From Peptococcaceae bacterium 1109 (GTDB lineage Bacteria; Bacillota; Limnochordia; Darwinibacteriales; Darwinibacteriaceae), in assembly GCA_001028815.1 (NCBI GenBank), contig LDJB01000001.1, forward strand, positions 370,707 to 434,706: DNA of 64,000 nucleotides, read 5' to 3'. Below the pieces are notes generated by a model. It did no database searches, was not told the origin of the DNA, and saw nothing but the letters and a program-made list of their open reading frames with translations. The translations under genes were made by a program, and so were the position numbers. Below are positions 1 to 64,000 of the stretch, one piece after another; position 1 is the stretch's first letter, and the number at the start of each line of letters is the position of its first letter.

Positions 1-196
1 CCTAAGCCACAATCTTTACTCAAAGTGCTGCCATTTGCCTTTCTCTACATATTAAGGTATAGGCCGTTGGTAGTAACAGTAAGTGTGGGTTACTCCCTTT
101 TTTTTATCCAAGAGAGGCGACTTCAATGTGGATTGGAGATAATGTTAGTGGTTTTTTCGGTTGACACGATGACTAAGTCCAAAAAGAGGTATTGGG
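1..196. other. non-coding leader region upstream of dxs
   Basis: This AT-richer stretch holds no gene I can support. A 60-codon open frame at 25-207 has no convincing ribosome site and resembles no family I know. A TTGACA at 161-166 has no matching -10 hexamer at 16-18 bases, so I do not call a promoter. The region probably carries the dxs promoter and leader. Confidence 0.4.
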
Positions 197-2074
197 ATGC
201 TGTATAGACTGCTGAATCGAATTAACCATCCCGCAGATCTGCACAGGCTCAGTTCAGAGGAACTTGTGGAACTGGCAGAAGAGATCAGGCACCTGATCAT
301 CTCCACAGTGGAGCGGACTGGCGGGCACCTTGGGGCAAACTTGGGCGTAGTTGAACTAACCATCGCCCTCCATTCTGTGCTATCCAGCCCCCGAGACCGC
401 ATCATCTGGGACGTGGGCCACCAGTGCTATACCCATAAGATCCTTACCGGACGGTTCCATCAGTTTGCCACCCTTCGCCAGTGGCACGGGATCTCCGGGT
501 TTCCCCGGCCTTCTGAGAGTGAACACGACCATTTCGGCGCAGGGCACAGCTCCACAGCTATTTCAGCCGCGGCGGGCATGGCAATCGCCCGGGACTTGAA
601 AGGTGAGGACTACAGCGTTGTGGCCGTGGTGGGGGACGGAGCATTGACTGGTGGAATGGCCTTTGAAGCTCTAAACCATATTGGCTCTCTTGGGAAAGAC
701 ATTGTAGTCATTTTGAACGATAATGAGATGTCCATTGCCAACAACGTTGGTGCCTTAAGCGACTACTTGAGCCGCTTGCGCCTGGACCCCAAGTTGTACA
801 GAGCCAGGGGGAAGCTGTCCAGCCTCATCAGCAAGATCCCTGCCATCGGCAGCCCCATGTCTAGGCTGACTCACAGCGTAAAAGAGGCTCTGAAAAGCAT
901 GCTCCCTGGCCAGCTCTTTGAAGAGCTGGGGTTTACTTACTCAGGCCCCTTTGACGGACACAACATCAATCAACTGCGCAAGGCCATCAGGGACGGCATC
1001 GCGCGCCGGGGCCCGGTCCTCATCCATGTACACACTCAGAAGGGGAAAGGTTACGGCCCCGCGGAAAGGAACCCCACTAAGTTTCACGGTGTGGGGCCCG
1101 CTGCTGTACCTGTCCCAGATAAGACTGTGACCTTCAGCGAGGTATTCGGGGCCACACTGCTCGAGCTTGGCAAGAGAGATGAATCTATTGTGGCCGTCAC
1201 CGCCGCGATGAAGGATGGCACGGGCTTAGGGGAGTTTGCTCAAGCTTTTCCCAGCCGTTTCTTTGATGTGGGGATTGCAGAACAACATGCGTTGACACTA
1301 TCCGCAGGCATGGCTGCTTCAGGGTTGAAACCAGTGGCTGCCATCTACTCCACTTTTCTTCAGCGAGGCTACGACCAGATCATCCATGACATCTGCTTGC
1401 AGAATCTGCCGGTAGTGATCGCGGTGGATCGGGCGGGGGTTGTAGGTGATGATGGGCCTACGCACCACGGTGTGTTTGACCTAAGCTTTTTGCGCCATGT
1501 TCCCGGCCTTACTCTCCTTGCTCCCAGCACAGGGCAAGAGCTGGCGGATATGCTCGCCTGGGCCTTGGGGAGCAGCGGGCCCGTTGCAATCCGCTATCCC
1601 AGGGCCCGTACAGCCGCGCCCAGCGGAATCTACAGCGCAAATTACGATCCCACTCGGTCAGTGGAACTCCGTACTGGGCGTGACTGCGTGATCTTCGCGG
1701 TGGGCCCCTTAGTCTACGAAGCACTGGCAGCAGCAGAGATGTTATATCCCCAGATTGACTGCAGCGTGGTGGATGTCCGTTCCATCAAGCCGCTAGACAG
1801 CGCCACCATCCTGCGCCTAGCACGGCTGACAGGGAATGTGGTAACGGTGGAAGATAACGTGCTGGCTGGAGGATTTGGAGGCGGCGTTCTTGAACTGTTA
1901 ACTAGCGAACCGGGGGTTGCGGTGAGCCGCATCGGATATCCTGACGCGTTCGTTCCTCAAGGCCCCATTGAGCGCCTCTGGGAGGAATACGGTTTGTCAG
2001 CAACAGGCATCGCGGCTGCAGTACGGGAGCTGGTGTCAGGGGATATCGCCGTTGCGGCAGCAAAAGGAGATTGA
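197..2074 (+). CDS. dxs: 1-deoxy-D-xylulose-5-phosphate synthase
   Basis: This cytosolic thiamine-diphosphate enzyme condenses pyruvate with glyceraldehyde 3-phosphate, the first step of the MEP isoprenoid pathway. The 625-residue length is normal. The TPP-binding segment GDGALTGGMAFEALN lies near residue 150, the early GHQCYTHKILTGR motif near 75, and the transketolase-type DRAGVVGDDGPTHHG near 415. The ATG follows a purine run (AAAAAGAGG) at 181-189. It is followed five bases later by tlyA, and dxs-tlyA-nadK-argR-recN is a standard Firmicute cluster, so co-transcription is likely. Family identity is clear from the sequence. Confidence 0.97.
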   Translation: MLYRLLNRINHPADLHRLSSEELVELAEEIRHLIISTVERTGGHLGANLGVVELTIALHSVLSSPRDRIIWDVGHQCYTHKILTGRFHQFATLRQWHGISGFPRPSESEHDHFGAGHSSTAISAAAGMAIARDLKGEDYSVVAVVGDGALTGGMAFEALNHIGSLGKDIVVILNDNEMSIANNVGALSDYLSRLRLDPKLYRARGKLSSLISKIPAIGSPMSRLTHSVKEALKSMLPGQLFEELGFTYSGPFDGHNINQLRKAIRDGIARRGPVLIHVHTQKGKGYGPAERNPTKFHGVGPAAVPVPDKTVTFSEVFGATLLELGKRDESIVAVTAAMKDGTGLGEFAQAFPSRFFDVGIAEQHALTLSAGMAASGLKPVAAIYSTFLQRGYDQIIHDICLQNLPVVIAVDRAGVVGDDGPTHHGVFDLSFLRHVPGLTLLAPSTGQELADMLAWALGSSGPVAIRYPRARTAAPSGIYSANYDPTRSVELRTGRDCVIFAVGPLVYEALAAAEMLYPQIDCSVVDVRSIKPLDSATILRLARLTGNVVTVEDNVLAGGFGGGVLELLTSEPGVAVSRIGYPDAFVPQGPIERLWEEYGLSATGIAAAVRELVSGDIAVAAAKGD

Positions 2075-2078
2075 AAGA

Positions 2079-2879
2079 GTGCGAGTACGGCTGGATCAAC
2101 TGCTGGTAATGAACAATTTGGCCGAATCGCGGGAGAAGGCAAAGGCCGCGATTATGGCTGGACTAGTCTACGTAGACGGGCAGAAGGTGACTAAGTCTGG
2201 GACACAAGTGCCCGAAGGAGCCACGGTAGAGGTTAAAGGGCGTGCCCTGCCTTACGTCAGCCGGGGCGGGCTGAAGCTAGAAAAGGCCCTGGATGTCTTT
2301 GGGATCGATCCTGCCGGCTTGGTGGCAGTGGATGTAGGGGCCTCTACCGGAGGGTTTACCGATTGCCTGCTGCAGAGAGGCGCCAAGCGAGTCTATGCGG
2401 TAGATGTAGGTTACGGCCAACTTGACTGGAAACTGCGTGAGGATCCTAGGGTGGTGGTGATGGAGCGTACCAATATCCGCCACGTGGATCCAGCAAGCTT
2501 TCCTGAGAAAGTGGACTTGGCTGTGGTAGATGTATCTTTCATATCCCTGGCCAAAGTCTTTGGGGTAGTCCTGGGACTCGTAAAGGAGCAAGGTTCAGTG
2601 GTGGCCCTGATTAAGCCGCAGTTTGAGGCTGGCCGAGAACACGTGGGTAAGAAAGGGGTGGTCCGCGATTCAGCGGTTCACCGGGAGGTCCTTGTGCGGC
2701 TCAGTGAGGAACTGCAGGCCTGCGGTGCAGCATTAGTGGGCCTGGATTTTTCCCCCATTACCGGGCCTGAAGGGAACATCGAATACCTTGCCTATATGGT
2801 CAAGGGAGGGTCACCGCAGGACTGGACGGAAACATGCGGTGAAGTAGTGGACGAGGCATGGCAGGCACTTACACCCTAG
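2079..2879 (+). CDS. tlyA: TlyA-family rRNA 2'-O-methyltransferase (S4 + FtsJ domains)
   Basis: The protein joins an N-terminal S4 RNA-binding domain (about residues 1-60, RLDQLLVMNNLAESREKAK) to an FtsJ/RrmJ-type SAM methyltransferase (VAVDVGASTGGFTDCLLQRG near residue 84). TlyA proteins methylate 2'-hydroxyls of rRNA cytidines; the substrate here is inferred from the family. I place the start at GTG 2079, eight bases after AAAGGAGA. The frame is open for 37 codons further upstream, but those overlap dxs and resemble nothing. The resulting 266 residues match the family. It corresponds to yqxC in Bacillus. Confidence 0.92.
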   Translation: MRVRLDQLLVMNNLAESREKAKAAIMAGLVYVDGQKVTKSGTQVPEGATVEVKGRALPYVSRGGLKLEKALDVFGIDPAGLVAVDVGASTGGFTDCLLQRGAKRVYAVDVGYGQLDWKLREDPRVVVMERTNIRHVDPASFPEKVDLAVVDVSFISLAKVFGVVLGLVKEQGSVVALIKPQFEAGREHVGKKGVVRDSAVHREVLVRLSEELQACGAALVGLDFSPITGPEGNIEYLAYMVKGGSPQDWTETCGEVVDEAWQALTP

Positions 2880-2895
2880 TAAAGGAGTACAGACT

Positions 2896-3744
2896 GTGCG
2901 GTTTGGGATGATCGTTCACACGGGAAAACCAGAGGCCGTGGCCTTCGGGAAGGAACTAGTAGAGTTGTTCCGCCAGCGGGGAAATGCGCTCTTGACTGAT
3001 ACTTCCACGGCGGAGGTTTTGGGCTGCCCCCACTTGGGCCAAGCAGGCTACATGGCGGCAGTGGATGTGGTGCTGGTACTCGGAGGGGATGGAACCTTGC
3101 TTAGCGCAGCCCGGTTGGCCTCAAGTTTCGGCAAGCCTGTACTGGGTATCAATATGGGACACTTAGGCTTTCTGAGTGAACTGGATGCAGATAGCTTTGA
3201 GCCAGCTTTGGAGCGAGTTTTAGCTGGAGACTTCACTGTCGAGGAACGGATGATGATCGAAGGCCGGGTCCTGCGCTCAGGGGCAGAGATTGCTTGCTTC
3301 CGGGCACTAAATGACGTTGTGGTTACCCGGGGGACCTTTGCACGGATTATCAACGTCACTACGTTCATCGACAATCACCATGTGGTGGACTACAAAGCGG
3401 ATGGGATTATCGTGGCAACTCCCACAGGTTCTACTGCCTACTCTCTTTCTGCTGGTGGACCCATTGTTGAGCCGCTCCTGGAGTGCCTGTGTATCACCCC
3501 TATTTGCCCCCATACACTCGCTTCCCGGTCGGTGGTGGCCAGGCCTGAAGCCCATGTCCGCCTCGTACTGAATTCCCCTGGGGAAGAAGTGATGCTCACC
3601 ATTGATGGGCAGGAAGGCATACCCCTTGAGTCGAAAGATGTGGTGGAACTAGTGCGGGCCCAGGTAACCGCGAAGTTTGTGAAAGTCAGTGGGAGAGGTT
3701 TTTTTGACATCCTCAATTCACGCCTGCGTGAACAGAGATTCTAG
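2896..3744 (+). CDS. nadK: NAD kinase
   Basis: This enzyme phosphorylates NAD to NADP in the cytosol, using ATP or polyphosphate. The 282-residue protein carries the hallmark GGDGTLL motif near residue 62, GINMGHLGFLSE near 84, the ALNDVVV segment that contacts NAD, and the Gly-rich DGIIVATPTGSTAYSLSAGGP. The GTG start lies nine bases after AAAGGAG at 2881-2887. It sits between tlyA and argR, as in other spore formers. Confidence 0.96.
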   Translation: MRFGMIVHTGKPEAVAFGKELVELFRQRGNALLTDTSTAEVLGCPHLGQAGYMAAVDVVLVLGGDGTLLSAARLASSFGKPVLGINMGHLGFLSELDADSFEPALERVLAGDFTVEERMMIEGRVLRSGAEIACFRALNDVVVTRGTFARIINVTTFIDNHHVVDYKADGIIVATPTGSTAYSLSAGGPIVEPLLECLCITPICPHTLASRSVVARPEAHVRLVLNSPGEEVMLTIDGQEGIPLESKDVVELVRAQVTAKFVKVSGRGFFDILNSRLREQRF

Positions 3745-3762
3745 CTGTGGGGAGTTGTGGGA

Positions 3763-4245
3763 GTGAAACAGAAACGCCAGAACAAGATTTTAGAGATCGT
3801 GCGCGGCCGGGAAGTGGAAACCCAGGAAGAACTCCTCTCGCTGCTGCGTGAAGAAGGGTTTCGTGTTACACAGGCGACGGTGTCCCGGGATATTAAGGAG
3901 CTGCGGCTGGCAAAAATACCCAACGGCAGGGGTGGCTATAAGTATGCCCTGCCAGCAGGTACCATCACTGGCGACCTTAACCGGCGGATCAAGCGGGTCT
4001 TTGAAGACTATGTCCGGGCAGTGGACTTTGCCGGCAACATCATCTTAGTTAAGACGTACCCTGGGGGAGCACATGCGGTGGCTGCAGTCCTAGACGAGCT
4101 GGAGTGGCCGGAGGTTGTGGGGAGCATCGCTGGGGACGATGTCATCTTGCTTTTGGTCCGCTCGGAAGAAGAGGAATTATTGGCCCGTCCGCCGGGCAGG
4201 GCAGGTAAAGTTTACGATCGCCTTGTGGATCTCATGGAAGGGTGA
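3763..4245 (+). CDS. argR: arginine repressor ArgR/AhrC
   Basis: This is the arginine-responsive transcription factor that represses arginine synthesis genes and can activate catabolism. The N-terminal winged helix is visible as RQNKILEIVRGREVETQEELLSLL followed by TQATVSRDIKELRL. The C-terminal hexamerisation and arginine-binding half contains GAHAVAAVLDELEWPEVVGSIAGDD. I prefer GTG 3763 (160 residues), eight bases after GGGGAG. GTG 3757 in the same frame is too close to that site. It lies in the nadK-recN cluster, where this gene is usually found. Confidence 0.93.
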   Translation: MKQKRQNKILEIVRGREVETQEELLSLLREEGFRVTQATVSRDIKELRLAKIPNGRGGYKYALPAGTITGDLNRRIKRVFEDYVRAVDFAGNIILVKTYPGGAHAVAAVLDELEWPEVVGSIAGDDVILLLVRSEEEELLARPPGRAGKVYDRLVDLMEG

Positions 4246-4249
4246 GTGC

Positions 4250-5947
4250 GTGTTAAGGGAGATCGCGATTCACAATTTTGCCCTTGTCGAAGAATTGGAA
4301 TTGTCATTCTATTCTGGGTTTAGTGTCCTCACTGGGGAGACTGGTGCAGGGAAGTCAATCATAATTGACGCCTTAGGCCTCTTGTTGGGGAAGAGGGCTT
4401 CTACAGAGATGATCAGGACTGGAGCGGAGAGCTGCACGGTTCAAGGGGTGTTCGCGGTTCACGATGAGGAGGCCTCGGAACTTCTGAAGGAATGGGGCAT
4501 CCCCGCCGACGACGAGGTGGTCATCTCAAGAGAGGTCTCAGCAAACGGGCGGAACCGCTGCCGGATCAACGGCAAACTTGTAAGCGTCTCCCAGCTAGCC
4601 CAGTTAGGTCCCTGTCTCGCGGAGATTGTTGGCCAGCATGACAGCCAAAGCCTGTTAGATCCCAACAGGCATCTGGAATTTCTCGATGCCTTTGGCGGTG
4701 AGGACCATCAGATGGACCTTGACAAGCTCAGTGAGGCCTACCAGAAGTGGACGGCTATCCACGGGGAGCTTGCGCATCTTGCTGGTGATGAACGGGAGAG
4801 GAACCGGCGCATGGACCTCCTCAGGTTTCAGGTGGAGGAGATCGCCGCCGCGCAGCTGACTCCGGGGGAAGAGGAAGAACTGGTGGCAGAGCGCAAGCGC
4901 CTGGCTAACCTAAACCGCCTTCGTGAAGCTGTGGAAGCTGCCCACAGCCTACTAAGCGAGCCCTTGGGGCAGGGTGATTCTTTGGTAAGGCAGCTGAATG
5001 TGGCCCAGGCAGAGCTGTCCCGGGCCAGCTCCTTCGATGACGAGCTGACCCCCTTAGCGGCCATGCTAGCAGAGGCCGTGGCTCAAGTCGAGGAGCTTGG
5101 CAGGGAGCTCTGGGTCTACCTGGACAAGCTAGAGGCCGATCCTCAGCGCTTGGACGATGTGGAAAGCCGCCTCGACACCATCGATAACTTGAAACGCAAG
5201 TACGGCGACACTGTGGAAGAGATTCTCCGCTTCGCACAGAAAGCTCAAGAGGAGTTGGAGTTCTTAGAGGCCAGCACTGAACGTGGCCAGGAGCTGGAAA
5301 AGCAGCTGGGAGCCGCGTGGAAAGCGTGGCTTACCCAAGCCCAAGTAGTGAGGAAGGGGCGCCAGTGCATCGCGAGGGAGCTGGAAGCGCAAGTTGAGGC
5401 GCAGCTGCGAGATTTAAACATGACTAACACTCGGTTCGTCGCCGCTTTCGAGGGGACCGGGGCCGAAAGCAGGCAGCGCCCCGTCCGGGAGGGCCTGGAA
5501 CGGGTCCAGTTCTTGATCGCACCTAATGTGGGCGAAGACTTGAAGCCCCTAGCACGGATTGCCTCTGGCGGCGAGCTTTCCCGCCTGATGCTGGCCATCA
5601 AGGTGAGCCTGGCTCAGGTGGATGCGGTGCCCACCATCGTGTTTGACGAAATCGACACGGGCATAGGCGGGCAAACAGCGGGCAGGTTGGGGGAAAAGCT
5701 CCGAGAGCTAGGCGCCTCCCGCCAAGTGCTATGCGTTACTCACCTGCCGGTGATCGCGAGTTTTGGTGCCCACCACTATGCGGTGGCCAAAGCGGCTTCC
5801 CAGGGGCGTACCACAGTCTCTGCCCATGAGCTCACCGGTGAAGAGCGGGTGAGGGAGCTAACGCGGATGTTGGGTGGGGCAGGGGAGGTTAACACTGCCA
5901 CATATGCCCATGCTAGAGAGCTGTTAGCACGGGGCTGTGGGATCTAG
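4250..5947 (+). CDS. recN: DNA repair ATPase RecN
   Basis: RecN is an SMC-like ATPase that acts at double-strand breaks before RecA. Visible motifs are Walker A GETGAGKSIIIDAL (about residue 30), a long central coiled coil rich in Glu/Leu/Arg, the ABC signature ASGGELSRLMLA, and Walker B TIVFDEIDTGIGG near residue 465. The start is GTG 4250, behind GGAAGGGTGAG and just after the argR stop. The reading frame continues upstream inside argR but is not homologous there. The length of 565 residues is typical. Confidence 0.95.
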   Translation: MLREIAIHNFALVEELELSFYSGFSVLTGETGAGKSIIIDALGLLLGKRASTEMIRTGAESCTVQGVFAVHDEEASELLKEWGIPADDEVVISREVSANGRNRCRINGKLVSVSQLAQLGPCLAEIVGQHDSQSLLDPNRHLEFLDAFGGEDHQMDLDKLSEAYQKWTAIHGELAHLAGDERERNRRMDLLRFQVEEIAAAQLTPGEEEELVAERKRLANLNRLREAVEAAHSLLSEPLGQGDSLVRQLNVAQAELSRASSFDDELTPLAAMLAEAVAQVEELGRELWVYLDKLEADPQRLDDVESRLDTIDNLKRKYGDTVEEILRFAQKAQEELEFLEASTERGQELEKQLGAAWKAWLTQAQVVRKGRQCIARELEAQVEAQLRDLNMTNTRFVAAFEGTGAESRQRPVREGLERVQFLIAPNVGEDLKPLARIASGGELSRLMLAIKVSLAQVDAVPTIVFDEIDTGIGGQTAGRLGEKLRELGASRQVLCVTHLPVIASFGAHHYAVAKAASQGRTTVSAHELTGEERVRELTRMLGGAGEVNTATYAHARELLARGCGI

Positions 5948-5997
5948 TTCCTTTTATATCTCCCCTCAGGCTCGGGCACCCTACAAGCAGAGGAGGC

Positions 5998-7392
5998 TTG
6001 GAGGGGTGGGAGAGCTTGCGGAGAGCGTTTCTAGTCTTAGGGGTGCTTGTTCTGTGCGGTGCAGTGCTCTTTACGGTTGGGGCACCGATGTGGGTGTCCT
6101 GGGCAGGTATACCATCGGAAGTACGGGTTTTTCCAGGAACGGAGCTGTTGCTCAAGATTCAGCTGCCGTTCCGCTTGTTTGATGAGGCCGGCAGTGATGT
6201 TGCCGGAGAAGGGGAGTTTTCCTTTCAGGCCCACGAGTTGGGTACCCGGAAGTACCAGGTGAGTCTCTTTGGGTTCCTGCCTGTGAGTGAACTAGTGGTG
6301 GATGTTGTACCCTTAGTGAGGGTAATTCCCGGCGGGCAGTCAATAGGGGTGCTTTTGACCACTCACGGGCTTAGGGTACGGGACGTGGTCCCTGTGATGG
6401 GCTTGGACGGCCGGGAGTATTCCCCAGCACGGGATGCGGGGATTCAGCCAGGAGACATTATTGTATCCATTGATGGGCAGGATATCCACCGTCCAGAGCA
6501 AGTGAGTTATCTGGTGAATGCTGCCGCGGAGCATAAGGCAGAGCTTACAGTGGTTATCAGGCGGAATCAGCGGATTATGACACGGAAGGTGCGCCCTGTG
6601 CGCTCTCAGCGGATCGACCTCTACGGGCAAGGGGGAGAGATGTACCTCTTAGGAATCTTGCTGGAGGATCCCGCGGCGGGGGTTGGCACCCTTAGTTTCT
6701 ACGATCCCCAAACGGGACGTTACGGGGCCCTCGGGCACCCCATTACGGATGTTTCCGGCAGGGAGATGCGCATTGATGGGGGCAGTATTGTGGAGGCATC
6801 CATCGACAGCATACGGCTCGGCTCTCGGGGCTCCCCAGGAGAGAAGCTCGGCTTTTTCCACGGAGAACAGGACTTGCTTGGTACCATTGACTACAATTCC
6901 CGCTTTGGAATCTTTGGTACCCTGGCGGCCCTCCCTGAGAATCCCCATTTCCCGGAACCCATTCCGGTGGCATTCAGTCATCAAGTGAGGGAGGGCCCCG
7001 CGGAGATCTATACGGTAATCACAGGTAGCCGTGTGGAACGCTTTGCGGTGGAGGTCGTGAAGGTGATGAACCAAAACCGCCCCAGCGACAAGGGGCTGGT
7101 GATCCAAGTAAAGGATCCCCGGCTCTTGCAGATGACAGGGGGAATCGTGCAAGGCATGTCTGGCAGCCCCATTGTCCAGGACGGTATGCTTATCGGCGCG
7201 GTTACACACGTGTTCGTGAACGACCCCACTAGGGGCTATGGCAGCTTTGCCGAATGGATGATTTATGAGGCTGGACTGGCTTCCGACCTTCCTGCGAAAT
7301 CAAGTACCGCGGGAAGGTTTTTTCATGCATACAGCGAACCACTAACATGTGCAGTAATCATGCTAGTCAGTGATGGGTGGGACATGCAATGA
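5998..7392 (+). CDS. spoIVB: SpoIVB serine protease (PDZ + S55 peptidase)
   Basis: SpoIVB is made in the forespore and crosses the inner forespore membrane to start the sigma-K checkpoint by cleaving SpoIVFA. The sequence shows an N-terminal membrane anchor (about residues 8-30), a PDZ domain around residues 110-205 ([18 protein letters not shown]), and the S55 peptidase with [10 protein letters not shown] (His) and [11 protein letters not shown] (Ser). The start is uncertain: TTG 5998 sits too close to AGGAGG at 5991-5996, and TTG 6016 is possible. After the family's usual end (near [14 protein letters not shown]) there is a tail of about 36 residues. Its stop overlaps the glmS start (ATGA). 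spo0A, the usual next gene, is 8 kb away. Confidence 0.93.
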
Positions 7393-7805
7393 ACGGCAAG
7401 ACTCTAGTGCTGGGCGTTATTGGGTCCGATGTCCATGCCGTAGGGAATAAGATCCTGGAGATTTCTTTGAAGGAAGCGGGCTTTAACGTTGTCAACCTCG
7501 GCGTGCTAGTCTCCCAAAAGGAGTTCGTGGAAGCGGCCCTTGAAACAGCGGCAGATGCTGTGCTGGTCTCTTCCCTTTACGGGCATGCGGAAATCGATTG
7601 CCGCGGCCTGAGAGAAGCGTTTATTGAAGCGGGTATTGGTGATATCCGCCTTTATATTGGTGGCTACCTCGTGGTGGGAAATCAGCCATGGGAAGAAACT
7701 AGGGCCAAGTTTGAGGCCTTAGGTTTCGACAGAGTGTACCCTCCCAATACCCTCCCAGAAGAGTTCATTCCCCAGTTGAAGCAAGACCTTGGCATCGAGG
7801 AGTAA
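7389..7805 (+). CDS. glmS: methylaspartate (glutamate) mutase, sigma/S subunit
   Basis: This small cobalamin-binding subunit of glutamate mutase works with GlmE to turn L-glutamate into (2S,3S)-3-methylaspartate by an adenosylcobalamin radical mechanism. The B12 lower-ligand signature D-x-H-x-x-G is at residues 14-19 (DVHAVG), which matches the classical His16 numbering and supports ATG 7389 as the start. The downstream [12 protein letters not shown] and IYIGGYL segments are typical. The ATG overlaps the spoIVB stop by four bases, so translation is probably coupled. It is the first gene of the fermentation operon. Confidence 0.95.
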
Positions 7806-7809
7806 GCTT

Positions 7810-9210
7810 ATGCAGCTCATAATCTTGATTGACATTGGTAGTACTTTCACGAAAGTCAGCGCCGTTGATTTGGAGACAGCGCGTTTTTTAGGCCGTTTTC
7901 AGGCGCCAACCACTCCGGCCAATGTCAATGAAGGGCTTCAGGTTGCCTTGACGGGCCTTGGAGATGAGCTTGCCCAGGCAGGGGCAACCTCAGGGGACAT
8001 TAAGCGTGCTCGCAAGCTGGCCTGCTCCAGCGCGGCAGGGGGTCTGCAGATGGTAGCCATCGGGCTGGTCACCGATCTTACCGCTGAGGCGGCGCGCCAG
8101 GCGGCTCTGGGGGCGGGTGCAAGGGTACTGAAAACGTACGCTTATGAGCTTACTGATGCCGATCGGGACGAGATCGCCCAGCTCCAGCCAGATATTATCC
8201 TTCTCGCGGGTGGTACGGACGGGGGAAACCATACGACCATCATCCACAACGCCCAGGTTCTAGCAACGCTGGACCTCAACGTACCTGTCGTAATCGCGGG
8301 GAACCGCAGCGTAGCCCCGGAGGTCGCGGGCTATCTTAAGAACAGCTTTAACACCTACATTACCGCCAACGTCATGCCGGAGATTGGCCGTCTTGATGTA
8401 GAGCCCGCCCGTCAAGTGATCCGCCAGGTGTTCATGGATACCATCGTACAGGCGAAAGGCTTGGCGAAGGCAGAAGAGCTTATCGAGGGCATTTTCATGC
8501 CTACTCCTGCTGCAGTGCTCCGGGCAGGGACTCTCCTTAGCAAAGGAGCCCCCGGGTTGGCCGGCTGGGGAGATCTGCTGATTGTTGATGTGGGTGGTGC
8601 TACCACCGATGTCCATTCCTTGGGAATGGGGCATCCTAGCCGCAGCGGCACTGTTATGCGAGGCTTGCCTGAACCATTCGCCAAGCGCACCGTGGAAGGT
8701 GATCTAGGAGTGCGGGTCAGCGCATTGCCTTTGGTGGAGGCAGTTGGGGCAGAGGTGATTGCCAGCCACCTCGGCTGGGATCCAGAGGAAGTCAGAGGGG
8801 CCGCGGCCAAGATTACGGCGAATCAGGACTATCTACCCCAGACGTCCGAGGATGTTGAGTTTGATCAGGCTTTAGGCTACTTCGCGGCTAAGACTGCCGT
8901 AGGCCGGCACGCGGGGCGGCTGAGTGAGGTTTATACACCCACCGGAGCGGTGTGGATTCAAGAAGGGAAAGACCTATCCCAGTTTAGGGCTGTGATTGCC
9001 ACCGGTGGCGTGTTTATCAACAGTTCTGCACCAGCAGCGATGTTGGAGGGGGCCGCTAGGGATAACAGTGATCCGCTTGCGCTAAAGCCGGTGGATCCCG
9101 TATATTATCTTGATGGGGATTATCTCCTCGCGGCTGCTGGCTTACTCGCAGAGGATTACGGCCAGGCCGCGTTTCGACTGATGGAGCATTCTTTGAAGCG
9201 GGTGTCGTAA
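7810..9210 (+). CDS. glmL: glutamate mutase accessory ATPase GlmL/MutL
   Basis: GlmL is an ASKHA-fold (actin/Hsp70-like) ATPase encoded with glutamate mutase. It is thought to protect or reactivate the B12 enzyme. The phosphate-1 motif LIDIGSTFTKVSAVD is at the N-terminus and a second DVGGATTDVHSLG lies near residue 258. The start is ATG 7810, seven bases after GAGGAG; seven upstream in-frame codons overlap glmS and are excluded. The length of 466 residues is normal. It lies four bases after glmS and 13 before glmE. Confidence 0.94.
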   Translation: MQLIILIDIGSTFTKVSAVDLETARFLGRFQAPTTPANVNEGLQVALTGLGDELAQAGATSGDIKRARKLACSSAAGGLQMVAIGLVTDLTAEAARQAALGAGARVLKTYAYELTDADRDEIAQLQPDIILLAGGTDGGNHTTIIHNAQVLATLDLNVPVVIAGNRSVAPEVAGYLKNSFNTYITANVMPEIGRLDVEPARQVIRQVFMDTIVQAKGLAKAEELIEGIFMPTPAAVLRAGTLLSKGAPGLAGWGDLLIVDVGGATTDVHSLGMGHPSRSGTVMRGLPEPFAKRTVEGDLGVRVSALPLVEAVGAEVIASHLGWDPEEVRGAAAKITANQDYLPQTSEDVEFDQALGYFAAKTAVGRHAGRLSEVYTPTGAVWIQEGKDLSQFRAVIATGGVFINSSAPAAMLEGAARDNSDPLALKPVDPVYYLDGDYLLAAAGLLAEDYGQAAFRLMEHSLKRVS

Positions 9211-9223
9211 GGGAGGGCTTTCC

Positions 9224-10681
9224 GTGGTAGATTACTTATCCAGTGATAGGCTGGACTGGGAAGAGATGCAGAAGGAGCGCCAGGCGGTGCTAGCCGCTTG
9301 GCAGACAGGCCGGGAGGTTGACTTGGCAGAGGCGGTGGAGTTCCACTTGTCCCAACCTCTGGAGAAAAACTTCGCCCGGCGGATGGGGGAGGCCAAAGCC
9401 CAAGGGCTTACTTTAACACAGCCCCGTGCCGGTGTGGCTGACCTCAAGAGCCATCTTGAGCTTCTGCAGTATTTAGCTGAGGAAGGGGAAGCGGATTTAC
9501 TTCCCACCACCATTGATTCATATACCCGGCAGAACCGGTATGAAGAGGCTCAGAAGGGGCTGGATGAGAGCCGTAAGCTCGGACGATCGCTCCTAAATGG
9601 CTTTCCCGCGGTAAACCACGGTGTGGCTAATTGCCGGACCCTGGTTACGGAACTGAGCATGCCGCTCCAAATTAGGCACGGCACCCCCGATGCTCGCCTA
9701 CTTGCAGAGGTCACCCTTGCTGCGGGATTCAGCGCATTTGAAGGCGGAGGCATATCGTATAACATACCGTACGCCAAGCAAGTGCCTTTGGCAGAAAGCA
9801 TCAGGGCGTGGCAGTATGTTGACCGGTTGGTGGGCTATTATGCACAACAGGGAGTTATGATTAACCGGGAACCGTTTGGCCCCCTCACAGGCACTTTAGT
9901 GGCCCCTTGTATTTCCCACAGTGTTGCGGTGATCGAGGCGGTCCTCGCGGCGAAACAAGGTGTGAAGAGCCTCACCCTAGGCTACGGGCAGTGTGGCAAC
10001 TTAATTCAAGACGTTGCTGCAATCCAAACCTTGCCCGTGCTGGCCCAGGATTACCTAGAGCGGGAAGGGATCACTGATGTGGAGCTCACAACCGTTCTGC
10101 ACCAGTGGATGGGTGGCTTTCCCACCGATGAACCCCGTTCCTTTGGAGTGATCTCCTTAGGTGCAGCTGCCGCGGCTCTCAGCAAGGCTACTAAGGTGAT
10201 CGTGAAGACTCCCCATGAAGCCCTGGGCATTCCCACCAAGGAAGCCAATGCCGCGGGCTTGCGTGCTACCAAGCAGGTTATCAACATGCTCAAGGATCAG
10301 TCCTTCCCTGAGTGTCCCCAGCTTACCCAAGAACGGGAAATTATCCTTAAAGAGACGCGGCAGATCCTTGACAAAACTCTTGAACTGGGGGAAGGGGACT
10401 TTGCCCTTGGCGCGGTCCGCGCGTTTCAAGCAGGGGTCATTGATGTGCCCTTTGCGCCTAGTATGCACAACGCGGGCCGGACCATGCCAGCCCGAGACAA
10501 CGAAGGGGCAGTGCGCTTTCTTAACTGGGGAAGCTTGCCTTTCAGCAAGGAAGTCCAAGAGTTCCACCGAGAAAAGCTGGCGGAACGGGCACGTTATGAA
10601 GAGCGTACCCCTGGTTTCCAATTTGTGATTGACGACATCTATGCCATTGGTAAAGGCATGTTGGTGGGTAGGCCCCGATAG
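9224..10681 (+). CDS. glmE: methylaspartate (glutamate) mutase, epsilon/E subunit
   Basis: This is the catalytic TIM-barrel subunit that binds glutamate and completes the active site with GlmS. The 485-residue length is close to the clostridial enzyme. Family-typical stretches include RHGTPDARLLAEVTLA, FEGGGISYNIPYAK near residue 175 and VTELSMPLQ. The GTG start is seven bases after GGGAGG. The neighbouring methylaspartate ammonia-lyase fixes its role in glutamate fermentation. No missing segment is seen. Confidence 0.95.
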   Translation: MVDYLSSDRLDWEEMQKERQAVLAAWQTGREVDLAEAVEFHLSQPLEKNFARRMGEAKAQGLTLTQPRAGVADLKSHLELLQYLAEEGEADLLPTTIDSYTRQNRYEEAQKGLDESRKLGRSLLNGFPAVNHGVANCRTLVTELSMPLQIRHGTPDARLLAEVTLAAGFSAFEGGGISYNIPYAKQVPLAESIRAWQYVDRLVGYYAQQGVMINREPFGPLTGTLVAPCISHSVAVIEAVLAAKQGVKSLTLGYGQCGNLIQDVAAIQTLPVLAQDYLEREGITDVELTTVLHQWMGGFPTDEPRSFGVISLGAAAAALSKATKVIVKTPHEALGIPTKEANAAGLRATKQVINMLKDQSFPECPQLTQEREIILKETRQILDKTLELGEGDFALGAVRAFQAGVIDVPFAPSMHNAGRTMPARDNEGAVRFLNWGSLPFSKEVQEFHREKLAERARYEERTPGFQFVIDDIYAIGKGMLVGRPR

Positions 10682-10689
10682 GAGATGAT

Positions 10690-12045
10690 ATGATGGATGA
10701 AATCCGGGTTTTGTCGCCTACGGCAATTCTAGGTTACGGTTTTCCCGTTGCCTCATTTGAAGAGGGCTTGAGGCGAGAACCCCATGTAATCGCGGTGGAC
10801 GGTGGTTCCACTGATCCAGGCCCCTACTACCTTGGCTCAGGGAACTCCTTTACGCAGCGCCAGGCGGTAAAGCGGGACTTAAAGCTGCTCATCGGTGCAG
10901 CCCTTGAACGCAACATCCCCTTGATTATCGGCACGGCAGGGGGATCAGGAGCCCGGCCCCATGTAGAATGGGCCTGGGAGATCGTTCAAGAGATCCTTAC
11001 CGAAACCAGGCAGAAGGCGGCCACAGCGGTGGTTTTCAGTGACGTCCCCAAGGCGGTTGTGCTGGACATGATCAGGCAGGGCCGGACAGCACCGTGTGGG
11101 CCCTTGGAGGAGCTCACTCCCGAGGCGGTGGAAGATGCTGTACACCTTGTGGCGCAGATGGGAGTCGAGCCGTTCATTGCAGCTCTGGAAGAAGGAGCAG
11201 ATATTGTCCTTGCCGGTCGGGCCTATGACCCAGCGGCTTTCGCCGCGCTTCCTATCATGCGGGGCTTCGACCCAGGCTTGGCCCTGCATATGGGTAAGAT
11301 TCTGGAATGTGCTGCCATCGCCGCTGTACCGGGGAGCGGCAGCGACTGTCTTCTCGGGCGCTTGCAGCGGGATAGCTTTATCCTCGAGACCCTCAGTCCA
11401 GTAAGGCAGTGCACACCGATCTCCGTTGCTGCTCACACCCTCTATGAGAAGAGCGATCCGTATGTGCTGCCGGGGCCAGGGGGAACTTTGGATCTGCGCA
11501 GCACTCAGTTTGAGGGCCTTCCTGAGGGCCGGGTGAAGGTGTGGGGCACCAAGTTTGTTCCTACTCCGAAGTTCACTGTGAAGCTCGAAGGGGCGAGGGC
11601 AGTGGGCTTTCGCACTGTGAGCATTGCAGGAGTACGGGATCCAATCATGATTGAGCAGATAGACTCAATTCTCGAGGGGGTACGGGAGCGTGTGCAGGAC
11701 AATTTCGACGAGCTTCAAGATTACTTCCTCCAGTTTCGCTGCTACGGCAAGAATGGCGTGATGGGCGATTTGGAGCCTACTCCCAATCCCGGCCATGAGC
11801 TTGGTATTGTGATTGAATGCGTTGCTGAAACCCAGGAAATCGCTAACACCATCTGCGGATTTGCCCGCTCAACCTTGCTTCATTACGGCTATCCAGGGCG
11901 GAAATCTACTGCGGGTAACCTTGCTTTTCCCTACTCTCCGTCGGACTTCTCCGCGGGGGCAGTATTTGAGTTCTGCGTACATCATCTTATGGAACTGGAT
12001 GATTCTAAGGGGATTTTCCCCATGGAATGGCGGGTGATTGAGTGA
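10690..12045 (+). CDS. AtuA/DUF1446-family protein of unknown reaction
   Basis: The 451-residue protein resembles the acyclic terpene utilisation AtuA (DUF1446) family, including DGGSTDPGPYYLGSG near residue 36, IGTAGGSGARP, and a later LAGRAYDPAAFAALP. The biochemical function of this family is poorly known. It starts at ATG 10690 (or 10693) after GGAG and overlaps the next gene by four bases (GTGA). Its place between glutamate mutase and methylaspartate lyase suggests a role tied to mesaconate/citramalate handling or enzyme maintenance. That role is inference only. Confidence 0.85.
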   Translation: MMDEIRVLSPTAILGYGFPVASFEEGLRREPHVIAVDGGSTDPGPYYLGSGNSFTQRQAVKRDLKLLIGAALERNIPLIIGTAGGSGARPHVEWAWEIVQEILTETRQKAATAVVFSDVPKAVVLDMIRQGRTAPCGPLEELTPEAVEDAVHLVAQMGVEPFIAALEEGADIVLAGRAYDPAAFAALPIMRGFDPGLALHMGKILECAAIAAVPGSGSDCLLGRLQRDSFILETLSPVRQCTPISVAAHTLYEKSDPYVLPGPGGTLDLRSTQFEGLPEGRVKVWGTKFVPTPKFTVKLEGARAVGFRTVSIAGVRDPIMIEQIDSILEGVRERVQDNFDELQDYFLQFRCYGKNGVMGDLEPTPNPGHELGIVIECVAETQEIANTICGFARSTLLHYGYPGRKSTAGNLAFPYSPSDFSAGAVFEFCVHHLMELDDSKGIFPMEWRVIE

Positions 12046-12344
12046 GATACGTCCGTGATGTGGCTGCTGTAATCCGCAGCAAGAATGCGGGGCCTTTTGA
12101 ACTCACTTTCGACTTGATGTTCACTGATCGGCAAGCCTACGATGAGGTGCGGAAGAATATTACGCCCAGCAAGATTGCTGAGCTGTACCGTATTCCCGTG
12201 GATGACGTGCTGAAGATTGTGCACTTCGAGCCTGCGTTGGCAGTGAAGATTACCATCGTGCGCCCAAGGGCATCGGGGGCATTAGGGGAAACAGATGTTT
12301 ACGGTGCGCAGCAGCATGCACCTTTGTTTGAGTTAACTTATTAG
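12042..12344 (+). CDS. DUF4387 family protein
   Basis: This small 100-residue protein has the DUF4387 look: AAVIRSKNAGPFELTFDL at the N-terminus, then DVLKIVHFEPALAVKITIVRP. The function is unknown. GTG 12042 overlaps the stop of the upstream AtuA-family gene, so the two are translationally coupled and may form a two-subunit enzyme. I see no metal or nucleotide motif. Confidence 0.85.
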   Translation: MRYVRDVAAVIRSKNAGPFELTFDLMFTDRQAYDEVRKNITPSKIAELYRIPVDDVLKIVHFEPALAVKITIVRPRASGALGETDVYGAQQHAPLFELTY

Positions 12345-12363
12345 TGTAATAGGGGCGATAGTC

Positions 12364-13632
12364 GTGAAAATTGTTGATGTCATTCTTTCTAAGGGGCTAA
12401 CGGGCTTTTACTTTGACGATCAGCGAGCGATCAGGTCTGGTAAGATTCGAGAGGATGGCTTTGCCTACCTAGGTGAAGCGGTCACCTCTGGGTTTACCAA
12501 AGTGCGGCAAGCTGGTGAGTCTGTTTCCGTCCAGCTCGTGCTGGAGAACGGCCAGATCGCCTACGGAGACTGTGCCGCGGTGCAGTATTCAGGCGCAGGG
12601 GGACGGGATCCGCTGTTTTTGGCTGATGAGTACATTCCTGTAATGGAGAAGTACATTGTTCCTCTCCTCAAGGGGCGGGAACTTACCACGTTCAGAGAGA
12701 TGGCTGCAGAAGTGGACGGCTGCCGTTTGGAAGACGGTGCTCTCATCCACACTGCGGTGCGCTACGGCGTTACTCAAGCGCTGCTAGATGCCGTCGCCCG
12801 GAGCAATGGCCTTACCATGGCTGAGGTGATCAGTGAAGAGTACGGTACTGAGCTGGCCGAGGGGCCCATCCTCCTCTTCGGCCAAACGGGAGATGACCGC
12901 TTTACCAACGCGGATCGGATGATCCTCAAAGAGATCGACGTGCTTCCTCACGGGCTGTTCAATAACGTGGCGAAGCTCGGTTCCAAGGGGGAGAAGCTCC
13001 GGGAGTATCTCAGCTGGCTGAAAAACCGCGTTGAGCATTTGAAGCTTTCCCCAGATTACCTCCCTGATTTTCAAGTGGATGTGTACGGCACTATCGGCGA
13101 AGCTTTCGACCAGGACATCCCGGCCATTGCCGAGTACTGCAGGGAGCTGGCGGAACTGGTACGGCCCCATAGGCTCAGAATCGAAGGGCCCATCGATCTC
13201 GGAGATCGGCAGCAGCAAATCGATGGCCTTGCAGCGTTGTGCCGGTATGTGGATGAACATAACATCCCTGTGGAGTTTGTGGCCGATGAGTGGTGCAACA
13301 CACTGCAGGATGTGAAGGACTTCGCCGAGGCCAAGGCGGGCCACATGATTCAGATCAAGACGCCTGACTTGGGTGGCATAAACAATAGTATCGAAGCGGT
13401 CCTCTACTGCAAAGCCCACGGTGTGAGGGCCTATCTTGGGGGCACATGCAACGAAACAGAGCGTTCAGCCCAGATCACAGTTCACATTGCCTTAGCAACC
13501 CAGCCCTGCCAGATACTGTCGAAGCCTGGGATGGGCTTTGACGAAGGTGCGGCAATCTGCAGGAATGAGATGAACCGCACATTGGCCCTTTTGGAGTGGA
13601 GAAAGGGAAGGGGAAGTAATGCGCAAGATTGA
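12364..13632 (+). CDS. mal: methylaspartate ammonia-lyase
   Basis: The enzyme removes ammonia from 3-methylaspartate to give mesaconate, the second step of the methylaspartate pathway. It belongs to the enolase superfamily. The Mg-binding acids are visible in QVDVYG, IEGPIDLG and VADEWCNT, and the catalytic lysine in QIKTPDLGG. The length of 422 residues is close to the clostridial enzyme. The GTG start follows AGGGGCGA. Its 3' end overlaps the next gene by 14 bases. Confidence 0.96.
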   Translation: MKIVDVILSKGLTGFYFDDQRAIRSGKIREDGFAYLGEAVTSGFTKVRQAGESVSVQLVLENGQIAYGDCAAVQYSGAGGRDPLFLADEYIPVMEKYIVPLLKGRELTTFREMAAEVDGCRLEDGALIHTAVRYGVTQALLDAVARSNGLTMAEVISEEYGTELAEGPILLFGQTGDDRFTNADRMILKEIDVLPHGLFNNVAKLGSKGEKLREYLSWLKNRVEHLKLSPDYLPDFQVDVYGTIGEAFDQDIPAIAEYCRELAELVRPHRLRIEGPIDLGDRQQQIDGLAALCRYVDEHNIPVEFVADEWCNTLQDVKDFAEAKAGHMIQIKTPDLGGINNSIEAVLYCKAHGVRAYLGGTCNETERSAQITVHIALATQPCQILSKPGMGFDEGAAICRNEMNRTLALLEWRKGRGSNAQD

Positions 13633-14461
13633 TTACGCACAAATAGTCGCGAGCGTGCGGGAGATGTGCTTACAGGCAAATGCCATGCTCCCTCCCGATG
13701 TGGAGGAGGCCCTGCGCGGCGCCAAAGCCAGAGAAGCTTCGCCTGTAGGCAGGAGTGTACTTCAGACTATTCTAGACAACGCCGCGATTGCACGGCAGAA
13801 ACCCATGGCCATCTGCCAGGATACAGGCATGGTAGTTGTTTTTGCCGATGTGGGGCAGGACGTGCATATTACTGGGGGCCTTCTCACTGACGCTGTAAAT
13901 GAAGGGGTGCGTCTTGGCTACCGAGATTTCTACTTCCGCAACAGCGTTGTTCGGGACCCCCTTGATCGGGTAAATACCCAAGATAACACTCCTGCGGTGG
14001 TCCATATCTCCCTCGTTCCAGGGGATCAGATCCGCTTGCTGTTAGCCCCGAAGGGGTTTGGCAGTGAGAACATGTCTGCGGTGAAGATGCTAAAACCTGC
14101 ACAGGGAGAGGCGGGCATCAAGGAATTTGTTGTGCAGACAGTTACCCAAGCAGGGGGCAATCCCTGCCCGCCCATCACCTTGGGCGTAGGCATCGGCGGT
14201 ACCATGGAAAAGGCAGCGCTTTTGGCCAAGCGCGCCCTCTTCCGCCCGATTGGGCAGCGCAATTCTAAGGAGCACTTGGCTCGCCTGGAGATGGAGCTCT
14301 TAGAGTTGGTGAACAAGACTGGGGTGGGCCCCATGGGTTTTGGGGGCACTCAGACAGCCATCGAGGTCTTTGTGGAGAGCTATCCTACGCATATCGCTGG
14401 CCTGCCTGTGGCTGTGAACGTTAACTGCCACGCGGCCCGCCACAGCGAGGTGGTTCTATGA
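13619..14461 (+). CDS. class I fumarase/tartrate-dehydratase-type alpha subunit (probable mesaconase)
   Basis: This is the alpha subunit of a [4Fe-4S] hydro-lyase of the class I fumarase family. Three cluster cysteines are visible: ICQDTG (Cys66), GNPCPPIT, and VNCHAARH near the C-terminus. In this operon the expected substrate is mesaconate, hydrated to (S)-citramalate; this is inferred from context. The 280-residue length is that of an alpha subunit. No beta subunit follows and none is present in the window, so the partner must lie elsewhere or the enzyme works differently. The start ATG lies inside mal, and the stop overlaps the next gene (ATGA). Confidence 0.9.
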   Translation: MRKIDYAQIVASVREMCLQANAMLPPDVEEALRGAKAREASPVGRSVLQTILDNAAIARQKPMAICQDTGMVVVFADVGQDVHITGGLLTDAVNEGVRLGYRDFYFRNSVVRDPLDRVNTQDNTPAVVHISLVPGDQIRLLLAPKGFGSENMSAVKMLKPAQGEAGIKEFVVQTVTQAGGNPCPPITLGVGIGGTMEKAALLAKRALFRPIGQRNSKEHLARLEMELLELVNKTGVGPMGFGGTQTAIEVFVESYPTHIAGLPVAVNVNCHAARHSEVVL

Positions 14462-15333
14462 TGTTTTCTACCACTCTGGTGCAGGCCGTTTACTATGCGC
14501 CCAGGGGGCGCCGGCGCTTGATGCACTTAGGGATGCTTATTTCCCAGCGCTATTTGCGGCCTGAAGACCGCCTCATCGGTATTGTGGGCGATGCTGGTGC
14601 AGGAAAGTCTCTGCTGGCCCGGGGCATGTTTCCCGGGCTTGTCTTGACCAATGACGATGAGGGGATCAATGTCCGCCCCCTTCCGCTCTTGGCGGATGCC
14701 AGGGATGGTTTTTTCTCAAATCACACCTATCATCTGGATGTGCGCTTTGAAACGGCCTTTACTCCCTTGTGGGAGCTCGCCGCTGCGGTTCGCCAGGGAA
14801 TTGAAGCGGGGTGCAGGGTGGTTGTAGAGCATTTTGATCTCATCTATGAGTCCTTGGGCATGAATGCGGAATGCTTGGTCGCAGTGGGAGAGGAAGTGGT
14901 AGTTACCAAGCCCACTGTCTTTGGGCCCTTCCCTGGGGAACTTGCGGAGTATGCCTACGATTCATTGGTGTACCGGAAAATGGCTCACAGTGCAGAAGAC
15001 ATCTTGTCCATTGTTTTTCAGGAGATGGGCTACGATCCGCCCACAATCCACAGTGATGTGCGGCGGGGTTTTGTGGTGGAATTCTCGCAGAAGCCGGAGA
15101 TCGACTTAGAAGAAGTGGAACGGCGGATCCACGAGTATATCGCCAAGGATCTGCCTATCTGCTACCACGACGAGAATCATATCTTAATTGGCGATGAGCA
15201 AATCTACTGCTCGGGGCCGCGACTGCACATGCGCCGCACAAGCGACATTGTCAACTTCAGGCTTGACAAGGAACTGCAGTACTCGCCCTTGAGCAAAACA
15301 TACCTGCTCGTAGGGCGTGTGGGAATGGAATAG
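14458..15333 (+). CDS. P-loop protein with alanyl-tRNA-synthetase SAD-like C-terminus
   Basis: The 291-residue protein has a Walker A loop GDAGAGKS at residues 44-51 in a kinase-like N-terminal half. Its tail, from about residue 250 (CSGPRLHMRRTSDIVNF), resembles the end of the AlaRS second additional domain, whose C-G-G-T-H motif is followed by RxTGEI. I recall related proteins in anaerobes annotated by this domain, but the function is unknown to me. It is locked to the mesaconase alpha gene by a four-base overlap and occupies the place where a beta subunit would be expected. A maintenance or regulatory NTPase for the pathway is one possibility. Confidence 0.75.
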   Translation: MMFSTTLVQAVYYAPRGRRRLMHLGMLISQRYLRPEDRLIGIVGDAGAGKSLLARGMFPGLVLTNDDEGINVRPLPLLADARDGFFSNHTYHLDVRFETAFTPLWELAAAVRQGIEAGCRVVVEHFDLIYESLGMNAECLVAVGEEVVVTKPTVFGPFPGELAEYAYDSLVYRKMAHSAEDILSIVFQEMGYDPPTIHSDVRRGFVVEFSQKPEIDLEEVERRIHEYIAKDLPICYHDENHILIGDEQIYCSGPRLHMRRTSDIVNFRLDKELQYSPLSKTYLLVGRVGME

Positions 15334-15345
15334 GAGCGTGACAGG

Positions 15346-16092
15346 TTGTTTAGGGTAATGGTTGTGGCCCCCCAAATGCAGTGCGCGTGGGTGGAGGAGT
15401 ATCTACGGGACCAGCCAGGTATAGAGTTCGTAGGCTGCGAGACTGCCCCTCATAAAGCGGTGGAAGCGGCCGCGGACGTGGCGCCAGATGTGATCCTCCT
15501 CGATGTTGACTTTCCCGATCACAACGGCAGTGCTGTTTTAGCAGAGCTGAAACGGAAGTGGCCGAGGAAACCTGCAGTAATAGTATTATCTGAACGGGGA
15601 GAAGATGAGGCCGTCTACGAGGCCAATCATTTGGGGGCCGATTACTACTTGGTCAAGCCAGTGCAGGATGAGGTGCTCATCCGCCGCATCAGACAGATGG
15701 CTGCGCTGGCGGATGGAGCAAGCTTATGCTCTGCGATTGTGGAAGACTGCGTCCGGAAGAAGGCAGTGGAATACTTCGAGCGCATAGGCATGCCGGCACA
15801 TCTAAAGGGCTACCGCTATCTCATCGAAGCCCTTGTGTTCGTGGTGATGGATCACAGCCTGGCTAATCAGGTGACCAAGCAGCTCTATCCCCGAGTGGCA
15901 AAGCACTTTCAGACAACCCCCATCAGGGTGGAGCGGGCCATCCGGAATGCTATTGAAATCACGTGGGAGCGAGGGAATATCGCCCAGGTGAACCAGCTGT
16001 TTTCTTACGTAGATGAGAACCGGGGAAAGCCCACGAACTCGGCGTTTATCGCAGGCATGGCAGATATTATCAGCTTAGATTTACGCAGGTAA
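15346..16092 (+). CDS. spo0A: sporulation master regulator Spo0A, atypical receiver
   Basis: This is a response regulator of sporulation entry. The C-terminal half (about residues 145-248) is a clear Spo0A effector domain with the recognition segment TTPIRVERAIRNAIEITWERG, which binds 0A boxes in other spore formers. The receiver has the phospho-acceptor candidate Asp53 (ILLDVD), Ser82 and Lys104 (LVKPV). At the end of strand 1 the usual acidic pair is replaced by Ala8-Pro9-Gln10, so Mg2+ binding and phosphorylation may be altered. Start TTG 15346 follows AGGAG. A strong terminator follows. The gene is separated from spoIVB by the fermentation operon and has little room for its own promoter. 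Confidence 0.93.
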   Translation: MFRVMVVAPQMQCAWVEEYLRDQPGIEFVGCETAPHKAVEAAADVAPDVILLDVDFPDHNGSAVLAELKRKWPRKPAVIVLSERGEDEAVYEANHLGADYYLVKPVQDEVLIRRIRQMAALADGASLCSAIVEDCVRKKAVEYFERIGMPAHLKGYRYLIEALVFVVMDHSLANQVTKQLYPRVAKHFQTTPIRVERAIRNAIEITWERGNIAQVNQLFSYVDENRGKPTNSAFIAGMADIISLDLRR

Positions 16093-16107
16093 TGCGCATA
16101 TTAGAAG

Positions 16108-16130
16108 AGACGGGTAAACCCGTCTTTTTT
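16108..16130 (+). terminator. intrinsic terminator of the spo0A transcript
   Basis: A seven-base-pair stem AGACGGG/CCCGTCT with a TAAA loop runs directly into a six-T tract. It ends transcription 16 bases after the spo0A stop. Confidence 0.9.
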
Positions 16131-16150
16131 CTTACGGGGAGAGGAATGCC

Positions 16151-17272
16151 ATGGAAATCTCCGGGAGAGTCCGCAAGGGCCGCCGGACCAAGGAACTGGC
16201 CGCGCATCTCAAACCGAAAGAAATCGCGCTCATCGCCCACGAGGACTTAGATGCTATGGGTGCATTAGGCCTCATTGAGGCGCAGGTGGCTGCGGTGATT
16301 AACGCGTGCTGTTCCATGACGGGACGCTATCCCAACCAGGGCCCGAAGCTGCTCTGGGAAGCAGGTGTGCCCCATTTAGACAATGTGGGCGAGGATATTT
16401 TCCACGCAGTCCAGGATGGGGACCTCGTCACTGTGCGCGATCGCCAGGTTTTGCTGGGAGATCGGGTCATTGCCACCGGGCGTATCCTTACAGAACATGC
16501 TATTCGGGAGCATATGCGCTCTGCTGCTTTGAGCCTCCATGATGAACTGGGCCGGTTCGTCGAGAATACCCTTGACTATGCTCATAAGGAGAAGAATATC
16601 ATCTTGGGCCGCTTCGCCTTTCCCGAGCTTAACGTTAGCTTGGCTGGGCGCCCCGTGGTAGTTGTGGTGCGAGGCCTGGGTTACGAAGAGGACTTGGAAA
16701 TTCTGTCTGCGTACATTCAAGAAACGCAGCCGGTGCTGCTGGCTGTGGATGGCGGTGCTGATGCACTGCTCCGCTTCGGCCATCGCCCTCATGTGATAGT
16801 GGGTGATATGGACAGTGTTTCTGATGAAGCACTTCGGTGCGGTGCGGAGCTGGTGGCCCACGCCTACGTGAGTGGGGAATGCCCAGGGAAAAAGCGCTTG
16901 GAAGGACTAGGGCTCGCCTTTCATGTCGTACCAGCGCCTGGGACCAGCGAAGATCTGGCCCTGCTCCTTGCCCACGATAAGGGAGCGGAACTGATCGTGT
17001 TAGTTGGTTCCCACTCGAACATCATTGATTTCCTAGAAAAAGGGCGGAAAGGCATGGCTTCCACTTTGTTAACCCGAATCAAAATCGGGCCGATCCTCCT
17101 TGATGCGAAGGGCGTGAGCAAGCTCTACAACACCGGTACCAACAGCCAGCTGCTGCCCATGGTGGTAGCAGTTGCCATTTTTATCGTATCGTTCTTGGCT
17201 TTCGCAACCCCTTGGCGGCATTACCTGCGCCTGTTGTGGCTGCAGCTGCGGGTATTAGTGGGAGGGACCTGA
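16151..17272 (+). CDS. steA: SteA-like putative cytokinetic ring protein
   Basis: The 373-residue protein has a thiamin-pyrophosphokinase-like central domain (LLAVDGGADALLRFGHRPHVIVGDMDSVSD near residue 195) and a C-terminal membrane helix around residues 335-355 (VVAVAIFIVSFLAFA). This matches the SteA family, linked to septal wall turnover in Corynebacterium. The ATG follows GGGGAGAGG. The next gene begins immediately after its stop and is an MctB-like protein, the family that supplies the SteB partner. The pair is probably a membrane complex, by inference from the family. Confidence 0.85.
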   Translation: MEISGRVRKGRRTKELAAHLKPKEIALIAHEDLDAMGALGLIEAQVAAVINACCSMTGRYPNQGPKLLWEAGVPHLDNVGEDIFHAVQDGDLVTVRDRQVLLGDRVIATGRILTEHAIREHMRSAALSLHDELGRFVENTLDYAHKEKNIILGRFAFPELNVSLAGRPVVVVVRGLGYEEDLEILSAYIQETQPVLLAVDGGADALLRFGHRPHVIVGDMDSVSDEALRCGAELVAHAYVSGECPGKKRLEGLGLAFHVVPAPGTSEDLALLLAHDKGAELIVLVGSHSNIIDFLEKGRKGMASTLLTRIKIGPILLDAKGVSKLYNTGTNSQLLPMVVAVAIFIVSFLAFATPWRHYLRLLWLQLRVLVGGT

Positions 17273-17935
17273 GTGCACATCACCTTAAGGTACCACATCG
17301 CGACTATCATCGGCATACTCTGCAGTTTGGTCTTGGGTATTCTCATCGGAGGTGCCCTGTTTCAAGACGATCGCCTCGTAAAGGAACAGGGTTTAATGAT
17401 CGAGGAATTAGAGGGACAGTTTGCTGAGCTCAAGCATGCCCTGGGGGAACTAACAGAACGAGAGCGCACAGTCAACCAAGGTTGGGATATGGTGAAGGGC
17501 ACCCTAGTAGGGGGCCTCTTACAGGGGGAAGTGGTCCTCTTGGTCTCTGGCCCCCCAGAAGTGAACTGGGCGCCCATTAAGGGGCTGTTAGAAGCAGCTG
17601 GTGCCCAGTGCCGCAGTGTAGATTGGCAGGGGTTCGGTGAGGCGGAAATCCTCCCTGGCACCTTCGTCGTGATGTGGCTCGGCTCAGAGCTTGCCTCGCC
17701 CGAGACTGCAGCACACTTACAGGAGCTGGTGGATAGGGGGGCCCACCTTGCCTTCCTTCAGGGCCTGAAGGAGAAACACAGCTTTCCCCCTATCCGTGCC
17801 CTATGCATCGACATGGCCGACACTTTCTTGGGGGAACTAGCCTTGGTCTTCGGCCTGGCTGGCCGGGCTGCGGGCCATTACGGGATTAAAGCAGGAGCCA
17901 TCAGCATCATCCCGGAGGTGGCAGCGGGTTCGTGA
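17273..17935 (+). CDS. MctB/SteB-like membrane-anchored protein
   Basis: The 220-residue protein has one N-terminal transmembrane segment (about residues 10-27, IATIIGILCSLVLGILIGGALF) and then a coiled coil rich in Glu/Leu/Lys (about residues 35-65). An extracytoplasmic alpha/beta domain follows. This matches the MctB family (annotated as copper transporter in mycobacteria) and the SteB proteins that pair with SteA. The GTG start abuts the steA stop. In this context a division-related role is more likely than copper transport. Confidence 0.8.
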   Translation: MHITLRYHIATIIGILCSLVLGILIGGALFQDDRLVKEQGLMIEELEGQFAELKHALGELTERERTVNQGWDMVKGTLVGGLLQGEVVLLVSGPPEVNWAPIKGLLEAAGAQCRSVDWQGFGEAEILPGTFVVMWLGSELASPETAAHLQELVDRGAHLAFLQGLKEKHSFPPIRALCIDMADTFLGELALVFGLAGRAAGHYGIKAGAISIIPEVAAGS

Positions 17936-18624
17936 AAGTGGTGGTCTTGATTCCGGCGTACAATGAAGCAGACCTCATTAAGTGCACCGTGGAGGCAGCG
18001 CTCCATATACCTGGAGTCAGCCAGGTGGTTGTGATCGACGATGGTTCCCGGGATGGGACGGGCCTGCTTGCCGCGGAGGCAGGCGCCAGTGTGGTGGGAC
18101 TTCCTAGCAACAGGGGGAAAGGTGCAGCACTAACCGCGGGTTGGCAGAAGGCGCCAGGAGACATCTATCTTCTCCTCGATGGCGACTTAGGGGAAACGGC
18201 ACAGTTTGGCCGCTTGCTTTTGGAACCCATAGAGGCAGGGGAAGCAGATATGACAATTGCCAAGTTCGGAACGGAACAGGGTAGGGGTGGCGGGGCCATG
18301 GGCTTTGGACTGGTCCGCCGCTTTGCCGCGTGGGCGGTGAGGCGCTACGGGGGGCTGGACATTAGTTCCCCACTCTCCGGACAGCGGGGGGTCCGGGCAG
18401 AAGTGTTAAGCAAGGCCGGCGGATTTGGGGAAGGCTTTGGCGTGGAGCTGGCCCTCACCCTGAAGAGCGCATGGGCCGGCTTTCGCATCCGCGAGGTGGA
18501 AGTGCCCATGCAGCATCGCCCCACAGGCCCGGGACTGCGGGGCTTTGTCCATCGGGGAAGGCAGCTCTGGCACATCATTGGTGCACTGCGGCGATGCTTG
18601 AAGGAGCGGGAAAAGGCATGTTAG
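17932..18624 (+). CDS. family 2 glycosyltransferase
   Basis: This is a cytosolic GT-A fold transferase of 230 residues. It shows the N-terminal VVLIPAYNEADLI, then VVIDDGSRDGTG and LLLDGDLGE (the DxD-type metal site) near residue 85. There is no transmembrane segment, so it may act at the membrane face on a lipid carrier. GTG 17932 overlaps the upstream stop (GTGA), and its own stop overlaps the next gene. The donor and acceptor cannot be told from the sequence. Confidence 0.88.
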   Translation: MKVVVLIPAYNEADLIKCTVEAALHIPGVSQVVVIDDGSRDGTGLLAAEAGASVVGLPSNRGKGAALTAGWQKAPGDIYLLLDGDLGETAQFGRLLLEPIEAGEADMTIAKFGTEQGRGGGAMGFGLVRRFAAWAVRRYGGLDISSPLSGQRGVRAEVLSKAGGFGEGFGVELALTLKSAWAGFRIREVEVPMQHRPTGPGLRGFVHRGRQLWHIIGALRRCLKEREKAC

Positions 18625-19418
18625 TGCCCTTTGCCTTGCTGGTCGTGATGGCAGCGTCATTCGGGCTGGTACCAGCTGCCACCCCCATTTTTGCCCGGGC
18701 TCAGCAGAAGAACTATACAGGCCGATACGTCCCTACGGGCTTAGGCTTGCCTTTTGTCCTCTTGACCGCCTGCGCATGGCTGATTGCACCACCTTCCATC
18801 CATGGCGTCCCCAGCAGTAGTCCTGTAGTTATCCTGCTGGGCTGTTCCCTTTTAGGCTTAGTGGACGATCTGCTGGGCACAAGGGAGCATCGGGGATACA
18901 GGGGGCATTTTCGCGCCTTGATGGGGGGCAAGCTCACTACTGGGGGCCTCAAGGCTCTGGGAGGCGGCCTTCTAGCGGTGCTGGCCAGTTTCCCACAGGC
19001 TAAAGGGCTGTGGGATGGAGCGGCAGGTGCACTCATGGTGCTTCTTGCCGCGAACGCCATCAACCTTGTGGACCTGCGGCCTGGGAGGGCGGGCAAGGCA
19101 TTTGTCCTTTTGGGCATCGTGCTAACTGCTTTCCGCCCTGAAGCCCGGTGGATTGCCCCTTTGGCCGCGGCGGTGGTAGGTTATCTTCCTTGGGATCTCA
19201 GGGGAGAAGTGATGATGGGCGATACGGGGGCGAACCCCCTAGGAGCTGTTTTGGGCTTTGCTTGCTGGTCTTCGCTGACGGGCCCGCCCCGCATAGCGGT
19301 AATCGCGGCCCTCCTAGCTTTGAATGCAGCCGCGGAACGGATCTCCTTTTCCCAGTTCATTGCTTGTCATCCGTTTCTCGATTGGCTAGATAAGTTAGGA
19401 CGAGATGAAGGGAAATAA
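18618..19418 (+). CDS. MraY/WecA-type glycosyl-1-phosphate transferase-like protein
   Basis: This polytopic membrane protein of 266 residues resembles the glycosyltransferase-4 family, which moves sugar-1-phosphates to polyprenyl phosphate. Visible features are LLGLVDDLLGTREHRGYRGHF (the DD motif) near residue 75, ANAINLVDLRPGRAGKAF near residue 140, and VMMGDTGANPLGAVLGF near residue 200. It is shorter than typical MraY. ATG 18618 overlaps the upstream gene by seven bases. Together with the family 2 transferase it suggests synthesis of a lipid-linked glycan beside SteA. Confidence 0.82.
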   Translation: MLVPFALLVVMAASFGLVPAATPIFARAQQKNYTGRYVPTGLGLPFVLLTACAWLIAPPSIHGVPSSSPVVILLGCSLLGLVDDLLGTREHRGYRGHFRALMGGKLTTGGLKALGGGLLAVLASFPQAKGLWDGAAGALMVLLAANAINLVDLRPGRAGKAFVLLGIVLTAFRPEARWIAPLAAAVVGYLPWDLRGEVMMGDTGANPLGAVLGFACWSSLTGPPRIAVIAALLALNAAAERISFSQFIACHPFLDWLDKLGRDEGK

Positions 19419-19482
19419 GAGGAGCCTGCCCAAAGCTGTTGAATAGATATAAAGAAGTGGACCAGTTATTTGGAGGAATCTA

Positions 19483-20097
19483 ATGAGAGTCTTTGTTATG
19501 GCTTTGGCCGCCGTCTTGCTGGTTGCTGGGGTGAGCTGCGCGGGCGGAACGCGAACGTATGTTGTCAAGCCAGGAGATACTCTATCTCACATTGCCTTGG
19601 AGTTTGGCCTGCCATGGCGGGAGATCGCAAGCTACAACAAGATCACCGACCCCACCAAACTGCAGATCGGCACAGTTTTGCACATCCCTAATGAACGGCC
19701 CCATACTATTTCCCTTGCTGATGGCTCAGTTTATGTGGTATCAGGGCAGGATGAAGAACTAATGGCCAGGCTGGTTTACGCGGAGGCCCGGGGGGAGCCC
19801 TTAGAGGGACAAATTGCCGTGGCGGCTGTAGTTCTAAACCGGTTGCGCAGTTCCAAGTTTCCGAATACCATTTCTGAAGTAATCTACGATCCAGGCCAGT
19901 TCACTCCGGTAGAGTCGAACAGCCTGCCCACGCGAGTGGACGATCGGTGCAGGGAGGCGGTACGGCGCGCCCTGCAAGGGGAAGACCCGACGGGTGGCGC
20001 CCTGTTTTTCTACAACCCCGACACCGCGCGGAATCCCGGTTACTGGAAGACGCGCCCTGTCCTCAAACAGATTGGGAATCATAACTTCACCCTTTAG
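19483..20097 (+). CDS. LysM and SleB-type cell-wall hydrolase
   Basis: The 204-residue secreted protein has a signal peptide (about residues 1-20), a LysM domain (YVVKPGDTLSHIALEFGLP, about 26-70) and a hydrolase-2 domain like the spore cortex-lytic enzymes SleB/CwlJ (MARLVYAEARGEPLEGQIAVAAVVLNRL, then FTPVESN). Such enzymes cleave cortex peptidoglycan in germination. ATG 19483 follows TTGGAGGA. The next gene is a PdaB-like deacetylase, so the pair fits spore-wall work. Whether it is cortex-specific cannot be seen. Confidence 0.88.
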   Translation: MRVFVMALAAVLLVAGVSCAGGTRTYVVKPGDTLSHIALEFGLPWREIASYNKITDPTKLQIGTVLHIPNERPHTISLADGSVYVVSGQDEELMARLVYAEARGEPLEGQIAVAAVVLNRLRSSKFPNTISEVIYDPGQFTPVESNSLPTRVDDRCREAVRRALQGEDPTGGALFFYNPDTARNPGYWKTRPVLKQIGNHNFTL

Positions 20098-20147
20098 CTG
20101 AATATGAATACACGAGGGGGAGAGAAGATGCGTGTATTCGTATTCAG
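20098..20147 (+). promoter_or_regulatory. 17-bp hairpin presenting SD and start codon in its loop
   Basis: The arms 20098-20114 (CTGAATATGAATACACG) and 20131-20147 (CGTGTATTCGTATTCAG) pair over 17 positions with a single G-U wobble. The 16-base loop 20115-20130 contains AGGGGGAGA and ends exactly with the ATG of the deacetylase. The left arm begins right after the stop of the LysM gene. No T tract follows, so this is not a terminator. A translational control role is inferred. Confidence 0.7.
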
Positions 20148-20898
20148 GTTGAAATGGCAATACGCTCTTGTAATTCTACTACTGGCCTTCTTCGCTGCAC
20201 TGCCGCAGATCCGAGAACCACTAATCACGGCAGTGACATCACGGGGGAGGCTTGTTCCCATTTATAGGGTAGATCGTTCAGATAAAGTGGTAGCCCTGTC
20301 CTTTGACGCAACGTGGGGGACTGATCTTACCGATGAGATCTTGGAGATCCTCAAGCAGAACGGGGTGCGCACCACCTTTTTTTTGGCTGGGCAGTGGATC
20401 GACAAGTATCCTGAGTATGTGGTGAAGATAGCAGCTCACGGCCATGAAATCGGCAACCACAGTTACTCCCATCCCCACATGAACAGCCTTACCACCACAG
20501 GGGTCATTCAGGAACTTGAGCGAAACCAGGAGATGATCAGGGATCTCGTTGGGGAACAGCCCCTGTTGTTCCGCCCGCCTTTCGGCGAGTACAGCAACAC
20601 GGTGATTCAAGCAGCCTCATCACTGGGCTACAAGACTATTCAGTGGTCTGTTGACTCCCTGGACTGGAAGAACTCAACCAGTGAACAGATCTACGCTCGA
20701 GTGATGAGCCAGCTCAAACCGGGAGATATCGTCCTCTTCCACAACGCCGCCCCAGGCACGCCCCAAGCAATTCGCCGGCTGATCCCCGAACTCATCACTA
20801 GGGGTTATCGCATTGTCCCTGTATCAGAACTCCTCCTCACCGGGGATTACTATATTGACCATGAGGGTACCCAAAAGCGCCGTCCAGGGGGGCAGTGA
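20128..20898 (+). CDS. pdaB: PdaB-like polysaccharide deacetylase
   Basis: This membrane-anchored NodB-domain protein of 256 residues has an N-terminal hydrophobic segment (about 10-25) and a catalytic domain from about residue 50. The metal histidines are in HSYSH (111-115) and LFRPPFGEYS is motif 3. Motif 1 is SFDATWG, with Ala where most deacetylases have the second Asp, as in PdaB proteins. PdaB is needed for spore stability in Bacillus. I chose ATG 20128 because GGGGGAGA precedes it; ATG 20104 lies within the hairpin arm and has no ribosome site. Confidence 0.87.
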   Translation: MRVFVFRLKWQYALVILLLAFFAALPQIREPLITAVTSRGRLVPIYRVDRSDKVVALSFDATWGTDLTDEILEILKQNGVRTTFFLAGQWIDKYPEYVVKIAAHGHEIGNHSYSHPHMNSLTTTGVIQELERNQEMIRDLVGEQPLLFRPPFGEYSNTVIQAASSLGYKTIQWSVDSLDWKNSTSEQIYARVMSQLKPGDIVLFHNAAPGTPQAIRRLIPELITRGYRIVPVSELLLTGDYYIDHEGTQKRRPGGQ

Positions 20899-20899
20899 G

Positions 20900-21892
20900 A
20901 TGGGGCGGAGGTGGAGTTTCTCTGTGATTGTCACTCGGCGGGCCTTGATTATGTTCAGCGTTGCTGTGCTGGCTGGGGTTGCTGTTTTTCTCGGGCCGTC
21001 CCTGGCCCGTCAGATACAGCGCTCCTTGTATGGGGTCAAACCAGGGGTGATGCTTGCAGACTTCCCTGTGGGGGGCCTCCTAGAACACGAGCTCTATGAT
21101 GTAATCGCAAGCCTCTCGGAGGATCTCTATGTGGAAGCCCGAAACGCCGCCTGGGATTGGCAGGCCAATCAGGTGCAAGGGGAGCAGGTTGGCCAGGTTG
21201 TGGACGTGAAGGCTACTGTCCAAGAGCTCCTCAGGGCTGCTCCCAACTCCCGGGTGGACTATGTGATGGTGCAGATTCTTCCCTCCATTACCAGCAAACA
21301 CTTCCAGGTGTTTCGCCGGGGCCCAGAGACTGATCCCGCGATGGCCTTAATGGTGAACGTGGATTGGGGAGATGAGTTTATCGAGCCCATGCTCGAGGTG
21401 TTTCAGCGCTACGGCGTCTCCGCAACTTGGTTCCTCACGGGGCGCTGGGCAAAGCGCGCCCCTGAGTTGGCCCGCAAGATCTCAGAGGCGGGGCACGAGA
21501 TCGGCAATCACGGTGGCTGGCACGGCATGCCCAGCGAAATGGGGAGGGAAGAGGTGCGGCAGTTTATCACCGACGGGGAAAACGTCCTTATCGAGGTAAC
21601 TGGGCAGAAGCCAGCCTTGTTTGCGCCTCCAGGCGGGGATCACAACCGTCAGGCCGTCGCGGTCGCAGCAGAATTGGGGTACAAGACCGTGCTGTGGACA
21701 ATCGACACCGTTGATTGGCAGAGGCCAGCCCCAACAACCATCATTGATCGGGTTGTGGGGCGGGCCTCCAACGGCGCTTTAGTGCTCATGCATCCTACAC
21801 AGCCCACCCTAGAGGCCCTGCCGATCATCCTTGATCAGCTCATTCAGAAAGGCTACCGCCTAGTTACGGTGGGGGAACTCCTTGCAGACTAA
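20900..21892 (+). CDS. ylxY: YlxY-like polysaccharide deacetylase homologue
   Basis: The 330-residue protein has a membrane anchor (about 14-32), a spacer domain of about 110 residues, and a NodB-like domain from about residue 148. Motif 1 reads VNVDWGDEF instead of the usual TFDDG; motif 2 HGGWH (204-208) is kept. The order ylxY then mlpA then ymxH is that of Bacillus, which supports the name. ATG 20900 follows the upstream stop at once. The 3' end overlaps the opposite-strand GH18 gene by four bases. Activity as a deacetylase is doubtful. Confidence 0.83.
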   Translation: MGRRWSFSVIVTRRALIMFSVAVLAGVAVFLGPSLARQIQRSLYGVKPGVMLADFPVGGLLEHELYDVIASLSEDLYVEARNAAWDWQANQVQGEQVGQVVDVKATVQELLRAAPNSRVDYVMVQILPSITSKHFQVFRRGPETDPAMALMVNVDWGDEFIEPMLEVFQRYGVSATWFLTGRWAKRAPELARKISEAGHEIGNHGGWHGMPSEMGREEVRQFITDGENVLIEVTGQKPALFAPPGGDHNRQAVAVAAELGYKTVLWTIDTVDWQRPAPTTIIDRVVGRASNGALVLMHPTQPTLEALPIILDQLIQKGYRLVTVGELLAD

Positions 21893-23139
21893 GTGTGCTG
21901 TTCGAGAATCTTCCAGATGCCCTCATCTTCCTGTCCTAGGGGCCAGAGTGCAATGCCCTTCAAGCCGTACTCAGAAACGATCTGCAGCTTAGCTTGGACA
22001 CTGAAGCGGTTCTCGAACCACGCTTCGCCACCGTTGTGGGTAAAGTAGGGAGTCTTATACTGGCTGTGCCAGCGAATCTTGATCCCTTCCGTTGCAGCGA
22101 GCTCCACGGCCTCGCTGTGAGTTATGGTGTGTGCTCCACCTGCTTCAGGCCAGTTGTAGCCATAGCTTGGGATCGCCAACACTAGTTTCTTCGGGTCAAC
22201 TTGACTCACAGCCCTTTGGACAACCTCTTCAACCCACTCAGCGCTCGCGATTGGGCCCGGCGTGGTCCCTGGGCCGTGCTGGCCGTAGGCTAAAAGGACG
22301 ATGAAATCCACATGCTGTGCCAGGGCAGCATAGTCGTAGGCCTCTCCACCTCCCGCAGCGGGTACCGCGACTGAGGTTTCTAGCCCACTGTGGGATAGGG
22401 CATCCCCGAGGTTTTCTATGAACGCAGTAAACTCACCCTTAAGCTCGGTGGGAACCTCAGTGAGATGGAGGTGGACGCCGTGGACGCCCCACTCTTCTAA
22501 GGCCCGCTTGATGTTCGCCACAGCTAGGTGTTGCGCATCAGTGCTTGTGAGAAGGGCTTCCAACTGTTCTTCCCCGGCAGCATGAACTAGGGCATAGGTT
22601 TTCAAGCCGTGATTGCCCGCAAAGAGCAAAGATTCGCCAAGGGCCTTAGGGTCAAAGTCCCCGGCAAGGCTGCCGTTGGCTGTGAGAGCCCAGCTCCACG
22701 GGGAGATGCTAGTTAGTGCCTGGCCGTGCTCGAGCATGGCTGTAAATGACTCTCCTCCTAAGAAGTAGTAACCCAGCACCATAGTCTCCTGGCCCTCTTC
22801 GTCCTGGGAGTCTTTTAGAGCAACGCTGCTTCCTGGTATCCAAGCATCCCGGCCTGGGGCATAGCGTACCTTATACCAACCGTTTTCCGCTTGCAGAACA
22901 GTAACCTCGGCACCGCCCTTTAGGGATGTCACTGATGGGTATTTCACATCGGGGCCAGAGCGGAGGGAGATGTTATCTCCCAGGGTAACTGCGCGCCTAC
23001 CCATGACGCTGGATGCAACCTGCTGTTCAGTTTGGAAAAACTGGTGGTTAGGAGTGGTTTGCTGCGTGCCGGAACCACCTAAGAGGCTTGTGAGATAAAA
23101 AATGATGCTGAGGATGACGGCGATAATACCTTGATTCAC
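21889..23139 (-). CDS. SH3-GH18-like spore/wall protein with degenerate active site
   Basis: The 416-residue secreted protein has an N-terminal signal or anchor (about 4-22), an SH3-type domain (LRSGPDVKYPSVTSLKGG, about 50-110) and a GH18-like barrel from about residue 118 (VLGYYFLGG ... IPSYGYNWP ... GIALWPLGQEDEGIW). Similar SH3/LysM-GH18 proteins act in cortex lysis. The catalytic DxxDxDxE region (218-229) reads GVHGVHLHLTEV, so the acidic residues are largely His/Thr. It is antisense between ylxY and mlpA, which are adjacent in Bacillus. GTG 23139 is preceded by AGGAGGA on this strand. Confidence 0.82.
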   Translation of the reverse strand: MNQGIIAVILSIIFYLTSLLGGSGTQQTTPNHQFFQTEQQVASSVMGRRAVTLGDNISLRSGPDVKYPSVTSLKGGAEVTVLQAENGWYKVRYAPGRDAWIPGSSVALKDSQDEEGQETMVLGYYFLGGESFTAMLEHGQALTSISPWSWALTANGSLAGDFDPKALGESLLFAGNHGLKTYALVHAAGEEQLEALLTSTDAQHLAVANIKRALEEWGVHGVHLHLTEVPTELKGEFTAFIENLGDALSHSGLETSVAVPAAGGGEAYDYAALAQHVDFIVLLAYGQHGPGTTPGPIASAEWVEEVVQRAVSQVDPKKLVLAIPSYGYNWPEAGGAHTITHSEAVELAATEGIKIRWHSQYKTPYFTHNGGEAWFENRFSVQAKLQIVSEYGLKGIALWPLGQEDEGIWKILEQHT

Positions 23140-23219
23140 TGTAGGTCCTCCTTCTGGTTTAATACTATCATACGGATGTGGTATTAGCAGTAGGTAAGAA
23201 AGCCTAGCTTCACCAAAGC

Positions 23220-23248
23220 TTTACACAGCTGGTAGGAAGACTTATAAT
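23220..23248 (+). promoter_or_regulatory. sigma-A-type promoter for mlpA
   Basis: TTTACA (23220-23225), 17 bases, then TATAAT (23243-23248), ending 28 bases before the mlpA ATG. The match to the vegetative consensus is near perfect. Confidence 0.82.
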
Positions 23249-23276
23249 GGGTAGGAAATACAAATTGGAGGAGCCT

Positions 23277-24536
23277 ATGTACCACAGGACGTTGCTGCCT
23301 AACGGTGTGCGCATTATAAGTGAACACATACCCTATGTGCGGTCTATCTCCCTGGGCCTCTGGTTTGAGGCGGGCAGCCGGGATGAACTCCTGGAGGAGC
23401 GGGGGTTGGCGCATTTTATTGAACACATGCTGTTTAAGGGCACGGAGCGCTATTCCGCCCGGGACATGGCGGAGCTGATGGACCAGTGCGGCGGACACCT
23501 CAATGCCTTTACTGGAAAGGAACACACCTGCTATTTCGCGCGGGTTTTGGACGAGGATTATCCCATCGCCGTGGACTTGCTCCACCAGATGCTGGTTCAT
23601 TCCTTGTTTGACGAGGCGGAAATAACGAAAGAGCAAGGGGTGGTGCTAGAAGAGCTGAACATGGCTGAGGACGAGCCTGATGAGCTTGTCCACGACTTGG
23701 TGAGTGAAGCGCTGTGGCCCGATCACCCCCTGGGCCGGAACATTTTGGGTGCAAAAGAGACTGTTCTGAAGTTCGATCGCCGAAAAATCTTGGATTTCAT
23801 GGCTCGCAACTACACAACGGGCCGCTTGGTGATTGCGTGCGCGGGGAGCGTTGACCACGAGCGGCTTGTGGATGAGTTCGCTCGCCGGTTTGAGTCCTTG
23901 CCCACCGGTAAACTAGAACCAAAGACGGTTCCGGAACCGGCCCGAGGGCGGGTCCTAATCAAAGAGCGTGATACGGAACAAGTGTACCTCTGCGTGGGAA
24001 TGCCGGCTCTAACCAGGCATGACCTGCGCAAGCCTGCCCTCTACCTGCTAGACAGCATCGTGGGCGGGGGCGTAAGTTCTCTGCTCTTTCAGGAGCTGCG
24101 GGAAGAACGGGGCTTGGTGTATAACACCTACTCGTACCATTCCTCCTACCGAGACACTGGCCTGTTCAGCATATATGCCTCCTTCAGTAGGCAGCATCTA
24201 GATGCGGTGCTCAGTGTTATCCTGGAACAGCTGGGAGGCATCGGCTCGCGGATTAACGATGAGGTGCTGGAGCGGGCAAAGGGGCAGTTTGTGGGGAACC
24301 TCATGCTTTCCTTGGAGAGCATGAGCAACCGCATGACCAACTTGGCCAAGAACGAGATTAACTACGGGCGGATTGTGCCCGTTGACGAACTGGCTGCAGC
24401 TGTGCAACGAGTAACTAAGGACGAGATCATTGAACTAGCGGAGGCCCTCTTCCGTCCTAGCAATCTTTCTGTGGCAGCTGTAGGCCCGGTAGACCATATT
24501 GCGTGGGGGGATCTATGTTGCCGCAAGATATGTTAG
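23277..24536 (+). CDS. mlpA: M16 zinc peptidase (MlpA/YmxG family)
   Basis: This processing-protease-like peptidase of 419 residues has the inverted zinc motif HFIEH (46-50) with the downstream glutamate region VVLEELNMAEDEPDE near residue 125. The C-terminal half carries the inactive-fold region with GGGVSSLLFQELREERGLVY. ATG 23277 follows GGAGGA; an in-frame GTG upstream overlaps the promoter -10. Bacillus MlpA lies beside ylxY and ymxH, as here. It overlaps the next gene by 22 bases. Confidence 0.93.
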   Translation: MYHRTLLPNGVRIISEHIPYVRSISLGLWFEAGSRDELLEERGLAHFIEHMLFKGTERYSARDMAELMDQCGGHLNAFTGKEHTCYFARVLDEDYPIAVDLLHQMLVHSLFDEAEITKEQGVVLEELNMAEDEPDELVHDLVSEALWPDHPLGRNILGAKETVLKFDRRKILDFMARNYTTGRLVIACAGSVDHERLVDEFARRFESLPTGKLEPKTVPEPARGRVLIKERDTEQVYLCVGMPALTRHDLRKPALYLLDSIVGGGVSSLLFQELREERGLVYNTYSYHSSYRDTGLFSIYASFSRQHLDAVLSVILEQLGGIGSRINDEVLERAKGQFVGNLMLSLESMSNRMTNLAKNEINYGRIVPVDELAAAVQRVTKDEIIELAEALFRPSNLSVAAVGPVDHIAWGDLCCRKIC

Positions 24537-24883
24537 TGGAAATTTTCCGCAAGCAAAGGGAGTTTGACTCTGCTCTCGTTGAAAAACGGGCTCTAGACTA
24601 CGATCGGGACACTTGGATACAAAAGGAAATCCTGGCAATTATCGCTGAACTCAGCGAGATTTTGGAGGAAGTAAACTACAAGTGGTGGAAGGATCCCCGT
24701 CCGATCAATGAGGACAAGCTCAAGGAAGAAATTGTGGATGTACTTCACTTCTTTGTGAGTATGTGCATTAAGGCAGGGATTGGCCCGGAGGAGCTCTACC
24801 AGGCGTATATGGAGAAGAATGCGGAGAATTTCCGCAGGCAGCAGGGGCAAAGTGACCGTCCTGGATATGCTTGGACAGAATAA
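24515..24883 (+). CDS. MazG-superfamily (dimeric dUTPase-like) pyrophosphohydrolase
   Basis: This small all-alpha protein of 122 residues has the nucleotide-pyrophosphatase motif ELSEILEE, then KWWKDPRPINEDKL and EEIVDVLHFFVSM. That is the dimeric dUTPase pattern (ExxxE...ExxD). It would hydrolyse dUTP or related dNTPs to monophosphates. ATG 24515 follows a run of six G, and the start region overlaps the end of mlpA, so the two are co-translated. The precise substrate is not proven by sequence. Confidence 0.85.
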   Translation: MLPQDMLVEIFRKQREFDSALVEKRALDYDRDTWIQKEILAIIAELSEILEEVNYKWWKDPRPINEDKLKEEIVDVLHFFVSMCIKAGIGPEELYQAYMEKNAENFRRQQGQSDRPGYAWTE

Positions 24884-24899
24884 CAGAATGTGATATAAT
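24871..24899 (+). promoter_or_regulatory. sigma-A-type promoter for the beta-barrel candidate
   Basis: TTGGAC (24871-24876), 17 bases, then TATAAT (24894-24899). The -35 lies in the last codons of the dUTPase-like gene. The start codon of the next gene is 48 bases downstream. Confidence 0.78.
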
Positions 24900-24946
24900 T
24901 TTCCTATAGACTTCGCGCCCAAGGGAGGCCAAAGGAGTAGATTCCT

Positions 24947-26194
24947 TTGTTCTTGCGCGAAGTCTTTTTTCTTGCCTGTTTGCTGCTGGCTGCTTTAGTT
25001 CCTCCCACGGCTGCTGGGGAACTGCGTTATTCCGGCAGCATCGCGCCTGGCGGAAGCAGCGAGGAGTGGCAGCTCGGCTTCAGCCGCTCTGGGGAAAGCT
25101 GGGCGTTCCACAGCCAGGGAGTGATAGTGCAGGAGGAAGGCCGCATCAAAGGGCCTGTGCTCAAATGGCAGCTGAGCTGGGACCAGGATTGGGCTTCCGT
25201 TCGGGCGGGCAGAGGCTGGCATGCCTTCACTGAACCGAGTGTGTTCCGGATCATGCATGGCAATAACGTCGCTGAAGAAACAAGCATGCTGCTGGCAAGC
25301 CTCGGGGGCTCTACAGCAGGGATGTTTTCCAAACTGCCCCTGGACAACCGCCTCGCGGGAGGTGCCTTTATCCTCGTAGAGCACGCTGCCCCAGGCCTAG
25401 AATTCATGGGCATGCATTTGCGTTACGATACAGGCTATAGCCCCCTCCTTGAACGGCGAGCAGGCCAGGTAGCAGTTCTTCAGGGGATCCATCAATGGCG
25501 CGGCCTCACAGTGACCGGTGCCCTTGGAAGGCATAGGCCCGCGGAGGGGCGTGCATCCCATGGTGTACTTGGGCGTGCATCCTATACCTTCGGGAAGTCT
25601 TCCCTGAACCTGGAGGCTCTGCGCGTTGAGCCCGGCTTTGAGAGCCTGTTCGCGGCGAGCAACAGGTTGACTCCCAACCGCCAGGGCTTTACAGTGGCCT
25701 TCACCCATAAAGGCGAGGACGTGAGCTTGGAATTTCAGGGCCGGGCCCACTGGAACGTTGAGGGGAGCCGTACATATCCCCGCCTGGGCCTAAAGGGCGA
25801 TTTCAAGCGGTTAGGGCTTACCGCCGATCTGCGCGTACTTCCCACCGCAGCTTTGATCTTTACAGGAAAAGAGGGTGCTGCGACCTGGCAGGTTGACCCC
25901 CTCAGGCAATGGCTGCGGGTGGACTGGGCTGGGGAGTACGCTGGGACTCGCCTCAACTTCGATCTCCCGGGTGGAATCGTGAGGCTCCAGGCTGCCTTCA
26001 CCTTTGGAAGCGACTGGCGCTTGGTCTGGAAACGGGACTTTCTGCGGAACCTAAGCCACTTCTCCGCTCGGGCCCGCGTGCCGCTGAAACGAGGGGCCGT
26101 GCAGCTCGAGTGGGGTGAATACGACCGGGGAAACCTCAGAGCGGGCTTTGGTCAGAAGGCCACGTGGCGCATATCATGGGAATGGCAGTTCTAG
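24947..26194 (+). CDS. secreted protein with outer-membrane beta-barrel features
   Basis: The 415-residue protein belongs to no family I recognise. It has a clean signal peptide (about 1-23, ending near PTAAG), then many short amphipathic strands with alternating hydrophobic and polar residues. The last strand TWRISWEWQF ends in Phe, with aromatics at -1, -3 and -5, as in the beta-signal of outer-membrane proteins assembled by BamA. No transmembrane helix follows the signal. This implies an outer membrane, which some Firmicutes have. TTG 24947 lies nine bases after AAAGGAG and behind its own promoter. Function could be a porin or structural protein. Confidence 0.72.
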   Translation: MFLREVFFLACLLLAALVPPTAAGELRYSGSIAPGGSSEEWQLGFSRSGESWAFHSQGVIVQEEGRIKGPVLKWQLSWDQDWASVRAGRGWHAFTEPSVFRIMHGNNVAEETSMLLASLGGSTAGMFSKLPLDNRLAGGAFILVEHAAPGLEFMGMHLRYDTGYSPLLERRAGQVAVLQGIHQWRGLTVTGALGRHRPAEGRASHGVLGRASYTFGKSSLNLEALRVEPGFESLFAASNRLTPNRQGFTVAFTHKGEDVSLEFQGRAHWNVEGSRTYPRLGLKGDFKRLGLTADLRVLPTAALIFTGKEGAATWQVDPLRQWLRVDWAGEYAGTRLNFDLPGGIVRLQAAFTFGSDWRLVWKRDFLRNLSHFSARARVPLKRGAVQLEWGEYDRGNLRAGFGQKATWRISWEWQF

Positions 26195-26233
26195 GGGGCT
26201 TCATGCCAGAATACTCTGTGACGAGGTGAGCCC

Positions 26234-26533
26234 ATGCGGTACTCTGATCTAGCGGGCAAAGAGATTATCGCGGTTGATGAAGGCATTAGGCTGGGGGTAG
26301 TTGACCACACCGATCTGGTGATCAATACTCGCACTGGAGAAGTGGATTCGATCATCATCCCCTATGGCCGGCGGTTGTGGGGAAACAAAGTGGTGGTCAT
26401 CCCATGGCGGGGAATCACTAAGATCGGGCGGGACTTTATCATCGTGGATCTCAGCACCGCCACGGACTATGGTGATACCCTAAGGCGGATTGAAGCAGGA
26501 CAGCGGCGGAATAAGCCTCTGTTTTCCGGGTAG
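26234..26533 (+). CDS. ymxH: PRC-barrel sporulation protein YlmC/YmxH
   Basis: The 99-residue PRC-barrel protein (MRYSDLAGKEIIAVDEG, then GEVDSIIIPYGRRLWG and VVIPWRGITKIGRDFIIV) matches the YlmC/YmxH family of spore formers. ATG 26234 follows GAGGTGAG. Its place upstream of the dipicolinate genes is that of ymxH in Bacillus. The molecular role is unknown; PRC barrels bind RNA or protein partners. Confidence 0.9.
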   Translation: MRYSDLAGKEIIAVDEGIRLGVVDHTDLVINTRTGEVDSIIIPYGRRLWGNKVVVIPWRGITKIGRDFIIVDLSTATDYGDTLRRIEAGQRRNKPLFSG

Positions 26534-26597
26534 AATAACTCCCAGTAGGGTATCAGGGCAAGGAGCACTGGTTCCCGAGAAACAAAGGGGGGATTTA

Positions 26598-27104
26598 ATG
26601 TCTACCGTTATCGGAGTTTTCCGCGATGTGAAGTCAGCTGAGGAGGCTGTACGGAGCTTGCGGAACAACGGCTTCGAGGAGAATGAGATATCCATTATTG
26701 CCAAGGATGACAGGGGTAAGACCGTTAAGCAAGACATGGAAGTCGGCGGCGAGATGGGAATGGGCCAGGAAAACATCGCTGATGGTACCGCTTGGGGTGG
26801 GGCCTTAGGCGGCGTAGCGGGCCTTCTGGCAGGCGTTGGTGCCCTGGCAATTCCCGGGATTGGCCCGATTGTGGCCGCTGGCCCGCTCGCAGGCGCTTTG
26901 TCGGGGGCCGTTACTGGAGGCGTGGCAGGCGGCTTGCTCGATCTGGGTATTCCTGAGGAGCGGGGGCGCGAATACGAGAATGAGCTGAAACAAGGCGGCA
27001 TACTAGCAGTAGTGGAAACTAGTGAGGATAAGGTAAACGACGCAAGCGCGATCTTACGGAAAAACGGCGCCAAGGACGTGGAAGCACACGGCGGAAAGCA
27101 GTAA
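26598..27104 (+). CDS. YflT/general-stress-17M-like protein with glycine-rich centre
   Basis: The 168-residue protein begins with a YflT-type domain (VIGVFRDVKSAEEAVRSLRNNGFEENEI is the visible pattern, residues 4-31). A Gly/Ala-rich hydrophobic stretch follows (about 70-120, like a glycine zipper inserting in membranes), then a tail with VVETSEDKVNDASAILRKNGAKDVE. Such proteins are stress-induced in Bacillus. ATG 26598 lies after GGGGGG; the frame is open upstream but has no homology. It is monocistronic by its terminator and interrupts the ymxH-dapB block. Confidence 0.78.
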   Translation: MSTVIGVFRDVKSAEEAVRSLRNNGFEENEISIIAKDDRGKTVKQDMEVGGEMGMGQENIADGTAWGGALGGVAGLLAGVGALAIPGIGPIVAAGPLAGALSGAVTGGVAGGLLDLGIPEERGREYENELKQGGILAVVETSEDKVNDASAILRKNGAKDVEAHGGKQ

Positions 27105-27124
27105 GGATAAATGACGAGACCCTG

Positions 27125-27153
27125 AGGGACCGCGGACATGCGGTCCCTTTTTT
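27125..27153 (+). terminator. intrinsic terminator after the YflT-like gene
   Basis: AGGGACCGC (27125-27133) pairs perfectly with GCGGTCCCT (27140-27148) around a six-base loop. The T tract runs through 27153. Confidence 0.92.
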
Positions 27154-27229
27154 GGGAGTGGGGCAAGAAGGAACAGTGAATGGGGGGCGAGAAATCACTG
27201 AGGTAACACAAGGGAAAGGGGCTGCTTAA

Positions 27230-27958
27230 GTGAAAGTACTAGTAGCCGGCTCCGCCGGTAAAATGGGACAAGAAGTCGTGAAGTTGGTGAAGGGTACCCC
27301 CGGGTTTGAGCTGGTAGGGGGAGTGGATCCTTCCGGAAGGCAAGTTGCGGGAGAGCGTGTCTTTCCTCACTTGGCATCTGCTTTGCTCCAGGTGGCCCCT
27401 GATGTCGTAGTTGATTTCACAACGCCTCAGGCGGTCCAGGAGAACATGGAACTCTGCTGTGAAGCTCGCATCCCAATGGTGGTGGGCACCACTGGGCTAT
27501 CAGCAGCGGACTTGGAAAAGTGGCAGGAGAGGGGCAAAGAGGCCGGGTGGCGGGCCATTGTCGCTCCCAACTTCGCCATCGGCGCGATCCTTATGATGCG
27601 ATTTGCCCGGGAAGCTGCCCAGTTCATCCAAGATGTGGAGATCATAGAGTATCACCATGCTCAGAAGAAGGATGCCCCTTCAGGTACTGCTCTCGGTACT
27701 GCTCAGCAGTTGGAAGCCATCCTCGGGCGGCCTGTACCCATCCACAGTGTGCGCCTCCCTGGATTGGTAGCTCATCAAGAGGTGGTTTTCGGCCTGCATG
27801 GGCAGACGCTCACCGTGCGCCACGACTCAACCAGCAGAGAGAGCTTTATGCCCGGTGTCAAGCTGGCAATTGAGAACATAAGCCGAGTTCAGGGAGTTGT
27901 AGTAGGCCTGGAACACTTCCTCTTTTCCCCCACACCTTTAGAGGAGTTGCACATATAG
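27230..27958 (+). CDS. dapB: 4-hydroxy-tetrahydrodipicolinate reductase
   Basis: This enzyme reduces the dapA product to tetrahydrodipicolinate with NAD(P)H, on the way to diaminopimelate and lysine. The Rossmann start VAGSAGKMGQEVVKLV and the catalytic YHHAQKKDAPSGTAL near residue 140 are clear. The 242-residue length is slightly short but complete. The GTG start lies behind AAAGGGG. It heads the dapB-dpaA-dpaB-asd-dapG-dapA run, which makes both cell-wall precursor and spore dipicolinate. Confidence 0.95.
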   Translation: MKVLVAGSAGKMGQEVVKLVKGTPGFELVGGVDPSGRQVAGERVFPHLASALLQVAPDVVVDFTTPQAVQENMELCCEARIPMVVGTTGLSAADLEKWQERGKEAGWRAIVAPNFAIGAILMMRFAREAAQFIQDVEIIEYHHAQKKDAPSGTALGTAQQLEAILGRPVPIHSVRLPGLVAHQEVVFGLHGQTLTVRHDSTSRESFMPGVKLAIENISRVQGVVVGLEHFLFSPTPLEELHI

Positions 27959-27989
27959 TAAAAGTGAGTTGGTGGGGGGAGGGTGTTTC

Positions 27990-28895
27990 ATGGCGAGCCC
28001 GTTGGCGCATGTACCCATCTGCATGCTCGGTGGTGATACTAGGGAAGTACTGCTCGCGGAGGCCCTTGTTAAAATGGAGGCAGATCTTCGCCTGGTGGGT
28101 TTCATCTCCCAGGGAGAACTGGCCAACGCGGCTCACTTTGCCGATCCGGTGCAGGCAGCCAAAGGCTGCCGGGTGGTCCTAGGCCCCATGTCCAACACTG
28201 ACTTGGCCGGCCTGATTACAACCACGCCCGATCCAAGCTGTGAGCCAATAGATATGCCGGCAGTCCTTGCCAGCCTATCTCCTGGGACCATTGTTTTTAT
28301 CGGGGTCGCCAAACCCATAATCAAGCGGCTCGCAAAGACCTATCGGCTTCACTTGATGGAGACTGCTGCCATCGATGAGATTGCTGTCCTGAACTCGGTG
28401 CCGACCGCGGAAGGGGCTCTTCAGGTAGCCATGGAAGAAACCCAGATAACGCTGCACGGTTCAGAGTGCCTCGTGGTAGGGTTAGGGCGCTGTGGCTTGG
28501 CCATCACTCAGCGCCTGTTAGCCTTAGGTGCGGGGGTCACAGTGGCTGCCCGGTCCCGGGGAGATCTGGCCCGGGCGGCGGTGCTAGGGGCCCGCGGCTT
28601 GGAGCTGGGGAAGCTTGCAACAATGACCGCTTTCGATCTGGTCTTCAATACTGTCCCCGCCTTAGTGCTGCCCAGGTCTTACCTGCGGCTGCTGAATCCT
28701 GCGGTGGTGATTATCGATATTGCCTCCAGCCCCGGAGGCACTGATTTTGAAGCCGCGCGACAGCTGGGCATCAGAGCCATCCACGCCTTGTCACTTCCGG
28801 GAAAGGTCGCTCCCATCACTGCAGGGCAGATCTTAGTCCAGGCCATCCCCCGCCTCCTCGAGAACCTGTTGGGGGAGGAAAACCATGACTCTTGA
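27990..28895 (+). CDS. dpaA: dipicolinate synthase subunit A
   Basis: DpaA (SpoVFA) with DpaB oxidises the dapA product to dipicolinic acid in the mother cell. The 301-residue protein has a Rossmann NAD(P) site CLVVGLGRCGLAITQRLLALG near residue 155 and an N-terminal GGDTREVLLAEAL. I chose ATG 27990 behind the GGGGGGAGGGTG run; GTG 27969 is in frame but lies in that ribosome site. The 3' end overlaps dpaB by 11 bases. Confidence 0.94.
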   Translation: MASPLAHVPICMLGGDTREVLLAEALVKMEADLRLVGFISQGELANAAHFADPVQAAKGCRVVLGPMSNTDLAGLITTTPDPSCEPIDMPAVLASLSPGTIVFIGVAKPIIKRLAKTYRLHLMETAAIDEIAVLNSVPTAEGALQVAMEETQITLHGSECLVVGLGRCGLAITQRLLALGAGVTVAARSRGDLARAAVLGARGLELGKLATMTAFDLVFNTVPALVLPRSYLRLLNPAVVIIDIASSPGGTDFEAARQLGIRAIHALSLPGKVAPITAGQILVQAIPRLLENLLGEENHDS

Positions 28896-29487
28896 GGGAA
28901 AACAGATCGGCTTTGCCTTGACCGGCAGCCACTGCACCTATGAGGAGATCTGGCCTGAGGTGGAGAAGTTGGTTCAGCTGGGGGCAGATGTTTACCCCAT
29001 TGTATCTCCGAGCGTTGCCCACACCGATACCCGCTTCGGCAAGGCCGCGGATATTGTTGCCCGCTTCGAAGGCCTTACCGGGAAAAAGGTGATCTCAACG
29101 ATCGTGGAAGCAGAGCCCTTAGGGCCCAAGAAGCTGTTTCATTGCATGATTATCGCGCCATGTACAGGCAACACTATGGCGAAGCTTGCCAACGCCATCA
29201 CTGATACAGCCCCACTGATGGCCGCCAAAGCCCAGCTGCGGAACGGGCGGCCTTTGGTGTTGGCCATCTCTACAAATGATGCTTTGGGGTTGAATGCGAA
29301 AAACTTGGGCATCTTGCTCAGCACCCCCAACGTGTTTTTTGTGCCCTTTGGCCAAGATAACCCCGGGGAGAAACCTCGATCGCTAGTTGCTGATATGAAA
29401 CTAATCTGCCCTACCATTGCCTGCGCCTTGCAGGGAGAGCAGATTCAGCCGACAGTTATAGCCCGCAATCTGCGAAATGTTCGTTAG
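28885..29487 (+). CDS. dpaB: dipicolinate synthase subunit B (flavoprotein)
   Basis: This 200-residue flavoprotein-fold subunit begins GKQIGFALTGSHCTYEEIWP and has MIIAPCTGNTMAKLANAITD near residue 88, as in SpoVFB. With DpaA it makes dipicolinate for the spore core. ATG 28885 follows GGGGGAGG. It is flanked by dpaA and asd as in Bacillus. Expression is expected in the mother cell, but the sequence shows no separate promoter here. Confidence 0.95.
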   Translation: MTLEGKQIGFALTGSHCTYEEIWPEVEKLVQLGADVYPIVSPSVAHTDTRFGKAADIVARFEGLTGKKVISTIVEAEPLGPKKLFHCMIIAPCTGNTMAKLANAITDTAPLMAAKAQLRNGRPLVLAISTNDALGLNAKNLGILLSTPNVFFVPFGQDNPGEKPRSLVADMKLICPTIACALQGEQIQPTVIARNLRNVR

Positions 29488-29502
29488 AAGGAGTTGACCG
29501 AT

Positions 29503-30534
29503 ATGACTCAGTACAATGTTGCTGTGCTTGGTGCCACGGGCGCGGTTGGGCAGGAGCTTCTCAGTATCCTCGTGGAGCGGAAGTTCCCCTTTGCTTCCCT
29601 GCGCTTGCTTGCCTCTCCCCGTTCAGCGGGCCGCAAGGTTCAAGTGGGGGGGCAGGACTATGTGTTGGAGGCTGTGGAGGCAGATGCGTTTCAAGGAATA
29701 GATATTGCCTTTTTCTGCGCAGGGGGAAGCGTGAGCCAGCGCTGGGCGGAAGAGGCGGTTCGGGCAGGTGCGCTTGTTATCGACAACACCAGCGCTTTCC
29801 GCCTGGATACGGATGTCCCCCTTATTGTGCCGGAAATAAACGGACCGGAGGCAGCCAAACACAATGGTATTATCGCTAATCCTAACTGTTCCACCATCAT
29901 TATGGTCATGGCTCTCAAGCCCATCCTAGATGAGGCTGGAATCAAGCGGGTGGTGGTGAGCACTTATCAAGCGGTATCCGGAGCTGGTTTCGGCGGAATG
30001 GAGGAACTGCGCCAGCAAACGGAGGATTACGTGATGGGACGGGAGCTGGAGGCTCAGATCTTACCCGTCGCTTCCGGGAAGAGGCACTATCCTATCGCCT
30101 TCAACCTTATACCCCAAATCGATGTCTTTACTGAAGATGGCTACACAAAGGAAGAGTGGAAAATGATACGGGAAACCCAGAAAATCCTGGGGATCCCCGA
30201 TCTGCCTATAACCGCCACAACCGTGCGAGTACCAACCATGCGCTCTCACTGTGAATCCATCAACGTGGAAACAGAACGGCCCCTGTCGCCAGAGCGCTGC
30301 CGAGAAATCCTCGCTGAGTTCCCTGGGGTAGAGGTGTTAGACTCCCCTGAGGAACAGCTTTATCCCATGCCCCAGTTCACGTCGGGCCGTGATGAGGTGT
30401 TTATTGGGCGGATCCGGCGAGATCCAACAGTTCCCTACGGGCTCAATCTCTGGGCTGTAGGGGATCAGATCAGAAAAGGTGCGGCGCTAAATGCCGTCCA
30501 GATTGCTGAGTACTGTACCCAGCAGATGGGGTGA
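29503..30534 (+). CDS. asd: aspartate-semialdehyde dehydrogenase
   Basis: This enzyme reduces aspartyl phosphate to aspartate semialdehyde with NADPH. It shows NVAVLGATGAVGQELLSIL at the N-terminus, the active-site Cys in IIANPNCSTIIMVMALKP near residue 130, and a His region RVPTMRSHCESINVE. The length is 343 residues. ATG 29503 is nine bases after AAGGAG, whereas TTG 29494 abuts that site. Confidence 0.96.
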   Translation: MTQYNVAVLGATGAVGQELLSILVERKFPFASLRLLASPRSAGRKVQVGGQDYVLEAVEADAFQGIDIAFFCAGGSVSQRWAEEAVRAGALVIDNTSAFRLDTDVPLIVPEINGPEAAKHNGIIANPNCSTIIMVMALKPILDEAGIKRVVVSTYQAVSGAGFGGMEELRQQTEDYVMGRELEAQILPVASGKRHYPIAFNLIPQIDVFTEDGYTKEEWKMIRETQKILGIPDLPITATTVRVPTMRSHCESINVETERPLSPERCREILAEFPGVEVLDSPEEQLYPMPQFTSGRDEVFIGRIRRDPTVPYGLNLWAVGDQIRKGAALNAVQIAEYCTQQMG

Positions 30535-30538
30535 GATT

Positions 30539-31774
30539 ATGCGAATTGTGGTGCAGAAGTTTGGCGGGACTTCCGTTGCCGATAGGGAGACCCGGAGGCA
30601 TGCGGTGGAGAGAGTGATTTCTGCCCTGGAAATGGGATATACTCCAGTAGTAGTAGTTTCTGCCATGGGGAAGGCGGGACAGCCCTATGCAACAGATACG
30701 TTACTTGAGATGGTTCACTCTGTGAACCCTGGCCCCAATCCCCGGAATACAGACCTGCTGCTCTCCTGCGGTGAGATTATCTCGGCTGTGATCTTTGCCG
30801 AGGAGCTCTCGGCCGCGGGGCATCCTGCGGAGGCTCTTACAGGTTGGCAGTGCGGGATTCTTACGGACCAAGATTTTTCTCATGCCCGCATCCAAGAGGT
30901 GAACCCTAAGCGCGTCCTTGCCCTGCTTGAGCAGGGGAAGATTCCCGTTGTCGCAGGCTTTCAGGGGATGAGCGCCCAGCAAGAAGTCACTACTCTGGGC
31001 CGAGGCGGCAGTGATACTACTGCTGCAGCCTTAGGCGTTGTCCTAAAAGCGGAATGGGTGGGCATCTACACAGACGTGGACGGAATCAAAACTGCCGATC
31101 CAAGGCTGGTTCCTGACGCCCGCACTCTGCCTGCGGTGAGCGGCAGAGAGGTTGTGGAACTAGCTCATCTCGGTGCGAGAGTGATTCACCCCCGGGCGGC
31201 GGAAATCGCTCTGGAAGAGGGAATCCCTTTGCGCATCTTGTCCACCACGGAGGATGGTATTGGTACCTGGATAGCCAACGGCGTCAGCGCTGTAACAGGC
31301 CGCGGTGGAGAACAGGTGGGAGACAGGGTGGTAGTGGGCATCGCCCACGTGACCGATAGAGCCCAAGTTACCATCACTGGCGAGGGGGACCTGAGCCGTA
31401 CTCAAGCGGCCCCCAGAGTCTTTGGTATGTTGGCGGAACACGGGGTAAGCGTGGACCTAATCTTCTTGTCAACCGACTTGATTGCCTTCACCATCGATCG
31501 AGTAAAGGCTGAACTAGCGAGGCGCGTTTTGACCACCTTGGGATTGCATGTTAAAATAGAGGAAGGATTTGCTAAAGTCTCAGTAGTAGGAGCGGGAATG
31601 CATGGCGTACCAGGGGTAATGGCCAGAGTCGTAAACTGTCTTGAGCGGGAGAACATACCGATTTACCAAACCACTGACTCCCATGCCAACATTTCCTGTC
31701 TCATCAAAGAAGAACAACTTGCGCAGGCGGTCCGCGCACTGCATCGCGAGTTCAATCTTGATCGCAACGTGTAG
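30539..31774 (+). CDS. dapG: aspartate kinase
   Basis: The kinase phosphorylates aspartate at the head of the DAP/lysine/dipicolinate pathway. KFGGTSVADRETRRHAVERV is the N-terminal signature and GRGGSDTTAAALGVVLKAE lies near residue 155. Two ACT repeats form the C-terminal third (about 255-411), which in this family carries feedback control. ATG 30539 starts four bases after the asd stop. The order asd-dapG-dapA gives the name. A vegetative dapG-type role is inferred. Confidence 0.93.
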   Translation: MRIVVQKFGGTSVADRETRRHAVERVISALEMGYTPVVVVSAMGKAGQPYATDTLLEMVHSVNPGPNPRNTDLLLSCGEIISAVIFAEELSAAGHPAEALTGWQCGILTDQDFSHARIQEVNPKRVLALLEQGKIPVVAGFQGMSAQQEVTTLGRGGSDTTAAALGVVLKAEWVGIYTDVDGIKTADPRLVPDARTLPAVSGREVVELAHLGARVIHPRAAEIALEEGIPLRILSTTEDGIGTWIANGVSAVTGRGGEQVGDRVVVGIAHVTDRAQVTITGEGDLSRTQAAPRVFGMLAEHGVSVDLIFLSTDLIAFTIDRVKAELARRVLTTLGLHVKIEEGFAKVSVVGAGMHGVPGVMARVVNCLERENIPIYQTTDSHANISCLIKEEQLAQAVRALHREFNLDRNV

Positions 31775-31786
31775 GGGGTAGGACTC

Positions 31787-32668
31787 ATGAAGTCAGGTCA
31801 AGTTATTACAGCAATGATAACACCCATGGAGCAGGACGGGAAGGTAAGCTACGAACAGGCGATCCGCCTCGCGAAGCGGCTAGCAGAAAATGGTTCTGAT
31901 GGCGTTGTGTTAAGTGGAACGACGGGAGAAAGCCCAACGCTCAGCTTTGATGAGAAGGTGAAGCTCTTTACTTCGATCACTGATTCGGTAGGCGGAGAGC
32001 TGGAAATTATCGCGGGAACTGGCTCGAACAACACTGCTGAAAGCATCGCCCTGACGCAAGCCGCTGAAACCGCAGGGGTTGATGGCATCATGCTTGTTAC
32101 CCCATATTACAACCGGCCCAGCCAGGAAGGGCTCTACCAGCATTTTAAGACCATAGCAGAAAACTGCTCGCTCCCCATCATGCTCTACAATGTGCCTGGC
32201 AGGACAGGCGTGAATCTGCTGCCTGAGACCGTTGCTCGCTTGGCAGAGGTGGAAAACATCGTGGCCATTAAGGAAGCCTCAGGGGACCTCAACCAGGTAA
32301 GCCTCCTCCGGTCCCTCGTGCCCGATGATTTTCTCATTTACTCAGGTGATGACTCTCTCACGTTGCCAATCTTGGCGGTCGGTGGCGATGGGGTGGTCAG
32401 CGTGGCTTCCCATTTGGTTGGCCGCCAACTAAAGGATATGGTTACGGCCTTCTTAGCTGGCAAGGTCAGGGAAGCCCAGGAACTTCACCTTCGCCTTCTT
32501 CCCTTGATGCGGGTGCTGTTCATCACTACCAACCCCGTTCCTGTGAAAAGGGCTCTAGAGTTTGTAGGTTTTGAAAGCGGCCCCCTGCGCCAACCCTTGA
32601 TCGACCTTACAGAGGAGCAAGCACAAAAAATTAAAGATGTCTTAACTGCCAGCGGTTTCGGCTTCTGA
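31787..32668 (+). CDS. dapA: 4-hydroxy-tetrahydrodipicolinate synthase
   Basis: This TIM-barrel aldolase condenses pyruvate with aspartate semialdehyde. It has SGTTGESPTLSFDEK near residue 44, the tyrosine region YYNRPSQEGLYQHF (about 107), and the Schiff-base lysine in IVAIKEASGDL near residue 162. The length is 293 residues. It is the last gene of the run and is followed by a GC-rich hairpin. Confidence 0.96.
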   Translation: MKSGQVITAMITPMEQDGKVSYEQAIRLAKRLAENGSDGVVLSGTTGESPTLSFDEKVKLFTSITDSVGGELEIIAGTGSNNTAESIALTQAAETAGVDGIMLVTPYYNRPSQEGLYQHFKTIAENCSLPIMLYNVPGRTGVNLLPETVARLAEVENIVAIKEASGDLNQVSLLRSLVPDDFLIYSGDDSLTLPILAVGGDGVVSVASHLVGRQLKDMVTAFLAGKVREAQELHLRLLPLMRVLFITTNPVPVKRALEFVGFESGPLRQPLIDLTEEQAQKIKDVLTASGFGF

Positions 32669-32685
32669 GCTCTGGCAATGAACGG

Positions 32686-32712
32686 TAGAGCGCCCCAAAG
32701 AAGGGCGCTCTA
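32686..32712 (+). terminator. hairpin after dapA, terminator-like
   Basis: TAGAGCGCCC (32686-32695) pairs perfectly with GGGCGCTCTA (32703-32712) around seven bases. The following sequence (TTACTTATT) is only moderately T-rich, so termination may be partial. Confidence 0.7.
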
Positions 32713-32724
32713 TTACTTATTGGA

Positions 32725-32753
32725 TTGATTAATTGGCCCGTTGTGTATATAAT
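32725..32753 (+). promoter_or_regulatory. sigma-A-type promoter for rnj
   Basis: TTGATT (32725-32730), 17 bases, then TATAAT (32748-32753). It leaves a leader of about 110 bases before the rnj start. No clear riboswitch is seen in that leader. Confidence 0.78.
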
Positions 32754-32871
32754 AAGGGCTATGAGACTTGTTCGGGTTTGCACATCACGACCACGATGAT
32801 GGCCGGTACGTGGTCAAAAAATGCTTACTTGGAAAAAGAAGTCATACATCTATGGGGGTGTATTAGTTTAC

Positions 32872-34536
32872 ATGTCAAAAAATAAGAAAGTCCGCCTAGT
32901 TCCTCTCGGTGGTTTGGGGGAAATAGGCAAAAATATGATGGTAGTCGAGGTAGGGGATGACCTCGCCGTTGTTGACGCGGGCGTGATGTTCCCCGAAGAC
33001 GATATGTTAGGGGTCGATCTAGTGATCCCTGACATAACCTACCTCATGGAAAACGCCAGCCGAGTCAAGGGCATTTTCTTGACCCATGGCCACGAGGACC
33101 ACATCGGAGGCGTTCCTTATGTGCTTCGCCAGCTCAACGTGCCTGTTTACGGGGCCAAGCTTACCTTAGAACTGCTCCGCCTCAAACTGGTGGAGCATGG
33201 CCTAGATCGGCAGGCGGATCTCCGGGAGATCAAGGCGGGGGATCGCATTAAGGTAGGAAACCTCGACATCGAGTTCGTCCACGTTAACCACAGCATCGCT
33301 GATGTGGTGGCCTTGGCTTTCCACACACCTTTGGGCGTTGTGGTCTACTGCAGCGATTTCAAGTTCGATCAGACTCCCTATGACGGCAAGGTTGCGGACC
33401 TATACAAGTTTGCCGAACTGGGCAAGGAAGGCGTGCTGTGCCTCTTATCCGACTCCACTAACGCGGAGCGCCCAGGCTACACAGAGTCAGAGAAGACAGT
33501 TGGCGAGACTTTGCGACGGGTGTTCTCCCGGGCGGAAGGCCGGATTTTGGTGGCCACCTTTGCATCTAACGTGCACCGCATTCAACAGATCATTGATGCA
33601 GCTCAAGAGGAAGACAGGCACATATGTGTTACGGGCCGCAGCATGATTAAAGTTGTGGAAGTCGCGTCCGAACTAGGCTATCTTCAAATGCCCAAGGGTA
33701 TGTTGGTGGATGTGGATGAGGTGGACCGGCTCCCTGCAGATAAGATTGTGATCCTCACCACCGGCAGCCAAGGAGAACCTATGTCTGCTTTGAGCCGTAT
33801 GGCCATGGCAGAGCACAACAAGCTGTCCATCGTGCCTGGAGACACAGTGATCATCTCTGCTACGCCGATCCCAGGCAACGAAAGATCCGTAGGACGCATC
33901 ATTAACCAGCTTTTCAAAGAGGGAGCCCAGGTTGTTTATGAACCGCACTTGGGTATCCACACATCTGGCCATGCTAAACAGGAAGAACTGAAACTCCTCT
34001 TGAACCTGTGCAAACCGCGCTACTTCATCCCCATTCACGGCGAACACCGCATGCTCCTGAAGCACGCGGAGTTGGCAGAAGCCACTGGGGTGTCCAAGGA
34101 AAACATCATAATTGGTGAAATTGGGCTTCCGGTGGAGTTTGACGCCGAAGGGGTGCGAGTCCGGGAGCGGGTGACTTCTGGCCAAGTGTTCGTGGATGGG
34201 CTGGGCGTCGGTGATGTGGGCAACATCGTCCTGCGGGATAGGCGCCAGCTTTCCACCGATGGCATCTTGATTGTTGTCGTCACCATGGACCGCCAAAACC
34301 GGCGAGTCTTGGCGGGGCCAGATATTGTATCCCGGGGATTTGTGTACGTGCGCGAATCGGAAGAACTGTTAGATGAAGCTCGGGAGAGGGTAAAAGAGGC
34401 CCTCGCTACCTGTGAGAAAGACAATGTGAGCGAGTGGGGGCCAATAAAAACGGCTATTCGGGATGCCCTCTACCGCTATCTCTGGGAGAAGACCAAGCGG
34501 CGGCCCATGATTCTTCCCATTATCATGGAAGTGTAA
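32872..34536 (+). CDS. rnj: ribonuclease J
   Basis: RNase J is a metallo-beta-lactamase/beta-CASP nuclease with 5'-3' exonuclease and endonuclease activity in mRNA decay and rRNA maturation. The zinc site THGHEDHIGG is near residue 74, the beta-CASP part includes LLSDSTNAERPGYTESE, and the PIHGEHR and ATPIPGNE segments are typical. The length is 554 residues. ATG 32872 follows GGGGGTG. In Bacillus the gene after dapA in this block is the RNase J paralogue, so this fits. Its terminator overlaps the next gene's ribosome site. Confidence 0.93.
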   Translation: MSKNKKVRLVPLGGLGEIGKNMMVVEVGDDLAVVDAGVMFPEDDMLGVDLVIPDITYLMENASRVKGIFLTHGHEDHIGGVPYVLRQLNVPVYGAKLTLELLRLKLVEHGLDRQADLREIKAGDRIKVGNLDIEFVHVNHSIADVVALAFHTPLGVVVYCSDFKFDQTPYDGKVADLYKFAELGKEGVLCLLSDSTNAERPGYTESEKTVGETLRRVFSRAEGRILVATFASNVHRIQQIIDAAQEEDRHICVTGRSMIKVVEVASELGYLQMPKGMLVDVDEVDRLPADKIVILTTGSQGEPMSALSRMAMAEHNKLSIVPGDTVIISATPIPGNERSVGRIINQLFKEGAQVVYEPHLGIHTSGHAKQEELKLLLNLCKPRYFIPIHGEHRMLLKHAELAEATGVSKENIIIGEIGLPVEFDAEGVRVRERVTSGQVFVDGLGVGDVGNIVLRDRRQLSTDGILIVVVTMDRQNRRVLAGPDIVSRGFVYVRESEELLDEARERVKEALATCEKDNVSEWGPIKTAIRDALYRYLWEKTKRRPMILPIIMEV

Positions 34537-34547
34537 TGCTGATTAAC

Positions 34548-34594
34548 ATCCTCCCTTTCTCACCATACTAACTGGTGAGGAAGGGAGGATTTTT
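34548..34594 (+). terminator. rnj terminator whose 3' arm carries the tepA SD
   Basis: ATCCTCCCTTTCTCACCA (34548-34565) pairs with TGGTGAGGAAGGGAGGAT (34573-34590) over 18 positions with one wobble and a seven-base loop. Five T follow (34590-34594). The GGGAGG in the right arm (34583-34588) is the only plausible SD for tepA, whose GTG is at 34596. The element is thus a terminator and a masked ribosome site at once. Confidence 0.85.
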
Positions 34595-34595
34595 C

Positions 34596-35303
34596 GTGGA
34601 GTCACACGAGCAGACTGAAGCTAATACCCAGCAAACCGCGGTGCAAACCATTAAACAGTTCGGGCAAACGGCAGTGGTGGAAGATGGTTCCACTCCCTAT
34701 CACTGCTTGACCATCATTGGCCAGATAGAAGGGCACATGGTGCTGCCTCCCAGAAACAAGACTACTAAGTACGAACACGTCATCCCGCAACTGGTGGCCG
34801 TTGAGCAGAACCCCAAGATTAAGGGCTTGCTGATTGTCCTTAATACAGTGGGGGGAGACATTGAGGCGGGGCTGGCTATTGCGGAAATGATCAAGTCAAT
34901 GACAACCCCCACTGTCTCCTTGGTGTTAGGTGGCGGGCATTCCATCGGCGCTCCTATCGCTGTGGCCGCGGATTATTCACTCATCGCGGAGACTGCCACC
35001 ATGACCATTCACCCTATTCGTCTGACGGGCCTAGTGATCGGTGTCCCTCAAACGTATGAATACCTGGACAAGATGCAAGAACGGGTGATTCAGTTTATCA
35101 CCCAGAACTCCCGGATCAATCCAGATGTGTTGCGAGAAATGATGTTTCGCACCGGAGAACTGGTGAGAGACGTTGGCACTGTCCTCGTAGGGGAAGAAGC
35201 GGTGCGAGTAGGGCTTATAGATGGCGTGGGCGGTGTTGGGGAGGCAATAAGCCGTCTGCACCAGCTGGTCATGGGAGAGCAGGATCAAGGGGGGCCGCAG
35301 TGA
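34596..35303 (+). CDS. tepA: TepA/ClpP-like translocation-enhancing protease
   Basis: This ClpP-fold serine protease of 235 residues belongs to the TepA (YlfB) family, linked in Bacillus to protein export and germination. It has [22 protein letters not shown] near residue 80, the catalytic Ser in [14 protein letters not shown] and the His in [13 protein letters not shown] 34596 is seven bases after GGGAGG. A GTG at 34575 in frame lies inside the hairpin and lacks a site. The stop overlaps ylzJ. Order rnj-tepA-ylzJ is conserved. Confidence 0.9.
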
Positions 35304-35512
35304 TGCTCTACACGGTCATTCCCGTTGAAGATGTCTTAGAAGGCTGGGAAGTGGATCCTCCCCAGACGGTGGACGTGATGGTGGGGGGCGTGCTTTTGCA
35401 GGTAGAACCCCTCAGCCAGTTTACCGGGCGCGTAGAGCGGGTGATCAGCTCAGATCCCCAGGTCTACCTCGACCCCCAATTTCAACCAGGCAGTGTTTTG
35501 CGCTGGACATAG
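35303..35512 (+). CDS. ylzJ: YlzJ-like small protein
   Basis: The 69-residue protein ([15 protein letters not shown]; later RVERVISSDPQVYLDPQFQPG) matches the YlzJ-like family found after tepA in spore formers. Function is unknown. ATG 35303 overlaps the tepA stop and follows AAGGGGGG. In Bacillus spoIIIE comes next; here a transporter does. Confidence 0.85.
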   Translation: MLYTVIPVEDVLEGWEVDPPQTVDVMVGGVLLQVEPLSQFTGRVERVISSDPQVYLDPQFQPGSVLRWT

Positions 35513-35527
35513 TCTAGGGAAGATTAG

Positions 35528-35558
35528 GCTCTCATATGGTCGAATATGAGAGCTTTTT
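35528..35558 (+). terminator. intrinsic terminator after ylzJ, abutting the next start
   Basis: GCTCTCATAT (35528-35537) pairs perfectly with ATATGAGAGC (35544-35553) around a six-base loop, then TTTTT. The right arm contains GAGAG, eight bases before GTG 35561. The arrangement repeats that at the tepA start. Confidence 0.85.
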
Positions 35559-35560
35559 CT

Positions 35561-36490
35561 GTGATCTGCGGATTGATGATGGGCGCCGCCATCTTTCTCC
35601 TGGGCCTCCGTTTGATGAGCAGGGCATTGCGGGGCGCTGCAGGGACGCGCCTGAAGTGGTTGTTGGAGCGCTTTGTCCAGTCGCCTCTAGAAGGTGCGGT
35701 GTTCGGTGCTGTGACAACCGCGGCGGTGCAGAGCAGCAGCGCTGTGGCAGCCACGGTGGTTGCCCTAGTGAACAGCGGCGTGTTCACACTGGAACAAGCC
35801 TTTGCAGTCATCTTAGGCGCCAATGTAGGCACCACCGTTACCGCGCAGCTAATCGCCTTTGACCTAGGCCAGCTGGCGCCTTTTCTTATGGCTGGCGGTT
35901 TGGCGTGCGTGTTTTTCTGGCGGCGCCGGGCAGTTGGGGAGGCGCTGTTTGGCTTTGGCGCTCTCCTTTTCGGCCTCTCTCTAATCAACAAGGCACTCCT
36001 GCCGTGGCTGGATAGCAGGGTGGTTAAACACGCCCTAACAGCCCTCTCCGCCCGCCCGTGGCAGGCAGTCCTGGTAGGAGCTGGGGTTACCGCTGTGGTT
36101 CAATCCAGCAGCGCGGTCACAAGTTTCGTGGTGGCTCTAGCCCAACAACAAGCTGTGGGGCTCGAGGCTGCGGTAGGTATATCCCTCGGGAGCAACATCG
36201 GCACCGTCCTAACCACCTTAATTGCCAGCATTGGTACGTCCAGAGAGAGCAAAGCCGCGGCTTTGGCAGACCTCTTGTTCAACGTCCTCGGTGTGCTCCT
36301 GGTGCTGCCCCTCATGGGACACTTTTTGTCTTTAGTGGCCCACACCAGCACTCAGCTCCCTCGGCAGGTGGCCAATGCTCACACCCTTTTCAACTTAGGC
36401 ACCGCCGTGATCGCACTGCCTCTAATCCGTTATCTTGCGGCATTTGCCTGGTTCTGGGCAGGAATCATTGGCAGAAGGAAGAAGTATTAG
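35561..36490 (+). CDS. Na/phosphate cotransporter family protein
   Basis: This polytopic membrane protein of about 309 residues has the two inverted repeats of the Na/Pi-cotransporter II family: QSSSAVAATVVALV with GANVGTTVTAQL, and QSSSAVTSFVVALA with GSNIGTVLTTLI. It is expected to move phosphate with Na+. The C-terminal PhoU-like domain of some members is absent. The start is uncertain. ATG 35546 lies inside the terminator arm, GTG 35561 follows it, and ATG 35576 would also give a full first helix. Confidence 0.87.
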   Translation: MICGLMMGAAIFLLGLRLMSRALRGAAGTRLKWLLERFVQSPLEGAVFGAVTTAAVQSSSAVAATVVALVNSGVFTLEQAFAVILGANVGTTVTAQLIAFDLGQLAPFLMAGGLACVFFWRRRAVGEALFGFGALLFGLSLINKALLPWLDSRVVKHALTALSARPWQAVLVGAGVTAVVQSSSAVTSFVVALAQQQAVGLEAAVGISLGSNIGTVLTTLIASIGTSRESKAAALADLLFNVLGVLLVLPLMGHFLSLVAHTSTQLPRQVANAHTLFNLGTAVIALPLIRYLAAFAWFWAGIIGRRKKY

Positions 36491-36516
36491 AAAAACTGTG
36501 GGAAGCAGGTGGGCCC

Positions 36517-37329
36517 TTGACTCTACTCAACTCCATCATACTTGGTATCATACAAGGATTGACAGAGTTCTTGCCCGTGAGTTCATCAGGGCATTTAGTG
36601 CTGTTTTCCAGTCTGTTGAACGTAGAATCCTCATCGGTTGTGTTTGAGGTCTTGGTGCATGTGGGTACTCTCGCAGCTGTCTTGGCAGTGTTTTGGCAGG
36701 AATTTGTCCAAGTGGTCCAAGGCTTTTTCAAACTCGCCAGTGGGCCAAAGCAGTGGCGGGAACTCTATGAGGGTGATAGCCGGTGCCGCCTTTTCCTCTG
36801 GCTCGTTGTGGGGACTATTCCTACGATACTCGTGGCATTGCTGTTTAAGGACTACGTGGAACAGGCCTTTAGGAGCACGAAGCTCGTTGGGGGAACCTTG
36901 ATCCTTACAGGGCTTATCTTGTTCCTTGCAGATCGGGCCGCTGGGAAAGGCGCGGCTCAGGAGCAGACTTTGTGGGACGCCCTTTGGGTGGGGATCGGGC
37001 AGGCAGTTGCCATCTTGCCTGGCATATCGCGGTCGGGCACCACAATCGCCTTTGGCTTGGCCAGGGGCCTTGGCCGGGAGCAGGCAGCTCGCTTTTCATT
37101 TTTGCTGTCCATTCCTAGTATTCTGGGTGCCTTAGTCTATTCGCTTCCAGATCTTGCTGGGGGAGGGGCCCCGGCATCCCCAGGAGTCCTCCTGGCTGGC
37201 ATGGCCGCAGCGGGCCTCACTGGTTACCTGGCAATCCGCATGCTCCTTTCGGTGGTGAGGCGGGGCCGCCTGGTGTGGTTTTCCTACTATACGTGGTTCG
37301 TGGGGATCTTGGTGTTAGTCCTGGCATAG
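36517..37329 (+). CDS. uppP: undecaprenyl-diphosphatase
   Basis: This is a membrane enzyme that recycles the lipid carrier of cell-wall synthesis by removing a phosphate from undecaprenyl diphosphate (bacitracin resistance, BacA family). Its 270 residues carry GLTEFLPVSSSGHLVLFSSLL near the N-terminus and PGISRSGTTIAFGLARG near residue 167, both family signatures. TTG 36517 follows AGGTGGG. The frame is open far upstream but there runs within the transporter gene. It is followed by the division cluster. Confidence 0.94.
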   Translation: MTLLNSIILGIIQGLTEFLPVSSSGHLVLFSSLLNVESSSVVFEVLVHVGTLAAVLAVFWQEFVQVVQGFFKLASGPKQWRELYEGDSRCRLFLWLVVGTIPTILVALLFKDYVEQAFRSTKLVGGTLILTGLILFLADRAAGKGAAQEQTLWDALWVGIGQAVAILPGISRSGTTIAFGLARGLGREQAARFSFLLSIPSILGALVYSLPDLAGGGAPASPGVLLAGMAAAGLTGYLAIRMLLSVVRRGRLVWFSYYTWFVGILVLVLA

Positions 37330-37390
37330 AGAGTGGGGAGGCAGGAACCATGGGTTCTCTGCAGAAATAAGAAGCAGGGTGAAGGAGAAC

Positions 37391-38068
37391 ATGGATATTG
37401 CACGAAACGTAGCTCTCATTCAGGAACGGATTGCCCAGGCTTGCACACGGGCGGGCCGCGTACCAGATGACGTAAAACTGCTGGCAGTGACGAAGTATGC
37501 ATCCGATGAGGCGGTGAGGGGACTTCTCGCGTGCGGGTTGCGGTGTTTCGGTGAAAGCCGAGTCCAAGACGGGGTGCGCCGCATGGCCAGCTTTGGCCCG
37601 GAAACGGAGTGGCACCTCATCGGTACTCTGCAGCGCAATAAAGTTAGGTACTGCCGGGATTTTGCACTGATTCATTCCTTGGACCGTTGGCCCCTTGCGG
37701 TTGAGCTGGAGAAGCGGGCCGCTAGTTGGGGAAAGCGGCAAGATGTGCTGGTTCAGGTGAACATCAGCGGGGAAGTATCAAAACATGGACTAGCCCCGGC
37801 GGATGCAATGGGATTTGTGCAGCGGGTGGTGGAGGAGTGCCCTCATCTTAGAGTGAGGGGCATAATGACCATGGCGCCCCTTGTCCCCCCTGCAGAAACC
37901 CGGCCGTATTTCCGGAAAGCCCGGGAACTCTACGAAGCGGTTCAAAGGGAACTTGGACTAGTATGGGACACGCTCTCCATGGGGATGAGCGGCGATTTTG
38001 AGGTTGCGGTTGAGGAAGGAGCAACGCTTGTCAGAATTGGTACTGCCCTATTCAGGGAGGAGGAGTGA
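37391..38068 (+). CDS. ylmE: YggS/YlmE PLP homeostasis protein
   Basis: This is a single-domain PLP-binding barrel of 225 residues, of the YggS family that buffers pyridoxal phosphate. The PLP lysine lies in LLAVTKYASDEAV near residue 35; GESRVQDG, WHLIGTLQRNK and SMGMSGDFEVAVEEGATLVRIG are family motifs. ATG 37391 follows AAGGAG. It opens the ylmE-sepF-ylmG-ylmH-divIVA order of Firmicutes. Confidence 0.93.
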   Translation: MDIARNVALIQERIAQACTRAGRVPDDVKLLAVTKYASDEAVRGLLACGLRCFGESRVQDGVRRMASFGPETEWHLIGTLQRNKVRYCRDFALIHSLDRWPLAVELEKRAASWGKRQDVLVQVNISGEVSKHGLAPADAMGFVQRVVEECPHLRVRGIMTMAPLVPPAETRPYFRKARELYEAVQRELGLVWDTLSMGMSGDFEVAVEEGATLVRIGTALFREEE

Positions 38069-38069
38069 C

Positions 38070-38552
38070 ATGGCCAACATGCTTGACAAGATTCTGGGAT
38101 TTTTAGGCGTTCAGGACGAGTATGAAGAAGAGGAAGAACAGCAATTGGAAGTGCCCTACATAGAGAGGGTGGAGCCCAGCTTTACTCCCGCGCGCACCGC
38201 CCGGCAGCGGCGCGCTCAAGAGAAGGAGCAAAGCCAGCCCCGGAAAGCGAACCTGGTGAGCCTCGCAGGAGGCAAGGGGACATCGACTAAGATGTTGATT
38301 CTCGAACCCGTGTCCTTTGAGGACGTGCGCAGCTACGTGGTGCACCTGAAGGGTAAGCGGGCCTTGATTGTGCGCTTGAATCGCATTGATAGGATCGAGG
38401 CCCAGCGAATTGTGGACTTCATGAGTGGTGCTACGCATGCCTTGGAAGGGAACATGCGCAAGCTGGGGGATCGGATTTTCTGCTTTGCGCCCTCTACTGT
38501 GGAGATCGAAGGCGATGCCGCAGCAGATTTTTACGAGATCGATGCGGAGTAA
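38070..38552 (+). CDS. sepF: cell division protein SepF
   Basis: SepF is a membrane-binding FtsZ partner that shapes the division septum. The 160-residue protein has the N-terminal amphipathic segment MANMLDKILGFLG, an acidic linker, and the C-terminal SepF domain (about 75-155: VSFEDVRSYVVHLKGKRALIVRLNRI is the visible stretch; then RIVDFMSGATHALEGNM). ATG 38070 follows GGGAGGAGGAG. Codons upstream in frame overlap ylmE. Confidence 0.94.
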   Translation: MANMLDKILGFLGVQDEYEEEEEQQLEVPYIERVEPSFTPARTARQRRAQEKEQSQPRKANLVSLAGGKGTSTKMLILEPVSFEDVRSYVVHLKGKRALIVRLNRIDRIEAQRIVDFMSGATHALEGNMRKLGDRIFCFAPSTVEIEGDAAADFYEIDAE

Positions 38553-38565
38553 AGTTGGTGGTTGA

Positions 38566-38835
38566 ATGTTCTTGATAATTAGATTGGTAAACGTCCTTTT
38601 TGATGTTTTGTGGTGGCTTTTCATCGCGCGCTTTCTCCTGAGCTGGTTGCCTGACGTTAATCGTAGGCATCCTGCAGTGGTGTGGCTGCACCGCATTACT
38701 GATCCGATTGTCAGGCCGTTTCAAGGCATGCTGGTTTTCGGAATGGTTGATTTTGCCCCAGTGGTTGTATTCTTTCTGTTGCGCCTGGTCCAGCGGCTCG
38801 TGAATACGCTGCTCTTTGGCGTGCTGCGTTGGTAG
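38566..38835 (+). CDS. ylmG: YggT/YlmG membrane protein
   Basis: The 89-residue protein has two transmembrane helices (about 3-20 and 60-82) around the family motif ARFLLSWLPDVN and RITDPIVRPFQGML. YlmG proteins are conserved next to sepF and affect division and membrane organisation by an unknown mechanism. The ribosome site before ATG 38566 is weak (GTTGGTGG). Confidence 0.9.
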   Translation: MFLIIRLVNVLFDVLWWLFIARFLLSWLPDVNRRHPAVVWLHRITDPIVRPFQGMLVFGMVDFAPVVVFFLLRLVQRLVNTLLFGVLRW

Positions 38836-38855
38836 GCAGGTAGGAGGGACAGTGT

Positions 38856-39632
38856 TTGGATAAAGAACAGCTCACATCTCACCTCAGGGGTGAAGCGGAG
38901 CAGGAAATCGGCGCGATCATCGTTGATTTGGCTCGACAGGCGTGGGAGTACAACCGGCCGCAAGTTACGCGCTTTTTTGATCCATACGAGCGCCGGGTGG
39001 CTCAGAGCGTTCTTGCGGGCATTCCAGAAGTAGCGAGCCTGGCTTTCGGCGGGTACAAGCAAGCAGAACGGGCTAGGATGGTTATCTACCCGCAGTTTTT
39101 CCTCACGGAGACGATTGCATCGCCTATCGCTGTGCTCCAGGTGACTGGCGGGAAGGACGCAAGCCACCGGGATTTCCTCGGTTCGCTGTTGGGTACAGGG
39201 ATTAAGCGAGAAAAAGTTGGAGATATCATCGTAGTTGATGGTGGCTGCCAGGTGGTTGTAGCCGCGGAGATGGCCGATTACATTATGACCAACTGGACCC
39301 ATGTGGGCCCCCATCCCGTCCAGGTGCAGCTCATCGATGAAGAACAGTTAGCGGTGGAACCGGAACGCATCAAGGAGATCCGTTCCACCGTTGCGTCGCT
39401 GCGCCTTGATGCGGTGGCCGCAGCCGGCTACGGCGTATCCCGAACCAAGCTGGTGCGGGAAATCAAAGCGGAGCGGGTGAAAGTGAATTGGCAAGTTATA
39501 GCCAACCCTGCCCACCAGGTGGAGGCCGGTGATGTCATATCGCTTAGAGGCCGGGGTAGGTTGGTTCTCCATGAAGTTCAGGGGACGACGCGCAAAGGGC
39601 GGATTAGTATCCTGCTGCAGCGCTACTACTAG
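38856..39632 (+). CDS. ylmH: YlmH S4-domain RNA-binding protein
   Basis: The 258-residue protein has an N-terminal YlmH domain and a C-terminal S4 domain (about 180-240, SLRLDAVAAAGYGVSRTKLV and AGDVISLRGRGRLVL). In Bacillus this family acts in ribosome quality control by binding stalled 50S subunits. TTG 38856 is eight bases after AGGAGGG. It stands in the usual place before divIVA. Confidence 0.92.
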   Translation: MDKEQLTSHLRGEAEQEIGAIIVDLARQAWEYNRPQVTRFFDPYERRVAQSVLAGIPEVASLAFGGYKQAERARMVIYPQFFLTETIASPIAVLQVTGGKDASHRDFLGSLLGTGIKREKVGDIIVVDGGCQVVVAAEMADYIMTNWTHVGPHPVQVQLIDEEQLAVEPERIKEIRSTVASLRLDAVAAAGYGVSRTKLVREIKAERVKVNWQVIANPAHQVEAGDVISLRGRGRLVLHEVQGTTRKGRISILLQRYY

Positions 39633-39646
39633 GGAGGTGAAGGACA

Positions 39647-40141
39647 GTGCTGAGGCCAATGGACATCCACACAGACTTCAAGCGTGCGTTTAAAGGCTAC
39701 GACGTAGAAGAGGTGGATGAGTTTGTAGCCAAGATTGTCAGTCATTATGAGAGCTTATACCAAGAGAATCAGCGGCTGCAGGAGCAGATCGAAGCACTTA
39801 AGGCGGAAGTGCAGAAGAAGCAGAACCGGGAGCAAGATGTCCTCGATCTGATTTCACTGACGAAGCAATCTGTCGCGGAAATCCGTGACATAGCCAATAC
39901 TCGCGCCGCAGCGATCCTGGATGAAGCGGAGCGTCAAGCAGCGGTAAAGCTCAGTGAAGCTGAGGCCCGCCTTAATGTAGTAAAGCGCACAGAACGCCTT
40001 TTCAAAGAACGTATGCGGGCGGTAATGGAGGCGACGTGGAAGATGCTGGAGGAAAGCCAACTTGAGGAAGTAGATGAAGAAACGAAGATCTACAGGAATA
40101 TGGCAGCCAGCGTCAGGGAAGAACTTCCTGAACAAGATTGA
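39647..40141 (+). CDS. divIVA: cell pole/septum scaffold DivIVA
   Basis: DivIVA is a coiled-coil protein that binds curved membrane and places division and wall enzymes. The 164 residues begin RPMDIHTDFKRAFKGYDVEE (the membrane-binding DivIVA domain), then a long coiled coil from about 30 to 140. The GTG start follows GGGAGGTGAAGG. The stop codon overlaps the -35 box of the ileS promoter. Confidence 0.93.
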   Translation: MLRPMDIHTDFKRAFKGYDVEEVDEFVAKIVSHYESLYQENQRLQEQIEALKAEVQKKQNREQDVLDLISLTKQSVAEIRDIANTRAAAILDEAERQAAVKLSEAEARLNVVKRTERLFKERMRAVMEATWKMLEESQLEEVDEETKIYRNMAASVREELPEQD

Positions 40142-40166
40142 CCTTTTCCGATTAGTTGGATATAAT
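40138..40166 (+). promoter_or_regulatory. ileS: sigma-A-type promoter of the ileS T-box transcript
   Basis: TTGACC (40138-40143), 17 bases, then TATAAT (40161-40166). The -35 overlaps the divIVA stop. Transcription would start just before the T-box. Confidence 0.88.
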
Positions 40167-40194
40167 ATCACCAATCAACTTGCGATTGAAAGAC

Positions 40195-40412
40195 GATGAC
40201 GGGGACAGTACTAACTGTGGAGGGTTACAGAGAGCCTGGCAGCTGAGAACAGGTACCGGAAGCAGTTACGAAGATCACCCCTGAGTTGCCCGCTGAACAT
40301 GGAGTAGGCGGTGCCGGCGGCATCCGTTATCTGCCTAGAAGCGAAGGCCGCTGGCCTTAACTAGGGTGGTACCGCGGGCTCTGCTCGTCCCTTTTTAGGG
40401 GCGGGCTTTTTT
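40195..40412 (+). promoter_or_regulatory. T-box riboswitch, isoleucine specificity
   Basis: The leader opens with the stem I motif GATGACGGGGACAGTA. It carries a likely specifier ATC (Ile) at 40274-40276 followed by A, and the conserved T-box AGGGTGGTACCGCGG (40363-40377). The terminator follows: GCTCGTCCC (40383-40391) pairs with GGGGCGGGC (40398-40406), with two wobbles, before six T. Uncharged tRNA-Ile should favour the antiterminator and ileS expression. The downstream gene agrees with the specifier. Confidence 0.95.
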
Positions 40413-40437
40413 AGTTTAGTTATGGGAGGTTATAGGA

Positions 40438-43227
40438 TTGGCAACAAACTCTGAGTATCAATCTACGCTGCAGCTGCCTAAGACCGATTTCCCTATGCGA
40501 GGGAATTTGCCCCAGCGGGAGCCTGAGATGCTCCAGGTTTGGGAAGACAAGCAGTACTATAGACGCTTGCAGGAAAAGCGCCGCGCTGCAGGGCGGCCTA
40601 AGTTCGTGCTCCACGATGGCCCTCCGTACGCAAATAGCGATATTCATATTGGCACCGCCTTGAACAAGGTGCTAAAAGACATCGTGGTGCGCTCCCACAG
40701 TATGGCTGGATATCACGCGCCCTACGTGCCCGGTTGGGATACCCACGGGCTGCCCATCGAGCTCCAGGCCCTTCGGGAGCTGGGCAGCAAGCGCAATGAG
40801 ATGAGCGCGGTCGAGTTCCGGGACTACTGCAAGAACTATGCCCTAGCCCAGCTGGATAAGCAGCGGACGCAGTTTAAGCGCCTGGGAGTGTGGGGTGAGT
40901 GGGACAACCCGTATCTTACCTTGCGGCCTGAATATGAGGCGCGCCAAATTGAGATCTTTGGGGAAATGGTCAAACGGGGCTACGTCTATAAGGCCCTCAA
41001 GCCCGTCTACTGGTGTGCAGACTGCCAAACCGCTCTGGCGGAAGCGGAAATCGAGTACGAAGATCACCGCTCCCCAAGCATCTATGTGCGGTTTCAAGTA
41101 ACCGATTCCAAGGGGGTCTTGGACGGACTAGATGCCTATTTTGTCATCTGGACCACCACTCCATGGACCATTCCTGCAAACCTTGCCATCTCCGTCCATC
41201 CTGATTTCGTTTACGTGGTGGTACAGACAGAACGGGGCAACTTGGTGGTGGCTAAGGAACTTCTGCAGCCCTTCTTGGAAGATGTGGGCCTCACCGCTCA
41301 GGCAGTTCTCAAGGAAGTGCGAGGCCTAGAGCTGGAAGGCGTTGTCTGCAAGCATCCCCTCTTTGACCGGGATTCTCTAGTAATCGTGGGTGACCACGTC
41401 ACCCTAGAGGCGGGAACAGGTTGCGTTCACACAGCCCCTGGGCACGGCCAAGAGGACTACATCATTGGGCTGAAGTACAACTTGCCTGCCTTCTCGCCGG
41501 TGGACGGCACCGGGCGCTTTACCGCAGAAGCCCAGCAGTACGCGGGGTTAACCCTCACCGAAGGCAATGACGCGGTAGTGAAAGACCTGGAGGAAGCGGA
41601 GGCGCTTCTAAAGGCCTCTACAGTAGACCACTCCTACCCCCACTGCTGGCGGTGCCATCACCCTGTGGTCTACCGTGCCACTGAGCAGTGGTTTGTCTCC
41701 ATTGACAAATTCCGCAGCCAGATGTTGGATGCCATCAAGGAAGTGAAGTGGATCCCTGGCTGGGGGATTGACCGCATCACTGGTATGGTTGCGGACCGAG
41801 GTGATTGGTGTATTTCCCGGCAGAGAGTGTGGGGAGTACCGATCCCTGTGTTCTACTGTACCTGCGGGGAGACGATTGCGGACCCTGAAGCAATCGAACA
41901 TGTGGCGGAAATCTTCCGGAAGGAAGGGTCCAATGCCTGGTTTGGGAAAGAGGCTTCGGACTTGCTTCCTGAAGGCTTTACTTGTCCCCAGTGCGGCAGA
42001 GGTGAGTTCCGTAAGGAAACGGATATTATGGATGTGTGGTTTGATTCAGGCGTTTCCCATGCCGCGGTGTTAGAGCAGTGGGAAGACCTGAGGTGGCCTG
42101 CGGACCTTTACCTGGAAGGCAGTGACCAGCACCGGGGATGGTTCCAGTCATCCCTCTCCACAGCTATTGCTGCCCTAGATCATGCGCCGTATAAGGCTGT
42201 CCTAACCCACGGTTTCGTAGTGGACGGAGAAGGGCGGAAGATGTCCAAGTCCATCGGCAACGTAATGGACCCGGCAAAGGTTTGGGGTAAGTACGGAGCG
42301 GATGTTCTGCGCATGTGGGTTGCTTCCGCTGAGTACCGGGGTGATGTGCGGATCTCTGAGGAAATTCTCGCACAGCTATCCGATGCGTACCGCCGTATCC
42401 GAAATACCGCCCGGTTCCTGTTGGGGAATATCTACGATTTCAACCCCGCGGAGGATTGGGTGCCCTACAATGAAATGGAAGAACTGGATCGCTGGGCCCT
42501 GCTCCGGCTCGCGCGCCTCAGCGACCGTGTCCGGGCTGCGTACCGCAGCTATGAATACCACATTGTTTACCACAATGTGCACCATTTCTGTGCGGTAGAC
42601 CTGGGCGGGTTTTACCTTGATGTACTCAAGGATCGGCTGTACTGCGATGCCCAAGCGTCAGCAGAAAGACGCTCCGCTCAGACAGCCCTGAGCATCATTC
42701 TCAAGGAGCTCACTCAGCTTATCGCGCCTATCCTGGTCTTTACTGCTGATGAGATCTGGTCGTACTTGCCAGAGGCGCTGCGGGATGAAGAAAGCGTCCA
42801 TCTAAGCACCTGGGAAGAGCTGCCTTCCGAATACAGAGACAAGGGCCTGGAAGAGAAGTGGGATGCTCTTCTCCAGGCCAGACGGGTAGTAGCCAAGGCA
42901 CTGGAGATTGCTCGGACCGAGAAGCTGATCGGCTCCTCCAATGAAGCAAGCGTGACCATCTACGCTTCTGATCAGGTGCTCAACGCGCTGCGTGCCCTGG
43001 AAAGGGAGCTCCCCATGCTCTTCATCGTATCCACTGTGGAGCTCAAGCCTTGGGTGGAACGGCCCGGGTTAGGGGCACATGTGGATGAAGAGGACGAGAT
43101 TGCCGTAACAGTTGTGGAGGCGCAAGGCGGCAAATGCGATCGCTGTTGGCGCTACTCTGAGACTGTTGGCCAGTTTGAGGAACACCCGGACCTTTGCCAG
43201 CGGTGCCATACGGTTGTAAGCCGGTAA
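40438..43227 (+). CDS. ileS: isoleucyl-tRNA synthetase
   Basis: This class I synthetase charges tRNA-Ile and edits valine. The HIGH-type motif is in [17 protein letters not shown] near residue 60 and KMSKS in [13 protein letters not shown] near residue 600. The C-terminal zinc finger CDRCW...CQRCH closes the protein. The length of 929 residues is that of the Bacillus type. TTG 40438 follows GGGAGGT. Regulation is by the T-box just upstream. Confidence 0.97.
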
Positions 43228-43231
43228 ATCT

Positions 43232-43262
43232 AAACCCCCTTCCGCATACGGAGGGGGGTTTT
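43232..43262 (+). terminator. intrinsic terminator of ileS
   Basis: AAACCCCCTTCCG (43232-43244) pairs with CGGAGGGGGGTTT (43249-43261) around CATA, with one wobble; the U tract is short (TTTT). Confidence 0.88.
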
Positions 43263-43302
43263 GCATATTCTATTCCTAACTGGGCGCGAGGGGGCTGGGC
43301 CT

Positions 43303-43614
43303 ATGAAAAAGGAAATCAGTGCCGGGCTGCTGGAAACGCTTCTCGGAAAGCTGGAAAACCTAGCTTCCGCCATGGAAAAGGCAAGCGTGGCGGAGTTCAT
43401 CCAGCTTTACAAGGAACCCCGCCGCATGTTGTATTTGAGCTTTATCTCCGGAATTGTGCGGGGATTTGGGCTTGCAATCGGGTTTACCGTTGTGGGGGCA
43501 CTGTTCTTATACGTCCTTGGCCTAGTGGCATCGTGGAATCTCCCTGTAGTAGGAGAGTTCATCGCGGAAATCACCCGGATTGTCCAAACGGAACTGGCAC
43601 GCCGGCCATTATAG
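43303..43614 (+). CDS. DUF5665-type small membrane protein
   Basis: The 103-residue protein has an N-terminal helix (about 1-40), the motif YKEPRRMLYLSFISGIVRGFG, and one strong membrane segment (about 57-80). This resembles the DUF5665 family of spore formers, with no known function. ATG 43303 follows GAGGGGG. The next gene, a DksA-like protein, starts 12 bases after the stop. Confidence 0.75.
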   Translation: MKKEISAGLLETLLGKLENLASAMEKASVAEFIQLYKEPRRMLYLSFISGIVRGFGLAIGFTVVGALFLYVLGLVASWNLPVVGEFIAEITRIVQTELARRPL

Positions 43615-43625
43615 GGGGGACTGGC

Positions 43626-44126
43626 TTGGAACTGGACAGAGTGAAGTTGCAGTGGTTTGAGGATTTGCTATGGGCTAGATACAGCGAACTCAGGGCAGTG
43701 GAGGAACGTTTGTCAGGGCCAGGGGGGCTGGGGGAGCCTGCCACTGTTGCCTTAGGGGAGCTTTCTGCCTATGACCAGCATCCCGGGGATTTCGGCACTG
43801 AGATGTACGAGCGCAGTAAAGACCTTGGCCTTTTAGAGAACACCCGCCACCAGCTCCGCCAGATTGCAGCGGCTCTCAAAGCCATAGAGACTGGCACCTA
43901 CGGCCGGTGTTCCGTTTGTGGCAGGGCGATCCCAGAAGAGCGCCTTGAGGCCATTCCCGAAACGCAGTTATGCGTGGAATGCAGCGAGGCCCAGGCCTCT
44001 GCCGACCGTACAGGCCGCCCCATAGAGGAGGAAACCTTATCTACCCACCTAGGACGAAGCTTTGATGAGGTGAGCTGGGAAGAGGCGGCACGCCACGGCA
44101 CCGCGAGTGATCTGCCCGATCGTTAA
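43626..44126 (+). CDS. TraR/DksA-type zinc-finger protein (YteA-like)
   Basis: The 166-residue protein has an N-terminal coiled coil and a C4 zinc finger, CSVCGRAIPEERLEAIPETQ then CVECS, near residues 98-122. The conserved LSAYDQHPGDFGTEMYERSKD (about 41-61; here a run of 21 is avoided by noting D-H-P-x-D as the core) is typical of YteA. Such proteins may act on RNA polymerase or in sporulation. TTG 43626 follows GGGGGGA; longer upstream reading is not homologous. Confidence 0.85.
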   Translation: MELDRVKLQWFEDLLWARYSELRAVEERLSGPGGLGEPATVALGELSAYDQHPGDFGTEMYERSKDLGLLENTRHQLRQIAAALKAIETGTYGRCSVCGRAIPEERLEAIPETQLCVECSEAQASADRTGRPIEEETLSTHLGRSFDEVSWEEAARHGTASDLPDR

Positions 44127-44182
44127 CGGCAGGAATTACTGGGGGCGCAGCGAACTATGCACTGATACTGATGGGAGGAGCA

Positions 44183-44626
44183 GTGCGATTGCGTTATGTT
44201 CTGACGAGCTTCCTGATTCTAGTCGCGGACCGGCTGTCTAAGATTTTGGTGATGCAGCATATGGCAGAAGGGGAGAGCATCCCCATTCTTGCTCCCGTGC
44301 TTTACTTGACCTATGTGCGCAACACTGGCGCTGCTTTCGGGCTCCTGCGGGGAAAGGCTCCCGTTTTGGCGGGCATTGCTGTACTGGGGGTAGCCTTAGC
44401 TGCATGGCAGTGGAAGAGGATCGTATCTCAAGGCTCGCGGGTGAAGTGGGGCTTGGCTGCGGCCCTTGCGGGCGCGCTAGGGAACATGATTGACCGCCTG
44501 GCGTACGGCAGCGTTATTGACTTTTTCGACATCCGCATCTGGCCCATTTTCAATATAGCCGATCTGGCCATTTCCTGCGGGATCGTCCTGCTGTTCTGGG
44601 AGGTTTTATCCCATGACCAGAGGTGA
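44183..44626 (+). CDS. lspA: lipoprotein signal peptidase (SPase II)
   Basis: The membrane aspartyl protease removes signal peptides from prolipoproteins. Family motifs are RNTGAAFGLL, the Asp in GNMIDRLAYGSVIDFF, and the second Asp in FNIADLAISCG, with four transmembrane helices in about 147 residues. The start is unsure. GTG 44183 lies close behind GGGAGGAG, ATG 44171 has no site, and TTG 44189 is possible. It overlaps rluD by 14 bases, the common lspA-rluD pair. Confidence 0.93.
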   Translation: MRLRYVLTSFLILVADRLSKILVMQHMAEGESIPILAPVLYLTYVRNTGAAFGLLRGKAPVLAGIAVLGVALAAWQWKRIVSQGSRVKWGLAAALAGALGNMIDRLAYGSVIDFFDIRIWPIFNIADLAISCGIVLLFWEVLSHDQR

Positions 44627-45527
44627 TCTGGAGCACCGCTTGGTGGTGGGTGAAGGCCTGGAACGGCTTGACGTGTGGGTTGCTCAGCAGATGGACATCT
44701 CCAGGTCCCAAGTGAAGCAGCTCGTAGATGGGGGCCTAGTTCTGGTGAATGGCGGGAAAGTCAAGGCGGGATACCGCCTCAAGGCAGGGGATGAAGTGCT
44801 TGTCACCATCCCGCCCCTGCAGGAGACCGCAGTTCGGCCCGAGAACATCCCGTTGGAGATCATTTATCAAGATGCTCATCTGGCCATCGTAAACAAGCCA
44901 AAGGGGCTGGTTGTCCATCCCGCAGCGGGAAACTGGGAAGGCACACTGGTAAATGCACTCTTGTATCATCTGGATGATCTTGCTGGGATCGGTGGCAAAC
45001 TCCGCCCAGGCATAGTCCACCGCCTGGATAAGGATACCAGCGGGTTAATGATCGTGGCAAAGCACGATGAGGCCCACCGCTATTTGGCGGGGCAGTTGAA
45101 ACAGCGCCGTATTCACCGGCACTACATAGCCCTAGTGCACGGCCAGGTAAAGCACGACAAAGGTACCATCGAGGCTCCCATTGGGCGCCACCCCAAGGAC
45201 CGCAAGCGCATGGCGGTGGTTGAAGGGGGGCGGCCAGCGGTGACGCATTTTACTGTGGAGGAGCGCTTTCACCGCCACACCTTGCTGGAATGCCGCCTCG
45301 AAACAGGGCGCACTCATCAGATTCGGGTACACCTAAGCGCAGTCAACCACCCCATTGTGGGGGATCAAGTGTATGGCCGGCGAGGGGATGAGCTGGGGGC
45401 CACCAGCCAGATGCTGCACGCCTATTACTTAGGGTTTTACCACCTCGATGGACGGTGGCTGGAGTTTCAGCAGGGACCGCCGCAAGAATTTCAAGAGACG
45501 GTGGAAAAAGCGCGCCTGCTCTCTTGA
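44613..45527 (+). CDS. rluD: RluD-family 23S rRNA pseudouridine synthase
   Basis: The 304-residue protein has an N-terminal S4 domain (about 15-80) and an RluA-type catalytic domain. The catalytic Asp is in IVHRLDKDTSGLMIVAK near residue 137, and RTHQIRVHLSAVNHPIVGD follows. It isomerises uridines in 23S rRNA; the exact positions are inferred. ATG 44613 lies inside lspA. Confidence 0.93.
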   Translation: MTRGDLEHRLVVGEGLERLDVWVAQQMDISRSQVKQLVDGGLVLVNGGKVKAGYRLKAGDEVLVTIPPLQETAVRPENIPLEIIYQDAHLAIVNKPKGLVVHPAAGNWEGTLVNALLYHLDDLAGIGGKLRPGIVHRLDKDTSGLMIVAKHDEAHRYLAGQLKQRRIHRHYIALVHGQVKHDKGTIEAPIGRHPKDRKRMAVVEGGRPAVTHFTVEERFHRHTLLECRLETGRTHQIRVHLSAVNHPIVGDQVYGRRGDELGATSQMLHAYYLGFYHLDGRWLEFQQGPPQEFQETVEKARLLS

Positions 45528-45581
45528 CTTTGCTTGGACAATGAAGTAATGTAAGAGGAGATTGTACAACTGTATAGGAGT

Positions 45582-46227
<646 letters not shown>

Positions 46228-46260
46228 CCTTTAATCAAGTCCAGAGAGGCTTAAAGGAGG
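46228..46260 (+). promoter_or_regulatory. second PyrR-binding hairpin overlapping the uraA SD
   Basis: AGTCCAGAGAGGCT (46238-46251) matches the PyrR loop consensus exactly. A lower stem CCTTT (46228-46232)/AAAGG (46253-46257), an AATC bulge, an upper stem AAGTC (46237-46241)/GGCTT (46248-46252) and the loop CAGAGA give the known shape. The right arm takes in AAAGG of the SD AAAGGAGG (46253-46260). There is no terminator, so translational repression of uraA is inferred. Confidence 0.82.
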
Positions 46261-46267
46261 AGTAAAT

Positions 46268-47509
46268 GTGAGTATGACAGCAGTGAAGGATAGGGCTGGT
46301 GTAGGCAAGGTTGGTCTTTTAGCCAGTATTCCCTTAGGTTTTCAGCATTTGTTTGCCATGTTTGGTGCCACTGTGCTGGTCCCTCTTTTGACAGGGTTAG
46401 ACCCGGCGGTGGCGTTGTTTACATCTGGGACAGGAACGCTGCTCTTCCAGATTATTACAAAGGGACAAGTCCCGGCCTACCTCGGCTCGTCCTTCGCGTT
46501 TATCGGCCCTTTCATCGCCGTGGCAGGCAGCCATGGGCTGCCCTATGCCTTGGGGGGAGGCCTGGCCGTAGGGTTGGTATACGCTCTTGTGGGCCTTTTA
46601 GTTTCTAGGATCGGCGTAGACTGGATCGATCGGTTCCTTCCGCCAGTGGTGATTGGGTCAGTGATTATGGTAATCGGGCTCGGCCTCGCTCCTACAGCCG
46701 TTGAAATGGCGGGGTTGTCAAGTGGGCTTGGCTCCCTTGCTTCTCCGGAAGTGCGCATTAGCTTGTTCACCATCATCGTGACCATTGCGGGGACCGCATT
46801 TTTCAAAGGGTTCCTGGCTGTAGTCCCGGTCCTCATCGGGATCATCGCCGGCTATCTCTTCTCCCTAACGCAAGGTGTAGTAGATTTTACTGCCGTGCAG
46901 GAAGCCGCGTGGTTCGGACTGCCACAGTTCATGGCGCCGAAGTTCAACTGGTCAGTGATTGCAGCGATTCTACCTGTGTCTCTAGTGACCATTACCGAGC
47001 ATCTGGGTGATGTGATGGTTTTGAGCAACATTGTAGGCAAGGACTATTACCGCAATCCCGGCCTGCACCGGACACTCTTGGGCGATGGTTTGGCCACCAG
47101 CTGGGCAGCCCTCTTTGGCGGCCCGCCTAACACCACCTACGGTGAAAACGTTGGTGTTATGGCCATCACGCGAGTATTTGACGTGGCAGTGATCAGGACC
47201 GCCGCAGTCCTTGCAGTCCTGCTTTCCTTGATGCCTAAGTTCGGAGCGCTCATCTCCACCATTCCCACCGCGGTAATGGGGGGGGTATCCGTTGTCCTGT
47301 TCGGCGTAATTGCCGCCTCAGGCATCCGCACCCTGGTGGAAAGCGGGATCGACTACGGCCACAAGCGCAATCTGGTTATATCATCCGTGGTACTCGTCCT
47401 GGGTATCGGCGGCGCTCAAGTCAGCCTTGGTGCCTTCCAAATTCAGGGCATGGCCCTGGCAACGATTGCGGGGATTATCTTGAACTTGGTGCTGCCGAAG
47501 GAAAAATAG
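46268..47509 (+). CDS. uraA: uracil permease (NCS2 family)
   Basis: This polytopic proton-coupled uracil transporter of 413 residues has the N-terminal GFQHLFAMFGATVLVPLLTG, AYLGSSFAFIGPF, and the NCS2 signature regions VSLVTITEHLGDVMVL and GGPPNTTYGENVGVMAITRV. GTG 46268 is preceded by AAAGGAGG. It follows pyrR and a PyrR RNA hairpin, which marks it as part of the pyrimidine regulon (pyrP in Bacillus). Confidence 0.95.
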   Translation: MSMTAVKDRAGVGKVGLLASIPLGFQHLFAMFGATVLVPLLTGLDPAVALFTSGTGTLLFQIITKGQVPAYLGSSFAFIGPFIAVAGSHGLPYALGGGLAVGLVYALVGLLVSRIGVDWIDRFLPPVVIGSVIMVIGLGLAPTAVEMAGLSSGLGSLASPEVRISLFTIIVTIAGTAFFKGFLAVVPVLIGIIAGYLFSLTQGVVDFTAVQEAAWFGLPQFMAPKFNWSVIAAILPVSLVTITEHLGDVMVLSNIVGKDYYRNPGLHRTLLGDGLATSWAALFGGPPNTTYGENVGVMAITRVFDVAVIRTAAVLAVLLSLMPKFGALISTIPTAVMGGVSVVLFGVIAASGIRTLVESGIDYGHKRNLVISSVVLVLGIGGAQVSLGAFQIQGMALATIAGIILNLVLPKEK

Positions 47510-47520
47510 ATGGGTAAGAC

Positions 47521-47550
47521 GAGAGGAGCCGGACACGGCTCCTCTCTTTT
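47521..47550 (+). terminator. intrinsic terminator of pyrR-uraA
   Basis: A perfect 11-pair stem GAGAGGAGCCG/CGGCTCCTCTC with a GACA loop is followed by four T. Confidence 0.92.
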
Positions 47551-47841
47551 CGCAAATCAGTTGATGTAGATGTGGAATCTGTCTAGTAGATCTGGGAACA
47601 CTGTTCCAACTGTGGTGTGTCTTCGACGTTGACTCGACCGACCACCGGAATGGGTGGCCCGAAATTCACACAACTACAGTTGTGGTCAACTGAACTTGCG
47701 TTTGTTTCCGATGGAACTGGCCGAGTCTGATACTAGACATGGGACACCCTTCATTCGTATTATGGGTCAATTCCCCACGAATATGCACTAGGAGAACGGA
47801 AATGTTTTCCAGCGAAGTGGCTGGTAAGAGCAGGTCAGGTA
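47551..47841. other. intergenic region with small palindromes, no gene seen
   Basis: No coding frame here has a ribosome site or recognisable product. Two dyads stand out: GGAACACTGTTCC (47595-47607) and CACAACTACAGTTGTG (47669-47684). They may be operators or chance. The antisense open frame across this region and the tRNA is not credible. Confidence 0.4.
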
Positions 47842-47870
47842 TTGACACAGCGGAGCGAAGATGGTAATAT
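47842..47870 (+). promoter_or_regulatory. sigma-A-type promoter of tRNA-Cys
   Basis: TTGACA (47842-47847), 17 bases, then TAATAT (47865-47870), 13 bases before the mature tRNA 5' end. Confidence 0.85.
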
Positions 47871-47883
47871 TTAAGATGCTTGA

Positions 47884-47957
47884 GGCGGCATAGCCAAGTG
47901 GTAAGGCAGAGCTCTGCAAAAGCTCCATCCCCAGTTCGAATCTGGGTGCCGCCTCCA
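47884..47957 (+). tRNA. tRNA-Cys (GCA)
   Basis: A full cloverleaf is visible. The acceptor GGCGGCA pairs with TGCCGCC (47947-47953), the anticodon GCA is at 47916-47918 in the loop CTGCAAA, and the T-arm has GTTCGAATC. The discriminator is T, as in Cys tRNAs, and CCA (47955-47957) is encoded. It has its own promoter and terminator. Confidence 0.97.
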
Positions 47958-47979
47958 ATTTTATGCATTGGAACATGTT

Positions 47980-48004
47980 CGACAGCTGAGCTGTCGTTTT
48001 TTTT
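47980..48004 (+). terminator. intrinsic terminator of tRNA-Cys
   Basis: CGACAGC (47980-47986) and GCTGTCG (47990-47996) form a perfect stem with a three-base loop, followed by eight T. Confidence 0.9.
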
Positions 48005-48008
48005 ATGC

Positions 48009-48038
48009 AAAAAAATAGGCGATGGTGTTCCCATCGCC
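48009..48038 (-). terminator. intrinsic terminator of rpsD
   Basis: Read on the minus strand, GGCGATGG and CCATCGCC (48018-48025 with 48031-48038) form an eight-pair stem followed by TATTTTTTT. It faces the tRNA terminator. Confidence 0.9.
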
Positions 48039-48045
48039 TGCTGTC

Positions 48046-48645
48046 TTACCGTGAGTAGAACTCAACGATTTCAGATTCTTTGATATCCGGATTGAGCTCG
48101 TCTCTCCGAGGCAACCGTACGTACTCGCCGGTCATGGTGTTCTCGTCGTAGGAGAGATACTCCGGAACATTTGGCCGTACCTCGAGTGCTTCTTGAACCA
48201 CTTTGAGGTTCCGGCTCTTTTCCCGCAACGAAATTTTGTCGCCCACCTTAACCCTGTAGCTGGGAATATCAACCTTCTTGCCGTTCACAGTCACATGGCC
48301 GTGGGTGACAAGCTGGCGAGCTCCCGCTCTGCTCCGGGCAAAGCCCAATCTGTAAACGAGGTTGTCAAGGCGAGATTCCAGGAGAATCATGAAGTTCTCA
48401 CCGGTAATACCTTGCATCCGAGCGGCTTCTTGGAAAACCCGTTTAAACTGCCGCTCGCTGAGTCCGTAAAGGAAACGCAGCTTCTGTTTTTCTTGAAGCT
48501 GTATAGCGTAGTTGCTTAGCTTGCGGCGACCCTGCCCGTGTTGTCCAGGCGGATAGGGCCGTTTGCGAAGTTCTTTCCCTGTTTCGCTAAGGGAGAAACC
48601 CAAGCGTCTGCTGAGTTTCCATGTTGGTCCTGTGTACCGAGACAT
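48046..48645 (-). CDS. rpsD: 30S ribosomal protein S4
   Basis: S4 is a primary 16S rRNA-binding protein that starts 30S assembly. The 199 residues have the N-terminal [20 protein letters not shown], and an S4 domain ([20 protein letters not shown] then [19 protein letters not shown]). The N-terminal zinc cysteines are absent, so it is the zinc-free form. It stands alone, away from the ribosomal protein operons, as in Bacillus, where it controls its own leader. GGAGAG precedes the ATG on this strand. Confidence 0.97.
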
Positions 48646-48803
48646 TTACTTCTCTCCAATCCTTGCAAAGATGAGTTATCCGAAGCAGCCGCGCCTTGAG
48701 AAAGTTCTCTTAAATAAGAATACCAGATTTTCTGAAATTTGCAAGGGGAAATTCGCCACGGGGAGGCAAGCCTATAAGTAGCTGAAATGAGGAGGGAACC
48801 GCT

Positions 48804-49586
48804 GTGCGGGCCATGTGGAAAGGTTCCATCAGCTTTGGGTTGGTCAATATTCCCGTGCGCATGTATTCTGCAGTTGAGGATAAAGGAGTCCATTTCAACC
48901 AGCTCCATGCGGTGTGCCATACGCCCATTAAGCTCCAAAAGGTTTGCCCCCACTGCCAGGTGGAGGTGGAGGCAAGGGAGATTGTCCGTGGATACGAGGT
49001 TCACGATGGGCAGTATGTGGTAATCACTGACGAGGAGTGGGAACAGTTTCAGGGATCTCTCTCCCGGACGGTGGATCTACTGCGTTTTGTGAAGCTTGCT
49101 GAGATCGATCCAGTGTTCTTCAACCGCACTTACTTCTTGGAGCCAGCGGAGACGGGGGAAAAGGCGTACAGGCTCCTGACGAAAGCAATGGAAGAGACTG
49201 GGATGGTAGGGATCGCTAATATTACCATCAGGTCCAAGACAGCCCTTGCGGCCCTGCGGGTGTACCAAACAGGACTTGTCTTGGAGACGATGTACTATCC
49301 CGATGAGATCCGGCCCTTTCACCACCTTCACATCCCTGCTGGGGATCCGGCGGAGAAAGAGCTGGCTGTGGCTGTAACGCTCATTAACAGCCTTACTGAG
49401 CCCTTCCAGCCTGAACACTACATCGATAAGCGCCGCGAAGGGATCTTGGCACTGATCGAAGAGAAGGTTGCCGAGGAACAGCAGGTGGTCAGGGCACCCA
49501 GCCCAGGGGGAGAGGCAGTCGCGGATCTGCTGGCAGCGCTAGAAGCATCCCTTAAGGCTCGGGAAGAGGAGAAAGTCAGATCGTGA
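48804..49586 (+). CDS. ku: NHEJ end-binding protein Ku
   Basis: This bacterial Ku homodimer threads onto DNA double-strand ends and recruits LigD. The 260 residues open with MWKGSISFGLVNIPVRMYSA, then VCPHCQVEVEAREIVRGYE and the core EIDPVFFNRTYFLEP. A Lys/Glu-rich C-terminal tail follows. GTG 48804 lies seven bases after GAGGAGGGA. It overlaps the ligase gene by four bases (GTGA). In Bacillus this system protects spores; no sporulation promoter is clear here. Confidence 0.95.
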   Translation: MRAMWKGSISFGLVNIPVRMYSAVEDKGVHFNQLHAVCHTPIKLQKVCPHCQVEVEAREIVRGYEVHDGQYVVITDEEWEQFQGSLSRTVDLLRFVKLAEIDPVFFNRTYFLEPAETGEKAYRLLTKAMEETGMVGIANITIRSKTALAALRVYQTGLVLETMYYPDEIRPFHHLHIPAGDPAEKELAVAVTLINSLTEPFQPEHYIDKRREGILALIEEKVAEEQQVVRAPSPGGEAVADLLAALEASLKAREEEKVRS

Positions 49587-50518
49587 TTCCCCGCATTGCT
49601 CCCATGCTCGCCTCGCCTAAACCTTTGGCTGACGAGGAAGGGTTCGCGCACGAGATCAAGTGGGATGGCTACCGGGCGGTGGCGTACATCGAAGATGGAC
49701 GGGCAGAGCTAGTGAGCAGAGGGGGGTACAGCCTCTCGGGATGTGTGCCTGAACTCATGGGGTTCTTAAGCGGCCTACCCCACCAACCCCTGGCCCTTGA
49801 TGGAGAACTTATTGCCCTGGGGAAAGGTGGGCTGCCGTCCTTTTTTGAACTGCGGAAGGGAAGCCATGGGCAGGGAACCCTCGCGTACGCCGCCTTTGAT
49901 CTCCTTTACTATGGTGGGGATTCTCTCTGTCCGCTGCCTTGGCATCAAAGGCGGGCCTGCCTCGAGGAGCTCTTACCCGAAGGGGGCCCCGCCTTTGTTT
50001 CCCCTCTATTCCCTGGCCCTTTGCCCCAGCTGCTTAGAAAAGTCGAGGCACTGGGACTAGAAGGGGTAGTGAGCAAGCAGGTTGATGCGCCCTATCTCCC
50101 GGGGGTGCGCTCGGAAGCCTGGCGGAAGGCCAGGGTTTTCCACCGAGATGACTTCGTGGTTGGCGGGCTCAAAGTGGGGCAGCGGGGGGTTAGAGCCCTC
50201 TTGGTAGGACAGTACAGCCCGGTGAGGAGGATCCTGTTTTACCAAGGAGGGGTGGCAGCTGGGCTATCCCAGTCTGAACTTCAGTTTTTGCAGGTGGCTA
50301 AAGATGAACTGGCACTGTCCTGTTCACCATTCCAGAATGCCCCCAAACTGGGAGAGGCCGTGTGGCTCAGCCCCACGCTTGTGGCAGAAGTGCAGTACAG
50401 CGAATTCACTCCAGATGGCCGCCTCAGGCATCCGGTGTTTATCCGGTTTCGCTTTGATAAACGCCCCCAGGAGTGTGTGTTTGAAGGGGGGGACTCTAGT
50501 GACCATCGTGGAAGTTGA
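49583..50518 (+). CDS. ligD: ATP-dependent DNA ligase (LigD ligase domain protein)
   Basis: The 311-residue enzyme seals breaks held by Ku. The nucleotidyl lysine is Lys26 in KWDGYRAV; LALDGELIAL (motif III), AAFDLLYY (IIIa), LEGVVSKQ (IV) and WRKARV (V) follow, with an OB fold from about residue 200. There is no polymerase or nuclease domain in this chain; the polymerase is the next gene. Its start overlaps ku and its end overlaps the polymerase by 20 bases. Confidence 0.93.
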   Translation: MIPRIAPMLASPKPLADEEGFAHEIKWDGYRAVAYIEDGRAELVSRGGYSLSGCVPELMGFLSGLPHQPLALDGELIALGKGGLPSFFELRKGSHGQGTLAYAAFDLLYYGGDSLCPLPWHQRRACLEELLPEGGPAFVSPLFPGPLPQLLRKVEALGLEGVVSKQVDAPYLPGVRSEAWRKARVFHRDDFVVGGLKVGQRGVRALLVGQYSPVRRILFYQGGVAAGLSQSELQFLQVAKDELALSCSPFQNAPKLGEAVWLSPTLVAEVQYSEFTPDGRLRHPVFIRFRFDKRPQECVFEGGDSSDHRGS

Positions 50519-51380
50519 GGGGCGGATTCTGCGCCTCACCAACCTAGATAAGCCCATGTGGCCGGAGCTCAATCTTACCAAAGGTGAGCTTCTCCACTAC
50601 TTCGCCCAGATGGCTTCCGTCGTTCTGCCCCATTGGCAAGATCGGCCCATGACAGTGGTACGATATCCCCATGGCGTTGAGGGCCCTTTTTTCTACCAGA
50701 AGAACTGCCCCAGCGGTTCGCCAGAGTGGATTCACACGTTCTCCACGGGCGGTACCAATTACGTGCTAGTTAACGATGAAAGCACTTTGATCTGGATGGT
50801 AAACCAGGGGGTGATCGAGTTTCACCCCGCAGAGTTTTCCGCGGGCAGGCCTGAGCGGGCGAGCTACGCAGTGATTGACTTGGATCCCACGCATCCCTTC
50901 GGCTTTGAGGCAGCGGTGGAGGTGGCTTTACAGTGCCGGGAGATCCTGCTAGAATTAGGCTTGCGGGGGTATCCCAAGACTTCAGGGGCAACGGGAGTTC
51001 ACATCTACATCCCTCTTGAGCCCCAGTATACGTTTGATGTGACCCTGGCCTTGGCGAAGGCTGTGGGGGTGATGCTCGCGAAAGCAGCACCTGGGCTGGT
51101 TACCTTAGAGCGGCTGGTAAAGCGCAGGCAAGGCGTGTACGTAGATTATCTGCAAAACGCTTCCAGTCGTACCTTGGTGGGAGTGTACAGCCCCAGGCCC
51201 ACCCCTTCTGCAAGTGTCTCTACTCCGGTGACCTGGGAGGAACTGACCAGAGTCCATCCTGATGAGTTCACAGTGAGGACTTTACCGCAGAGGGTGAATG
51301 CGGTCGGAGATTTGTTCGCTCCCGTCCTCACCGACCGCCAGTCTTTGGATCATCTAGCCTCCCTATTGGGTCGTTCTTGA
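50499..51380 (+). CDS. LigD polymerase/primase domain protein
   Basis: The 293-residue archaeo-eukaryotic-primase-type polymerase fills gaps and adds ribonucleotides in NHEJ. It shows RLTNLDKPMWPELNLTKGEL at the N-terminus, RYPHGVEGPFFYQKN, the metal site SYAVIDLDPT (DLD) near residue 125 and SGATGVHIYIPL. GTG 50499 follows a G run within the end of the ligase gene. The complete ku-lig-pol operon thus encodes LigD as separate chains, without the phosphoesterase domain. Confidence 0.92.
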   Translation: MTIVEVEGRILRLTNLDKPMWPELNLTKGELLHYFAQMASVVLPHWQDRPMTVVRYPHGVEGPFFYQKNCPSGSPEWIHTFSTGGTNYVLVNDESTLIWMVNQGVIEFHPAEFSAGRPERASYAVIDLDPTHPFGFEAAVEVALQCREILLELGLRGYPKTSGATGVHIYIPLEPQYTFDVTLALAKAVGVMLAKAAPGLVTLERLVKRRQGVYVDYLQNASSRTLVGVYSPRPTPSASVSTPVTWEELTRVHPDEFTVRTLPQRVNAVGDLFAPVLTDRQSLDHLASLLGRS

Positions 51381-51394
51381 GATTTGCGGTGCCT

Positions 51395-51403
51395 TATGGT
51401 GAA
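51395..51403 (+). repeat. left target-site duplication
   Basis: TATGGTGAA is repeated at 53012-53020 on the other side of the insertion. The ninth base may extend to ten because G follows on both sides. Confidence 0.85.
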
Positions 51404-51426
51404 GCTAGTATAAAGTTACTGTAGGA
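51404..51426 (+). repeat. left terminal inverted repeat of the IS
   Basis: It begins GCTAGTATAAAGTTACTGTA and pairs as an inverted copy with 52989-53011, with four mismatches. Confidence 0.85.
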
Positions 51427-51510
51427 CAGGAGTTTGTCTCCAGAAAATAGAAGAAGATCCCACCGTCCCTGCAGGAGACGAGTACCCAGTACTCAGAGGT
51501 GAGATCTTCT

Positions 51511-52941
51511 ATGCAAGCAATATTCGACGAAGGTTTAGTGTTTTCCTTTCAGGAGGTTGTCAAGCAAGCGGTTTTGGAGATTATGGACGGAAATGGGATG
51601 CCGGCCTTTCAGCAGGCGCTGCGAAGCGGGCTTAACAAAATCTGTTGTACAATTCAGCAGCGGGTAATGGAGGCTGTTGATGATCAGCTGCGAGAGAATC
51701 TATCGATGAGAAAAGGCTGGGTCGTTGAAAGACGCAACGATCCGAAAACTATCCTTTCTCCCTTTGGTGAGGTCCGCTATGCACGCACGCTTTTCCAAAA
51801 CAAGAAAACGGATGAATATGCGTATTTAGCTGATAGGTTCGTAGGATACACCTCTCACCAACGCCTCGACACCCTGTTAGAAGCAGACTTGTTGGAGGAA
51901 GCGGTGGATAAGTCGTATAGTAAGGCAGGGAAAAGCGTTGAAGACCAGACAGGTATTAGAGTATCGGGGCAGACGGTTTTGAACATTGTTCGCAAGCTGC
52001 AGCCCGAAAAGATAGAACTCAAAGAAGAACCTAAGGTCAAAAAGGCAGTTCGCATCTTGTACATCGAGGCTGACGAAGACCATGTTCCACACCGGGAGAA
52101 AGGCGTGAGTGCTTTTGAGCAACGTCTGGTCTACGTCCACGAAGGACGAGTTAAAGTGGGCAAGGACCGGTATGAGTTGATCGGGAAGAAGTATTTCACT
52201 TTTCCGCCTGGCACTCCTTCACATGTGATATGGGACACCATTTGGCGCTATCTTGACGTCACATACGATCTCGAACAGACGGAATACATCTTCATTTCCG
52301 GCGATGGAGTATCCTGGATTCAGGCTGGTGCTGAGTACATAGAGGATGCACGATATGTGCTTGACGGGTTTCATTTGCGCAGAGCCATTTTCAGGGCAGC
52401 AGGTGCCGACGAGGAGAAAAGGAAGAAGCTGTCTGAGGCGGTATTCAACGGTCGTTGGGCAGAAATGAACAACCTTCTAAGCGCATTCCTCAAAGAGGCC
52501 GAAACGGAATCTCGCAAAAAGACCACATCCGATGTTCAGACGTATCTCAACAACCAAAGGCGTGGAATTAGGGCTAGGCGAAAGTATGGAAAACTCTTGG
52601 TTGGCTGCAGTGCCGAAGGCCACGTGAGCCATGTATTGTCAGCAAGATTGAGCAGCCGGCCAATGGGCTGGTCCTACTTAGGAGCCAATCAGATGGCTCA
52701 CTTAAGAGTCCATCGTGAGAATGGAGTAAAACTGTCCCAGATTTACCTAGAGCAAAGCGGTCAGAAAAGGAAGGAGTACGTCTCCCAGCATATTCCCCAG
52801 AACGCCATGGCCTCGATTTCCAAGGCTGTTGGTTCGAGTTTCGAGACTCTAGGCAACATCCCTTCCTTTTCCAGTGGCTCTAAGGGTTGGGCTTCATTGC
52901 TGCGGCGCATGTCCAACTCAGTATTCAAGTTCCAGTCATAA
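51511..52941 (+). CDS. ISLre2-family transposase (UPF0236)
   Basis: The 476-residue protein belongs to the UPF0236/ISLre2 transposase family. Recognisable segments are ERRNDPKTILSPFGEVRYAR, VRILYIEADEDHVPHRE, YIFISGDGVSWIQAGAEYIE and YVLDGFHLRRAIFRAAG. The acidic residues of ADED, SGDG and VLDGFH are candidate catalytic residues. No frameshift or stop breaks it, so it may be active. ATG 51511 follows AGAGGTGAG. Codon use is AT-richer than that of its neighbours. Confidence 0.92.
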   Translation: MQAIFDEGLVFSFQEVVKQAVLEIMDGNGMPAFQQALRSGLNKICCTIQQRVMEAVDDQLRENLSMRKGWVVERRNDPKTILSPFGEVRYARTLFQNKKTDEYAYLADRFVGYTSHQRLDTLLEADLLEEAVDKSYSKAGKSVEDQTGIRVSGQTVLNIVRKLQPEKIELKEEPKVKKAVRILYIEADEDHVPHREKGVSAFEQRLVYVHEGRVKVGKDRYELIGKKYFTFPPGTPSHVIWDTIWRYLDVTYDLEQTEYIFISGDGVSWIQAGAEYIEDARYVLDGFHLRRAIFRAAGADEEKRKKLSEAVFNGRWAEMNNLLSAFLKEAETESRKKTTSDVQTYLNNQRRGIRARRKYGKLLVGCSAEGHVSHVLSARLSSRPMGWSYLGANQMAHLRVHRENGVKLSQIYLEQSGQKRKEYVSQHIPQNAMASISKAVGSSFETLGNIPSFSSGSKGWASLLRRMSNSVFKFQS

Positions 52942-52988
52942 CAGATGTGACATTTTGGCTCGTCAAAGGGACGAGATCGGGTCTTCGA

Positions 52989-53011
52989 TCCTACAGTAGC
53001 TTGACACTATC
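52989..53011 (-). repeat. right terminal inverted repeat of the IS
   Basis: Read on the minus strand it begins GATAGTGTCAAGCTACTGTA, the partner of the left end repeat. Confidence 0.85.
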
Positions 53012-53020
53012 TATGGTGAA
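53012..53020 (+). repeat. right target-site duplication
   Basis: This is the second copy of TATGGTGAA, directly after the right inverted repeat. Confidence 0.85.
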
Positions 53021-53027
53021 GTTTCCC

Positions 53028-53057
53028 TTGACGGAGGCGTACATACCATGGTATACT
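53028..53057 (+). promoter_or_regulatory. promoter of the infC operon
   Basis: TTGACG (53028-53033), 18 bases, then TATACT (53052-53057). The -35 begins seven bases after the IS target duplication, so the insertion spared the core promoter but replaced everything upstream. Confidence 0.75.
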
Positions 53058-53087
53058 TGCCGTGGCAAGTAGAAGCCACCGCTTCTC

Positions 53088-53200
53088 ACCTTGTAACGAA
53101 CGTGTTCACAAGGTTACCAATGAGTTTCCTAAAATGTCTGTATGCGCATGGGGACTGTCTTTGGTGGATGCAGCGGGTGGCGAATGCCGTCCGTTTTTTT
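53088..53200 (+). promoter_or_regulatory. infC leader with hairpin and terminator (L20-leader-like)
   Basis: ACCTTGT (53088-53094) pairs with ACAAGGT (53108-53114). Further on, CGGGTGGC (53174-53181) pairs with GCCGTCCG (53186-53193), with two wobbles, before seven T (53194-53200). In Bacillus, L20 binds the infC leader and causes early termination. The position and terminator agree, but I cannot show the L20 site by eye. Confidence 0.65.
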
Positions 53201-53226
53201 ATTTTTTGATTTGGAGGGGTGACACC

Positions 53227-53751
53227 ATTAGCAGGGAATCGAGAGTGAACAATGAAATCCGAGCTCGGGAGGTTCGGGTCATTGATGCCAACGGGGAGCA
53301 GCTAGGCATTTTGAGTGTACGAGATGCACTGCGGCTCGCAGGCGAGCGGCAGCTGGACTTGGTGGAAGTGGCACCAAATGCTGTCCCACCGGTTTGTCGG
53401 ATCATGGACTATGGTAAGCACAAGTATGAGCAAAGTAAACGGGAAAAGGTTGCGAAAAAGAAGCAGAGAGTCATCACCATCAAGGAAGTGCGGATGAGCC
53501 CCAAGATTGATGAACATGACTTTGATGTAAAGGTGCGTGCTGCTGAGCGGTTCCTGAAGGCTGGGGACAAGGTTAAGGTTTCGGTGCGGTTTAGAGGGCG
53601 AGAGATTGTCCACGCTGATCTTGCCAAAGCCAAATTAGCCCAGCTAGCCGATTTGCTCAAAGAAATTGGGACAGTTGAGCGCCTGCCAAAACTCGAGGGC
53701 AGACAGATGATCGCGGTTCTCGCTCCGAAAACAGACGGCACTAAAGAGTAA
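53227..53751 (+). CDS. infC: translation initiation factor IF-3
   Basis: IF-3 keeps ribosomal subunits apart and checks the start codon. The 174 residues have the N-domain NNEIRAREVRVIDANGEQLG and VAPNAVPPVCRIMDYGKHKYE, then the C-domain (KEVRMSPKIDEHDFDVKVR). The likely start is ATT 53227, seven bases after GGAGGGG. Rare AUU starts are known for infC and give autoregulation, because IF-3 rejects them. GTG 53245 is the alternative. The operon continues to rpmI and rplT. Confidence 0.94.
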   Translation: MSRESRVNNEIRAREVRVIDANGEQLGILSVRDALRLAGERQLDLVEVAPNAVPPVCRIMDYGKHKYEQSKREKVAKKKQRVITIKEVRMSPKIDEHDFDVKVRAAERFLKAGDKVKVSVRFRGREIVHADLAKAKLAQLADLLKEIGTVERLPKLEGRQMIAVLAPKTDGTKE

Positions 53752-53793
53752 CCATGCACTAACTAGTCCAAGGGATCAGGAGGTCTATTTGTT

Positions 53794-53991
53794 ATGCCAA
53801 AAATGAAGTCACACCGCGGTGCCGCAAAGCGGTTCAAAATCACCGGCTCCGGAAAGGTCATGAAGAGCAACTCGCATAAGCGCCATATTCTCGAGAAGAA
53901 GTCTGCTAAGCGTAAGCGCCAGCTGCGGCATGCAGTCGTTGCCAGTGATGCTGATACCAAACGGGTAAAGCGGCTTCTACCGTACAGTTAG
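53794..53991 (+). CDS. rpmI: 50S ribosomal protein L35
   Basis: The 65-residue basic protein reads [20 protein letters not shown] at its start, as L35 does. ATG 53794 follows AGGAGG. It lies between infC and rplT, and is expected to share the control by the leader. Confidence 0.97.
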
Positions 53992-54014
53992 AGGGAAAAT
54001 AGGAGGAGTTTATC

Positions 54015-54362
54015 ATGTCAAGAGTCAAAGGTGGATATGTGACCCGCAGGCGGCGGAAGAGAACTATTAAGTTGGCAAAGGGCTATTTCGGAGCCAAGAG
54101 TAAGAAGTATCGCATAGCAAACCAGGCGGTTATGAAGTCTCTGACCTACGCCTATCGGGATAGAAAGGCGCGCAAGCGCGATTTCCGCAAACTGTGGATT
54201 GCCCGGATTAATGCCGCAGCCCGCCTGAATGGGTTATCTTACAGCAAGTTTATCGCTGGGCTGAAGAAAAACGGGGTTGAGATTAACCGGAAGATGCTGG
54301 CTGATTTGGCAGTGAACGATGCCAAGGCCTTTGCCGACTTGGTGGCCATCGCCAAACAGTAG
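54015..54362 (+). CDS. rplT: 50S ribosomal protein L20
   Basis: L20 is an assembly protein of the large subunit and the likely repressor of its own operon. The 115 residues show [40 protein letters not shown] and [23 protein letters not shown] 54015 follows AGGAGG. A terminator ends the operon. Confidence 0.98.
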
Positions 54363-54375
54363 TCTTGCCGATTTG

Positions 54376-54402
54376 GCCGGGGGTAGTGACTCCCGGCATT
54401 TT
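54376..54402 (+). terminator. intrinsic terminator of infC-rpmI-rplT
   Basis: GCCGGGGGT (54376-54384) pairs with ACTCCCGGC (54389-54397), with one wobble, around AGTG; ATTTT follows. Confidence 0.85.
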
Positions 54403-54436
54403 GCTATCATGTGCTTAGACTTGAGGGGTGGGCCTA

Positions 54437-55213
54437 TTGATCACCAGCAAAGCTAACCCTCAGATCAAGAAAGCCAAGGCTCTCTTGCGCCGGAGTGGGC
54501 GGGAGAAGTGGGGCCAGTTCTTGGTAGAAGGGGTACGCCTCACAGAAGAGGCAGTGCAATCCAGTTCCGTTGAGGTTGTCTATCATACTGGAAAACTGCT
54601 GGAGAGCTCCAGAGGAGAGTCTCTGCTCAATGGGGCCCGAGAAAAGGGTATTTCCGTCGTGGAATGCAGTGAGCAGGTCCTTGGGGAGATAAGCGACACC
54701 GTCACTAGTCAAGGCGTGGTAGCGGTGGTGAGCAAGCCCCATTGGGAAAGGAACCCTTCTGGCTTGGTTGTGGTCGCTGATGAGCTCAAGGATCCAGGCA
54801 ACATGGGCACGCTGTTTCGGACCGCCCTCGCGGCAGGGGCAGCGGGTTTGATTCTGACCCCCGGGTGTGTAGATCCGTATAACAGCAAGGTAGTCCGGGC
54901 AAGCATGGGTGGCGTACTGAAGCTTCCCCACTGGCAGATGGGCCAGGTAGAGGCAGTTCAGTTTCTCAACGGAGTAGGCTTTCAAATTGCTGTCGCGGAT
55001 CTTGTGGACAGCCAGGATTACTTTTCCGCTAGTTTCTGCCCCAATGTGGCCCTTGTGATCGGCAATGAGGCTCACGGCGTCAGTGGAAGTTTTCGGGAAG
55101 CGGCTCACCTCCGGGTGAGAATCCCCATGTTTGGGCCCATGGAGAGCCTTAATGCTTCGGTAGCTGCAGGGATTCTGCTGTACGAAATTGCCAGGCAGCA
55201 TCGGGCCAGGTAA
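54437..55213 (+). CDS. TrmH/SpoU-family RNA methyltransferase
   Basis: The 258-residue SPOUT enzyme has an N-terminal substrate-binding domain (ANPQIKKAKALLRRSGREKW) and the trefoil-knot domain with LKDPGNMGTLFRTALAAGA, LVIGNEAHGVSG and MESLNASVAAGILLYE. It transfers methyl from SAM to rRNA or tRNA 2'-OH; the target is not evident. TTG 54437 suits the ribosome site GAGGGGTGG; GTG 54428 is within that site. It corresponds to ysgA, which sits near pheS in Bacillus. Confidence 0.92.
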   Translation: MITSKANPQIKKAKALLRRSGREKWGQFLVEGVRLTEEAVQSSSVEVVYHTGKLLESSRGESLLNGAREKGISVVECSEQVLGEISDTVTSQGVVAVVSKPHWERNPSGLVVVADELKDPGNMGTLFRTALAAGAAGLILTPGCVDPYNSKVVRASMGGVLKLPHWQMGQVEAVQFLNGVGFQIAVADLVDSQDYFSASFCPNVALVIGNEAHGVSGSFREAAHLRVRIPMFGPMESLNASVAAGILLYEIARQHRAR

Positions 55214-55264
55214 GGAAAATCGTTACCTCCGGCGCCTTCCGTGCAAGATCACTGGCGGGCACAG

Positions 55265-55293
55265 TTGTAAGGCTAAGGTTGGTATGGTATAAT
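55265..55293 (+). promoter_or_regulatory. sigma-A-type promoter for the YqzL-like gene and possibly pheST
   Basis: TTGTAA (55265-55270), 17 bases, then TATAAT (55288-55293). No better promoter is visible before the pheS T-box, so the leader may include the small gene. Confidence 0.75.
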
Positions 55294-55328
55294 AGCCACA
55301 ACATCAAGGGAAGCGCGGGGGGTTATCT

Positions 55329-55439
55329 ATGAGTCTTACTCCGAAGGTCGTTTGGCGGATTTTCGTAACCACCGGTTCCATAAATGCGTACCTGCTCTAT
55401 CGCCAGCTGTTGGAACTAACCAACAGGACTCTTCACTAG
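55329..55439 (+). CDS. YqzL-like microprotein
   Basis: This 36-residue open frame starts at ATG 55329 behind a G run. The pattern W-x-I-F-x-x-T-G-S-I-N-A-Y-L-L-Y in its middle matches the YqzL family of tiny proteins from spore formers, which have no known function. It has its own promoter and lies just before the pheS T-box. Conservation of this pattern argues for a real gene despite the size. Confidence 0.72.
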   Translation: MSLTPKVVWRIFVTTGSINAYLLYRQLLELTNRTLH

Positions 55440-55494
55440 CGAGTGGTGCTGAGCAGCGATATAGGATTGGATAGACTTTCATTAAGATAAATGC

Positions 55495-55724
55495 GATGAG
55501 GGAGAGTAGTACATCCCCGGAAGCCGACAGGGAGAAAGAATCAAGGACTGAGAGTTCTTTCAGGTGATAAGTGGATGGAATTCGCTCCGAAGCAGCGGGC
55601 TGAACCATGAGTAGGCCTAGCCGGTTCCGCCGTTATCGGGTTCGAGTGGGCTCAACTTGGGTCAACTAGGGTGGTACCGCGTGCTTCTTGCGTCCCTAAC
55701 TATGGGATGCAGGAAGTTTTTTTA
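55495..55724 (+). promoter_or_regulatory. T-box riboswitch, phenylalanine specificity
   Basis: Stem I opens with GATGAGGGAGAGTAGTA. TTC (Phe) triplets lie in the expected loop at 55555-55557 and 55559-55561, the latter followed by A and therefore the better specifier. The conserved AGGGTGGTACCGCG is at 55668-55681. The terminator CTTCTTGCGTCCC (55684-55696)/GGGATGCAGGAAG (55704-55716) with eight T follows. The downstream gene is pheS, as expected. Confidence 0.93.
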
Positions 55725-55751
55725 TTTTCACGAGGATACGGAGGGATGATT

Positions 55752-56774
55752 GTGCAAGAGAAACTGGCTGAAATTCGCGCACAAGCGCTTGATAGCGCCA
55801 AACAGGCCGCAACGGTGCAAGAACTGACCAATGCCAAAGTGCGGTTCTTAGGGAAGAAAGGAGAACTGACCCAGCTTTTGCGGAGCATGGGGCAGCTGCC
55901 TCCCGAGGAGCGTCCTGTGTTCGGGAAGTTGGTCAATGAAGTCCGGGATGAACTGGAAGAGGCCTGGGCAGAGCGGGAACGGGAACTCTTCCGCCTTGAG
56001 GAGGAGAGGCGCCTCGCGGGGGAAGCTTTGGACTGGACCTTGCCGGGACGAAAGCCATTGCGGGGTACACTCCACCCCATAACCCAAGTAATCAATGAGG
56101 CGAAGGCGATTTTCACAGGCATGGGGTATGAAGTGGTGGAGGGGCCGGAAGTTGAGTGGGACTACTACAACTTCGAAGCCCTGAACATCCCTCCCGATCA
56201 TCCCGCCCGGGATATGCAAGATACGTTCTTCTTTTCTGAGCAACTCCTGCTCCGCAGCCAGACGTCGTCTGTGCAAATCCGCACCATGGAACACCGTAAG
56301 CCGCCGGTTCGCATTATCGCTCCAGGCAAGGTATACAGGGCTGATGCAGACGTCACCCATTCACCCATGTTCCACCAGATAGAAGGCTTGGTGGTAGATG
56401 AGGGCATAACGTTTGCCGACCTCAAGGGTACGCTGCAGCTCTTTATTGAGCGTATGTTTGGCCCAGAGGCTAAGGCCCGTTTCCGGCCTAGCTACTTCCC
56501 CTTCACTGAGCCCAGCGCTGAGGTGGACATATCGTGCATAATCTGTGGGGGTACAGGCTGCCGGGTGTGCAAAGACACGGGCTGGCTGGAGATTCTCGGA
56601 TGCGGTATGGTAGACCCACGGGTACTCAAGATTGTGAACTACGATCCTGATGTGGTCAGCGGTTTTGCCTTTGGGATGGGCGTTGAGCGCATCGCGATGC
56701 TCCGTTACGGCATCAACGACATCCGGCTGCTGTTTGAGAATGACGTGCGCTTTCTTAAGCAATTCGCAAGGTAG
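55752..56774 (+). CDS. pheS: phenylalanyl-tRNA synthetase alpha subunit
   Basis: This is the catalytic class II subunit. The 340 residues have an N-terminal coiled coil (about 1-85), motif 2 (SVQIRTMEHRKPPVRIIAPG, FHQIEGLVVDEG) and motif 3 (GFAFGMGVERIAMLRYGIND). A CxxCGGTGCRVCKDTGW insertion near residue 260 looks like a metal-binding loop. GTG 55752 is six bases after GGAGGG; ATG 55746 overlaps that site. Regulation is by the Phe T-box. Confidence 0.96.
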   Translation: MQEKLAEIRAQALDSAKQAATVQELTNAKVRFLGKKGELTQLLRSMGQLPPEERPVFGKLVNEVRDELEEAWAERERELFRLEEERRLAGEALDWTLPGRKPLRGTLHPITQVINEAKAIFTGMGYEVVEGPEVEWDYYNFEALNIPPDHPARDMQDTFFFSEQLLLRSQTSSVQIRTMEHRKPPVRIIAPGKVYRADADVTHSPMFHQIEGLVVDEGITFADLKGTLQLFIERMFGPEAKARFRPSYFPFTEPSAEVDISCIICGGTGCRVCKDTGWLEILGCGMVDPRVLKIVNYDPDVVSGFAFGMGVERIAMLRYGINDIRLLFENDVRFLKQFAR

Positions 56775-56785
56775 GGGGTTGGATC

Positions 56786-59173
56786 ATGCTTATCAGCCTG
56801 AACTGGTTAAAGGAATACGTTGACGTTCCCTGGGAGCCCGAGGAGCTGGCAGATCGGCTCACAATGGCTGGCCTGGAAGTGGAAGGGATCACTTATCTCA
56901 ATCCTGGCTTGGACAATGTCCTTGTGGGCCAGATTCTCAAAATAGAACCTCATCCTGATGCGGATTCGCTGCGTGTTTGCAAGGTAGATGTTGGGGAAGG
57001 TGACCCAGTGCAGATCGTGTGCGGTGCGCCCAATGCAGCGGCAGGCCAAGTGGTTGCGGTGGCCCTCCCCGGAGCAGTCCTACCTGGAGGCTTTGTCATT
57101 GAATCCCGGGAAATCAGGGGCGTTGCTTCTTCCGGTATGATTTGCTCCGAGAAAGAGCTTGGCATCGGAGCTGATGAGAGCGGCATCCTTGTGCTGCCAG
57201 AAGAAGCTGAGGTTGGCTCGGGCCTGGCAGAGGCACTGCACCTTGATGATGTGGTTCTAGATATTTCCATCTACGCTAATCGGCCTGACTGTATGAGTGT
57301 GTTGGGGATCGCCAGGGAAGTTGCGGCCCTGACTGGTGGGGCAGTGCGTTACCCGGAACTACATTACCCCACCACCGCAGAGGACATTGCAGACTATACC
57401 AGCGTGCAGGTACTAGATACCCACCACTGCCCGCGCTACACCGCTCTCATGATGAAGAGCATCTCGATTGGGCAATCACCCCTTTGGATGCAGGCACGGC
57501 TTCGGGCTGCTGGTATGCGGCCCATCAGTAACGTGGTGGACATCACCAACTACGTCATGCTGGAACTCGGCCAACCCCTTCATGCCTTTGACTATGCCAA
57601 GTTGGCGGAAGGCCGGATTGAGGTGCGCCTTGCCCGTTCCGGGGAAAAGATTACCACCTTAGACGGTGAGGAGCGTGAGCTCGCAGAAGACATGCTCATG
57701 ATTTGCGATGGTGCCGGGCCTGTCTGTGTGGCGGGCGTCATGGGCGGTGCCAATTCGGAAGTGACAGATGCCACAAAACACATTGTCCTGGAGTCCGCGA
57801 ACTTCAACGCAGTTTCCGTCCGCCGTACAAGCAAACGGCTGGGCATTCCCTCCGAGTCCGCGGCCCGCTTTGAAAAGGGCATCGATCCATCTGGTACCAT
57901 AATCGCTGCCAAGCGTGCCGCTCATCTCCTTGCGGCATACGCTGGGGCGCAGGTCCTCGCGGGGGTCATTGACGAAGATGCCTCCCAGCGAACCACCAGG
58001 ACAATAGCATTTAGGCCTGCTCGGGCCTACCGCCTCTTGGGGGTGGAAATCCCTGCGGAAGAAATGGAAAAGATATTCTCAGCGTTGGAATTCGCGGTGG
58101 AAAAGGGTGAGGATGAGTGGCTTGTCACTGTCCCATCTCACCGCCGTGATATTGAACTCGAAGCGGACCTGGTGGAAGAAGTAGCCCGCATCTGGGGGTA
58201 CGATAAAGTCCCCACTACCGTGCCCTACGGCGTCACAATGGTGGGGGGACAGAGCCCAAGTCTGAAGCTGGCAGACCAGCTGAGAGAAAAGCTAGTAGGG
58301 TGCGGCCTGCACGAGGCGCTGACATACTCCTTCATTCCTCCCGAAAGCAATGCCCGCCTGAATGCTGAAAATGCAGTTGGTATGATGCGCATTGCCAATC
58401 CCATCTCAGAGGAACTATCCTGCATGCGCACGAGTATCCTGCCGGGCCTGCTGATGGCGGTGAGCACCAACAGTGTGCGCCAGCAGAGCCGGGTGGCCCT
58501 CTTTGAGATCGGGCCGGTATACCTTCCCAAGGAGGATGATGGCCTTGATCAGCCAGAGGAGCCTCGCCGCCTCGGGATAGCCCTGTACGGCCAGCGCCAT
58601 GAGAGAAGCTGGGCTGTCCCCAACGAGCAGTTTGATTTCTACGATCTAAAGGGCATGCTGGAGGTGCTGTTGGAAGGCGACGGTTTTACCTGGACTAGCG
58701 GGCACAGCCCAAGTTTCCATCCCTTCCGCCAAGGGGAAGTCCTGCTTCACGGCAAGCCGGTGGCCGTGTACGGTGAAGTTCACCCAGAAGTGGCTCGGAA
58801 TTTCCGCATCAGTGGGCGGGTCTATGCCGCGGAAGTGGATCTAGAACTTCTCGCAGAGCACGACCCCGGCCTTGCCCGCTATCAGGAGATCTCCCGCTTC
58901 CCCAGGATTGATCGGGATTTGGCGGTTCTCATCGCGCGGGAACAGCCTGTGGCCGAACTCTTGCAGGCCATTTCCGAAGAAGGCGGCGAATTCTTGCAGG
59001 AAGCTGCGGTATTCGATGTCTATCAAGGTAAGCAGGTCCCAGAGGACAAAAAGAGCGTTGCCTTCTCCCTGAAGTTCCAGGCCAACCGCACCCTGAAAGA
59101 GGACGAAGTGAATGCCATCATAGAGAGGATTGTGGCCAGCCTGCGCACGCGTTTTGGTGCCGAGATCCGGTAA
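56786..59173 (+). CDS. pheT: phenylalanyl-tRNA synthetase beta subunit
   Basis: The 795-residue partner of PheS carries, in order, an OB/EMAP-like tRNA-binding domain (about 40-150), B3/B4 editing domain, B5 domain (about 400-475), the class-II-like core, and a C-terminal anticodon-binding FDX-ACB domain (ISRFPRIDRDLAVLIAREQP near residue 700). It edits Tyr-tRNA-Phe. ATG 56786 is 12 bases after the pheS stop. Confidence 0.97.
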   Translation: MLISLNWLKEYVDVPWEPEELADRLTMAGLEVEGITYLNPGLDNVLVGQILKIEPHPDADSLRVCKVDVGEGDPVQIVCGAPNAAAGQVVAVALPGAVLPGGFVIESREIRGVASSGMICSEKELGIGADESGILVLPEEAEVGSGLAEALHLDDVVLDISIYANRPDCMSVLGIAREVAALTGGAVRYPELHYPTTAEDIADYTSVQVLDTHHCPRYTALMMKSISIGQSPLWMQARLRAAGMRPISNVVDITNYVMLELGQPLHAFDYAKLAEGRIEVRLARSGEKITTLDGEERELAEDMLMICDGAGPVCVAGVMGGANSEVTDATKHIVLESANFNAVSVRRTSKRLGIPSESAARFEKGIDPSGTIIAAKRAAHLLAAYAGAQVLAGVIDEDASQRTTRTIAFRPARAYRLLGVEIPAEEMEKIFSALEFAVEKGEDEWLVTVPSHRRDIELEADLVEEVARIWGYDKVPTTVPYGVTMVGGQSPSLKLADQLREKLVGCGLHEALTYSFIPPESNARLNAENAVGMMRIANPISEELSCMRTSILPGLLMAVSTNSVRQQSRVALFEIGPVYLPKEDDGLDQPEEPRRLGIALYGQRHERSWAVPNEQFDFYDLKGMLEVLLEGDGFTWTSGHSPSFHPFRQGEVLLHGKPVAVYGEVHPEVARNFRISGRVYAAEVDLELLAEHDPGLARYQEISRFPRIDRDLAVLIAREQPVAELLQAISEEGGEFLQEAAVFDVYQGKQVPEDKKSVAFSLKFQANRTLKEDEVNAIIERIVASLRTRFGAEIR

Positions 59174-59236
59174 TAGAAGGATATTGCTGGGGCCGGGGCG
59201 AAACAAGAAACGTGAAGCAGGATTGGAGGGATGTGT

Positions 59237-59476
59237 GTGTCGGTCCGTGTCCGGATCCTCGGCGAAGAACATCTGATCAAAGGTGATGCACCGGCAGATT
59301 ACATCAAGAAACTGGCACAACATGTAGATACACATCTCTGGAAGATTCAGCAGAGCAATCCGACTCTTCCCCGGCATAAAGCTGCCATTTTGGCTGCCCT
59401 CAACATCGCTGATGAGTTGGAGCGGCTGCGAGTCGAACACGACGAACTCTTGAAGCTCATGGAGGAGGCCAACTAA
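59237..59476 (+). CDS. zapA: cell division protein ZapA
   Basis: ZapA cross-links FtsZ filaments. The protein of about 79 residues has the ZapA fold: SVRVRILGEEHLIKGDAPAD, then LPRHKAAILAALNIADEL and a C-terminal coiled coil. GTG 59237 is six bases after GGAGGG; ATG 59231 in frame is too close. Location after pheT and before cvpA is usual in Firmicutes. Confidence 0.92.
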   Translation: MSVRVRILGEEHLIKGDAPADYIKKLAQHVDTHLWKIQQSNPTLPRHKAAILAALNIADELERLRVEHDELLKLMEEAN

Positions 59477-59497
59477 AGCTAGGTGGAGTGGTTTCCA

Positions 59498-60028
59498 ATG
59501 GCAAGCTGGGTTGATATCATCATCCTAATCATTGTGGCCTTGGCGCTGTTCAAGGGTTTTCGGCGGGGGTTGATCCGTGAGGTCTTCAGCATTGTAGGAG
59601 CGATCTTGGCAGTGGCAGTTGCCTACCGCTCTTATACTGAGCTGTCCGCCTATCTTATGGAGCTCTACCCCCTAGAGCTGTGGCAGGCCCACGCCATCGC
59701 CTTCGTTTCGATCATTGTAGGGATCAGCCTCTTGGCTGCCCTATTGGGCTACTTGTGGTCCAAGGCCATTCGGCTCACCCCCTTTGCCGTCCTCGACCAC
59801 GTGGGAGGGGCTGCTTTTGGCGTGTTCAAGGTGGGCCTGGTCTTGGTGTTGGCGGTGGCAATTCTGTCCAACCTCAGTGTTCCTCCAATTCTCGACACTG
59901 TCTTGGATGAGTCCGCAGTGGTTCAAGAGGTGCGCCTGCTCATCCCCTTTGTCCAGGAGCGCCTAGAGGAACACTGGCCTCCTGAGTGGGTCAAGCCGGA
60001 GTGGCTGTTTGTTGGTAATACTGGATAG
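59498..60028 (+). CDS. CvpA-family membrane protein
   Basis: The 176-residue protein has four predicted transmembrane helices and the family start SWVDIIILIIVALALFKGFR, with RRGLIREVFSIVGAILA next. CvpA proteins are named for colicin V production in E. coli; here the role is unknown. ATG 59498 is nine bases after GGTGGAG. It follows zapA and is upstream of the amidase. Confidence 0.9.
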   Translation: MASWVDIIILIIVALALFKGFRRGLIREVFSIVGAILAVAVAYRSYTELSAYLMELYPLELWQAHAIAFVSIIVGISLLAALLGYLWSKAIRLTPFAVLDHVGGAAFGVFKVGLVLVLAVAILSNLSVPPILDTVLDESAVVQEVRLLIPFVQERLEEHWPPEWVKPEWLFVGNTG

Positions 60029-60061
60029 AAGCCCCGCAAGCGGCTGAACTTGCTTAAAGGT

Positions 60062-60104
60062 ATGTTCCCCCTTGTCTGGAATAGTCCCAGGTAAGGGGGA
60101 ACAT
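60062..60104 (+). promoter_or_regulatory. 12-bp hairpin masking the amidase SD
   Basis: ATGTTCCCCCTT (60062-60073) pairs perfectly with AAGGGGGAACAT (60093-60104); CTGG/CCAG may pair inside the loop. The GGGGG of the SD lies in the right arm and the GTG start is three bases beyond. No T tract follows. Confidence 0.72.
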
Positions 60105-60106
60105 CG

Positions 60107-60835
60107 GTGAAAGAGTATCGTTTCTATTCGAGCATCTGGGCCACACTGCTGATGCTTGTGATGTTTTTTGTCTCTGGTTTTGTTGGCGGTCGGCCAGCTT
60201 CAGGCCCATCCCAAGTCCCCCAGGCTGTACGGCCTGGACTTATTTCTGCGCGCACCCTTGCGGGCCGCACTATCATCATTGATCCAGGACACGGTGGGGA
60301 AGACCCAGGCACACTAGGGGTGGGAGCTACAACAGAAGCGGAGAATGTGCTAGCCATTGGGTGGGAGCTTAAGGGCTTGCTAGAAAAGGCTGGAGCGCAG
60401 GTGATCATGGTGCGCCAGGCCAATGTGAGCCCAGCGGATGGCACATCCTTTGCGGGCCAGGATAACGGTCAGTTGGCGGCTCGAACAGCACTGGCTAACC
60501 GCTCCGGTGCCCACATCTTTGTCTCGCTCCACAACGACTGGACTGATGACTCTAGCGTCTCAGGAAGTGCTTCTTACTACTACAAGAGCCAGGACTGGGC
60601 CCTCGCAGATGCGGTGCAGAGGGGGTTGGTTTCCCAGCTGAAGTCAGGGGACCGCGGCGTTAAGCACGGCAACTTCTATGTGCTGCGCAACACATCTATG
60701 CCCGCAGTCCTGGTAGAAGTAGGGTTTCTCAGTAATCCCCAGGAAGCAGATCTCCTCAGCCAGCGGTGGTATCGGCTGGAGGCCGCGCGAGGTATCTTCT
60801 ATGGCATTGTCGAATACTTTCAGCTCATGAGCTAA
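60107..60835 (+). CDS. N-acetylmuramoyl-L-alanine amidase (CwlD-like)
   Basis: This secreted zinc amidase of the Amidase_3 family has 242 residues and an N-terminal membrane segment (about 10-28). The zinc ligands are visible in IIIDPGHGGEDPG (His), TEAENVLAI (Glu) and FVSLHNDW (His), with the catalytic Glu in VLVEVGFLSNPQEA. The short single-domain form resembles CwlD, which helps make muramic lactam in spore cortex. That assignment is by likeness. GTG 60107 lies at the foot of a hairpin that holds the SD. Confidence 0.88.
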   Translation: MKEYRFYSSIWATLLMLVMFFVSGFVGGRPASGPSQVPQAVRPGLISARTLAGRTIIIDPGHGGEDPGTLGVGATTEAENVLAIGWELKGLLEKAGAQVIMVRQANVSPADGTSFAGQDNGQLAARTALANRSGAHIFVSLHNDWTDDSSVSGSASYYYKSQDWALADAVQRGLVSQLKSGDRGVKHGNFYVLRNTSMPAVLVEVGFLSNPQEADLLSQRWYRLEAARGIFYGIVEYFQLMS

Positions 60836-60851
60836 TCATGGAGGAATTCCC

Positions 60852-63200
60852 ATGAATGATCGAAGCCTGAGGGTCCTGGAATGGCCCAAGATCCGGGCTC
60901 AGTTGGCAGAACGGGCTAGCTTCTCTCTTAGCAAGGCCAGGGTGGAAACTTTGCAGCCTGCCACCGACCTTGAGTCAGTCCGGCAGCGGCTAACCCTCAC
61001 CAGCGAGGCCCTTGCCCTAATTTGGAAACACGGCGACCCGCCCATGGGTGGTGCAAGTGATGTGAGATCTCCTGTGGAACGGGCCCAGCGGGGGGGAGTG
61101 CTCGATGCGGGGCAGCTCCTTGCCATAGCGGGAGTGCTTTACTGCACAGACCGCCTGCACCGGTATATGAAGGCTGCAGGGCCTGGCCTTGCCGAGCTCA
61201 GCCTGGGTTTGGTACCCATACCCAGCCTTTTCGGGGAAATAGGCCGCTGCATCGATGATGAAGGCCTGGTGCGGGATAGCGCCTCCCCTGAACTTGCCCG
61301 GATACGCCAGAAGCAGCGTACTCTGGCCAACCGCATTCGAGATCGGCTAGATTCCCTTATCCATTCACAGGCTGCGCAGAAAATGCTTCAAGATCCCATA
61401 GTCACCCTTCGGGGCGGCCGGTACGTGGTGCCGGTGAAGAGTGAATATCGCAGTCAGTTTCAAGGTATCGTCCACGACCAATCCGCGAGCGGTGCAACGG
61501 TTTTTATGGAGCCTGCCTTTGCTGTTGAGCTAAACAATGAACTGCGTTTGGCAGAGCAAGCAGAACAGGCGGAGATTGAACGTATCCTCCGGAGCCTGTC
61601 CGAGGCGGTTGCCTCCCATGCAGGCCAGCTCCTTCACAACCTGGAGGTCATCGCTGAGCTGGATGCGATTTTCGCCCGGGCCAAGTTCAGCCGGGCTATA
61701 GGCGGTACCGAGCCCATCATCAATGACAGGGGCTTCATCCGCATCAAGCAAGGCCGCCACCCCCTACTCAGCGGTGAGGTGGTGCCCATCGATGTGTGGT
61801 TAGGCGACGATTTTCATGTATTGGTGATCACAGGCCCAAACACAGGGGGGAAGACTGTTACCCTCAAAACGGTTGGCCTGTTCTGCCTCATGGCCCAGGC
61901 GGGATTGCATGTGCCTGCCCATGATGGCTCTGAACTTGCAGTGTTCTCCGGAATATATGCGGATATTGGTGATGAGCAGAGCATCGAGCAGAGCCTCAGC
62001 ACCTTTTCGTCCCATATGACCAACATCATCGAAATCTTGCAGGCCGTGACTCCCAATTCTCTCGTCCTCTTAGACGAGCTGGGGGCGGGGACCGACCCCG
62101 CAGAAGGTGCGGCCTTGGCCACTGTGATCCTAGAGTACCTCCGGGTGAGGGGAGTGCGAACCATCGCCACCACCCATTACTCGGAACTGAAGAACTATGC
62201 CTATGGGAACCCTGATGTGGAGAACGCCAGCGTAGAGTTTGATGTGGAAACACTGCGGCCCACCTATAAGCTGGCTATTGGGGTGCCTGGCAGGAGTAAT
62301 GCCTTCGCGATTTCCCAGAGGCTGGGCCTAGATGCCTCGTTAGTGGAGGCAGCCCAAGAACTCCTAGGGGCTGATCATGTCCGGACAGAGGACCTCATTG
62401 GTGAAATTGAACGGGACCGGCGCCAGACAGCCCAGGCCCGGGAAGAAGCGGAAGCGCTTCGGCGAGAATACGAACGCCTGCGCAGCGAATACGCGAGGCG
62501 GCTGCAAGCGTTAGAAGAGGAAAAGGATGCAGTGTTGGCCGAGGCCCGGGCAGAACAGGAACGACTCTTGGCTGAGGCTCGTTCAGAGCTTGATCGCCTC
62601 CTTGGCGAAGTGCGCCGTTTGGAACGAGGGGAAGCGGAAGAACAGGTGAAGCTGGCCCGGGAGAGGATTATCAGCCAGCAGGAAGACCTTGCCAAGCAAC
62701 GCCCCAAACCCGCTGCGAAGGAAGGGCCCACTCAACTCAAACCGGGAGAGCAAATCCGCATTAAGAGCCTGCGGCAGTTAGGCTACGTCTTGGAGCCGCC
62801 CACAGCCAGCGGGGAAGTATTGGTTCAGGCAGGGATCATGAAAATCACAGTCCCTGTGCACGATCTGGAGCGGGTAGACCAGCAGCCCGCCAAGGTAGTT
62901 AACCGTTCACATTCCACTGGAACAAGCCGCCTCTCCAAGAGCAGCACTATCCGGAGTGAGCTGGATATTCGGGGCAAGACGGTGGAGGAAGGATTGGCTC
63001 TACTGGACAAGTACTTAGATGATGCGTTTCTATCATCCTTAGCCCGGGTACGGATCATCCACGGCAAGGGCACCGGGGCGCTGCGAGCCGCGGTGAAAGA
63101 CTATCTCCGATCCCATCCATTTGTGAAGGACTTCCAAGACGGAGCGCCCAACGAAGGGGGAAGCGGAGTAAGCGTTGTTGAGCTAGATATTTCTCGCTAG
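60852..63200 (+). CDS. mutS2: MutS2 endonuclease/ribosome-rescue ATPase
   Basis: The 782-residue protein has the MutS core and ATPase (Walker A GPNTGGKTVTLKTVGLF near residue 332, Walker B LVLLDELGAGTDPAEGAAL). A charged coiled coil follows (about 515-625), then a C-terminal Smr domain (SELDIRGKTVEEGLAL, IIHGKGTGALRAAV). It lacks the mismatch-recognition domain. In Bacillus MutS2 splits collided ribosomes; in other species it curbs recombination. ATG 60852 follows GGAGGA. Confidence 0.96.
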   Translation: MNDRSLRVLEWPKIRAQLAERASFSLSKARVETLQPATDLESVRQRLTLTSEALALIWKHGDPPMGGASDVRSPVERAQRGGVLDAGQLLAIAGVLYCTDRLHRYMKAAGPGLAELSLGLVPIPSLFGEIGRCIDDEGLVRDSASPELARIRQKQRTLANRIRDRLDSLIHSQAAQKMLQDPIVTLRGGRYVVPVKSEYRSQFQGIVHDQSASGATVFMEPAFAVELNNELRLAEQAEQAEIERILRSLSEAVASHAGQLLHNLEVIAELDAIFARAKFSRAIGGTEPIINDRGFIRIKQGRHPLLSGEVVPIDVWLGDDFHVLVITGPNTGGKTVTLKTVGLFCLMAQAGLHVPAHDGSELAVFSGIYADIGDEQSIEQSLSTFSSHMTNIIEILQAVTPNSLVLLDELGAGTDPAEGAALATVILEYLRVRGVRTIATTHYSELKNYAYGNPDVENASVEFDVETLRPTYKLAIGVPGRSNAFAISQRLGLDASLVEAAQELLGADHVRTEDLIGEIERDRRQTAQAREEAEALRREYERLRSEYARRLQALEEEKDAVLAEARAEQERLLAEARSELDRLLGEVRRLERGEAEEQVKLARERIISQQEDLAKQRPKPAAKEGPTQLKPGEQIRIKSLRQLGYVLEPPTASGEVLVQAGIMKITVPVHDLERVDQQPAKVVNRSHSTGTSRLSKSSTIRSELDIRGKTVEEGLALLDKYLDDAFLSSLARVRIIHGKGTGALRAAVKDYLRSHPFVKDFQDGAPNEGGSGVSVVELDISR

Positions 63201-63206
63201 AGCGCA

Positions 63207-63252
63207 GAAAAAAGCGGGTGCTTCCGGCTAGGGGCCGGGAATCACCCGCTTT
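63207..63252. terminator. bidirectional terminator between mutS2 and the PBP gene
   Basis: AAAGCGGGTG (63211-63220) pairs perfectly with CACCCGCTTT (63243-63252). An inner CCGGC/GCCGG stem forms the top. The A tract on the left gives a U tract for the minus transcript; on the plus strand TTTCTT is shorter. Confidence 0.85.
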
Positions 63253-63268
63253 CTTGATCTGATGAACT

Positions 63269-64000
63269 CTACCTGCTTATAAGGGACCGCCACCAAGATT
63301 GCTGGGGCTGACAGCGAGGGGTGTACTCTGTGGGCTCAGTCCCTTGGATGAAGATTTCCGAGCGGATTTCATCTTTGGGGAGGTTACAATCCTCTGGTAC
63401 CAGCAGCCCAGTTTTCGTATCGATGAGAATGCCTTCCACAATCCCCGTGGGTTTGGGAAAATCAGAAACGGGGATATTCTTGGTGGCCGCCAGCATAAAC
63501 TCTTTCCACAAGGCTGCGGCATTCCATGAACCGTAGCGGACCCCGCCGTAAACCATTTGCCTGGGGGTATCCTCTCCAAACCACACAGCCGCCACTAGTT
63601 CAGGGATGTATCCCACAAACCACGCATCCCGATAGTCTTGGGCTGTACCAGTCTTGCCTGCCGCAGGCCGGCCGATCTGGGCACTTTGCCCGGTCCCCCG
63701 TTCAATGGCGCCCCTGAGCATATCAGTCATGATGTAACTGGTTTGCTCGCTCAAGACCACCCTTTTCTCGGGGCGGTTTTCCTCAAGAACGTTGCCGTAG
63801 GCATCGGTGATCTTGAGGATGGCGATGGGTTCAACCCAAATGCCTTGGTTTGCCAAGACCCCGTAGGCGCTAGCTAGTTCCAGGGGTGAAACGCCCTGGG
63901 TCATCCCGCCAAGGGCTAAAGGTGCTAGCCCCACGTCATTGGCCCGGCCTTGCTCCACAAAGGTGGTAATGCCCATCTTCTTACCGTACTCGATTACCGT
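63269..64000 (-). CDS. class A penicillin-binding protein, C-terminal part (partial)
   Basis: This is the transpeptidase end of a PBP1A-type peptidoglycan synthase, cut by the window edge. The frame stays open through 64000, so the ATG at 63976 is internal. Seen are YGKKMGITTFVEQG, LAPLALGGMTQGVSPLELAS, and the KTG box AAGKTGTAQDYRDAWFVGY near the middle. The SxxK and SxN motifs would lie beyond or near the edge. The protein ends after a short low-complexity tail. It converges on mutS2. Confidence 0.92.
   Translation of the reverse strand, partial: TVIEYGKKMGITTFVEQGRANDVGLAPLALGGMTQGVSPLELASAYGVLANQGIWVEPIAILKITDAYGNVLEENRPEKRVVLSEQTSYIMTDMLRGAIERGTGQSAQIGRPAAGKTGTAQDYRDAWFVGYIPELVAAVWFGEDTPRQMVYGGVRYGSWNAAALWKEFMLAATKNIPVSDFPKPTGIVEGILIDTKTGLLVPEDCNLPKDEIRSEIFIQGTEPTEYTPRCQPQQSWWRSLISR

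Follow-up and report, generated by a model that had tools for sequence, protein, structure and literature searches.

Results

Genes and features at the locus

The window (the whole 64,000-nucleotide stretch of DNA analysed here) is part of a 1.13-Mb contig; the genome measures 2.7 Mb. It bears an intact gene for a 415-aa protein, preceded by its own promoter and by a terminator-like leader hairpin that reaches into the coding sequence (Table 1). A preliminary description of this DNA had proposed that the gene encodes an outer-membrane (OM) beta-barrel of a spore former and is transcribed from a sigma-A promoter of its own. Such a promoter is indeed found, and it is conserved in the homologues.

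The features on which the barrel proposal rested are borne out. A hydrophobic N-terminus, modelled with low pLDDT as a helix over residues 2-16, constitutes the predicted signal peptide, and the first strand of the mature protein begins at residue 23. The final strand, TWRISWEWQF, has F at position -1 and W at -3 and -5, and the terminal residue is F or W in all complete homologues of the order-level alignment except the most distant one (L070). The alternation of polar and apolar residues over the 26 predicted strands, described before as a series of amphipathic strands, exceeds that of within-strand shuffles (z ~3). The protein has no family match in Pfam, NCBIfam or PDB sequences, and a profile search against PDB sequences gave chance matches only. 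Identity with Porin_4, suggested by one homologue only (E = 0.0023), was rejected as too weak. Scanning genome contigs with the protein itself as query returned no matches; the relatives named by a scan with alignment A4 are all unclassified Bacillota MAGs, among them UBA5493, UBA4996 and UBA5420.

Table 1. Coordinates of the features at the locus (positions in the window)
Feature	Position	Strand	Evidence or remark
M16 peptidase and dUTPase-like gene (upstream neighbours)	23247..24883	+	gene order shared by other families of the class
Sigma-A-type promoter TGGACA-16-TATAAT with extended TG	24872..24899	+	scan match 11/12; TATAAT-like box conserved upstream of homologues
Conserved leader hairpin, terminator-like, 65 nt, enclosing ribosome-binding site and start codon	24909..24973	+	covariance model R1, 67 bits
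Outer stem, 5' arm GACTTCGCGC	24909..24918	+	pairs with 24955-24964
Inner hairpin CAAAGGA/TCCTTTG	24930..24949	+	Shine-Dalgarno AAAGGAG (24931-24937) pairs with start-codon stretch
Gene for predicted OM beta-barrel, 415 aa, TTG start, intact, signal peptide and ~26 predicted strands	24947..26194	+	
Outer stem, 3' arm GCGCGAAGTC, codons 3-6	24955..24964	+	fold
T-run immediately 3' of the stem, TTT TTT (Phe-Phe)	24965..24970	+	early-Phe codon bias
Predicted long conserved outer loop, residues 90-112	25214..25282	+	column conservation 0.58 (0.45 in strands)
Predicted long conserved outer loop, residues 228-244	25628..25678	+	column conservation 0.67
Predicted long conserved outer loop, residues 390-406, GEYDRGN..AGF	26114..26164	+	column conservation 0.67
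C-terminal strand with beta-signal WRISWEWQF	26165..26191	+	sequence; homologues end in F or W
YlmC/YmxH, Gly-zipper protein, dapB, dpaA, dpaB (downstream neighbours)	26234..29487	+	

Predicted fold of the 415-aa protein

In an AlphaFold2 model made with 24 homologues (mean pLDDT 92.8, pTM 0.80), the signal helix is followed by 26 antiparallel amphipathic strands, an even number, with short turns on one side only. If strand 1 is taken as running outward, the periplasmic turns are all of 2-4 residues and three outer loops are of 17-23 residues. A distant homologue, with 15-19% identity to the other rows of alignment A5, is modelled with the same all-strand layout (pLDDT 85.6). A fold other than a barrel had been named as grounds for abandoning the proposal; the predicted fold is that of a large OM-type barrel, so the proposal stands on this point. 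Structure comparison also returned OM barrels, namely the PapC usher, the OprD/Occ porins, AlgE and Veillonella OmpM1, all with high rmsd (4.8-8 Å). Closure of the barrel and the strand number of about 26 are as predicted by AlphaFold2.

The model thus presents the 415-aa protein as a previously unnamed, large, plug-less OM beta-barrel; it would depend on Sec for its export and on the BamA of the same genome for its insertion (see below). The lack of any curated family match would also suit a soluble or surface beta protein; however, given the signal peptide, the beta-signal, the one-sided short turns, the confident barrel-like model and the presence of BamA, we consider that alternative extremely improbable.

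The three long outer loops are more conserved than the strands (Table 1), and G390, D393, G395 and F401 are invariant in alignment A3. On the polar strand face of the second half, R245, R296, R324, R346, R358, K362, D326, D364 and E388 are invariant or nearly so. Because this ladder of conserved Arg/Lys and Asp/Glu is predicted to face the lumen and is accompanied by three long conserved outer loops, the conservation pattern suggests that the protein is neither a receptor nor an enzyme but a substrate-selective channel. The lumen of the barrel is probably charged, and its outer loops probably fold inward.

Two membranes in a spore-forming lineage

If the barrel is real, the preliminary description argued, the organism has two membranes, and BamA, lpx genes, SLH-type porins and OmpM were named as the genes to look for, a genome with no BamA homologue being further grounds for abandoning the proposal. 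An Omp85 domain (PF01103, 191 bits) with POTRA, that is, BamA, is encoded on the same contig as the window, so the proposal stands on this point too. It belongs to an OM cluster ~325 kb from the window that comprises flgH, flgI, bamA, ompH/skp, an LptD-like gene (L031:320-2506) and the genes for LptC, LptA and LpxB, together with a SpoIVB-like gene and genes for a FabZ-like protein and an LptB-type ATPase (these three named by eye). FlgH and FlgI are the L- and P-ring proteins of the flagellum. An 818-aa SLH-barrel protein of the OmpM type (L031:10705-13161) is also clustered near bamA. In the genome, SLH domains occur at two loci other than that of the 415-aa protein. Across the genomes sampled, Omp85 was found in 59 of 61.

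Several other genes of this region were observed. The SpoIVB-like peptidase gene (L030:13233-15020) is directly 5' of bamA, beside the OM assembly cluster. A 202-aa secreted protein ending in RYRLAF (L030:18586-19194), whose gene adjoins ompH/skp, has no Pfam family and is a candidate small OM barrel; a 434-aa secreted protein ending in EFSIKF (L031:13776-15080), encoded soon after the OmpM-like gene, likewise has no Pfam family and is a candidate OM protein. A secreted protein of 1151 aa (L031:16108-19563) carries many tandem repeats resembling the SLBB repeats of polysaccharide export.

The setting is that of an endospore former, as had been described: the genome encodes Spo0A (two copies), DpaA, DpaB and YlmC/YmxH, and the Dpa and YlmC/YmxH genes are inside the window. 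The two genes with a Spo0A_C domain are at 15772-16065 of the window and at G000:C1:696275-696574. With BamA, OmpH, LptA/B/C, the LptD-like protein, LpxB, OmpM, FlgH and FlgI all encoded on the contig of the window, the genotype of the organism is that of a two-membrane spore former of the Bacillota, very probably of the Limnochordia. As bamA is on one and the same contig as spo0A and the window, contamination was rejected as its source. Diderm Bacillota are already known, Limnochordia included (PMC11456536, PMC11448272, PMC5007114), and an OM gene cluster has been described in the Limnochordia (PMC11456536, PMC11448272); the two-membrane claim is therefore right but not new.

The lpx genes fit the expectation in part. 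The genome retains LpxB, LptA, LptC, an LptB-type ATPase and an LptD-like protein (L031:7208-8368 among the loci), and neither LpxC nor LpxA (searched as Acetyltransf_11) was found there, nor was TamB. No LpxC was found among the order's 37 genomes, nor among the three of family f6; it is present in all 21 other genomes of the class sampled. Since LpxC is absent in the order and LpxA was not found, while LpxB and the Lpt proteins are kept, the gene content indicates that in this order the lipid of the outer leaflet may be something other than ordinary lipid A and may be non-canonical.

Distribution of the gene family and its locus

In profile searches, homologues of the gene (hereafter OMP gene) were found in 31 of the 37 genomes of the order, representing 18 of 18 genera, and weak matches (E from 6e-4 to 4e-11) were found elsewhere in the class, in families f6, f8, f10, f11 and f16. 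The usual gene order in most homologues is M16 peptidase, dUTPase, OMP, ymxH, dapB. In the loci read from f10, f11 and f16, the OMP gene is preceded by the M16 peptidase and dUTPase genes and followed by dapB and the gene for the Gly-zipper protein, and several of these loci have ymxH as well; f8 has different genes upstream, and in f5 dapB is downstream.

A conserved leader hairpin enclosing the ribosome-binding site and the start codon

Conservation of the DNA from the promoter to codon 8 exceeds that of the protein. The consensus of the order at the transcript start is ACTCCGCGCCCA(A)GGGAGATGTCCAAAGGAG...CTTTTGTACATGCGCGGAGTTTTTTTT, in which the CCCA(A)GGGA bulge is nearly invariant. The outer stem pairs ACTCCGCGC with GCGCGGAGT in the consensus and GACTTCGCGC with GCGCGAAGTC in the window, which is a compensatory change: one C-G pair is replaced by U-A in this genus and in genome G005. 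In the inner hairpin, the CAAAGGA arm holds the Shine-Dalgarno and the TCCTTTG arm holds the TTG start codon. The T-run follows the stem directly, and thus the shape of an intrinsic terminator, a stem and then a T-run 3' of a promoter, is laid over the first codons of the gene.

Several lines of evidence bear on this structure. About 94% of the alignment cells pair both in alignment A1 (22 sequences, 6 pairs changed on both sides) and in alignment A7 (25 sequences, 9 pairs changed on both sides), whereas control structures slid along the alignment bring pairing down to 33-66%. The covariation score of A7 was reached by 0 of 500 shuffles; A7 was aligned by, and fitted to, the covariance model, and its sequences are related, which inflates the covariation counts. 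The minimum free energy of the window leader is -28.4 kcal/mol (z -4.3), and three relatives have z from -3.5 to -6.0. The mean unpaired probability of the Shine-Dalgarno is 0.11 in the window sequence, and the site is mostly paired in most homologues too. The early Phe codons are TTT rather than TTC in a ratio of 38:4, against 264:195 in the remainder of the genes, although the sequences are related and a p-value on these counts would be optimistic. Among 58 ORF starts with a Shine-Dalgarno in four regions of this genome, only two are inside a hairpin with a T-rich tail.

In Rfam, the window leader has two chance matches only (E 3.9 and 8.9), and the leaders of six relatives have none at the gathering cut-offs. 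The hairpin of the flagged gene therefore has no Rfam family, and the leader, on which the preliminary description had not remarked, is the new part of the finding.

Since the hairpin is just 3' of the M16 peptidase-dUTPase operon, it could be a mere terminator of that operon. However, the operon is separated from the hairpin by a conserved promoter, whose transcripts must run through the hairpin as well; the element keeps a fixed place relative to the start codon and the Shine-Dalgarno; and it is kept at the f5 locus L072, where no dUTPase-like ORF is listed 5' of the gene. We thus regard an operon terminator as very unlikely.

In several of the minimum free energy folds CARGGGA takes the place of the Shine-Dalgarno; a bistable fold built on this exchange was rejected, as constrained energies give it no family-wide support. 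No antiterminator is apparent, because in most members a fold constrained to free the Shine-Dalgarno costs several kcal/mol. The GGA motifs also led us to consider control by CsrA.

Distribution and variants of the leader

The covariance model finds one convincing sense-strand copy per genome, always directly 5' of the OMP gene; antisense matches at the leader sites reflect the palindrome. It matches in families f1, f2, f4, f5 and parts of f3, and within f1-f5 the element is present even where the protein is less than 20% identical. Both the RNA structure, by covariation, and its dedication to the OMP gene are thus evident from the alignments and searches. A regulon, in which further OM genes would be preceded by the element, was considered and dropped, no convincing second copy being found in the own genome. 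In genome G027 the OMP gene has a remnant of the element only, and G032 has a degraded copy, so the element is not indispensable.

In f10, the model has no match, and nine leaders there show another arrangement: a promoter, a terminator-like hairpin (GCCCG...CGGGC with a T-rich tail), and, 3' of it, another hairpin, within which lies the GGAAAGGAG Shine-Dalgarno and, in most of the leaders, also the GTG start codon. The terminator-like hairpin of L111 is a variant, GCTCG...CGAGC. Two-hairpin leaders of f10 were observed at loci L105, L106, L107, L111, L113-L116, L118 and L119. In f11 (L109), a stem read by eye holds the Shine-Dalgarno in its loop and ATG in its 3' arm and ends in a T6 tail. 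The strongest reason to think that termination matters is that a terminator shape and a hidden ribosome site recur at one and the same gene.

Two other explanations have to be weighed against these arrangements. The hairpin could be a 5'-terminal stabiliser that protects the mRNA from 5' decay, with the T-run being nothing but Phe codons of the signal peptide. Judged by the -10 box, transcription starts no more than a few bases from the stem, and a long-lived mRNA would fit an abundant OM protein; but a stabiliser needs neither the pairing of the Shine-Dalgarno nor the T-run, TTT is preferred more strongly among the early Phe codons than in the rest of the genes, and the T-rich tail in f10 is upstream of the Shine-Dalgarno. 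This function is therefore unlikely. Purely translational control, in which the hairpin acts as a thermometer or as the target of an sRNA or a protein and no termination takes place, agrees with the covariation of the inner stem and with the largely paired Shine-Dalgarno of most homologues. It would leave unexplained the invariant T-run after the closing stem and the separation of a terminator-like hairpin from a ribosome-binding-site hairpin in f10, and we judge it rather improbable, less so than a stabiliser.

Discussion

A possible attenuator of an OM channel

The reading that we favour, as a little better than an even bet, is that the leader gates expression of the OMP gene as a transcription attenuator of the predicted substrate-selective OM channel. 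Termination at the hairpin, its control and the channel function of the product are inferred from the features above. The nascent RNA would fold into the hairpin within its first 60 bases, with the Shine-Dalgarno paired with the start codon. The default state would be off: RNA polymerase would stop in the T-run within the first codons, and the ribosome site would be hidden. If the stem were held open, read-through would follow, and the same event would free the ribosome site. The opener might be an early-arriving 30S subunit or, equally possibly, a factor on the CCCA(A)GGGA bulge.

A broader principle may be entertained tentatively, namely that across the class an OM channel stands behind a self-terminating hairpin that couples read-through to ribosome access, arranged over the start codon in one order and as two hairpins in another family. 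This generalisation is possible but doubtful; if true, it would represent a new RNA-based switch of OM content in diderm Bacillota.

Diderm spore formers have been used to argue that the ancestor of the Bacillota had two membranes, and the diderm lineages of the Bacillota are close to the transition from double to single membrane. The leader offers a testable regulator of OM protein content in such organisms, and, being recognisable where the protein is less than 20% identical, it is a clean marker and handle. The retention of BamA without LpxC in the order, and of LpxB and the Lpt proteins in the own genome, also bears on the composition of the outer leaflet.

Comparison with known systems

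OprD/Occ porins and AlgE have 18 strands. The OprD/Occ porins and AlgE of Pseudomonas (PDB 2y0h, 4afk; Z ~16 over 270-280 residues) are plug-less barrels with a charged lumen, as predicted here, whereas at ~10% identity they show no sequence relationship with the window protein. OmpM of Veillonella parvula (PMC10628300; PDB 8bys, 8bym; Z ~14.5 over ~246 residues) is, like the window protein as modelled, an OM barrel of diderm Bacillota and a possible nutrient channel; however, OmpM has 16 strands and an SLH stalk and tethers the OM, whereas the window protein has a predicted ~26 strands and no SLH domain, no Pfam family being found in it. Ushers such as PapC and FimD (PDB 7lhh, 9fw9) are very large barrels as well, and PapC gives the best cover (346 residues, Z 17.4, rmsd 4.8). 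In contrast to the window protein, they have a plug, N- and C-terminal periplasmic domains and pilus partners; the mature ~390 residues here are modelled as strands only, with no Pfam match to the usher family. LptD combines a 26-strand barrel with an N-terminal LptA/LptD_N jellyroll domain; identity with it is not indicated either, as the window protein has no such domain in Pfam.

Diderm Bacillota have an OM gene cluster (Taib et al. 2020, cited in PMC11456536) in which OM markers stand together, and bamA, ompH, lpt and ompM are likewise together here. In contrast to that cluster, LpxC and LpxA were not found in this genome, and LpxC is absent from the whole sampled order.

The leader is best compared with the leader attenuators of B. 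subtilis, rplJL (PMC4538822) and vmlR (PMC9226507), in which read-through is set by transcription attenuation within the leader; at vmlR, attenuation acts on both transcription and translation (PMC9226507). In both, control resides in an upstream leader, whereas at the locus described here the terminator shape, the Shine-Dalgarno and the start codon form one hairpin that reaches into the coding sequence.
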